Assembly (NCBI GenBank): GCA_021774195.1
Contig: JAJFJJ010000099.1
Coordinates: 1-33,596 of the forward strand
Length of the DNA: 33,596 nt
Direction: 5' to 3'
DNA from: Nitrosomonas sp.
GTDB lineage: Bacteria; Pseudomonadota; Gammaproteobacteria; Burkholderiales; Nitrosomonadaceae
Below the pieces are notes generated by a model that made no database searches, had not been told where the DNA came from, and saw nothing but the letters and a program-made list of their open reading frames with translations. Positions 1 to 33,596 of the stretch are shown piece by piece (the stretch's first letter is position 1; each line of letters starts with the position of its first letter). The position numbers and the translations under genes are program-made.

Positions 1-113
1 CTATTCAGCTTACCCCTATAATCCGCCATTTCGGTGTTACAAAATGATCATTTACACGTGTAAACTCACATTTTGTGCCTTGAACTGACGAATTATAGGA
101 GCAATCTGAACAG
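1..113 (+). repeat. 113-bp interspersed palindromic repeat, copy 1
   Basis: This stretch matches, in opposite orientation, 28685-28797, at the same 113-bp length and about 84% identity by hand count. Its ends are related inverted repeats: CTATTCAG near the left end against CTGAACAG at the right, and CCTATAAT near the left against ATTATAGG near the right. The centre holds the perfect palindrome TTTACACGTGTAAA, flanked by ACAAAATG and CATTTTGT. No coding potential. It behaves like a small non-autonomous element. The element could extend left of base 1, but copy 2 suggests the end is here. Confidence 0.8.
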
Positions 114-166
114 TTACTTTGATGTACTGAATAATTACTATATTTTTATCAAAAGGTAAATGCAAA

Positions 167-565
167 ATGAAAGAAATATCAGGAATAAATCATATTGGTG
201 TTCGCGTAGCGAATCTAGAAAAGGCAAGAGCCTTTTATGAGCAACTTGGTTTTGAGTTTATTATCGGCCCAATAGGCCCAGAGCCGGTAGCTATCATGGA
301 GCACCCTTCGGGAGTAAATATTAACTTTATTTTAAATGCCGCACCTGAAAACACCAAAAATTTACTAATGGATATTCCTGAAAAGCACCCTGGCTACACT
401 CATATAGCGCTTGACGTTAGTGATATTAAAGCAGTACAGGATACACTCGAAAATTTAGGTATTGAAATCACAGAAGGTCCGATAACTTTACCCAATGGAG
501 CGGTTATGCTATTTATTCGTGACCAAGATCGAAATGTGATTGAATTTCACCAAAACCCAACTTAA
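167..565 (+). CDS. VOC (glyoxalase/bleomycin-resistance fold) family protein
   Basis: A 132-residue single-module vicinal-oxygen-chelate protein. The N-terminal strand holds a putative metal ligand in INHIGVRV (about residue 8-9), followed by the helix EKARAFYEQLGFE. The second half begins at HIALDVSD, with the usual closing strand and acidic ligand in NVIEFHQ near the C-terminus, so the His/Glu ligand pattern of the fold is present. Substrate cannot be read from sequence; lactoylglutathione lyase, dioxygenase or resistance functions are all possible. An AAAGG about ten bases upstream could serve as ribosome binding site. It stands alone between a repeat and a toxin-antitoxin pair, which suggests accessory gene content. 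Confidence 0.85.
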   Translation: MKEISGINHIGVRVANLEKARAFYEQLGFEFIIGPIGPEPVAIMEHPSGVNINFILNAAPENTKNLLMDIPEKHPGYTHIALDVSDIKAVQDTLENLGIEITEGPITLPNGAVMLFIRDQDRNVIEFHQNPT

Positions 566-899
566 AAAAACGGCTAAGCAGACAATTCCCTACGGTGTAT
601 GTTTGTGAGAATAATATGTGGGTGTCATTGTATCGTGCATAGGATTATCGTATTGAAGTGCCTGTTAACTTGTTCCCTTTTAGTCGGTTAGAATCATGCA
701 ACAGGCTTGTTTATGTTAAATTCACAAGGATTAAGAAGTTTGTCCATCAACTTAACAAGGGAGCTGAAAACCCTTGTGTCGGTGGCTCGATTCCTGTCAG
801 CTCTTTTTTCTGGTTTCTTTTTTACTAGGTGTTTAGTCTCAGGATGTATCCAATTCCACAGAATAGAGAAACCAAAACCATATCAGTGGACAAAAATAG
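566..899. other. Intergenic stretch without a convincing gene
   Basis: About 330 bases between the VOC gene and the toxin stop codon. A 66-codon open frame starting at 707 has no recognisable composition or ribosome binding site. A short inverted repeat (GCCTGTT near 660 against AACAGGC near 700) is present. I see no RNA gene here. It may be decayed sequence. Confidence 0.4.
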
Positions 900-1202
900 T
901 TAACTAGGGTCAAAATAATTTAATATATCTATAACCTTATGCGGTATGCCAATAATATTGATCCAGTTCTGACCAATTGTATAAAATATCAAGTGTGATC
1001 CCTGCAAATAGCAATAATAGCCTTCTCCGATATCAAGCCTGTGCTTACCTATTTTGGGGTTTTTGGCCAACCAACCGAAACGATTATCAAGGTCATATAA
1101 GTAGCTATCTCGTTTCTTTCTCCCCCATTTGCGCAATGTATAACGCCCAATATTTCTGAGGTCTTCTTGTACGCGTGGGGTAATTCGAAAGGTGGAGGTC
1201 AT
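900..1202 (-). CDS. parE: ParE/RelE-superfamily toxin
   Basis: A 100-residue basic protein with the ParE layout: N-terminal strand FRITPRVQEDL, helical hairpin with RYTLRKWGRKKRDSYLYDL, then the beta-sheet segment RLDIGEGYYCYLQGSHLIFYT and closing strand INIIGIPH. ParE toxins inhibit DNA gyrase; RelE relatives cleave mRNA at the ribosome; the sequence favours ParE. Its start codon overlaps the antitoxin stop by four bases (ATGA), the usual translational coupling. It appears intact. Confidence 0.85.
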   Translation of the reverse strand: MTSTFRITPRVQEDLRNIGRYTLRKWGRKKRDSYLYDLDNRFGWLAKNPKIGKHRLDIGEGYYCYLQGSHLIFYTIGQNWINIIGIPHKVIDILNYFDPS

Positions 1203-1447
1203 TCTTCGGTGTCCAGCTCTCCAATAATATTATCGATAGAATAATTTTTAACAAATTCGCCGCGCTCTGCTTGCGCTGCACCTTCTCCCAAATGTATACG
1301 AAGAGCTTCAAGTTTACTTTTACGTTCTTCCATTCCGCGTAACGCATCACGAACGACTTCACTTGCTGAGCCGTACCGCCCGCTCGCAATCTCATTTTTA
1401 ATGAACACTTCCCAATGCTCGCCTAAACTTAGACTTGTATTTGCCAT
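1199..1447 (-). CDS. parD: ParD-type antitoxin, ribbon-helix-helix
   Basis: An 82-residue protein with an N-terminal ribbon-helix-helix region (NTSLSLGEHWEVFIKNEIASGRYGSASEVVRDALR) typical of ParD, followed by an acidic C-terminal tail (DNIIGELDTEE) of the kind that wraps the toxin. It neutralises the adjacent ParE protein and is expected to repress its own promoter. A good AAGGAG lies seven bases before the ATG. The antitoxin gene comes first and overlaps the toxin gene, the standard order. Confidence 0.85.
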   Translation of the reverse strand: MANTSLSLGEHWEVFIKNEIASGRYGSASEVVRDALRGMEERKSKLEALRIHLGEGAAQAERGEFVKNYSIDNIIGELDTEE

Positions 1448-1458
1448 TTACCACTCCT

Positions 1459-1485
1459 TTCATATTCATATATATGAAATATGAA
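1459..1485. promoter_or_regulatory. Inverted-repeat operator upstream of parDE
   Basis: Directly upstream of the parD ribosome binding site is an AT-rich inverted repeat with outer half-sites TTCATAT and ATATGAA around the palindrome CATATATATG. This is the place and form expected for autorepression by a ribbon-helix-helix antitoxin. Binding by ParD is inferred. Confidence 0.5.
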
Positions 1486-1532
1486 TATAGCAAGATTTTT
1501 CTAGAAATGAAACACACTTTCTAATTGCTATA

Positions 1533-1737
1533 AACCTAGAAAAATCAGTTGACCGCTAAAACCGCATATAAGTAACTGAATTACATATATGAAAACTAAG
1601 CGTTTTGCATTGAATCTTAGGCCACAATACTGTGTTTCCGCCCTTGCCAAGGACTACGGCCATTGGCTGCGAACGGCGCCTGACCTTGTAACCTAAGACT
1701 CAATACAAATTCTGTGTTCAACTAATTTTTCTAGGTT
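1533..1737. repeat. Miniature inverted-repeat element, about 205 bp
   Basis: Ends are 22-bp inverted repeats matching at about 20 positions: 1533-1554 begins AACCTAGAAAAAT and 1716-1737 ends ATTTTTCTAGGTT. A second inverted repeat is nested inside (ATTGAATCTTAGG near 1610 against CCTAAGACTCAAT near 1692). No coding capacity. No second copy was seen in the window. Confidence 0.6.
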
Positions 1738-1768
1738 AAAAGGGATAACCATTGAGATAAATGTCGTG

Positions 1769-1897
1769 CTAGATTAAAAAATCAGGCTCAGGCAAATCCA
1801 TAAAAACATCTCCGCCAAGTCCTCGGTGAAAGGACGCCCATTCATCTAAAATACTGAAAAATTGGTTCGATAATGATGCATCTTTCTCCACTACTAT
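1769..1897 (-). pseudogene. Possible 3' remnant of a decayed gene
   Basis: Read on the - strand, about 42 codons end at a TAG (1769-1771) and have protein-like composition, with the stretches NQFFSILDEWASFHRGLGG and DVFMDLPEPDFLI. The frame is closed upstream by a TGA at 1898-1900. A neighbouring frame continues upstream with RPEENFKKQVYSADSRMNS until it meets the miniature element at 1976. This suggests a short gene broken by a frameshift and an insertion. The tail faintly recalls VapB-type antitoxins, but I do not assign a family. Confidence 0.25.
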
Positions 1898-1975
1898 TCA
1901 TACGGCTATCAGCCGAATACACCTGCTTCTTGAAATTCTCTTCTGGTCGATTATATTTCGCGGATAAAGGCTCTA

Positions 1976-2155
1976 GGGTGCCTCTAAAAATTCGAATTTC
2001 TAAACAAGACAAGGCGAGAACAAAAAATATTGACGCAGCATATAACTGATATGTAAGGAGATATTTTTTGTGAGTAACGCAGTATTGTGACGAAACGGGG
2101 TAAGCAGGCAATTCGCTTTGCTGATGCTCGCAAATATGGATTTTTAGAGGTGCCC
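1976..2155. repeat. Miniature inverted-repeat element, 180 bp
   Basis: The ends GGGTGCCTCTAAAAAT (left) and ATTTTTAGAGGTGCCC (right) are inverted repeats matching at 14 of 16 positions. Inside, ACAAAAAATAT near 2022 and ATATTTTTTGT near 2062 form another inverted repeat. No transposase is encoded. It abuts a truncated copy of a different repeat family at its right edge, so it probably inserted into that copy. Confidence 0.6.
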
Positions 2156-2342
2156 TTAAGAATCATGTTTTTAATATGATAGGTACCATTTGGGTGAGCC
2201 TCGCTATGATGTTTATAGTACGCTATTGTTTCATTTTTGCTGTGTTGCAATTCGTTGCAATAACTCGTTCACTCCTCATTGCACCTTGCCAAAAAGAAAC
2301 AATATCGCACTCTAAACACCATACAACTGAGGATCTTAGGAT
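2156..2342 (-). repeat. Truncated copy (1 of 3) of the 230-240-bp repeat family
   Basis: The reverse complement reads through the same landmarks as 11833-12061 and 16924-17162: CCTCAGTTG at the end, then GGTGTTTAGAGTGC, CAACACAGCAAAA, and CATCATAGCG followed by CTCACC. The outer terminus is at 2324-2342. The opposite terminus is missing, replaced by the 180-bp element at 1976-2155. Confidence 0.7.
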
Positions 2343-2406
2343 AAAAATACCAATGATCGTTACGATTCTTAAATGATTTGGGTTTTGATTTAAGTATAAT
2401 TCCGTA

Positions 2407-2829
2407 ATGACAGATATTTATTTTTATTCTGGCGCTGTAAATAAACTAGAAACCACTTGTCGACTTTGTGCCAAAGCAGTTAATCAAGGTAATAAGGTGC
2501 TGATATATTCGTCTAATTCGGCTATTAATAAACAACTTGATCAGTTATTGTGGACATATTCTTCAACGAGTTTTGTTCCGCACTGCTTTGTCAATGACTC
2601 TGTTGACAAAATTAGTGTGACACCTGTGATACTTGGTGACCGTATAGACACGACAATTCGATATAATGTATTACTCAATATGCAGGAGGAGGTCCCGCCC
2701 ACATTTAATCATTTTGAACGTTTGATAGAAGTTGTAAGTGTTGCAACTGAAGACAAACAGATCGCGCGCAATAAATATCGTTCCTACCAAGATAAAGGCT
2801 ATAAGATTCACCATTTTAATCTTGACTAA
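2407..2829 (+). CDS. holC: DNA polymerase III subunit chi
   Basis: A 140-residue protein matching HolC: start MTDIYFYSG, the helical segment RLCAKAVNQGNKVLIYSS, LDQLLWTYSSTSFVPHC, and the C-terminal YRSYQDKGYKIHHF, which recalls the family's closing RxxYRxxKxxGYxI region. Chi pairs with psi (HolD) and links the clamp loader to single-strand binding protein. holC is often next to pepA or valS; here it precedes a small unknown gene and the lpt operon. It looks complete. Confidence 0.85.
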   Translation: MTDIYFYSGAVNKLETTCRLCAKAVNQGNKVLIYSSNSAINKQLDQLLWTYSSTSFVPHCFVNDSVDKISVTPVILGDRIDTTIRYNVLLNMQEEVPPTFNHFERLIEVVSVATEDKQIARNKYRSYQDKGYKIHHFNLD

Positions 2830-2845
2830 CTCACAGGTGTTTAGA

Positions 2846-3124
2846 ATGATAGAGAAAACCGATCATCAAAGTGGCGATGTGTCCCATGCACGGGAAGGTG
2901 TACGAGCATTTAATGATAAAAAAATACCGCTTTTGACGGAGGTTGTAACAATACGATCATCCCCAGTGAGATCAATTCTGGATACAGCATTAGGTGAAGT
3001 CAGTATAGATATGAGTGCTAGAGATAGAGAAATATTGGCTCGTTCACTGGAAAAACAATTGAAGGATTCATCCATCTATTTGAACGAAGATGGAATTGAG
3101 GCAAAATCATTTGCTCTGAAATAA
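2846..3124 (+). CDS. Small conserved-looking hypothetical protein
   Basis: A 92-residue protein beginning MIEKTDHQSGDVSHAREG, with AGGTG about six bases before the ATG. The frame is open further upstream inside holC, but that part has no start with a ribosome binding site. The middle (KIPLLTEVVTIRSSPVRSILD) and the charged helix near the C-terminus (RDREILARSLEKQL) look like real protein. No signal peptide or membrane segment. It lies 16 bases after holC and is probably cotranscribed. I do not recognise the family. Confidence 0.6.
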   Translation: MIEKTDHQSGDVSHAREGVRAFNDKKIPLLTEVVTIRSSPVRSILDTALGEVSIDMSARDREILARSLEKQLKDSSIYLNEDGIEAKSFALK

Positions 3125-3246
3125 CAAAGACGTCTTCGTGTTGATGTGAAATAACAATTCTTTTTTATTGGCCTGAAAGGAATAATGACTTTAAATAAAG
3201 AAAATAAATTTTATGTGTTATAAAAACTGTTTGAGGGTTTACTCGA

Positions 3247-3804
3247 TTGAGAAATAAACGATTTTTTTTGACTGTATGTTTTATCGGCTTTGTCTATTTA
3301 AATACGGCTATGGCCGAGCGATCGGATCGTGATCAACCGGTTCATTTGGAAGCAGATCAAGCGACAATTGAGGATATTAACCGGAAAGAAGATAGTCGGG
3401 TTAGCGTGTTTACAGGGAATGTTATTTTGACTCAGGGCACATTGCGAATTAGTGCCGATAAAGTGATCATGCAGGAAGGTAATGATGGCTTTAGATATGC
3501 GACTGCAACGGGGAATTTGGTTAGCTTCCGTCAAAAACGTGATGGGTTAGATGAGTATGTTGAAGGATGGGGAAAACGGGTTAAATATGATACAAAGCAT
3601 GAGAAAATTGAATTGTTTAGAAAAGCGCATTTAAAGAGAGGTGCTGATGAGGTCAAAGGTGATTATATTTCTTATGATATGACCAGTGAATTTTTTCAAG
3701 TCAAAGGGAGCACTGAACGGGGCGTAAATACAGAGTCAAATAACCGAGTTCGTATCACCATACAACCAAGAAATAAATCGGATGAAGCGGATAAGTTGGA
3801 TTAA
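3247..3804 (+). CDS. lptA: Lipopolysaccharide transport periplasmic protein LptA
   Basis: A 185-residue exported protein. A signal peptide runs to about residue 23 (FFLTVCFIGFVYLNTAMA, then ERSD). The mature part has the OstA-like jelly-roll repeats: PVHLEADQATIED, VFTGNVILTQGTLRISADKVIM and YATATGNLVSFRQK. LptA bridges the periplasm between LptC and LptD. The start is TTG, with GAGGG eight bases upstream; no ATG in this frame precedes the signal peptide. It is followed by lptB. lptC and kdsC, usually just upstream in proteobacteria, are absent from this place. Confidence 0.88.
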   Translation: MRNKRFFLTVCFIGFVYLNTAMAERSDRDQPVHLEADQATIEDINRKEDSRVSVFTGNVILTQGTLRISADKVIMQEGNDGFRYATATGNLVSFRQKRDGLDEYVEGWGKRVKYDTKHEKIELFRKAHLKRGADEVKGDYISYDMTSEFFQVKGSTERGVNTESNNRVRITIQPRNKSDEADKLD

Positions 3805-3842
3805 ACCAATTGGTAAATTTTGCCGGGTCTATATAAAAACAA

Positions 3843-4565
3843 ATGAGTGAATTGAGGGCTGATAATTTAAAGAAACGCTATAAAACACGCACTGTTGTTC
3901 ATGATGTTTCTTTTTCGCTGAATAGTGGTGAAGTGATCGGTTTGCTTGGACCAAATGGTGCAGGTAAAACGACTTGTTTTTATATGGTAGTTGGATTGGT
4001 ACAATTGGACGATGGGGAAATTTATCTGGATGGGGAAAAGCTTAGTCAGATGCCTATTCATCATCGTGCGCACCTTGGTTTAAGTTATTTGCCGCAGGAA
4101 GCGTCAATTTTCCGGCGACTTTCTGTTGAAGAGAATGTTCTTGCCGTTCTTGAGCTGCAAAATTTTGATGAAGAAACAACGCAACGTCATCTTGATGATT
4201 TATTGCATGATTTACATATTAGTCATTTGCGTGACAGTCCAGCGATTAGTTTGTCAGGTGGGGAACGAAGACGAGTTGAGATTGCTCGCGCACTAGCTTC
4301 ACAACCTAGATTTATTCTACTCGATGAACCTTTTGCTGGCGTAGACCCAATTGCTGTTATTGATATTCAGAAAGTAATTGCTTTTTTAAAAGAACGGGAT
4401 ATTGGGGTGCTGATTACAGATCATAATGTTAGAGAAACATTAGGGATTTGTGACCACGCTTATATAATTAGTGAAGGAGAAGTGCTGGCTAGAGGCAAAC
4501 CTGATGAAATCATTTATAATGAACGTGTCAGAGAAGTTTACTTGGGGGAGCATTTTCGTTTGTAA
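3843..4565 (+). CDS. lptB: LPS export ABC transporter ATP-binding protein LptB
   Basis: A 240-residue ATPase with Walker A GPNGAGKT (about residues 36-43), Q-loop region [17 protein letters not shown], the signature [15 protein letters not shown], Walker [14 protein letters not shown], and the switch histidine in ITDHNVRET. The FRRLSVEEN and [12 protein letters not shown] motifs are characteristic of LptB. It powers lipopolysaccharide extraction with LptF/LptG, which are not in the window. It is 38 bases after lptA and precedes rpoN, the common order. Confidence 0.95.
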
Positions 4566-4657
4566 AATGATTAATTGCGTAATTACCAAACTGTATCAAT
4601 GTTTAATTTTGATTGAGCGCTCTCGCGTTAACTAAAACCTGTCGCTTCTCCAAGAAC

Positions 4658-6079
4658 ATGAAACCAACGCTTCAATTAAAGCCATCTCAACAACTTAAAC
4701 TCACGCCGCAATTACAGCAATCAATTCGCCTACTGCAGATGTCTACGCTAGATCTAAACCAAGAAATTGAACGTGTTATGCAGGAAAATCCACTGTTTGA
4801 ATTAGTGGAAGATCGCGATAATGCAGACCAATCTTCTGATGCACAGCAAGCTGCAGAATACGCTGTAGTAGAAGTACATGTTGATTCCACATCGTCTGTT
4901 ACAAATAACAGTACGTCGGTCACAGATTGGGTCGAGAGTCGGAGTTCCACGACAGAAATAGGGGATGACGACTCTGGTTATTCGCAGATTGCTGACAAGC
5001 CTTTGAGCTTACGGGAATATTTGAATTCTCAGATCTGTCTGAGTCAAATAAAAGAACGAGAACGAAATGTAGCCTTTTTATTAATTGATAGTCTTGATGA
5101 GCGAGGCTATTTGTTGCAGGATTTTGATGAACTGATTGATTCTTTTTCTAAATTTAAAATTTCCCGTGAGGATTTTGCGTGTGCATTAGAGAGTCTGCAA
5201 AGTCTCGATCCTCCTGGAGTAGGTGCCAGAGGTTTACAAGAATGTTTGCTATTACAATTGCAAGCCAAGCCAGATGATACACCTTATCGTGAGCAGGCTA
5301 TAAAGGTAGTAAAAGAGTATCTTGAAATTTTAGCTGCACATGATTTTACTCATATCAAGAAATTACTGCGTTGTAGTGATCAAACTTTACGATCTATACG
5401 CCAATTAATTACTAATCTTAACCCTAACCCTGGTAGTTCCTTTAGTGCTATTGACACCAATTATATTGTGCCAGATATTCTAGTAACAAAGAAAAATGAG
5501 AAATGGGTTGCTGATCTAAATTCTGATGCTATTCCAAAACTGAGTATCAACCATTTGTATGCAAATATTTTAAGAAATAAACGTGATGAATCTTCACGTG
5601 GCTTAGCATGTCAGTTAAACGAAGCAAAATGGTTGATAAAGAATATACACCAGCGTTCAAGTACCATACTGAATGTTTCTCATGCCATTGTAGAGCGACA
5701 ACAGCAGTTTTTTGAGCATGGTGCAGTGGCTATGCGGCCGCTTGTATTACGTGAAATTGCGGATAAAGTGGGATTACATGAATCGACCATTTCACGAGTA
5801 ACAACACAAAAGTTTATGCGCACACCAAGAGGGATTTTTGAGCTTAAATTTTTTTTTGGGAGCCATGTTACTACGGATGCTGGAGGAGCATGTTCGGCAA
5901 CGGCAATTCGAGAACTGATAAAACAATTGATAAAAGCAGAGAACCAAAAAAAACCGCTTAGTGATAATCGAATCTCGAAATTACTAGAGGAGCAGGGTAT
6001 AGCTGTTGCACGGCGTACGGTTGCTAAATATAGAGAGTTTCTACAAATACCACCAGCAAACCTTCGGAAATCATTTTAA
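4658..6079 (+). CDS. rpoN: RNA polymerase sigma-54 factor
   Basis: About 473 residues from the ATG at 4658, which gives the family's usual beginning MKPTLQLKPSQQLKLTPQLQQSIRLLQ (written in parts: MKPTLQLK, then LTPQLQQSIRLLQ). A longer frame from a TTG at 4613 adds 15 atypical residues. The N-terminal Gln-rich activator-interacting region is followed by an acidic Ser-rich linker, the core-binding domain (SLDERGYLL, LDPPGVGARGLQECL), the helix-turn-helix (LREIADKVGLHESTISRVT) and the RpoN box ARRTVAKYRE near residues 451-460. It directs transcription from -24/-12 promoters. Its position before hpf and ptsN is the classic arrangement. Confidence 0.95.
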   Translation: MKPTLQLKPSQQLKLTPQLQQSIRLLQMSTLDLNQEIERVMQENPLFELVEDRDNADQSSDAQQAAEYAVVEVHVDSTSSVTNNSTSVTDWVESRSSTTEIGDDDSGYSQIADKPLSLREYLNSQICLSQIKERERNVAFLLIDSLDERGYLLQDFDELIDSFSKFKISREDFACALESLQSLDPPGVGARGLQECLLLQLQAKPDDTPYREQAIKVVKEYLEILAAHDFTHIKKLLRCSDQTLRSIRQLITNLNPNPGSSFSAIDTNYIVPDILVTKKNEKWVADLNSDAIPKLSINHLYANILRNKRDESSRGLACQLNEAKWLIKNIHQRSSTILNVSHAIVERQQQFFEHGAVAMRPLVLREIADKVGLHESTISRVTTQKFMRTPRGIFELKFFFGSHVTTDAGGACSATAIRELIKQLIKAENQKKPLSDNRISKLLEEQGIAVARRTVAKYREFLQIPPANLRKSF

Positions 6080-6098
6080 TTAAAATAAAGGAATAATA

Positions 6099-6425
6099 AT
6101 GAATTTTAAGCTTACCGGTAACCATGTTGAAATTACTGACGCAATGCGTGAATATGTCATCACAAAAATTGACAAAATCACTCGTCATTTCGATCATGTC
6201 ATTGATGTTAGTGTGATTCTATCCGTTGAGAAGCATAAGCAGAAGGCTGAGGCAAATGTCCATATACGAGGTAAAGACATTTTTGTCGAGGCGGATGGCG
6301 AAAACATGTATGCTTCAATCGACAGTTTGATTGATAAGCTGGATCGTCAGATATTGAAACACAAGGAAAAAACTCTGAGCCGACGTAATCATGATTCTAT
6401 AAAGAACCATGATTATGAGGAGTAG
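6099..6425 (+). CDS. hpf: Ribosome hibernation promoting factor, short type
   Basis: A 108-residue HPF/YfiA protein: [20 protein letters not shown], then [23 protein letters not shown] and the closing part [19 protein letters not shown]. The length fits the short form, which binds the 30S decoding site and promotes 100S dimers with RMF in gamma-proteobacteria. AAAGGAAT precedes the ATG. It lies 19 bases after rpoN, in the conserved operon. Confidence 0.93.
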
Positions 6426-6477
6426 ATCTACCGATGAAAATACAAATTCTTAATCTTTATAGAAACTATTCAATTTC

Positions 6478-6945
6478 ATGAATCTTATTTCACAACTATT
6501 ACCGCTTTCCAATGTTATCGTCGATTTAGATGTGGCTAGTAAAAAACGTGTTTTTGAACAGGCCGGCTTATTATTTGAAAACACGCTTAATGTGGCAAAA
6601 AGTCAGGTTTTTGATAGTTTGTTTGCACGTGAGAAATTGGGGTCCACCGGTCTTGGGCAAGGTGTGGCAATTCCACATGGTCGTATTAAGGGACTGCGTG
6701 AAGCCGTTGCGGCACTGGTCAGAATGAAAGAGGCCATACCATTTGATGCGCCAGATGGCCAACCAGTTAGCATTGCCTGTATTTTATTGGTGCCGGAGAA
6801 AGCGACTGATCAGCATTTGCAGATTTTAAGCGAGTTGGCACAAATGTTCAGTGATAAACAATTCAGAGAACGTATTTTACTCAGTAAGGATGCTAGCGAG
6901 ATACATCAACTCATAACTGACTGGACGCCAAATGTCTCAAATTAG
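6478..6945 (+). CDS. ptsN: PTS IIA-like nitrogen-regulatory protein PtsN
   Basis: A 155-residue EIIA-Ntr protein. The phosphorylatable His is H67 in VAIPHGRI, preceded by REKLGSTGLGQG, the family's active-site segment. PtsN receives phosphate from NPr/HPr and acts as a regulator, not a sugar transporter. Its last 14 bases overlap the start of hprK, so the two are probably translationally coupled. The phosphocarrier genes are not in the window. Confidence 0.93.
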   Translation: MNLISQLLPLSNVIVDLDVASKKRVFEQAGLLFENTLNVAKSQVFDSLFAREKLGSTGLGQGVAIPHGRIKGLREAVAALVRMKEAIPFDAPDGQPVSIACILLVPEKATDQHLQILSELAQMFSDKQFRERILLSKDASEIHQLITDWTPNVSN

Positions 6946-7885
6946 TGTTGCCCAATTATTTGAAGACAAGAAAGAAAAGCTTGGGTTGACTTGGCTATCA
7001 GGCAAGGATGGGGCAAATGAGTTACTTAGGGATGAAGTGACTTCCCAATCAACACAAGGCATGATTGGGCATTTGAATTTTATCCATCCAAATTGGATAC
7101 AGGTGCTCAGTATTGACGAAATTCATTATTTAAATAAACTAGATAAGCCTTCACTTGAAAAGAAACTGAGTTATCTGACTCAGAGTAATTTGGCCTGTAT
7201 TATTGTGGCTGATGGGGCGGAAGCGCCCGCATGTGTTATTGATTTGTCGACTGCTGCAAGTATTCCCTTATTATGCTCACCATTTCCTAGCCTAGAGGTT
7301 ATTTGGTTATTGCGTTCTTATCTTGGCCGTGTTTTGGCGCCATCGAGTTGTTTACATGGTGTATTACTGGATGTGCTAGGTATGGGCGTGATGATCACCG
7401 GTGAAAGTGGTGTTGGTAAGAGTGAGTTGGCTTTGGAGCTGATTAGCCGAGGACACGGTTTGGTTGCCGATGATGTGGTTGAGTTGCGTCGTATAGCACC
7501 GGAAACTTTAGAGGGTCGTTGTCCGCCAATGTTGAGAGATTATTTGGAAGTCAGAGGTTTGGGGATGTTGAATATCCGCACTATCTTTGGCGAAACGGCG
7601 GTACGTCGGCATAAGAATATGAAACTAATTGTGCATATGCAAAACTCAGGATCTGACCCAAATATGTTGGAGCGCCTGCCAATTTCTAATCTTAATGAAA
7701 GCATTATGAATGTAGATATTCGTAAAGTGATTATTCCGGTGGCCGCAGGTCGAAACTTAGCCGTACTCGTTGAAGCTGCCGTAAGAAATTATGTTTTACA
7801 ATTGCGTGGTATTGATAGTACCAAGGACTTCATTGAACGACATGAGCAAGTCATGAGTGACACGCCTGGGAATGATCATCTGTAA
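6932..7885 (+). CDS. hprK: HPr kinase/phosphorylase
   Basis: A 317-residue protein of standard length. The C-terminal catalytic half has H142 in LHGVLLDVLG, Walker A GESGVGKS (157-164), the acidic ADDVVELRR, and the HprK signature EVRGLGMLNIRTIFG. It phosphorylates or dephosphorylates a serine of HPr. Presence next to ptsN in a Gram-negative is typical of betaproteobacteria with an incomplete, regulatory PTS. The usual following gene rapZ is not here; ubiX follows. Confidence 0.94.
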   Translation: MSQISVAQLFEDKKEKLGLTWLSGKDGANELLRDEVTSQSTQGMIGHLNFIHPNWIQVLSIDEIHYLNKLDKPSLEKKLSYLTQSNLACIIVADGAEAPACVIDLSTAASIPLLCSPFPSLEVIWLLRSYLGRVLAPSSCLHGVLLDVLGMGVMITGESGVGKSELALELISRGHGLVADDVVELRRIAPETLEGRCPPMLRDYLEVRGLGMLNIRTIFGETAVRRHKNMKLIVHMQNSGSDPNMLERLPISNLNESIMNVDIRKVIIPVAAGRNLAVLVEAAVRNYVLQLRGIDSTKDFIERHEQVMSDTPGNDHL

Positions 7886-7897
7886 ACAACGAACTGG

Positions 7898-8515
7898 ATG
7901 AAATATCCTCAAACAATTACATTAGCATTTACCGGGGCGTCCGGTATGCCTTACGGTATACGTTTGTTGGAGGTGTTGCTAGCACAAGGTCAAATTGTAA
8001 ATTTACTTTATTCTCAAGTTGCACAAATTGTTGCGCAACAAGAAATGAAACTGACACTGCCATCAAGAGCAAAAGAAACGGCAGCGTTTTTTAGGCAAAA
8101 ATTTAGTGTGCCTGATAACCAGTTACATGTGTTTGGAAGAGAAGAATGGTTCGCTTCTGTGGCTTCAGGTTCTAACCCGGCCGATGCAATGGTGGTATGC
8201 CCTTGTACAATGGGTACGTTAGCGGCAGTTGCAGGTGGTTTGAGTCAAAACCTAATCGAGCGGGCTGCGGATGTCATGCTAAAAGAAAACCGACCATTGA
8301 TTTTTGTGCCTAGAGAAACGCCATTTTCTATTATTCACCTAGAGAATATGCTTAAACTTGCGCGATCGGGCGCTGTAATTTTGCCGCCTAATCCTGGGTT
8401 TTACCATCATCCGCAGAGCGTGCAGGATTTGGTTGATTTTGTGGTCGCGCGGATACTGGATCATTTACAGGTTCCACATACGCTTATGCCGCGTTGGGGT
8501 GATCACTATGAATAA
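7898..8515 (+). CDS. ubiX: Flavin prenyltransferase UbiX
   Basis: A 205-residue flavoprotein with the N-terminal FMN-binding TGASGMPYGIRLLEVL, the ASGSNPADAMVVCPCTMGTLAAVAGGLSQNLIERAADV region (given here in parts: ASGSNPAD, VCPCTMGTLAA, LIERAADV), and RPLIFVPRETPFSIIHLENM. UbiX attaches a dimethylallyl group to FMN, making the cofactor of the UbiD decarboxylase in ubiquinone synthesis. It lies 12 bases after hprK and closes the + strand run; it converges with the next gene, with only seven bases between. Confidence 0.94.
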   Translation: MKYPQTITLAFTGASGMPYGIRLLEVLLAQGQIVNLLYSQVAQIVAQQEMKLTLPSRAKETAAFFRQKFSVPDNQLHVFGREEWFASVASGSNPADAMVVCPCTMGTLAAVAGGLSQNLIERAADVMLKENRPLIFVPRETPFSIIHLENMLKLARSGAVILPPNPGFYHHPQSVQDLVDFVVARILDHLQVPHTLMPRWGDHYE

Positions 8516-8522
8516 ATATCCA

Positions 8523-9092
8523 TTACTTATGCTTAAAGACACCTCTTTCGGTAATGACATACTGCATGGCAATATCATGAGGTTGTGGATGGACGCTATC
8601 TAATCGCTGCATTTCAAAAGCAACGCCAATAGTTAGCGGTTGTTGCGGATAAGTCGACAGAGTCCGGTCAAAATAACCACTGCCATAACCCAGTCGATAA
8701 CCTTGTTGATCGAACCCGACCATCGGAACAATGATTGCATCTATTGTTATCAACGGTGTGCCATGAGGGACAGGAATTCCATAAGTGCCAGTTTTCATCG
8801 GAGTATCAGGTGTCCATTGGCGAAAGCAAAGTGGTTCATGTTTTTTGATCACTTCAGGTAATGCCAATATAGTGCCCAGCTGATGAAAATGTAATGCTGT
8901 CGGTCTCGGATCATACTCGTTTTTGAATGGCCAATAAAAACCAAGTTTCATTTCTTGTAAATGGGGGAAGTTCTTGATTAGTGTGGTATCAATGGCCTGA
9001 CTCCATTGTTGACGAGTTTCACATGAAATTGATTCACGCTTTGCAACCAGTTCGCACCGTTGATTTTTACGCCATTCCTGCCAGTTATACAT
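8523..9092 (-). CDS. ygfA: 5-formyltetrahydrofolate cyclo-ligase
   Basis: A 189-residue protein with the family landmarks: FYWPFKNEYDPRP, MKTGTYGIPVP, DAIIVPMVGFDQQGYRLGYGSGYFDRTL (the substrate and ATP loop, GYGxGYxDR), and IGVAFEMQ near the end. It converts 5-formyl-THF to methenyl-THF using ATP. The gene symbol is that of the E. coli homologue. Its start overlaps the end of mutY by eight bases, so the two are likely cotranscribed. Confidence 0.9.
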   Translation of the reverse strand: MYNWQEWRKNQRCELVAKRESISCETRQQWSQAIDTTLIKNFPHLQEMKLGFYWPFKNEYDPRPTALHFHQLGTILALPEVIKKHEPLCFRQWTPDTPMKTGTYGIPVPHGTPLITIDAIIVPMVGFDQQGYRLGYGSGYFDRTLSTYPQQPLTIGVAFEMQRLDSVHPQPHDIAMQYVITERGVFKHK

Positions 9093-10188
9093 AATTTTTG
9101 TTGGTTGATTGATTTCGACGTTTAGGTTGTAAGATTGAAAAGGTTTGTAGTATTAGTTGTCGTACAGGAGTTGGAATCGCATGTTTGACTGCTTTATCAG
9201 GTGTTATCCACATAATTTGTGTCGGTGTGTTTATCGATTGTGGTACGACTTGGCGTAATTGTGGATGAATTCGTAATTTGAAGTGTGTAAACTGGTGATC
9301 CAATAGCGGTAATAGTGTTGGGGAATTTACAGTTAAGCCCAGTTTTTGGCGACAATGCACAATGATTTCTTCATTGCTTGCCTGATTTGTCATCAATTCA
9401 GGAAGACTCCACAATTCAGCCCAGATGCCATTGGATGGTCTTTTTTGCAGTAAAATTTTATGTTGCTGTTGAAGAATTAGAAAGACCATCTCTTTCCTAG
9501 GCAATGGGTTGCGTTTTTTTTGGCTAGGGAGTAATTCAACGCAATTCTTACGTAATGCTGTGCAATTCTCCTGCAATGGACAGGTGGTACAAAGCGGTTT
9601 GCGGCGCGTGCAAATCAATGAACCAAGATCCATTAACGCTTGGGTGTAAATTCTAATTTGTTCTGTTTGATTGTCAGGTAACAGTTCTTCAGCTTGATGC
9701 CATAATTGCTGCATTATTTTTGTGTCGTTCGGATAGCCTTCGATGCCGAAATAGCGTGCCAGAATTCGTTTAACGTTACCATCAAGTATTGCTTCACGTT
9801 GACCAAATGCAAATACAGCGATGGCTGCAGCTGTTGAGCGACCAATTCCCGGCAGTTGTTGGATCAATGACCGGGTTTGTGGAAATTGCCCCTGATATTC
9901 TTTCATAATAATACAAGCAGTTTGGTGTAGGTGCCGGGCACGTGAGTAATAGCCAAGACCACTCCATAAAGTCAGTACAGCATCCAAAGGTGCTTTTGCA
10001 AGGCTATTAATAGTAGGAAAGCGTTGCATAAACTGTTCATAATAGGGAATAACTGTTTTCACTTGGGTTTGTTGCAACATAACTTCAGATATCCAGATTG
10101 CATAGGGGGTATGCGTATTCTGCCAGGGTAAATGGTGACGGCCATGATGTTGTTGCCATCTAATTAATTGATCTGCAAAGTTTGCCAT
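9085..10188 (-). CDS. mutY: A/G-specific adenine glycosylase MutY
   Basis: A 367-residue DNA glycosylase that removes A opposite 8-oxoG. The catalytic Glu is in WISEVMLQQTQV. The helix-hairpin-helix is QQLPGIGRSTAAAIAVFAFG and the catalytic Asp is in AILDGNVKRILAR. The iron-sulfur ligands C-x6-C-x2-C-x5-C are visible in CTRRKPLCTTCPLQENC. The C-terminal third is the NUDIX-like 8-oxoG recognition domain (KRPSNGIWAELWSLPEL). It lies eight bases downstream of the asmA-like gene, in the same direction. Confidence 0.95.
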   Translation of the reverse strand: MANFADQLIRWQQHHGRHHLPWQNTHTPYAIWISEVMLQQTQVKTVIPYYEQFMQRFPTINSLAKAPLDAVLTLWSGLGYYSRARHLHQTACIIMKEYQGQFPQTRSLIQQLPGIGRSTAAAIAVFAFGQREAILDGNVKRILARYFGIEGYPNDTKIMQQLWHQAEELLPDNQTEQIRIYTQALMDLGSLICTRRKPLCTTCPLQENCTALRKNCVELLPSQKKRNPLPRKEMVFLILQQQHKILLQKRPSNGIWAELWSLPELMTNQASNEEIIVHCRQKLGLTVNSPTLLPLLDHQFTHFKLRIHPQLRQVVPQSINTPTQIMWITPDKAVKHAIPTPVRQLILQTFSILQPKRRNQSTNKNYV

Positions 10189-10196
10189 GCTGGGTT

Positions 10197-11525
10197 TTAG
10201 TGATTTTTAAGAGAATTTGACTGGGTCGATTGGAGATCAAATTGTATGTCGTGTGATTGTATGTTAACTATTTGTAATTGGCCAATATGGATTTTTCCGC
10301 TGAGATTAAGTTTGTTAAGGAAATCTAGATTAAGTTTTTTGGTAAGTTGAGTTTGTTCAATTGCTTCTAATCTCATTAATTCTTTTCTATCAGTGACATT
10401 TGCTTCAGGATTGAATTGATCAAAATCGTTCAGGTTTAGCGTGTCAATCCATAAATACAAATCGGCATTTGTGTCTGAGAATGGCGATAAATATAATGTT
10501 GATTTAAATTGGCTTTCAGAGAATGTTCCGGTGTTATTGATCTGAACTGTTTCAGTTGCCAGATTGAGAGAAAACTTCCCCTTCGATTCTCCTTTAATTG
10601 TGGCACTGGGATTCTGCAGGTTGTTGACAGTAAATAGCGTATGAATTTCTGGCAGTGCCCATATTCGTTTGCTAATCATGCCCGCAAGTGGTGTGTTTAA
10701 TGCGACTGCCAGTGAATACTGTTTATTTTGAAACGCTAAATTGAGTTCTACTTTCTCACTTTTAAGTTGATCGTTGTCTTGAAAAAGATTGGAAATTGAA
10801 AGTGAACCATTGCTATTGTTGCTGGCAGTATTAAGTTGATAGGTAAAATGAATGGGGCCACTAGTTATTGCTTGATCACGCCACTGAAGCTCAGTTGCCA
10901 ATAAGTGGGTATCAAATACATAATTATCAGGAGAATCGGATTGACTAGAGCGCCCAATACCGTCAATAGTTATCTTGCTTAATGAATGATTTTTGAGAAG
11001 ATCGGCTGTTAGGTGTAATTGATTAATAAACAGTATCTTACTCGTGATGTTATCCTGAAACTTGAGGTTGGCGTCAATAATGTTGAGTTTATTTATAATA
11101 AACCTCAACGACGAAGCTTTCTCATCTGTGCTGATTAAGTCATCTATATTCGTGCGCCCATCATCGAATCGAATGATGTCGGCCTCTATTTCACTGACAC
11201 TGATTGTTTCAATTGTCCAGGGCGCTTTTAGTAGCGCAGATAGTGGCGTTGAAAGATAGATTTGTTGCGCTGAAGCAAATTTCTTATTTTGTTGATACTC
11301 ACTGACCGAGAAGCCATCAATTTTAATCACAACATTGGGATAAAAATTGAACGATAAATCGCCTTCAAATATGATGTGGCGTTGATAGTGGTCTTTCACC
11401 CACTTTGTAATTATCGGCTTTGCACTGTTGCCATCAAAAATTAAGGTAACAAAGAAGAATATGCCAATAATAAGAAAGATGATGACACTGCAAACTTTCA
11501 CTAAGTATTTACCGAACCTGGTCAT
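10197..11525 (-). CDS. AsmA family protein, C-terminally short
   Basis: A 442-residue protein with an N-terminal membrane anchor (YLVKVCSVIIFLIIGIFFFVTLIF), then the AsmA-type start of the periplasmic part: KPIITKWVKDHYQRHIIFEGDLSFNFYPNVVIKIDGFSV (in parts: YQRHIIFEGDLSF, FYPNVVIKIDGFSVSE), and HIGQLQIVNIQSHDIQFDLQ near the end. AsmA proteins belong to the bridge-like group linked to outer-membrane lipid transport. Family members are generally over 600 residues; this one stops shortly after the point where the C-terminal AsmA module begins, just before mutY. It may be truncated or a short variant. Confidence 0.8.
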   Translation of the reverse strand: MTRFGKYLVKVCSVIIFLIIGIFFFVTLIFDGNSAKPIITKWVKDHYQRHIIFEGDLSFNFYPNVVIKIDGFSVSEYQQNKKFASAQQIYLSTPLSALLKAPWTIETISVSEIEADIIRFDDGRTNIDDLISTDEKASSLRFIINKLNIIDANLKFQDNITSKILFINQLHLTADLLKNHSLSKITIDGIGRSSQSDSPDNYVFDTHLLATELQWRDQAITSGPIHFTYQLNTASNNSNGSLSISNLFQDNDQLKSEKVELNLAFQNKQYSLAVALNTPLAGMISKRIWALPEIHTLFTVNNLQNPSATIKGESKGKFSLNLATETVQINNTGTFSESQFKSTLYLSPFSDTNADLYLWIDTLNLNDFDQFNPEANVTDRKELMRLEAIEQTQLTKKLNLDFLNKLNLSGKIHIGQLQIVNIQSHDIQFDLQSTQSNSLKNH

Positions 11526-11546
11526 GGGGGAGTACTCAAAATTCCA

Positions 11547-11801
11547 CTAAAAAATTACTTCTTTGAATTTCGCATTAGGGGTGCTAACTTCCATTTTAGC
11601 TAACTGCGTTAATTCAATATGTTGTTTCTCACCATTTGTTTCCAAAACAAGACATTCTTTCTTGTCTGCTGAATTAATGATATCAAGTGCCTTACCTTCT
11701 AGGATCTGTTCGTTCTTCAGTATCAGCTTTAATTGATAGGTATACATACAAGCAACTTCAACAAAATCGTGCAACTCACATGAAATCGCATTTTGGCTCA
11801 T
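11547..11801 (-). CDS. rof: Rho-binding antiterminator, Rof family
   Basis: An 84-residue protein with the Rof/YaeO pattern: ISCELHDFVEVACMYTYQLKLIL (compare the E. coli CDDYDNLELAC start), LEGKALDIINSADKKECLVLE and HIELTQLAKMEV. Rof binds the Rho hexamer and inhibits termination. The acidic N-terminal region and single small beta-barrel fit the family. AAGGAGG lies before the ATG. It is 21 bases upstream of the asmA-like gene in the same direction. The identification rests on remembered family features. Confidence 0.75.
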   Translation of the reverse strand: MSQNAISCELHDFVEVACMYTYQLKLILKNEQILEGKALDIINSADKKECLVLETNGEKQHIELTQLAKMEVSTPNAKFKEVIF

Positions 11802-11832
11802 GGTTTTGCCTCCTTAATTATAATTTGATGAT

Positions 11833-12061
11833 TTAACCTGAACTTTTCAGTTGGGTAGTACTTGGCGTTCATTGATCTTTAATTTTGGCCAGAAGCAATG
11901 AGGTGCGCGAGATATTGCAACACAGCAAAAGATAAAGAACAGTGTGCTATAAGCATCATAGCGTGGTTCACCTTTAGGGTACGTGACATCTGACAAAATA
12001 TTTGTTTCATTTCATAAGACTGGCCAATGCCGAAGCGATCAACTGAGAATTTTAGGTTTAA
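11833..12061 (+). repeat. Copy 2 of the 230-240-bp miniature element
   Basis: Terminal inverted repeats: left 11833-11853 (TTAACCTGAACTTTTCAGTTG, 21 positions, compare the cleaner left end of copy 3) and right 12040-12061 ending GAATTTTAGGTTTAA. Internal landmarks AGCAAAAGATAAAGAACAG, GTGCTATAAGCATCATAGCG and ACAAAATATTTGTTT are shared almost exactly with 16924-17162. Non-coding. Confidence 0.8.
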
Positions 12062-12098
12062 GCATCATAAGCGTAATTCACCCTTATGGTGGATGGCA
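12062..12098 (+). repeat. Partial duplicate of the same element's inner segment
   Basis: Immediately after the full copy, GCATCATAAGCGTAATTCACC and TTATGGTGGATGGCATAA repeat the inner segment GCATCATAGCG..TTCACC..GGGTRYRTGRCAT found in the full copies. It looks like a fragment of a second copy that shares a boundary with the first. Confidence 0.5.
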
Positions 12099-12160
12099 TA
12101 AACAAGTGATTAGTTCTAATTACATTAGCTGGCTATCATTGCAACGACCAATTGAGCATT

Positions 12161-12715
12161 TTATAGTAAACAGTGACTCAATAACATTGGGAAGGTTTTA
12201 TACGGTTGTTGATAGTAGTCCGAACCAAAATGGCCGTCACCAGTTTTGACAATCAATGTGCCGCCCAAATATTGACGCATGAATTCACCTTGCTTGACAT
12301 CACAATCCCAAGGATCATCGTCTGAGTGAATAAAGGTAAAGTTAGGACAATTTTTCTTGATTCGCGCAATATTGAATCCGTTAGGATACGTTGTGTCATA
12401 CGTCATTTCTATTGATGGTTTTACAAACCCGGCAACTGAAATAATATGATTGGCAGAGAAGTCTTGACGAGATAGTAGCCTTAGAATCAATGAACCGCCA
12501 GCAGAATGCCCAACCATCAAATCAAAAAACTGATAGGGTGTTGACGCGATAACGTCATCAACCCATAAATTGAGATCTGAAAATTGATCGCAAGCGGGTA
12601 GGGTGGGTGCCCAAACATCAAATCCTTGCGTTTCTAGTGACGCTTTTAGCCAAGGAAGCCAGAAACTTTGATCTGAACCACCAAGGCCATGAAATAGTGC
12701 TGCTTTTTTAGTCAT
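12161..12715 (-). CDS. RBBP9/YdeN-type alpha/beta hydrolase
   Basis: A 184-residue compact serine hydrolase. Oxyanion-side motif HGLGGSDQSFW near residue 9; nucleophile Ser in GHSAGGSL; acid in HSDDDPWD; catalytic His in TGDGHFGSDYY. All three catalytic residues are present, so it is probably active. Substrate unknown. A degraded tandem paralogue lies about 470 bases upstream (13187-13558). Upstream of the ATG I see no good ribosome binding site: a fragment of a miniature element starts five bases from the start codon, so its original promoter region has probably been displaced. Confidence 0.85.
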   Translation of the reverse strand: MTKKAALFHGLGGSDQSFWLPWLKASLETQGFDVWAPTLPACDQFSDLNLWVDDVIASTPYQFFDLMVGHSAGGSLILRLLSRQDFSANHIISVAGFVKPSIEMTYDTTYPNGFNIARIKKNCPNFTFIHSDDDPWDCDVKQGEFMRQYLGGTLIVKTGDGHFGSDYYQQPYKTFPMLLSHCLL

Positions 12716-12719
12716 GGTA

Positions 12720-12743
12720 AGTATATCAAGTAGACGGAGTACT
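12720..12743 (+). repeat. Solo terminal repeat of the nested-hairpin family
   Basis: This short segment (ATATCAAGTAGACGGAGTACT) resembles the right terminal repeat of the element at 22686-22954 (ATATTAAGTTGAAGGAGTACT), matching at about 18 of 21 positions. It sits between the hydrolase start codon and the next element. Confidence 0.5.
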
Positions 12744-12744
12744 G

Positions 12745-13008
12745 GTACTCTATCAATTTGATATTGCCGGGTACAGTGATCCTGTCAGTGTTCATGGCAA
12801 GGCGTGCCATGCAGGGAATAGTCGTTCTATTTCCAAAAGGCACAACGCCGTCCATGTGCGCTGACAGGCTCACCCAAAGGGCGCTACAGTGTTGTCCTGC
12901 AATCGCGTTGCAGTACTTGAAAAGGGAATAACCCTTTCCTGTGTACTGCGCCTTATTGCAAAACACCACGGTAACGCTGTACTCGGCAATATCATATTGA
13001 TAGAGTAC
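12745..13008. repeat. Nested-hairpin miniature element, copy B (264 bp)
   Basis: Terminal inverted repeats of 34 bp (12745-12778 and 12975-13008) match at 31 positions; each begins GTACTCTATCAA reading inward. Inside are two inverted-repeat modules: CCTGTCAG...CTGACAGG, and GTGTTGTCCTGCAA...TTGCAAAACACCAC. They are separated by the linker ending CCCAAAGGGCGCT. The second module has the apex AAGGGAATAACCCTT. Arms, linker and apex are arranged as in the element at 22686-22954. Confidence 0.8.
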
Positions 13009-13010
13009 GT

Positions 13011-13190
13011 ATCTCTTGCATTTAATATTTCAGGGACATTTTGTGATCGCCCTGTGGGTTAGCTTTTCAGCGCCACTGGCGGCGTTAGGTCTCTTGATAA
13101 GGGAATGCCCCCTTGCCTGTAAGATCTGCATTGCCAGTAAACTCTGAAAAGCTAACTGTACCCTAAAATATCAAGTTAAAGGAGTGCTAG
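13011..13190 (+). repeat. Nested-hairpin miniature element, copy C (about 180 bp)
   Basis: Right terminal repeat 13161-13190 (ends TTAAAGGAGTGCTAG) matches copy A. The left terminal repeat near 13011-13036 is degenerate (CATTTAATATTTCAGGG). It contains a single hairpin module with arms GTTAGCTTTTCAG (near 13057) and CTGAAAAGCTAAC (near 13143), the same arms as in copy A. Its right end supplies the stop codon of the truncated hydrolase. Confidence 0.75.
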
Positions 13191-13558
13191 GCATGATTTC
13201 TTACTAGGTCATTATGGTATTCATTAGCATGACCGGGGTGAAGTTGAGCGCTGATAGAAGGTTTTACAAACCCAGCGACAGAAATAATATGACCAGCAGA
13301 AAAATTGTCGTGTGATAAAAGTTTCTCAATCAATAGACTGCCGCTATGATGACTTACAACTAGGTCGTAATAATGATGGGGAGAATTTGTTATGATATCT
13401 TCAATCCACCAATCTAAATTATCGAGTTTCTTTGAATTAGGTAAGGTAGGCGTCCAGACTTCATACTCTTTTGTTTCAAGAAAGGTTTTTTGCCATGGAA
13501 CCCAGGAACGTTCTTGGTATCCGCCTAAACCATGAAAAATTGCCGCAGTTTTAGTCAT
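13187..13558 (-). pseudogene. Truncated tandem paralogue of the alpha/beta hydrolase
   Basis: The 123-codon frame is clearly paralogous to 12161-12715: MTKTAAIFHGLGG at the start and the shared HIISVAGFVKPSI. It stops about 60 residues early, so the acid and His of the catalytic triad are missing. The nucleophile elbow GHSAGG is replaced by SHHSG, so the Ser is displaced or lost. The TAG stop lies in the CTAG that ends the miniature element at 13011-13190. The gene is therefore best explained as duplicated and then cut off by that insertion. Confidence 0.85.
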
Positions 13559-13601
13559 AAAAATTCTTGTTACTATGCTAATTTAGATTCAATAACGCCA
13601 G

Positions 13602-15152
13602 TTAACGAATAAAATGATCCAACCCCATTGTATCCACAATCATTCGTCGATAATGCTCAGATTTTCTTATTTGCAGTTGTTCAAGTGGATTAAGGTTGTC
13701 GGTCAGAAGCACACCTTTAGATTGATCTATTGTTAAAAGTCGTTGTTTTAACCAATTTCGCTGTGAAAAATTTAGTGCGCTTTGTTCTATACTAATCGCA
13801 TGGTTGCTAGCTAAAAAGATAAAGTCATTAAAATCTCCATCTGGAGTGGAAATATAAACTTGCTGGTGAGAAAAAGCTTGCGCCAATGTCTTTGAGACCG
13901 AAGCCAAGGCTACATTGTTACCATCTTCAAAGAAAGCCACAAAATTTAATGCTAGTATTCCTTGTTCTGAAAGTAAAGAACGTAATTGGAGCATGGTTTC
14001 AACAGTTAATAAGTGAACCGGCTCTGAACCACCAGTGAAAACATCAAGGATGATCAAGTCATAGGTGTCTTTGAGTTGGCGGATTTCATACCGCGCATCA
14101 CCGATAATTGTTTTGCCTGTCGGTGTGAAATCAAAATATTCTCGTGCTGCATGGGCAACTGCTGGATCAATTTCTAACGTGTCGGTGATGATGCCTTTTT
14201 CTTGTAGTGTCATGGCCATATGTCCGGCACCTTGACCAACCAGCAAAGCACGTTCCATATTTGGAGCCATAGACGGAATTAAGTTCACAATCTCTTGATA
14301 AGTAAGAACGTTCTCCCCGTGACTAATGCTGGCTGCACCAATCGTTGAAGCGTCAACAGTTAGTAAGCGATAATTATCTTCCGGCTTATCAATAACGCGT
14401 ACCCAGCCATATAGGCTTTCTTGCTCGAAGCGCGTCTGAAAAAGATCATCGTTAGAAAAATCATTACCTGAATTGGCAATAAAAGGTAATAAAAATAGCC
14501 CCGTGACGAACAATACGATAACCGGGGGCAAAGCAAGTGTTAATCTCAAACGGTGTCGCTCAAAATAAGTTACGCCCAATGCCAGAATAAATAAAGCAAC
14601 ACCCAGGCCCATAAAGATTTCGCGGGAACCGACTTGGGGAAATAAATAAAAGCCCAGGAATAGTGTTCCAATGACACTGCCGACGGTGCTTACCGCATAA
14701 ATAGAGCCGGCACTAGCGCCCACACCTTCTAAACTTGAAGTAGCTAATTTGACTGCGAAAGGTCCAATCATACCGAGCATAAATAGGCTTGGTGTAAACA
14801 AAACAAGGGTGCTGACAAAAGTACCCATGCGTAAGCCTAAGGGGTCAGTGGCCAACAAGACCGGACCAGTCAACCAAGGAACTAGAAGCGTTAATAAACC
14901 CGATGCTGCAATAATTAGAGCCAACCCAGTTCGCTTTGCCCGGTCAGCCCAGTGACCGCCAACAAAGTATCCTAACGCCAAAGCGATCAATGTAACCGAT
15001 ATAACGGAAGTCCAGACATAAAGGCTGGCGCCGTAGAATGGTGCAATTAGGCGTGTTCCCAGTAGCTCAATCACCATGACTGCCGCTCCTGTTAGGAAAA
15101 CGGTGCAATAAAGCCAGGCCTTACCAAGGACATTAGAAGTTGGAAGGTTCAT
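13602..15152 (-). CDS. Fused multi-spanning membrane / spermidine-synthase-like protein
   Basis: About 516 residues from the ATG at 15152; a longer frame from a GTG at 15266 would overlap the palindrome at 15249-15265, so the shorter start is preferred. The N-terminal ~230 residues hold roughly seven membrane segments (for example LYCTVFLTGAAVMVIELLGTRL, SVISVTLIALALGYFVGG). The C-terminal domain is a Rossmann methyltransferase fold of the SpeE type: LLVGQGAGHMAMTL, TDTLEIDPAV, GDARYEIRQL and YDLIILDVFTGG. The family is annotated as fused MFS/spermidine synthase. Polyamine synthesis is not assured, as the substrate residues are not clearly conserved. It is divergent from the exported His-protein genes and shares their palindrome. 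Confidence 0.8.
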   Translation of the reverse strand: MNLPTSNVLGKAWLYCTVFLTGAAVMVIELLGTRLIAPFYGASLYVWTSVISVTLIALALGYFVGGHWADRAKRTGLALIIAASGLLTLLVPWLTGPVLLATDPLGLRMGTFVSTLVLFTPSLFMLGMIGPFAVKLATSSLEGVGASAGSIYAVSTVGSVIGTLFLGFYLFPQVGSREIFMGLGVALFILALGVTYFERHRLRLTLALPPVIVLFVTGLFLLPFIANSGNDFSNDDLFQTRFEQESLYGWVRVIDKPEDNYRLLTVDASTIGAASISHGENVLTYQEIVNLIPSMAPNMERALLVGQGAGHMAMTLQEKGIITDTLEIDPAVAHAAREYFDFTPTGKTIIGDARYEIRQLKDTYDLIILDVFTGGSEPVHLLTVETMLQLRSLLSEQGILALNFVAFFEDGNNVALASVSKTLAQAFSHQQVYISTPDGDFNDFIFLASNHAISIEQSALNFSQRNWLKQRLLTIDQSKGVLLTDNLNPLEQLQIRKSEHYRRMIVDTMGLDHFIR

Positions 15153-15248
15153 TCTATTTATTTTTATAACCTGTGGCAGTTGAAATTGATTGGATACAAG
15201 TTTGAAAACGTAACCAAGTATTCTAATAACAAACGGGCTTCTGGTGAA

Positions 15249-15265
15249 TGTGACAAATTGTCGCA
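15249..15265. promoter_or_regulatory. Palindromic operator, site a
   Basis: TGTGACA-AAT-TGTCGCA, one mismatch between half-sites. It lies 96 bases before the ATG of the membrane/spermidine-synthase-like gene on the - strand. Same form as five other sites in the next 3 kb. Confidence 0.6.
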
Positions 15266-15317
15266 CTTAGAGACGGCGACTAATAAAAACAATGATAAGT
15301 GTTGTGTTTATAGATGA

Positions 15318-15334
15318 TGCGGCATTATGCCACA
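15318..15334. promoter_or_regulatory. Palindromic operator, site b
   Basis: TGCGGCA-TTA-TGCCACA, one mismatch between half-sites. It is followed by TTG as in the other sites. Lies in the divergent intergenic region, first of three sites at roughly 230-bp spacing on the side facing the gene at 15949. Confidence 0.55.
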
Positions 15335-15418
15335 TTGCTTTTGGAGGATTCCTGAGTGATAGTGAATAAAGCAACGTATCAACACAAAATTAAATGATGT
15401 AAACAGCTTTCCCTCCGG

Positions 15419-15509
15419 GAGTGTTAAGAAATGGAAAACAAAATTATTTGATTGCTCCGGTTACTGCTTAATTAATCAAATCCTGTTAAAAGTACATTTC
15501 TTAACACTC
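15419..15509. repeat. Long-looped inverted repeat between operator sites b and c
   Basis: Perfect 15-bp arms: GAGTGTTAAGAAATG (15419-15433) and CATTTCTTAACACTC (15495-15509). A nested pair ATTTGATT and AATCAAAT lies inside. A related pair follows the next operator. It could be an RNA hairpin or a small mobile repeat. Confidence 0.7.
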
Positions 15510-15539
15510 TTTTTATTACGTTGATGCGATTAATTTTAC

Positions 15540-15556
15540 TGCGGCATTATGACACA
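15540..15556. promoter_or_regulatory. Palindromic operator, site c
   Basis: TGCGGCA-TTA-TGACACA, a degenerate member of the set, 222 bases after site b and identical to it over the first twelve positions. Confidence 0.5.
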
Positions 15557-15614
15557 TTGTTTCTTGGCTGTTTTTGGGCGATAGTAAAGATTGAACTAGG
15601 TTGAAATAAATGTT

Positions 15615-15660
15615 GATGTGACGATCCCTCCCTCACTGATGTGACGATCCCTCCCTCACT
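15615..15660 (+). repeat. Tandem direct repeat, two 23-bp units
   Basis: Two exact copies of a 23-bp unit starting GATGTGACGATCCC (15615-15637 and 15638-15660). No further copies, so not a CRISPR array. It lies between operator site c and the second long inverted repeat. Confidence 0.85.
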
Positions 15661-15758
15661 GGAGTGTTAAGAAAAAAGTAATAAAGGATTGTTAGTTTTT
15701 GTTTGAAATTTTCTTAATGATTAATCTGAGTAGTAGCACAGCTTCTTAATACTCCAGT
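15658..15758. repeat. Second long-looped inverted repeat before operator site d
   Basis: Arms ACTGGAGTGTTAAGAA (15658-15673) and TTCTTAATACTCCAGT (15743-15758) match at 15 of 16. The arm core GGAGTGTTAAGAA is shared with the repeat at 15419-15509, so the region appears to contain a duplicated operator-plus-inverted-repeat module. A T-run follows the right arm. Confidence 0.65.
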
Positions 15759-15780
15759 TTTTTTTCAATTTAAGAAGACA

Positions 15781-15797
15781 TGCGACATTATGTCGCA
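15781..15797. promoter_or_regulatory. Palindromic operator, site d (perfect)
   Basis: TGCGACA-TTA-TGTCGCA, perfectly symmetrical half-sites, 151 bases before the ATG at 15949. It also fits GNGRCRTTNNGNCGC, the RegR-type box as I remember it. Confidence 0.7.
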
Positions 15798-15948
15798 TTG
15801 TTTTTTTGTCCTTTTTGATAGACAGTAAAAATGTATTCAAAAAAGAATATGGCTAAGTCTATTTAGTTCGAACTGCCAAGTCATGGAAAATCAAGATGTT
15901 CTTTAACCTATGATGAGACAGATAAAATATAAAAGAAAAGGGAAATCT

Positions 15949-16761
15949 ATGAATGTTACTAACACGAAAATAAAGAAGGTTCATCAACGGAATCTGCTTT
16001 CAATCAGTATTGCCTCAGCAGTATTGTTAATGACTATTGGACAAGTGCAAGCGCATACCCGCTTGACTGTTTCGTCAACACCAGAAAGCTCATCGGCACA
16101 TGGCTCTACCTCAACCGAAGTTAATATTCCACATGGTTGTGCGACTAATCCGGTAATAGGTAATGTCTTTTTCTTGCCTGATACTGCAGATGCTATAGTC
16201 CATACTTCTACAGCGAGTAATTTTGATCCTTTTGATGCACCTGAAGGCGCTACAGCGTTAGATCATATGGTTAATCCAGCTTTTATTCGTCTGGTCAAAT
16301 CCAATGATGTATTTGAAACCACAGAATTTATTAAGGATCCACTGGGTAATCCAATCGGTTTTTGGTCCGCAGGTGGAGAAATACCGGCAAGTAATTGGAT
16401 TGGAAGGGTTCCAATGACAATTACTGCAGTCGCCATTCAGCCCACATCTTGCGCCACTTCAATTCGACTAGTTCCTGCTATTGCCAATATCTGTGTTGTG
16501 ACGGGTGTAGATGGAATCGATGGTTCAGATTCAGATAATGTGAATGTGGATTTCTGGACTGCGCCAGACATTGGCACAATTTATGACGCGCCAAGCTGGA
16601 GTTATCCAGCGTCATACACGATTACACGCGATTTAGAGAATAATCCACTACCAGCAAGTTGTGGCGATGGGTTCGCTGTTCGTATCGTTCCATCGGCGGC
16701 TCAGGTAAATCGTGATATGCCTGTTAAAGTAAATGGCGAACAGATCTGGCCAATCCCTTAA
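15949..16761 (+). CDS. Exported protein with predicted N-terminal His, paralogue 1
   Basis: About 270 residues from the ATG at 15949, chosen because AAGGGA lies just before it; a longer frame from 15910 has no ribosome binding site. A signal peptide ends at VQA, giving a mature protein that would begin at H36 (HTRLTVSS). Four Cys are conserved with the paralogue at 17271 (in HGC, TSC, NIC, ASC), so two disulfides are likely. The C-terminal block NNPLPASCGDG, then PSAAQVNRDMP and QIWP, is also shared. An N-terminal His after an exported Ala is the layout of YcnI/DUF1775 and other copper proteins, so metal binding is plausible but inferred. No enzyme motif recognised. Confidence 0.75.
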   Translation: MNVTNTKIKKVHQRNLLSISIASAVLLMTIGQVQAHTRLTVSSTPESSSAHGSTSTEVNIPHGCATNPVIGNVFFLPDTADAIVHTSTASNFDPFDAPEGATALDHMVNPAFIRLVKSNDVFETTEFIKDPLGNPIGFWSAGGEIPASNWIGRVPMTITAVAIQPTSCATSIRLVPAIANICVVTGVDGIDGSDSDNVNVDFWTAPDIGTIYDAPSWSYPASYTITRDLENNPLPASCGDGFAVRIVPSAAQVNRDMPVKVNGEQIWPIP

Positions 16762-16782
16762 CGAAATTTCTTCTCGCAACAG

Positions 16783-16822
16783 AATGACTGATATTTCACA
16801 TTAAAAAGAATTGTCAGTCATT
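16783..16822 (+). terminator. Weak hairpin after paralogue 1
   Basis: Arms AATGACTGA and TCAGTCATT (9 bp) around a 22-base loop, about 20 bases after the stop codon. No T-run, so only a weak candidate terminator or RNA 3' stabiliser. Confidence 0.3.
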
Positions 16823-16874
16823 TCATTGATAGTTATTAGTGTGAATATTGGAGTCTAGTTTTCTATTGTGTCGG

Positions 16875-16891
16875 TGCGACATTTTGTCACA
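16875..16891. promoter_or_regulatory. Palindromic operator, site e
   Basis: TGCGACA-TTT-TGTCACA, one mismatch between half-sites. It lies 379 bases before the ATG at 17271, with a 239-bp miniature element in between; without that element the distance would be 140 bases. Confidence 0.65.
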
Positions 16892-16923
16892 TTGTCATCT
16901 TAAATAATTAGCAGCATAATAAA

Positions 16924-17162
16924 TTAACCTAGAATCCTCAGTTGGATGGTGCTTAGAGTGCATTGTCGTTTATTTTTGGCAAGACGCAGTGAGAAGTGAA
17001 CGAGTTCACAACGAAGTGCAACGCAGCAAAAGATAAAGAACAGTGTGCTATAAGCATCATAGCGTAGCTCACCTTTAGGGTGTATGGCATTTGACAAAAT
17101 ATTTGTTTTGTTTCATAAGACTAGACATTTCTGAAGCGATCAACTGAGGATTTTAGGATTAA
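16924..17162 (+). repeat. Copy 3 of the 230-240-bp miniature element
   Basis: Terminal inverted repeats 16924-16944 (TTAACCTAGAATCCTCAGTTG is its 21 positions) and 17141-17162 (ends GAGGATTTTAGGATTAA), matching at about 20 of 22. Inner sequence follows copies 1 and 2. It has no transposase. It sits in the leader of the gene at 17271. Confidence 0.85.
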
Positions 17163-17270
17163 GGTAGACGGTAGTGTATACCTAATGCTTAGATGAAAGT
17201 TGGCGCAATAGTGCTGCTAACTTATTTATGACAATAAAAGATTTAAAAAATTGAGGAAAATGACTTAGAT

Positions 17271-18020
17271 ATGAGAACATTAAATAAATTCAAGCTAGTA
17301 GCGTTTTCATTAACTGCTGTCATGATGATAGGTGCAACACAAAGTACTTTTGCACATACTCGTTTCAATGTGTCGTCACAAACTGAAGGGGTTCGAGATA
17401 TTAACCATATCATCATTACTCATTCATGTAATGATAGTTCTAGCACAATTGGAACATCGGTAGTTTTCCCGGATGGTGTTGATTCTACTATTCTAGTTGA
17501 CGGGCAGGCACATGATGGACAAATACTCGATTACCTAACAAATTATGGTAATAATATTCAATTAATTCTGGATCGATCAGCATTCGACTTGATGGAAGAA
17601 AAAATTGTTGCTGGCAACGTCGTTGGTTACTGGGCGGGTGGTGGGCCGGGTATGCCAAATAATTTAAATGCGACCACGTCTTTCAGGCATACAGCAGCTG
17701 GTATTGAACCGACATCCTGCGCAAGTAGTGTTGCGGTTAAAGTGTCGATTGCTGATATTTGTACGGTTACCGGTACCGATGGTTTTAACGATGATGTTGT
17801 TAGATTGTGGACACATAATGACTTGGGTACACCTTTTGATCGTGTAAGTGATACTGATAATGGACCTGCAACATTCACCATTACGCGTGATCTGACAAAT
17901 AACCCACTACCTGATTCATGTGGTGATGGTGTTACTGTAGAAATTAAGCCATCTGCTGCACAGATTAACCGTGATATGCCAATTGTTATTGACGGTCAGC
18001 AAATTTGGCCAGCAAATTAA
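17271..18020 (+). CDS. Exported protein with predicted N-terminal His, paralogue 2
   Basis: A 249-residue paralogue of the protein at 15949. The signal peptide (VAFSLTAVMMIGATQSTFA) gives a mature start at H29 (HTRFNVSS). The four Cys (THSC, TSC, DIC, DSC) align with those of paralogue 1, as do GYWAGGGPGMPNN (against GFWSAGGEIPASN) and the C-terminal NNPLPDSCGDG, PSAAQINRDMP, QIWP. The ribosome binding site is unclear: GAGG lies 14 bases upstream, next to a minimal ATG-ACT-TAG. Probable periplasmic metal-binding role, inferred from the N-terminal His only. Confidence 0.75.
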   Translation: MRTLNKFKLVAFSLTAVMMIGATQSTFAHTRFNVSSQTEGVRDINHIIITHSCNDSSSTIGTSVVFPDGVDSTILVDGQAHDGQILDYLTNYGNNIQLILDRSAFDLMEEKIVAGNVVGYWAGGGPGMPNNLNATTSFRHTAAGIEPTSCASSVAVKVSIADICTVTGTDGFNDDVVRLWTHNDLGTPFDRVSDTDNGPATFTITRDLTNNPLPDSCGDGVTVEIKPSAAQINRDMPIVIDGQQIWPAN

Positions 18021-18038
18021 GTTTTTAAGTTAGTTAGT

Positions 18039-18068
18039 ATGAACGGGCATGTAAACATGCTTGTTCAT
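18039..18068 (+). terminator. Hairpin after paralogue 2
   Basis: ATGAACGGGCATG-TAAA-CATGCTTGTTCAT folds into a 13-bp stem with two G-U pairs, 18 bases after the stop codon. It lacks a clear T-run, so Rho-independent termination is uncertain. Confidence 0.45.
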
Positions 18069-18171
18069 CTCATGTTGAAAATAACTGTTTCTCGATTATC
18101 CTCTACTTCCACGTCAAATAACTTGAACGTAGTAATTCAAGTTCATACGTTTTTATAAAGGGTTAAATAGG

Positions 18172-18188
18172 TGCGACAATTTGTCGCA
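18172..18188. promoter_or_regulatory. Palindromic operator, site f (perfect)
   Basis: TGCGACA-ATT-TGTCGCA, perfectly symmetrical half-sites, 128 bases before the ATG at 18317 and presumably controlling the run of genes that starts there. Confidence 0.7.
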
Positions 18189-18316
18189 TTGCTATTTCTT
18201 TGCCTGAACCAGATAATATTTATAATTAGTAGAAGGTACTATTTACAACCTTCTGACGGATAAGGTAGAGCGGAAATGACGCGCCATTAGACATTAAACT
18301 TTAAGAGACAACGACA

Positions 18317-18796
18317 ATGCAACAACTGTTCTTTAAGAAATATATATTAGCCGCTATTTTAGTTTGTTTAGTTAGTTATACTAGTGTCAGTAGTGCACAT
18401 ACGGCTGGCGCGACACTTGATCCTGAAGGTAATGTTAGAAGCTTTACAGGTATGGCATTTATAACTTGCTTTGATGACGGTAATGGGCCAGCTGATAATA
18501 TTATTGTCAGAGTTAGGGACAACTCTCCACCAGTACCGGGTCTGTTAGTTAATGTGCAAGTTTATAAAGGTAATAAGGTTAATAGTATTACTGATACAGT
18601 TTCAGGTGATGCAGATTTCACGCCATTTATTACCCTTCAAGGAGGGGCAGGAGTCTATTGGCTGTTAGTTAATAAAACGGATGTCGGTGCTAGATCTTTC
18701 GAGATTGAATATCATTGTAATACCGCTGATGGTATACATACGGGAACCGATATTGGCGTAACACAATATGGACTTCCAATCTTTAATGCGCCATAA
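18317..18796 (+). CDS. Small exported protein with predicted N-terminal His
   Basis: A 159-residue protein. The signal peptide (YILAAILVCLVSYTSVSSA) gives a mature start at H28 (HTAGATLDPEG). It has two Cys (FITC, EYHC), probably a disulfide, and a beta-rich sequence with no membrane segment. It does not share the C-terminal block of the two larger His-start proteins, but has the same export and N-terminal layout and the same operator upstream. Family not recognised. It is followed closely by the thioredoxin gene, with which it is likely cotranscribed. Confidence 0.7.
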   Translation: MQQLFFKKYILAAILVCLVSYTSVSSAHTAGATLDPEGNVRSFTGMAFITCFDDGNGPADNIIVRVRDNSPPVPGLLVNVQVYKGNKVNSITDTVSGDADFTPFITLQGGAGVYWLLVNKTDVGARSFEIEYHCNTADGIHTGTDIGVTQYGLPIFNAP

Positions 18797-18851
18797 GCGA
18801 TTATTTCTATAGCATTGCATTGTGCAATGATAGTTAAGTTGGTAAATAATT

Positions 18852-19355
18852 ATGATGAAACAAATTAGATTGTTTTTATTTGTTAGTTTGTTGACTGGCT
18901 TTATGACGCCGGTTGCTGCTGAACATGGCCATGTGCCATCTTCGTGTTCATTGACTGCGCTAGATGGGACACCTGTGCATAATCTGCAGGAGCTGAAAGG
19001 AAAGGTAGTTTACGTTGATTTTTGGGCCTCCTGGTGCCCCCCATGTGTTAGATCGTTTCCATTCTTAAATCAGCTGGAGAATGACCTAAAAGACCAGGGC
19101 TTACAGGTGATTGGTATTAATCTGGATGAAAAGATTGCTGATGCGGAGACATTTCTTGGAAAATATCCAGTTGATTTTGAAATTGCATTGGATCCCGACA
19201 AGCAATGTGCTAAGGATTTTGGTGTCATCGCTATGCCTTCTTCGTATTTAATTGATCGGAAAGGTGTTGTTCGACATGTCCATCAAGGGTTCAGAGCCGA
19301 GGAGGCTGAAGATCTACGCCTTGCTATCGAATATTTGTTAACCGAACCGCTGTAA
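18852..19355 (+). CDS. TlpA/ResA-type periplasmic thioredoxin
   Basis: A 167-residue exported thioredoxin-fold protein. Signal peptide to about residue 23 (PVAA, then EHGHVPSSC). The active site is C62-P-P-C65 in DFWASWCPPCVRSFPF. The insertion INLDEKIADAETFLGKYPVDFEIALDP and the cis-Pro loop AMPSSYLID are typical of TlpA/ResA. These proteins usually reduce disulfides or metal sites in exported proteins, for example during cytochrome or Cu-centre assembly. Here the neighbouring exported proteins have conserved Cys, which makes them possible clients (inference). The same thioredoxin type is known beside DUF4266 and DUF3570 genes. Confidence 0.88.
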   Translation: MMKQIRLFLFVSLLTGFMTPVAAEHGHVPSSCSLTALDGTPVHNLQELKGKVVYVDFWASWCPPCVRSFPFLNQLENDLKDQGLQVIGINLDEKIADAETFLGKYPVDFEIALDPDKQCAKDFGVIAMPSSYLIDRKGVVRHVHQGFRAEEAEDLRLAIEYLLTEPL

Positions 19356-19431
19356 TATCTACATTGAATTCTTAAATCGAGATATTAACTAGACCCTTCA
19401 TACACGCTAATCAATTATTATCCTGAAAACC

Positions 19432-19659
19432 ATGATAGGCACACAAAAAATAGCTGTTTTGTTACTGCTTATGATGGTTTTAGGCCTATCAGGTTGTGTT
19501 AGTTTAGCGCCATGGGAACGAGGAAACCTTGCAAAACCCCATATGGCATTAAACCCAGATCCCATGCAGCGTAGTATGCGCGCGCATAATTATGGTAGTC
19601 GTGAGTCGGGTGCTAGTGATAATGCATCTGGTGGTGGTGGTGGATGTGGCTGTTTCTAA
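19432..19659 (+). CDS. DUF4266 lipoprotein
   Basis: A 75-residue lipoprotein with lipobox LSGC (Cys near residue 22). It carries the DUF4266 pattern: PWERGNLAKPHM, the RAHNYGSRESG segment and the Gly-rich GGGGGCGCF terminus with a Cys pair. Function is unknown; the family occurs next to DUF3570 outer-membrane proteins and TlpA thioredoxins, as here. The terminal CGC motif could bind metal or form a disulfide. It lies 76 bases after the thioredoxin gene. Confidence 0.85.
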   Translation: MIGTQKIAVLLLLMMVLGLSGCVSLAPWERGNLAKPHMALNPDPMQRSMRAHNYGSRESGASDNASGGGGGCGCF

Positions 19660-19829
19660 TCGCCTCTGACTCAAATTTGCTGACTATCAGATCCCAAAAA
19701 AACAATATAAAAAGCAGGTTGTGAATAGTCGTATACGAACTGTATCTTTATCTGATTTCCTGAGACTCGATTGCACTATGGATTGCAGACAATATTCCAA
19801 CGAACTAATGAAGTATTCGAAGTTAGAAA

Positions 19830-22589
19830 ATGTCTGAGGAGGGCAAGGCCAGTCTGAACAAAGAATTGTACAATTCTAATCAGCAAAAGGCATCAAATAA
19901 AAGTAATGGCGTATTACAAGCGTTAACCTCTGCAGCGTTGGTTTTGCCTGGTTTGCTTCTTACCTCGGCTGAGGCCGCTGATGCTAATCTAGATAGTTTC
20001 AGTTTTCAATATAATCGTTTTCAGGAGGGTAAACGTAAACTCTTTACCGTACCGAATAATTTAAATCCGATACAGGCAGACGTTATTCAAGCTTCTGGAA
20101 ATGTATCCTTGACCGACCGTGTGAAGTTTACCTTTAGTTATACGCGAGATGTATGGTCTGGTGCTACACCGGTTACAACAGCACCCTTAGCCACCAATGG
20201 AAACAGACCCATATTACAAAATTCTCCGACAGGTTTGATTACTGCTGGCGCATCTCCTTTTGTTAATACAAATATTCTTTTGGATCGAGATTTAAATCCG
20301 ATTAGACAAGATCCCTTAACTGGACAAGCCATTGGTAAAGATACCCGTGCAGTAGAGATTCTTTCCTCTGCCTCGCCTGAGGTACGTAACGCAGCTGATC
20401 TTGGTTTGGGGTATGAATGGAATGAAGCGGCATTGAATGTTGGTGGCGGACTTTCTGTAGAGAATGATTATAAATCAAGCTACGGTAATGTGAGTGGACG
20501 TCTAGATTTTAACCAAAAATTGACCAGTGCAAAATTTGGTTTTGGCTATACCAGCAGTGAGACATCCGCTATTCTCGATCATGATATCGTGCCTTACTTG
20601 ACGAGAACCGCTTTCTCCAACCAGATTGAAAGTCGTGGTGGATCAGAAATATTGCATGGTAAGCGCCAGGACTGGTCAGCAAATATTGGTCTAACCCAAA
20701 TTCTAGGCAAAAATTCACTTATTGATGCCAATATTGGTTATACCTATAGTAATGGTTTTATGGAAAACCCTTATAAAGCCATGACGGTCATTTTCGTCGA
20801 TCCAGAATCTTTAAATAATAATCTGGATACACCAATTACGGGTGATGTGCGAGCACTGTTGGAACAACGACCGAACAAACGCAATCAAGTGGCGATCAGT
20901 GCGCGATATATTCAACATATTAGTCTTCTAGACGCTGCACTGCATCTGAACTATAAATTTTCTACTGATGACTGGGGAATAAATACCAATACGTTTACGG
21001 CGAATTGGATACAGCCATTTGGCAGTGGTTGGACGATTACCCCGCGAATTCGTTACCATTCACAAGATGCGGCAAATTTTTATCAACCATTTATATTTTC
21101 CCAGCAGACATTCAATACAAATGCGGTAGACGTGTTAGGACGGCAGATTTGGGAGGATGCAATCAATCCGGATATACAGTTTGTACGTGATGAAAATTTT
21201 AATCTGCTTGATAGTGATGGGAATTTAGTTGATGAGTCATTGCTAAACGTACAACCCAAAACGATTCCTTTTGATGGCGAAAAACTGCCGGATAGTTTCT
21301 CTAGTGATCATCGCCTATCAGGATTTGGAACGCTCAGTGGTGGCGTGACGTTAAACAAGCAACTTGCCAAAGGCATCGTGCTGCAAGGCGGGTTTGAATA
21401 CTTTACACGGCAAAGTGCGTTACAAATTGGTGGAGATAGTGGGGGCAGCTTTGGCGATTTTGATTTTTATGTCGCCAGTGGTGCAATTAGAATTAATATA
21501 GAGAAATTGAATTTTGCCAACACCGGTGGTGGACTCGGGATTGAAAGTGGCGTTAGTGCGGATAGTCACGATCATGCGGGTCATACCAACAATAACCATC
21601 ATCATGGTGGCCATGTGCCCGCAGGCGTGATGTCTGGCCATATGTTGGATAATGCTGGCGATTTCATGTTTGGCTATCGTTTTATGTATGGCCGTATGGG
21701 TGGCGACATATTGAATGGTGCTGGTGCGGCCAATGATTTGGAAATCGTCAGTCAAGCTTGTAGTGATGCCACAAATTGCCGCTTTACACCCACCTACATG
21801 CGAATGAAAATGCATATGCTTAATATCATGTATGCACCGACCAATTGGTTGAATTTGATGTTGATGCCGAAATTCGTTGATATGGAGATGAATATTCGCG
21901 AATTATCTGGACGTCCGCCACCACAACCGGGTGTTCACGAGCATACTGGTATTGCTGGACATGCCACAGGTGGCGTAGGCGATACCATGATGTCTTCATT
22001 GATCAAATTGTATGAAACCCCAGGGCATCGATTGCATATGGGGCTTGGGTTGAGTGCGCCAACGGGAAATGTCGGTGTAGAATTTCGGCGCGTATTTCAA
22101 ATTGATGGCGGCCTGGTTCACTTTGGTATGCAGTTGGGAAGTGGTACATGGGATTTTTTGCCCAGTCTGACTTATAGTGGTGATCATAAACGCTGGACTT
22201 GGGGTGCGCAACTGAATGGTGTCAAGCGCATGGAAAATCAGAATAAATCGGGCTATCGTTTGGGTGATGTCATTCAAGCGACTACTTGGGGTGGCTATAA
22301 TCTGACTAAGTGGTTGTCCGCCTCAGTGCGGGGCATTTATACCAAGCAAGGCGCTATACATGGTGATTTCAACGCATTTAACGGACGTTCTGGCCCGATG
22401 GACTTTCCTACCAACCAAGGTGGGCAATTTTGGGATATTGGGCTTGGTATTACCGCTTCTGTCCCGAGTGGTAAATTTGCCGGCAATAGCCTGAGTGTTG
22501 AATGGCTGCAACCGCTACGAAATGATGTTAATGGCTTTCAGCTCGAACGAAAAGGCGCGTTGGCTGCAGCTTGGAATTACCATTTCTAA
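19830..22589 (+). CDS. DUF3570-type outer-membrane protein fused to a second barrel-like domain
   Basis: A 919-residue exported protein. A long signal region ends near SAEAADANLDSF. The first ~570 residues look like a DUF3570 barrel: SFSFQYNRFQEGKRKLF at the start and many alternating strands (NVSLTDRVKFTFSYTRDVW). A His-rich linker follows (DHAGHTNNNHHHGGHVPAG). The last ~330 residues resemble the MetA-pathway/transporter outer-membrane family: FGYRFMYGRMGG, MKMHMLNIMYAPTNWL, LHMGLGLSAPTGNV, QLGSGTWDFLPSLTY, and a terminal aromatic (AWNYHF) as expected for a barrel. The second half is rich in Met and His. It may be one large barrel or two. Role in metal uptake or export is inferred. Confidence 0.75.
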   Translation: MSEEGKASLNKELYNSNQQKASNKSNGVLQALTSAALVLPGLLLTSAEAADANLDSFSFQYNRFQEGKRKLFTVPNNLNPIQADVIQASGNVSLTDRVKFTFSYTRDVWSGATPVTTAPLATNGNRPILQNSPTGLITAGASPFVNTNILLDRDLNPIRQDPLTGQAIGKDTRAVEILSSASPEVRNAADLGLGYEWNEAALNVGGGLSVENDYKSSYGNVSGRLDFNQKLTSAKFGFGYTSSETSAILDHDIVPYLTRTAFSNQIESRGGSEILHGKRQDWSANIGLTQILGKNSLIDANIGYTYSNGFMENPYKAMTVIFVDPESLNNNLDTPITGDVRALLEQRPNKRNQVAISARYIQHISLLDAALHLNYKFSTDDWGINTNTFTANWIQPFGSGWTITPRIRYHSQDAANFYQPFIFSQQTFNTNAVDVLGRQIWEDAINPDIQFVRDENFNLLDSDGNLVDESLLNVQPKTIPFDGEKLPDSFSSDHRLSGFGTLSGGVTLNKQLAKGIVLQGGFEYFTRQSALQIGGDSGGSFGDFDFYVASGAIRINIEKLNFANTGGGLGIESGVSADSHDHAGHTNNNHHHGGHVPAGVMSGHMLDNAGDFMFGYRFMYGRMGGDILNGAGAANDLEIVSQACSDATNCRFTPTYMRMKMHMLNIMYAPTNWLNLMLMPKFVDMEMNIRELSGRPPPQPGVHEHTGIAGHATGGVGDTMMSSLIKLYETPGHRLHMGLGLSAPTGNVGVEFRRVFQIDGGLVHFGMQLGSGTWDFLPSLTYSGDHKRWTWGAQLNGVKRMENQNKSGYRLGDVIQATTWGGYNLTKWLSASVRGIYTKQGAIHGDFNAFNGRSGPMDFPTNQGGQFWDIGLGITASVPSGKFAGNSLSVEWLQPLRNDVNGFQLERKGALAAAWNYHF

Positions 22590-22655
22590 ATTAGTACTCC
22601 GTAAATATCTAAGTACCATGGGTTGTTTCAATCCCCACCTTATATTACAAAATCA

Positions 22656-22676
22656 TATAGAGCTTCGAGTTCTATA
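22656..22676 (+). terminator. Hairpin after the outer-membrane protein gene
   Basis: TATAGAGC-TTCGA-GTTCTATA, an 8-bp stem with one G-U pair, about 65 bases after the stop codon. No T-run. Weak candidate. Confidence 0.35.
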
Positions 22677-22685
22677 GAGATTATT

Positions 22686-22954
22686 CTAGTACTCCTTCAA
22701 CTTAATATTTTAGGATGCAGTTAGCTTTTCAGGGTTACTGGCAAGGCAGGCCTTGTAGGCAATGGCCACTTCCTTGTCAAGAGGCCTAACACCGCCAGTG
22801 GCGCTGAAAAGCTAACCCGAAGGGCGCTCACAAGATGTCCCGTCACTGCGTTGCAGCACTTGCCAAGGGAATAACCCTTGTCAGCGTGCTACGCCTTGTG
22901 ACGAAACATCCTGTGAGCGCTGCATCCTAAAATATTAAGTTGAAGGAGTACTAG
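22686..22954. repeat. Nested-hairpin miniature element, copy A (269 bp, perfect termini)
   Basis: The terminal inverted repeats 22686-22720 and 22920-22954 are identical over all 35 positions; they begin CTAGTACTCCTTCAAC reading inward. Possible 3-bp target duplication ATT on both sides; alternatively CTAG is itself the duplicated target. Module 1: arms GTTAGCTTTTCAG (22720-22732) and CTGAAAAGCTAAC (22804-22816). Linker CCCGAAGGGCGCT. Module 2: arms GCGCTCACAAGATGT (22824-22838) and ACATCCTGTGAGCGC (22906-22920), with apex AAGGGAATAACCCTT. No coding capacity. Perfect termini suggest a recent insertion. Confidence 0.9.
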
Positions 22955-23020
22955 ATTAGTAGAAAAATATAGAAACTTTTCGAAGTCTATTTCAAAAAAA
23001 TCTACTAGCGTTCCATCAGC

Positions 23021-23026
23021 TATAAT
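23021..23026 (+). promoter_or_regulatory. Candidate -10 element for valS
   Basis: A consensus TATAAT lies 39 bases before the valS ATG, within AT-rich sequence. The -35 region at the expected distance is poor, so this is tentative. Confidence 0.4.
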
Positions 23027-23065
23027 GTCTGTTTTCTTAAATCGTACAATTTAAAGCCAAAATAC

Positions 23066-25840
23066 ATGGAACTCGCAAAAAGTTTTGACCCTAAAGATAT
23101 CGAAGATCGCTGGTACTCAGCATGGGAAGAAGCAGGTTATTTTAAGCCTGATGCCCAACAAAAAGAACAAAAAGAACAAAAAGCATATTGCATCATGCTG
23201 CCTCCACCTAATGTAACTGGAACGTTACATATGGGGCATGCTTTTCAACATACCTTAATGGATGCATTGACCCGTTATCATCGCATGTTGGGTGACAATA
23301 CGCTATGGCAACCGGGTACCGACCATGCTGGTATTGCGACCCAGATTGTGGTTGAGCGTCAATTGGATCAACAGAATATTGATCGTCGTGATTTGGGACG
23401 AGCAGAATTCTTGGAACGTGTATGGCAATGGAAGGAAGAGTCCGGTTCGACAATTACCCGACAAATGCGACGCTTAGGTACATCCTGTGACTGGACACGT
23501 GAGCGTTTTACCATGGATCCAGAATTGTCACGTGCAGTAACAGAAGTTTTTGTAAGCCTCTATCGAGAGGGGCTGATTTATCGCGGTAAGCGTCTGGTCA
23601 ATTGGGACCCAGTTTTGCAAACGGCTGTATCAGATTTGGAAGTGGTTTCCACCGAAGAAAATGGTTCGCTATGGCATATTCGTTACCCACTTGAGAAATC
23701 GGATGGCGATAAAACGGACGAAGTATTAATTGTCGCGACCACGCGTCCAGAGACCATGCTTGGGGACGTGGCCGTTGCTGTACACCCTGAAGACACGCGT
23801 TACCAACATCTAATTGGTCGTCATGTACGTTTGCCTTTATGTGAACGCACTATACCGATTATCGCGGATAGTTATGTAGAGCCTGAATTTGGTACCGGTT
23901 GCGTGAAAATCACACCAGCGCATGACTTTAATGATTACCAAATGGGACAACGGCATAAACTGGTTCCGATCAATATCCTCACACTAGATGGGAAAATTAA
24001 TGATTGTGCGCCGATAGAATATCAAGGCATGGATCGTTTTGATGCTAGAAAGAAAATTCTGATTGATTTGGAAGAACAAGGCTATTTGGCTGAAACCAAG
24101 CCTCATAAATTAATGGCGCCACGTGGTGATCGAACCAATAGCATTATTGAACCGATGTTAACCGATCAGTGGTATGTGGCGATGGAAGGGATGGCTAAGC
24201 GCGGTTTGGATGTGGTTGCCAGTGGCGAAGTGAAGTTCACGCCTGATAACTGGAGTCATGTCTATAATCAATGGTTGGAGAACATCCAGGATTGGTGTAT
24301 TTCACGTCAATTATGGTGGGGACATCGTATCCCGGCCTGGTATGACGAGGATGGCAATATTACCGTTGCCCATACATTGGAAGAGGCGCAACAATTGTCA
24401 GGCAAGACGAACTTGCGGCGAGATGAAGATGTGCTGGATACCTGGTTTTCCTCTGCATTATGGCCTTTTTCAACGCTAGGATGGCCAGGTGAAACCCAAG
24501 AATTAAAAACTTTTTTGCCGACTTCTGTCTTAATTACCGGATTTGATATCATTTTTTTCTGGGTTGCGCGCATGGTGATGATGTCATTACATTTCACCGG
24601 CAAAGTGCCATTTAAGGAAGTTTATATTACCGGTCTGATTCGAGACGGAGAAGGTCAGAAAATGAGCAAGTCTAAGGGTAATGTGCTTGACCCGTTAGAC
24701 CTGATTGATGGCATTACGCTCCCTGATCTGATTGCCAAACGTACCACTGGCTTAATGAATCCCAAACAGGCGGATTCAATAGATAAAAAAACTCGTAAAC
24801 ATTTTCCAAATGGTATTCCAGCCTTTGGTACTGATGCGTTGCGGTTTACATTCGCTAGTCTAGCTTCACATGGTCGGGATATTAAATTTGATATGCAACG
24901 TTGTGAAGGCTATCGAAATTTCTGTAACAAGTTATGGAACGCGACACGCTATGTTCTGATGAATTGTGATGGTAAAGATACGGGATTGGATAATACGCTC
25001 GCATATGAGTATTCCAACGCGGATAAATGGATCATTAGTCGCTTGCAACAGGCAGAAAAAGCCGTTGAGCGGTCATTCGCGAATTATCGCTTTGATTTGG
25101 CAGCACGCGAAATTTATGAATTGGTTTGGGATGAATATTGTGATTGGTATGTTGAGTTTGCTAAAGTGCAATTAAGTCATCAGAGTGAAGCAGTACAAAG
25201 AGCCACGCGTCAAACATTAGTTACCGTACTGGAAGCAATATTAAGACTGGCGCATCCTATTATTCCCTTTATTACCGAGGAGTTATGGCAAAAGGTTGCG
25301 CCACTTACGGGTAAACAGGGTGACAGTATTATGTGCCAATCTTTTCCTATCGGGGATGAAGAAAACTTAGACCAAATAGCTAATAAAAGTGTGGTCTTAC
25401 TAAAAGAAATCATTAATGGTTGTCGATCTTTACGTGGTGATATGAACTTGTCACCAGCCGAGAAAGTTCCATTAATTATTTCTGGTAATGAGCAAAAGCT
25501 ATCAGGATACTCGCCCTATTTATTGGCTTTAGCAAAACTGTCTGAGGTGGAGATTATTCAAGGCGATTTGCCTGATACTGATGCGCCAGTCTCGATTGTT
25601 GGCGAGTTTAGACTGCTACTAAAAATTGAAGTTGATGTAGAAGCTGAGAAAGCACGCCTTACTAAAGAAATAAATAGAATCGAGAGTGAAATTAATAAAG
25701 CTGAAACAAAGCTTGGCAATCCGAGTTTTATTGAGCGCGCCCCTGAAAAAGTTGTCGAGCAAGAAAGAGCGCGTTTAGTAACATTTAATAATAAATCGAC
25801 TCAATTAATGGAACAACTTAAAAAATTAAACGTGGATTAA
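23066..25840 (+). CDS. valS: Valyl-tRNA synthetase
   Basis: A 924-residue class I synthetase of normal length. It has the N-terminal [15 protein letters not shown] (HIGH-type motif), the editing domain ([35 protein letters not shown]), [12 protein letters not shown] as the KMSKS loop, the anticodon-binding domain ([27 protein letters not shown]) and the C-terminal coiled coil ([20 protein letters not shown]). It charges tRNA-Val. A small 9-base repeat (AAAAAGAAC, near 23160-23183) encodes QKEQKEQK in the N-terminal region and could vary between strains. Confidence 0.97.
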
Positions 25841-25960
25841 TTATTAGTTGGGAGTGATCTAACAATCTAAAAGAGGAAATAGTCTGTCGGTCAATTAAAA
25901 AATGAGTCGCTTAATACTTGGAAAGTATAAGTGTACATTTGTTCTTGGCTTGTTGGAGTG

Positions 25961-25980
25961 AACCATAGTGTATGGTTTTT
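25961..25980 (+). terminator. Weak terminator after valS
   Basis: AACCATA-GTG-TATGGTT followed by TTT, about 120 bases after the valS stop codon. The stem is short and AT-rich. Confidence 0.4.
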
Positions 25981-26082
25981 AATAGACATTAATTTTTTGT
26001 GGCTAATATTATATTTTATATGGTAATCATAATGTTAAGCTTTATTAATAGGTTCTCGGTATAAAAGAATATTTTGAATTGC

Positions 26083-26111
26083 TTGACCCAGCATCGAGGG
26101 CTTGTTATAAG
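26083..26111 (+). promoter_or_regulatory. Sigma-70-type promoter of hupB
   Basis: TTGACC (26083-26088), a 17-base spacer and TATAAG (26106-26111), about 58 bases before the hupB ATG. A strong match to the housekeeping consensus with ideal spacing. The rest of 25841-26168 holds no gene. Confidence 0.7.
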
Positions 26112-26168
26112 ATCTTTTGCAGTAACGGCTTGTGAAGTGATGACCATTAACTTTAAAAGGGGAATTGT

Positions 26169-26441
26169 ATGAACAAATCCGAACTTATTGAAGCAATCGC
26201 GCAATCTGCTGAAATTTCAAAGGCAACAGCAGGAAGTGCGCTGGATGGAGCATTATCTGCCATAAAAGATGCACTTAAGAAGAATGATAGCGTAACGCTA
26301 GTCGGATTTGGGACGTTTAAAGTCGGTACACGAGCTGCTCGTACAGGCCGTAATCCGCGTACAGGAGCAGAAATAAAAATTAAAGAAGCGAAAGTTCCTA
26401 AATTCAGTGCTGGTAAAGCGCTTAAAGATGCAGTAAACTAG
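26169..26441 (+). CDS. hupB: DNA-binding protein HU-beta
   Basis: A 90-residue HU protein of exact family length: [52 protein letters not shown] (in parts: [18 protein letters not shown]) and [15 protein letters not shown]. It is a dimeric nucleoid protein that bends DNA. The ribosome binding site AAAAGGGG lies before the ATG. hupB followed by tRNA genes and ppiD is a familiar order in proteobacteria; the usual upstream lon gene is missing and valS is there instead. Confidence 0.96.
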
Positions 26442-26454
26442 CGGCCTTCTGATC

Positions 26455-26530
26455 GGGTGCTTAGCTCAGCTGGTAGAGCGTCGCCCTTACAAGGCGAATG
26501 TCGGCGGTTCGAACCCGTCAGCACCCACCA
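26455..26530 (+). tRNA. tRNA-Val (anticodon UAC)
   Basis: A 76-nt cloverleaf: acceptor GGGTGCT pairs with AGCACCC, D-arm GCTCAGCTGGTAGAGC, anticodon loop CTTACAA with anticodon TAC, T-arm GGTTCGAACCC. CCA is encoded. It lies 13 bases after hupB and is probably cotranscribed with the next tRNA. Confidence 0.95.
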
Positions 26531-26548
26531 GATCATTTAGCTAGTCTA

Positions 26549-26625
26549 GGAGTGGTAGTTCAGTTGGTTAGAATACCGGCCTGTCACGCCGGGGGTCGCG
26601 GGTTCGAGTCCCGTCCACTCCGCCA
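26549..26625 (+). tRNA. tRNA-Asp (anticodon GUC)
   Basis: A 77-nt cloverleaf: acceptor GGAGTGG pairs with CCACTCC, anticodon stem CCGGC/GCCGG around CTGTCAC (anticodon GTC), T-arm GGGTTCGAGTCCC, discriminator G and encoded CCA. Confidence 0.95.
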
Positions 26626-26643
26626 ACTTTTTAAGCTTCAATT

Positions 26644-26669
26644 AAGATGACAAGATTTCTTGTCATCTT
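26644..26669 (+). terminator. Rho-independent terminator after the tRNA pair
   Basis: AAGATGACAAG-ATTT-CTTGTCATCTT, an 11-bp perfect stem with a 4-base loop, followed by a short T-rich stretch. It separates the hupB/tRNA unit from ppiD. Confidence 0.7.
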
Positions 26670-26709
26670 TATCTTGTTATATTTTTGTTAGATCTATCGG
26701 GTTTTTATC

Positions 26710-28587
26710 GTGTTTGATTTTGTTAGCCGCAAGAAGAGAATCGTTCAAGTCATCTTATTTCTGGCAGTTTTGCCATTTATGTTTTGGGGTGTTGAATCGT
26801 ATCGTAGTGATAATGATGGTTATGTCGCAATCGTTGATGGAGAAGAAATATCTCGCCGTGAGTTTGAACAAGCCTTGCGTGATCATCATGAACGGATGCG
26901 TAATATGATGGGAGAGAACTTCGATAGTTCAATGTTGGATAGTTTTGAAATTCGTAATTCGGTTTTGGATAGTTTAGTCCAACAACGGCTGCTTTTTAGT
27001 GAAGCCGTCAGTAACGGGTTTACAGTTTTAGATTCACAATTAGTCAACACCATCCGGGATGTTCCAGCTTTTCAGAAAGACAATAATTTCTCTAATGAGC
27101 AGTATCAGGAATTATTACGTGCCCAAGGACTCACCCCAACTACTTTTGAGTCTCGTTTACGCCAAGAGCTTTTGTTGCAACAGCTTCTTGATGGCTATAG
27201 TGAGAACGGGTTCGTATCAAATGCTGTTGCTAAAAGAGTCATGTATTTAAGTGAAGTACAGCGTGAGGTTAGTCAAGTACAAATCAATTCAGAAATGTTT
27301 TTATCTTCAGTTGCACCTACTGAGGAAGAAATTAATGATTATTATGATTTGCATCGGAATGATTTTTTCTTACCAGAACGAGTACGTGTTGAATATGTTG
27401 TTTTATCGCTTGAAACATTAGCTGAAAATGAGCCGATAAGCGATGAGGCTGTTAGGAATTATTACGATGAGTATCAAGCAGAATTTAGTCAAGATGAGGA
27501 GCGTAAAGCCAGTCATATTTTGATTAGTGTTTCAGCTGATGCCGAAGATGAAGAAAAGCAAGAGGCACGTGAAAAAGCTGGAGATGTGTTGGAACAAGTC
27601 ACGCAAGATCCAGAACGATTTGCAGATCTTGCTAAAGAATTTTCTGATGACCCTGGCTCTGCATTAATTGGTGGTGATCTTGGTTTTTTTGGGCGAGGCG
27701 TCATGGTAAAAGCATTTGAAGATGAAATTTTTCAAATGCAGCCTGATCAAATTAGTGGTGTTGTTGAAACAGACTTCGGCTTTCATATTATAAAGTTGGT
27801 TGAAATCAAGGATGCTCATATTTCTGGTTTAGAAGAAGTTCGTGAGCAGATTGAAAAGAAACTTAAACTGCAAATGGTCGGTAGTCTTTTTGGTGAAACA
27901 GCAGAAGACTTTAGTAATATTGTTTATGAGCAAAGTGATACGCTTGACGGTGTTGCAGAACGATTTGAATTAACCGTGCAAGAAAGTGACTGGATCGATA
28001 GAAATTCAACCCAGCCAGCTGTTTTGGCTAACAATCATTTAATGGCTGAAATTTTTTCGGATGAAGCTATTAATGATCAGCGTAATACTGAAGCCATTGA
28101 AGTGATGCCGGATACAATGGTATCTGCACGAGTAATAGAACATAAATCTGCTACAGCACAATCAATTTCTATTGTTAGAGATGATATTGTCAATATATTA
28201 AAGCAACAACTTGCAGAAGATATGGCGGTGACAGATGGTCAAGAAAAACTAGCTGACTTGCAGGCTGGTGTGGAAATTGATGTTGTTTGGGAGTCAGAAA
28301 TGCAAATCTCCTATATGCAGCCTCAAGGACTGAGTATTGAAGCCGTTCAAGCAATATTTAAAGCCAATGTTGACCGCCTGCCAGCTTATACTGGTGTTGA
28401 AAATCCACAAGGTGGGTTTAGCTTAATACGTATTGGTAATGTAATAGAGCCGGAAATAACTGATGAAGAAAAACAAGTAAGCTTTAGGAAACAATTGCAA
28501 CAAATGGTTATTCAAGAAGAAATGTCATCCTATCTTGCTGGGCTTAGACAACGATATGATGTCGTTATAAGAGAAGAAAGCTTTTAG
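26710..28587 (+). CDS. ppiD: Peptidyl-prolyl cis-trans isomerase PpiD / SurA-like chaperone
   Basis: A 625-residue protein starting at GTG. It has the PpiD layout: short cytoplasmic tail, membrane anchor (IVQVILFLAVLPFMFWGV, about residues 11-28), N-terminal SurA-like chaperone part (VDGEEISRREFEQALRDH), and one parvulin domain from about residue 265 (ASHILISVS, ERFADLAKEFSDDPGSALIGGDLGFFGRGVM in parts, FGFHIIKLVEI). It sits in the inner membrane near the Sec translocon and assists exported proteins. Its position after hupB is standard. Confidence 0.93.
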   Translation: MFDFVSRKKRIVQVILFLAVLPFMFWGVESYRSDNDGYVAIVDGEEISRREFEQALRDHHERMRNMMGENFDSSMLDSFEIRNSVLDSLVQQRLLFSEAVSNGFTVLDSQLVNTIRDVPAFQKDNNFSNEQYQELLRAQGLTPTTFESRLRQELLLQQLLDGYSENGFVSNAVAKRVMYLSEVQREVSQVQINSEMFLSSVAPTEEEINDYYDLHRNDFFLPERVRVEYVVLSLETLAENEPISDEAVRNYYDEYQAEFSQDEERKASHILISVSADAEDEEKQEAREKAGDVLEQVTQDPERFADLAKEFSDDPGSALIGGDLGFFGRGVMVKAFEDEIFQMQPDQISGVVETDFGFHIIKLVEIKDAHISGLEEVREQIEKKLKLQMVGSLFGETAEDFSNIVYEQSDTLDGVAERFELTVQESDWIDRNSTQPAVLANNHLMAEIFSDEAINDQRNTEAIEVMPDTMVSARVIEHKSATAQSISIVRDDIVNILKQQLAEDMAVTDGQEKLADLQAGVEIDVVWESEMQISYMQPQGLSIEAVQAIFKANVDRLPAYTGVENPQGGFSLIRIGNVIEPEITDEEKQVSFRKQLQQMVIQEEMSSYLAGLRQRYDVVIREESF

Positions 28588-28618
28588 ATGACAATCCATT
28601 TTTACTGGATATGAATAA

Positions 28619-28654
28619 CTAAAAAAGCCTGTCATTTATGACAGGCTTTTTTAG
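28619..28654. terminator. Strong bidirectional-type terminator
   Basis: CTAAAAAAGCCTGTCAT, a TT/A loop, then ATGACAGGCTTTTTTAG: an A-run, a GC-bearing stem and a T-run. It lies 31 bases after ppiD, between convergent ppiD and fabI, and could serve both strands. Confidence 0.9.
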
Positions 28655-28684
28655 TTTAATTAACAAGTCAGTACATTGCGGCAA

Positions 28685-28797
28685 CTGTTCCAATTGTCCC
28701 TAAAATTCATCAATTCAAGACACAAAATGTGAGTTTACACGTGTTAATGATCATTTTGTAACGTAGAAATGGTGGATTCTAGGGTTGAGCTGAATAG
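28685..28797 (-). repeat. 113-bp interspersed palindromic repeat, copy 2
   Basis: Reverse-complement counterpart of 1-113, equal in length, about 84% identical. It lies between the ppiD terminator and the fabI stop codon, ending five bases from the latter. Confidence 0.85.
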
Positions 28798-28802
28798 TTC
28801 GT

Positions 28803-29585
28803 TTAATTTAAGTCAAAAGCGACAGTATTAAATCCTGCGTCGACGTAAGTGACTTCCCCGGTAATGCCATTTGCTAAATCACTACAGAGAAATGCAGCGA
28901 CATTGCCAACTTCATCGGTCGTAACATTGCGACGAAGTGGAGAAACTTTCTCTGTGTAACCTAATAACTTTCCAAAATCACCAATCCCGGATGCCGCAAG
29001 TGTTTTTATCGGGCCAGCAGAAATGGCATTGACACGGATGCCTTTTGGGCCAAGACTTGAGGCCATGAATCGAACATTCGCTTCTAGGCTAGCTTTTGCT
29101 AAACCCATGACGTTGTAATTAGGCATAACTCTAATTGCACCTAGATAACTTAGCGTCAAGAGTGCGCCGTTTCTGTTTTCCAGTAAAGGGAGAGCGGCTT
29201 TGGCCATGGCAGCAAAACTATATGAGCTGACATCATGTGCAATACGAAATGCTTCTCGATCAACGCTTTCAAGATAGTCACCAGATAATGCTCTGCGTGG
29301 CGCAAAAGCAATCGAATGGATGATGCTGTCTAAACCATCCCATTGTTTTTGAAGATCCTCAAAGCATTTTGTGATTTCGTCGTCTTTACTGACATCACAG
29401 GGAAATAATAAATCACTATCAAATTCAGCGGCAAGTTTTTCTACTCTTCCACGGATATCTTCACCTTGGTAAGTAAATGCCAGAGAAGCGCCTTCACGAT
29501 GCATTGCCTTAGCGATACCATAGGCAATAGAACGGTTGCTGAGCAGGCCAGTAATAAGTACACGTTTATTAGCGAGAAACCCCAT
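28803..29585 (-). CDS. fabI: Enoyl-[acyl-carrier-protein] reductase (NADH) FabI
   Basis: A 261-residue SDR-type enoyl reductase. The ATG at 29585 is preceded by AAGGA; the frame is open further upstream, but that extension (a hydrophobic, Cys-rich leader) is not family-like. Motifs: cofactor loop [15 protein letters not shown], the catalytic pair in YNVMGLAK (Tyr-x6-Lys), the [13 protein letters not shown] substrate loop and [11 protein letters not shown] at the end. It performs the last reduction of fatty-acid elongation. Confidence 0.95.
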
Positions 29586-29717
29586 GAAATTTCCTTGTAA
29601 AATTGTAATTATTTCCAGATTATAGCTTAAGCATGCGAGAACGTGGAAAAGTACGCTACAAAAACAAGGCTTCGTATCATTTATCAAGAATGGTTTATTT
29701 CAGATACACTAGGCACA

Positions 29718-31922
29718 ATGAATATGAAAATTAAAATCATTTGGGGTTGTTTTTTCTGTGCAGTTTTTTTATTTGGCTGCAATGAAATGAATTGGAATAA
29801 TCCATATCCGTCGGAGGATGCCGGGCAAAACATCTTATATAGTGTTTTTACGGAAAGTCCCAAGCATCTTGATCCAGTACAATCCTATAGTTCCAATGAG
29901 ATTCAATTTACAGCGCAAATTTATCAGCCGCCTTTACAGTATCATTTCTTAAAACGTCCCTTTACACTTATCCCGTCAACGACAATTCAATTGCCCGTAA
30001 TCATGTATTTTGATCAAGATGGGAATCAACTGCCAGACAATGTACAAGCTGAAGAAATAGCCTATAGTATTTATGAGGTTTCAATTAAACCGGGTATTTA
30101 TTATCAACCACACCCAGCTTTTGCGGTAGATGAAGCCGGTCAATGGCTTTATCATCATCTAAATGATCAGGTGCTTATGTCGATTAATGACTTACCTGAT
30201 TTTCCGCGTACTGGAACACGCGAACTAACAGCGGAAGACTATGCTTATCAGATTAAGCGGTTAGCGCACCCAAGAATGCACTCGCCAATTTATGGCTTGA
30301 TGACCGATTATATTGCGGGTCTTAAGGACTATGGGAAATTATTGCGGAAAGTTTATACTGAGCAATTATCTGGTGAAGGCTATTTAGATTTGAGGGACTA
30401 TCCACTTGAGGGTGTGCAGGTGATTGATACCTATACTTATCAAGTGAAGATAAATGGTAAATACCCGCAATTTATCTATTGGTTAGCCATGCCATTTTTT
30501 GCACCAATACCTTGGGAGGCTGATCTTTTCTATTCGCAAAAGGGGCTAATTGAAAAAAGTATTACTCTGGATTGGTATCCTGTGGGTACGGGACCATACA
30601 TGCTGACAGAGAACAACCCGAATTTAAGGATGGTTTTGGAACGGAATCCCAATTTCCACCAAGAATATTATCCCTCTGAGGGTATGCCAGGTGATGTGAA
30701 AAAAGGTTTGCTGGATGATGCTGGGAAACTTTTGCCATTTATTGATAAGATAATTTATACCCGGGAAAAAGAAAGTATTCCGCACTGGAACAAATTCTTG
30801 CAAGGTTATTATGATGCTTCAGGAATCGGATCTGATAGTTTTGATCAGGCAGTACAATTAGTTGGTCAAGGAGAAGCGACTGTTACAGAGGAAATGGCGG
30901 CGCAAGGAATACGTTTGGAAACATCAGTCGCAGTGTCGACTTACTATGTTGGGTTCAATATGTTGGATCCAGTGGTAGGTGATAGTGATGAACAGACACG
31001 CGATTCGGCAAGAAAATTGCGGCAGGCAATCTCAATTGCAGTTGATTACGAAGAATTTATTTCTATTTTTGCAAACGGACGAGGGCTATCGGCACAAGGA
31101 CCTGTCTCTCCTGGGATCATAGGCTATCGTGACGGAGAAGCTGGTGTTAACAAAGTTGTATATGATTGGGTAAATGGTAGCCCTCAACGTAAATCAATAG
31201 AGGTAGCTAAGCGGCTACTTGCAGAAGCAGGGTATCCGAACGGTATTGATCAAGAAACCGGTGCACCATTAATTTTATATTTTGATGTAACAACCCGGGG
31301 TTCAGGTGATAGATCTAAGCTTGATTGGATGCATAAGCAATTTCAAAAACTAAATATCCAATTGGTTGTGCGGAGCACAGACTATAATCGGTTTCAAGAT
31401 AAAATACGCAAAGGTAATGCGCAGATTTTTGAATGGGGATGGCATGCTGATTATCCTGACGCGGAGAATTTCTTATTTTTGTTGTATGGCCCACAGCGTA
31501 AAGTTGGTAATGAAAGTGGTAGTTCATCTAATAACGCAGCGAATTATGATAATACGGAATACAATCAACTATTCGAAACAATGAAGAATATGGATAACGG
31601 CCCTGAACGACAACATATTATTGATAAAATGGTTGATATCTTACGTCATGATGCGCCATGGATGTGGGGGTATCATCCAAAAGAATATGGTCTATATCAT
31701 GCGTGGTATCAGAATGTGAAGCCAAATACAATATCAAACAATAACCTTAAATATTATAAGATTGATGCGGCCCTACGAGAGAAAAGCCGTCAAGAATGGA
31801 ACGCGCCGGTGTTATGGCCTGTGATATTAATTGTCTTTATTATCGCATTTAGCATTGCGCCTGCTATTTCAAATTTCCGCAGGCGTGAAAGAAGCACTGG
31901 AGTAAGGGTGGATCCCTCTTGA
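29718..31922 (+). CDS. Family 5 (peptide-type) ABC substrate-binding lipoprotein with C-terminal membrane segment
   Basis: About 734 residues from the ATG at 29718; a longer frame to 29643 would precede the signal sequence. The signal peptide ends in the lipobox FLFGC. The body matches SBP_bac_5: ESPKHLDPVQSY at the start, WYPVGTGPYMLTENN, RQAISIAVDYEEFI, WGWHADYPDAENFLFLLYGP. Near the C-terminus is a membrane helix (LWPVILIVFIIAFSIAPAI) followed by basic residues. Most family members have no such helix, so this one would be held at both ends. Substrate is uncertain (peptides, nickel chelates and others are bound by this family). Divergent from fabI; 19 bases before its permease. Confidence 0.88.
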   Translation: MNMKIKIIWGCFFCAVFLFGCNEMNWNNPYPSEDAGQNILYSVFTESPKHLDPVQSYSSNEIQFTAQIYQPPLQYHFLKRPFTLIPSTTIQLPVIMYFDQDGNQLPDNVQAEEIAYSIYEVSIKPGIYYQPHPAFAVDEAGQWLYHHLNDQVLMSINDLPDFPRTGTRELTAEDYAYQIKRLAHPRMHSPIYGLMTDYIAGLKDYGKLLRKVYTEQLSGEGYLDLRDYPLEGVQVIDTYTYQVKINGKYPQFIYWLAMPFFAPIPWEADLFYSQKGLIEKSITLDWYPVGTGPYMLTENNPNLRMVLERNPNFHQEYYPSEGMPGDVKKGLLDDAGKLLPFIDKIIYTREKESIPHWNKFLQGYYDASGIGSDSFDQAVQLVGQGEATVTEEMAAQGIRLETSVAVSTYYVGFNMLDPVVGDSDEQTRDSARKLRQAISIAVDYEEFISIFANGRGLSAQGPVSPGIIGYRDGEAGVNKVVYDWVNGSPQRKSIEVAKRLLAEAGYPNGIDQETGAPLILYFDVTTRGSGDRSKLDWMHKQFQKLNIQLVVRSTDYNRFQDKIRKGNAQIFEWGWHADYPDAENFLFLLYGPQRKVGNESGSSSNNAANYDNTEYNQLFETMKNMDNGPERQHIIDKMVDILRHDAPWMWGYHPKEYGLYHAWYQNVKPNTISNNNLKYYKIDAALREKSRQEWNAPVLWPVILIVFIIAFSIAPAISNFRRRERSTGVRVDPS

Positions 31923-31941
31923 TTATGGATAAACTATAGCG

Positions 31942-32919
31942 ATGCTTGGTTACATTGTACGGCGTATTCTTTATGCAATACCGATACTAATAGGCGTAAA
32001 CTTAATTACGTTCGCCTTGTTTTTTGTCGTTAATACGCCTGATGATATGGCACGAATGCAATTAGGTGTTAAATATGTCACGCCAGAGGCAATAGAAAAA
32101 TGGAAACAGGATCGCGGATATGACAAACCGCTAATCTTTAATCAACAAGAACAAGATCTAGCGCAATTTACCAATACCATATTTTTTGAAAAATCAATGG
32201 CAATGTTTGTGTTTGATTTTGGCCGTTCGGATGATGGCCGTGATATTGGTCAAGAAATAAAAACGCGCATGATGCCTAGCTTAGCGATCGCGCTGCCAGT
32301 ATTTGTCTTGGGTTTAGCGGTTTACATTACGTTTGCATTACTCATGGTCTTTTTTCGTGCAACCTATCTCGATTTCTGGGGAGTGGTATTGTGTGTTGCG
32401 TTGATGTCCATCTCCAGTTTATTTTATATCATCGGTAGCCAATTTTTGATTAGTAAAACCTGGCACTTAGTGCCAATATCCGGATATGCTAGTGGTTTAG
32501 ACGCCCTGAAATTTCTAATATTGCCAGTAATCATTGGTGTTGTTACCAGCGCGGGAGCAAGTACACGTTGGTATCGGACAATCTTCTTGGAAGAAATGGG
32601 GAAAGAATATGTACGTACCGCAAGGGCTAAGGGCTTATCTGAACAAATTGTTTTGTTCAAGCATGTTCTTAAGAACGCCATGATTCCAATATTGACAGGT
32701 GCGGTTGTGGTCATTCCTATGTTATTTTTAGGCAGTTTGATTATAGAATCATTCTTTGGCGTGCCTGGGCTAGGAAGTTATACGATAGATGCGATTAATT
32801 CACAGGATTTTTCGGTAGTGCGGGCCATGGTGTTTTTAGGATCTATGCTCTATATTATTGGTTTAATCCTCACAGACATTTCTTATACAATTGTCGATCC
32901 GCGGATCAGATTATCGTAA
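31942..32919 (+). CDS. DppB/OppB-type ABC permease
   Basis: A 325-residue inner-membrane permease with about six membrane segments (ILYAIPILIGVNLITFALFFV near the N-terminus; IPMLFLGSLIIESFFGVPGLG). The EAA-type coupling loop is EYVRTARAKGLSEQIVLFKHVLKNA, written in parts as EYVRTARAKGL and LFKHVLKNAMIPI. DppB-type transporters need a second permease (DppC type) and ATPases; none follows, since tRNA genes come next. The missing subunits must lie elsewhere or the transporter is incomplete. Confidence 0.88.
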   Translation: MLGYIVRRILYAIPILIGVNLITFALFFVVNTPDDMARMQLGVKYVTPEAIEKWKQDRGYDKPLIFNQQEQDLAQFTNTIFFEKSMAMFVFDFGRSDDGRDIGQEIKTRMMPSLAIALPVFVLGLAVYITFALLMVFFRATYLDFWGVVLCVALMSISSLFYIIGSQFLISKTWHLVPISGYASGLDALKFLILPVIIGVVTSAGASTRWYRTIFLEEMGKEYVRTARAKGLSEQIVLFKHVLKNAMIPILTGAVVVIPMLFLGSLIIESFFGVPGLGSYTIDAINSQDFSVVRAMVFLGSMLYIIGLILTDISYTIVDPRIRLS

Positions 32920-33008
32920 AAATCACCGCTTGGGCAACTGGTATTGACAGTACAATATAAATATTCGTGTTTATCCGCTATATATTGGGCAATAGGGTGA
33001 ATTCTTGA

Positions 33009-33037
33009 TTGACTTATTGGGCCAATGTATTCATAAT
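33009..33037 (+). promoter_or_regulatory. Sigma-70-type promoter of the tRNA-tuf unit
   Basis: TTGACT (33009-33014), a 17-base spacer and CATAAT (33032-33037), with tRNA-Tyr beginning 15 bases later. Near-consensus and well spaced, as expected for a stable-RNA/tuf operon. Confidence 0.7.
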
Positions 33038-33051
33038 CTGCCGTTTCGTTT

Positions 33052-33136
<85 letters not shown>

Positions 33137-33222
33137 GTATTAAGAAGTAGATTTTAGTTAGTAGTTTATGGGTAGAGTAGTCTATCTATATGGTAGGTAG
33201 TGAGGAACACCATTTGAAGCAA

Positions 33223-33296
33223 GCGGGTGTAGCTCAATGGTAGAGCAGAAGCCTTCCAAGCTTACGATGAGGGTTCGATTCCCTTCACCCGCTCCA
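33223..33296 (+). tRNA. tRNA-Gly (anticodon UCC)
   Basis: A 74-nt cloverleaf: acceptor GCGGGTG pairs with CACCCGC, anticodon loop CTTCCAA (anticodon TCC), T-arm GGGTTCGATTCCC, encoded CCA. Confidence 0.95.
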
Positions 33297-33339
33297 AATA
33301 GGGAGTTGTGGGCACTGATGGTTTGAGTAGTTTATGCCT

Positions 33340-33414
<75 letters not shown>

Positions 33415-33467
33415 TAGGTCACTATGGTTTATAGTTATGGTTAAAGTACGCTAAGAGGAAACAAGTC

Positions 33468-33596
33468 ATGGCAAAAAGCAAATTTGAACGGTCGAAGCCA
33501 CACGTAAATGTAGGAACGATTGGGCATGTGGATCATGGTAAGACAACGCTGACAGCAGCGATTACGACAATATTGACGGAAAGTTTTGGTGGTGAA
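33468..33596 (+). CDS. tuf: Elongation factor Tu, N-terminal part only
   Basis: The first 43 codons of EF-Tu: [20 protein letters not shown], then the G1 P-loop [15 protein letters not shown]. The gene runs off the window end. AAGAGGAAA upstream of the ATG is the ribosome binding site. It delivers aminoacyl-tRNA to the ribosome. The three tRNAs before it are probably cotranscribed with it. Confidence 0.97.

Follow-up and report, generated by a model that had tools for sequence, protein, structure and literature searches.

A conserved ammonia-oxidiser gene set that may be part of copper handling for nitrification

The closest described relatives of the locus reported here are clusters that combine ApbE, DUF3570, DUF4266 and a thioredoxin (eLife 2021, PMC8238504). 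In the part of that paper available to us, DUF3570 is a substrate of ApbE flavinylation, flavinylated proteins have a role in extracytosolic electron transfer, 25 DUF3570-type clusters contain a VIT1 iron transporter, some of the clusters have a DsbD partner, and the function of DUF3570/DUF4266 systems is given as uncertain. YcnI/DUF1775 proteins bind copper (PMC8424229), and the published boxes of RegA/RegR-type regulators are degenerate and mutually dissimilar (PMC5506826, PMC4064962, PMC9147068). According to the accessible portion of a 2026 study, most ammonia-oxidising bacteria are without the PcoB/CopB uptake system, unlike many comammox Nitrospira (PMC13374858).

The window analysed here is a stretch of 33,596 nucleotides from Nitrosomonas sp., in which the gene order and coordinates that an earlier note had given for 15949-22589 were confirmed. 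Three genes for exported proteins come first, all on the + strand: HTRL (15949..16761; the mechanical open reading frame runs from 15910, with an ATG at 15949), HTRF (17271..18020) and the small HTAG (18317..18796). Each has a signal-like N-terminus ending in Ala immediately before His, with the predicted mature start at a His at 16054 (VQA/HTRL), 17355 (TFA/HTRF) and 18398 (SSA/HTAG), in agreement with the N-termini read earlier. They are followed on the same strand by a TlpA/ResA-like thioredoxin with WCPPC (18852..19355; Pfam Redoxin 1.1e-27), a DUF4266 lipoprotein with a terminal CxC (19432..19659; ends GGCGCF; Pfam DUF4266 1.3e-17) and a gene at 19830..22589 that fuses a DUF3570 domain (19917-21470; Pfam 6.4e-105), by way of a His-rich linker (about 21563-21616), to a second barrel-like domain (about 21537-22586). 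The earlier assignment of a CPPC thioredoxin, a DUF4266 protein with a terminal CGC and a DUF3570-type barrel with a His-rich linker holds. That reading did not include the paralogy of HTRL and HTRF, the two fused domains of the barrel gene or ApbE flavinylation. On the - strand, 13602..15266 encodes a membrane protein whose match to spermidine synthase stays below threshold (19.4 vs 22.9 bits); it is a candidate further member of the module, and its relatives occur in HTRF-bearing stretches of nine other genus genomes and also of G345.

With 36% identity, HTRL and HTRF are paralogues, and profile comparison indicates remote kinship with DUF1775/YcnI, a family of Cu(II)-binding proteins. With hhalign, the alignment of the HTRF profile to three DUF1775 proteins begins at residue 1, spans 42 columns and has E 1.7e-5, and H1 and H23 are aligned in it; the test used only these three DUF1775 sequences, and decoys gave E 0.36 and 0.52. 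A bridging protein (G470, stretch L170) scores 29.6 bits against the DUF1775 Pfam cut-off of 25 and 1.2e-9 against the HTRF profile, and two Trp columns of HTRF and DUF1775 match up in the alignment made with this bridge. The H23 of the HTRF family is one residue off the DUF1775 Glu position when residues are numbered from the mature start. The Pfam DUF1775 model itself (PF07987) did not match HTRL/HTRF at E 1 and had matches in 0 of 9 genomes searched at that threshold. HTRL, HTRF and HTAG matched 0 Pfam families at E 1, hence no LPMO or CopC family; the comparison with YcnI made earlier finds support. The HTRF profile had no credible match among PDB sequences, PADLOC gave no match for HTRF, and neither HTRF nor the HTAG-like protein of G039 matched anything when used as a query on plasmids. 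AlphaFold2 modelling of HTRF from 10 sequences reached a pLDDT of only 31.8, and therefore no brace geometry is claimed.

His follows Ala, Ser or Gly in 45 distinct mature HTRF-family sequences, and L005 (FT/HTRL) brings the number to 46. These complete N-termini point to an N-terminal His on the mature chains, the cleavage site being placed by conservation. The HTRF-family reading frames that did not show this start were fragments, pieces cut at an edge or repeats, apart from a distant relative, which also reads S/H. H23, C25 and three further Cys are kept in 39/39 aligned sequences. The invariance of H1 in alignment A3 is a selected feature because its reading frames were picked for a His start, whereas H23, Cys and Trp played no part in that selection. 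The conservation alignment excluded one paralogue (G000:C62:8743-9405), which is cut at a contig end and whose readable part is without H1 and H23 (TERSC vs xxHxC elsewhere).

HTAG is a family separate from HTRL/HTRF, and the His start proposed for all three proteins holds here only in part. Among 32 listed homologues, including one fragment, a count by eye gives 24 with His at the predicted mature start and 8 with Asp in its place (SGA/DEGG, SSA/DDAG), several of these 8 being near-identical. Structure prediction gave a moderate all-beta model (68.8), for which no PDB match was found at E 0.001. HTAG and HTRF domains are joined in one reading frame in G419, and TlpA directly follows HTAG in every genus stretch spanning both. 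Judged from sequence, a copper-gripping N-terminus is probable on some of the secreted proteins of the module.

The DUF3570 protein of the window carries the [ST]GA[ST] motif described for ApbE flavinylation (PMC8238504, in the part available), as SGAT at 20157..20168; a second site at 20244-20255 reads AGAS. A flavin is accordingly predicted on this protein, and ApbE and DUF3570 co-occur exactly across 25 genus genomes (18 with both, 7 with neither). ApbE lies <=3 kb downstream in 13/20 genus DUF3570 entries; that of the window's own genome is on another contig (G000:C142:49806-50612) and so not in the window cluster. The second barrel is Met/His-rich, and its fusion to DUF3570 is a combination rare in the order.

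The neighbourhood proposed earlier is conserved: in 17/18 genus genomes having DUF3570, HTAG precedes the DUF3570 domain by 0.9-1.25 kb. HTAG, TlpA, DUF4266, fused DUF3570 and ApbE also occur together in three genomes of other genera (G419, G345 and G039), the first two of which have HTRF in the module as well. Four genus genomes (G012, G015, G017 and G022) have HTRF without DUF3570 or ApbE; a contig end truncates G015 and G022 has pieces only, and a completeness of 75-89% in G003, G004, G014 and G015 affects some absences there.

The genes share an operator palindrome, found upstream of HTRL (15781..15797, an exact fit to the RegR box), HTRF (16875..16891, 1 mismatch) and HTAG (18172..18188, exact) and where the divergent gene starts (15249..15265, 1 mismatch); two weaker copies, each with 3 mismatches, are at 15318 and 15540. 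With up to 3 mismatches allowed and both strands included, we observed 11 window matches to TGCGACAWTWTGTCGCA, spread over 7 places, vs 0.35 expected in shuffles, as the earlier proposal of shared operators would have it; six places fall at 15249-18188 and one (21767) within the DUF3570 gene. Across 12 genomes, TGCGACAWTWTGTCGCA lies upstream of 25/29 HTRF-family genes. Upstream of HTRF/HTAG-family genes are 40/98 operator sites vs 0.12 expected by area, a count inflated because paralogous promoters have shared ancestry. Four of the 40 operator stretches examined held no site matched by the search expression. Of four stretches from other genera, three also carry the operator: in L169 and L149 it accompanies the module, and in L170 it precedes the gene of the bridging protein. 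None was found in L168.

The Pfam scan of operator neighbours covered 20 genes chosen by eye out of 60 stretches, which had been drawn from the site lists in the same way. Metal-related genes near the sites include Cox11/CtaG, a multicopper oxidase, TonB, TonB-dependent receptors, PepSY and CCP/MauG-type cytochromes, which because of this picking are no tested enrichment. Other neighbours are a sulfotransferase-like gene, a nucleotidyltransferase-like gene, ClC-type channels, amidohydrolases and unassigned reading frames. Two PEP-CTERM proteins near operator sites (L124 and L075) were suspected CorA/MopE relatives, a kinship to CorA that would have tied the operator to copper. The CorA match of L075 was sub-threshold (E 0.0081), searches of both against PDB sequences gave no CorA match, and a third protein was likewise without a match; the suspected link was rejected.

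With slightly less than even confidence, we favour a redox-regulated flavin/thiol outer-membrane module that works with YcnI-like copper binders, its simplest job being reductive copper handling at the surface. The TlpA thioredoxin and the CxC lipoprotein DUF4266 would pass electrons to the ApbE-flavinylated DUF3570 outer-membrane barrel. Secreted DUF1775/YcnI-like proteins would hold Cu(II) at the mature N-terminal His, and the DUF3570 barrel, fused to the second Met/His-rich barrel, would work with them. A RegA/PrrA-type regulator would act through the shared palindrome, and copper reduced at the cell surface would feed ammonia monooxygenase and other copper proteins. We infer copper and its reduction as the function, as well as the electron path, the direction of metal flow and the binding of the regulator. 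A narrower version is doubtful: a RegBA-controlled, flavin-powered outer-membrane Cu(II) reductase with bis-His (H1/H23) capture, reduction by DUF3570 and Cu(I) entry via the fused Met/His-rich barrel. If true, it would be a copper-uptake route other than CopB/PcoB.

The main rival, which we consider unlikely, is reductive iron acquisition, with the flavin/thiol barrel as an outer-membrane Fe(III) reductase and the N-His proteins accessory or binding another metal. It is consistent with VIT1 in 25 published clusters (PMC8238504, in the part available), with a Methylosinus plasmid on which a relative of the second barrel adjoins feoB, PepSY, FecR and sigma-factor genes, and with the eye-picked TonB, TonB-dependent receptor and PepSY genes near operator sites. 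However, HTRF is kin to a copper-binding family, and Cox11/CtaG and the multicopper oxidase, likewise picked by eye, also lie near operator sites. The operator does not seem to resemble a Fur box, which we count against iron. The metal reading of the earlier note is partly right: it gains from the kinship of HTRL/HTRF with Cu(II)-binding DUF1775 and loses where the His of HTAG is not general.

The operator resembles a RegA/RegR-type redox box, and a RegA/PrrA-type regulator is the most likely candidate to bind it. The RegR box GNGRCRTTNNGNCGC matches exactly at 15782 only, and the remaining window copies deviate. As a candidate RegA-binding site we note TGCGACAATTTGTCGCA. In three genus genomes (G002, G006 and G009) the palindrome has a regB gene next to it, and a regA-like gene comes after regB; because the palindrome sits between regB and a divergent ClC-type gene in 2/3 of them, it may serve either gene. 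The RegR-like box and the adjoining regBA would also suit low-oxygen extracellular or periplasmic electron transfer, in which a RegBA-controlled flavinylated barrel is the outlet, the secreted proteins serve as structural parts or redox partners, and metal binding is secondary. The extracytosolic role published for flavinylated proteins (PMC8238504, in the part available) and the eye-picked CCP/MauG-type cytochromes near several operator sites point the same way, but this reading leaves unexplained why the HTRF family conserves its His start and H23, and we judge it improbable. Disulfide quality control, in which TlpA and DUF4266 mainly fold Cys-rich HTRF proteins beside an unrelated flavin barrel, fits the four invariant Cys in 39/39 HTRF sequences and the position of TlpA directly after HTAG, but explains neither the exact ApbE/DUF3570 co-occurrence nor the recurrence of the module in other genera and is very unlikely.

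The copper reading remains our preferred one, and this conserved ammonia-oxidiser gene set may be part of copper handling for nitrification. The named genes, the modification motif and the operator make the supply of copper to ammonia monooxygenase a testable question.

Compared with YcnI/DUF1775 (PMC8424229), the HTRF family shares the N-terminal His of the mature chain and 42 alignable first residues, and its H23 and C25 are also present in the three proteobacterial DUF1775 proteins examined. In contrast, HTRF proteins fall below detection by the Pfam model, have no assigned Glu equivalent and are longer, with additional Cys and a C-terminal extension. With respect to the RegBA/PrrBA/RegSR regulon (PMC5506826, PMC4064962, PMC9147068), one window palindrome fits the RegR box and regBA adjoins the palindrome in three genomes, although the published box is less symmetric than the genus palindrome and is one base away from most genus copies, which have a CAATTTG centre. 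With the clusters of PMC8238504, as far as the available part describes them, the window shares DUF3570 with the flavinylation motif, DUF4266 with CxC and a thioredoxin-like gene; ApbE is adjacent there, as in most relatives of the window, whereas the window's own ApbE lies elsewhere in the genome. To that cluster type the window adds the secreted HTRF and HTAG families and the fused second barrel. The module also provides DUF3570/DUF4266 systems with secreted partners that are conserved and with a candidate for their redox regulator.

All six genes were found at the positions proposed in the earlier note. Three encode exported proteins with His at the predicted mature start, HTRL (15949-16761), HTRF (17271-18020) and HTAG (18317-18796), and are followed by genes for a TlpA thioredoxin (18852-19355), a DUF4266 protein (19432-19659) and a DUF3570 barrel fused to a second barrel-like domain (19830-22589). 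Pfam confirmed the thioredoxin, DUF4266 and DUF3570 identities. HTRL, HTRF and HTAG gave no Pfam match at E 1 and nothing credible against NCBIfam; HTRL and HTRF are paralogues with 36% identity. A dispersed repeat of ~140 bp lies between these two genes (16936-17075), and other copies occur at 2193-2332 and 11847-11974 and, elsewhere in this genome, in stretches L068, L074 and L075. The host is, to judge from its genus, a Nitrosomonas-group ammonia oxidiser, and its presumed physiology is taken from that genus.

The proposed association holds across the genus: the DUF3570 domain has HTAG 0.9-1.25 kb upstream of it in 17 of 18 DUF3570-bearing genus genomes, the exception (G019) having only a DUF3570 fragment. 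Genus stretches that run from HTAG to DUF3570 have TlpA and DUF4266 in between; in L015 and L019 HTAG is followed by TlpA without DUF4266 and DUF3570 directly after it, and L016 has both in pieces. Of 41 genomes searched, 22 have HTRF; all 22 belong to the genus (25 genomes), and 16 other genera of the order gave no match. HTAG and DUF3570 each occur in 18 of the 25. Across the order, DUF3570 is present in 14 of 150 genomes; the genus and G039 have frames of at least 900 aa, and those in about nine other genomes span 371-462 aa. G169, a genus member with a complete genome, has the gene split into two overlapping frames of 284 and 706 aa (L153:8295-11011), and the neighbours look intact. The gene set is conserved and coherent, and we regard the module as almost certainly real.

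ApbE and DUF3570 co-occur exactly in the 25 genus genomes (18 with both, 7 with neither), and ApbE lies within 3 kb after DUF3570 in 13 of 20 DUF3570 entries. Entries without it at that distance are mostly contig ends or fragments, plus the window, whose genome has its ApbE on a separate contig, C142. In the window, a 39-nt inverted repeat (22682-22958; 97%, with 199 nt between the arms) separates DUF3570 from the following gene, at the place where relatives have ApbE, and may mark a rearrangement that separated ApbE; similar DNA is found at 12742-13190 and on contig C62 (G000:C62).

Outside the genus, L168 (from G419), L169 (G345) and L149 (G039) each carry TlpA, DUF4266, fused DUF3570, ApbE (identified by BLAST against proteins of the window genome) and a domain that matches the HTAG profile (E 8e-17, 2e-32 and 2e-13, respectively). 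HTRF is present in L168 and L169 and absent from L149, which has another exported protein, starting A/HEPRV. In L168 an HTAG domain (E 1e-16) and an HTRF domain (E 5e-38) are joined in one 368-residue frame, which suggests that HTAG and HTRF work together. The HTRF-family profile matched 6 of 369 class genomes, namely two of the genus, G419, G345, G470 and, weakly, G307.

In a 39-sequence HTRF-family alignment, whose members were chosen for a His start, H1, H23, C25, C122, C136, C189 and W218 are invariant, and W152 and W93 are present in 38 and 36 sequences, respectively. Compared with three DUF1775 proteins, the HTRF profile gave a 42-column match that begins at residue 1 (E 1.7e-5), against E 0.36 and 0.52 for decoys from the HTAG alignment. 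A G470 protein (L170) scores above the DUF1775 cut-off (29.6 vs 25 bits) and matches the HTRF profile at 1.2e-9 over its C-terminal part; alignment via this protein places HTRF W93, C136 and W152 on DUF1775 columns W81, C116 and W123. HTRF is very probably related to DUF1775. According to PMC8424229, B. subtilis YcnI holds Cu(II) with its N-terminal His27 together with Glu50, with Trp137 next to them, and the DUF1775 proteins that lack this Glu come mainly from Proteobacteria. Counting from the mature start, HTRF H23 is one residue off the YcnI Glu position, and it may substitute for the DUF1775 Glu. A further HTRF paralogue of the window genome (G000:C62:8743-9405, L048) is cut at a contig end, with neither H1 nor H23 visible; close to it is a second HTAG gene, for which one stop was reported inside the match frame. 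Paralogous HTRF and HTAG-like genes also flank another exported gene in L049, L051, L052 and L057, which in L049 and L051 resembles, by eye, a HEAT-repeat protein.

The suspected shared operators were recovered as a palindrome upstream of HTRL, HTRF and HTAG in the window. When distinct sites with at most one mismatch were counted in 12 genus genomes, 40 of 98 fell in the 900 bp upstream of a gene of the HTRF or HTAG family, where area alone predicts 0.12; such a site precedes 25 of 29 HTRF and 5 of 18 HTAG genes, and the reversed pattern, as a control, gave one hit in the 12 genomes. Sites also occur in G001 and G021 although these lack HTRF, so the regulon extends further. The palindrome has 11 matches at 6 places in L169 (0.01 expected), two of them between HTAG and HTRF, 7 matches at 4 places in L149 (0.03 expected), and one place in L170, upstream of the bridging gene; it was sought in L168 and not found. 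In G002, G006 and G009 it lies at a gene for a histidine kinase that contains GGSTNPF and HELGTPL, and a gene for a RegA-like regulator comes after it; we take these motifs as marks of RegB and RegA. In the first two genomes, this promoter region is also common to a divergent ClC-type gene. The window site at 15782 fits exactly the B. japonicum RegR box quoted in PMC5506826, which calls RegA-family boxes degenerate and dissimilar and reports no such box in the species it studied. RegA of R. capsulatus binds copper (PMC9147068), an interesting, unproved link. Nitrosomonas is unmentioned among the RegA/PrrA literature matches listed (best 8 of 30). On balance, we lean towards RegA-type control of the module.

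Other exported proteins were seen near the operator. A family with A/HEGxPN at the predicted cleavage point occurs there in four genus genomes (L074:3478-4407, L087:2428-3303, L094:2081-2965 and L117:1933-2805), shares 59-66% identity with the copy in the window genome, and gave no Pfam match for the two members scanned. PEP-CTERM proteins starting A/HIGY or A/HISY do so in three (L124:4344-5138, L085:7391-8206 and L092:3866-4672).

Copper as the cargo is an even bet, and metal reduction by the module is a more tentative proposal. No paper on DUF3570 together with Nitrosomonas or with copper was found in the literature searched, which mostly excludes subscription journals, and no earlier description of the gene combination, barrel fusion or common operator was found. 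In the same literature a single paper has DUF3570 together with DUF4266, and one names Nitrosomonas and ApbE once each. Distant relatives of the second barrel-like domain (25-33% identity) lie on eight Ruegeria, Methylosinus and Methylocystis plasmids; the three plasmid neighbourhoods read lie one each by feoB/PepSY, cytochrome-c maturation and nitrate-transport genes. The parts of the module are relatives of known families. Clustering of DUF4266, DUF3570 and thioredoxin, which the earlier note had called known, is indeed already published, with ApbE (PMC8238504); some of those clusters include DsbD and 25 include VIT1, and the source describes what they do as uncertain. ApbE flavinylates DUF3570 at [S/T]GA[S/T] motifs, as shown there for a Chlorobium luteolum protein, and the window DUF3570 has SGAT at the first such site and AGAS at the second.
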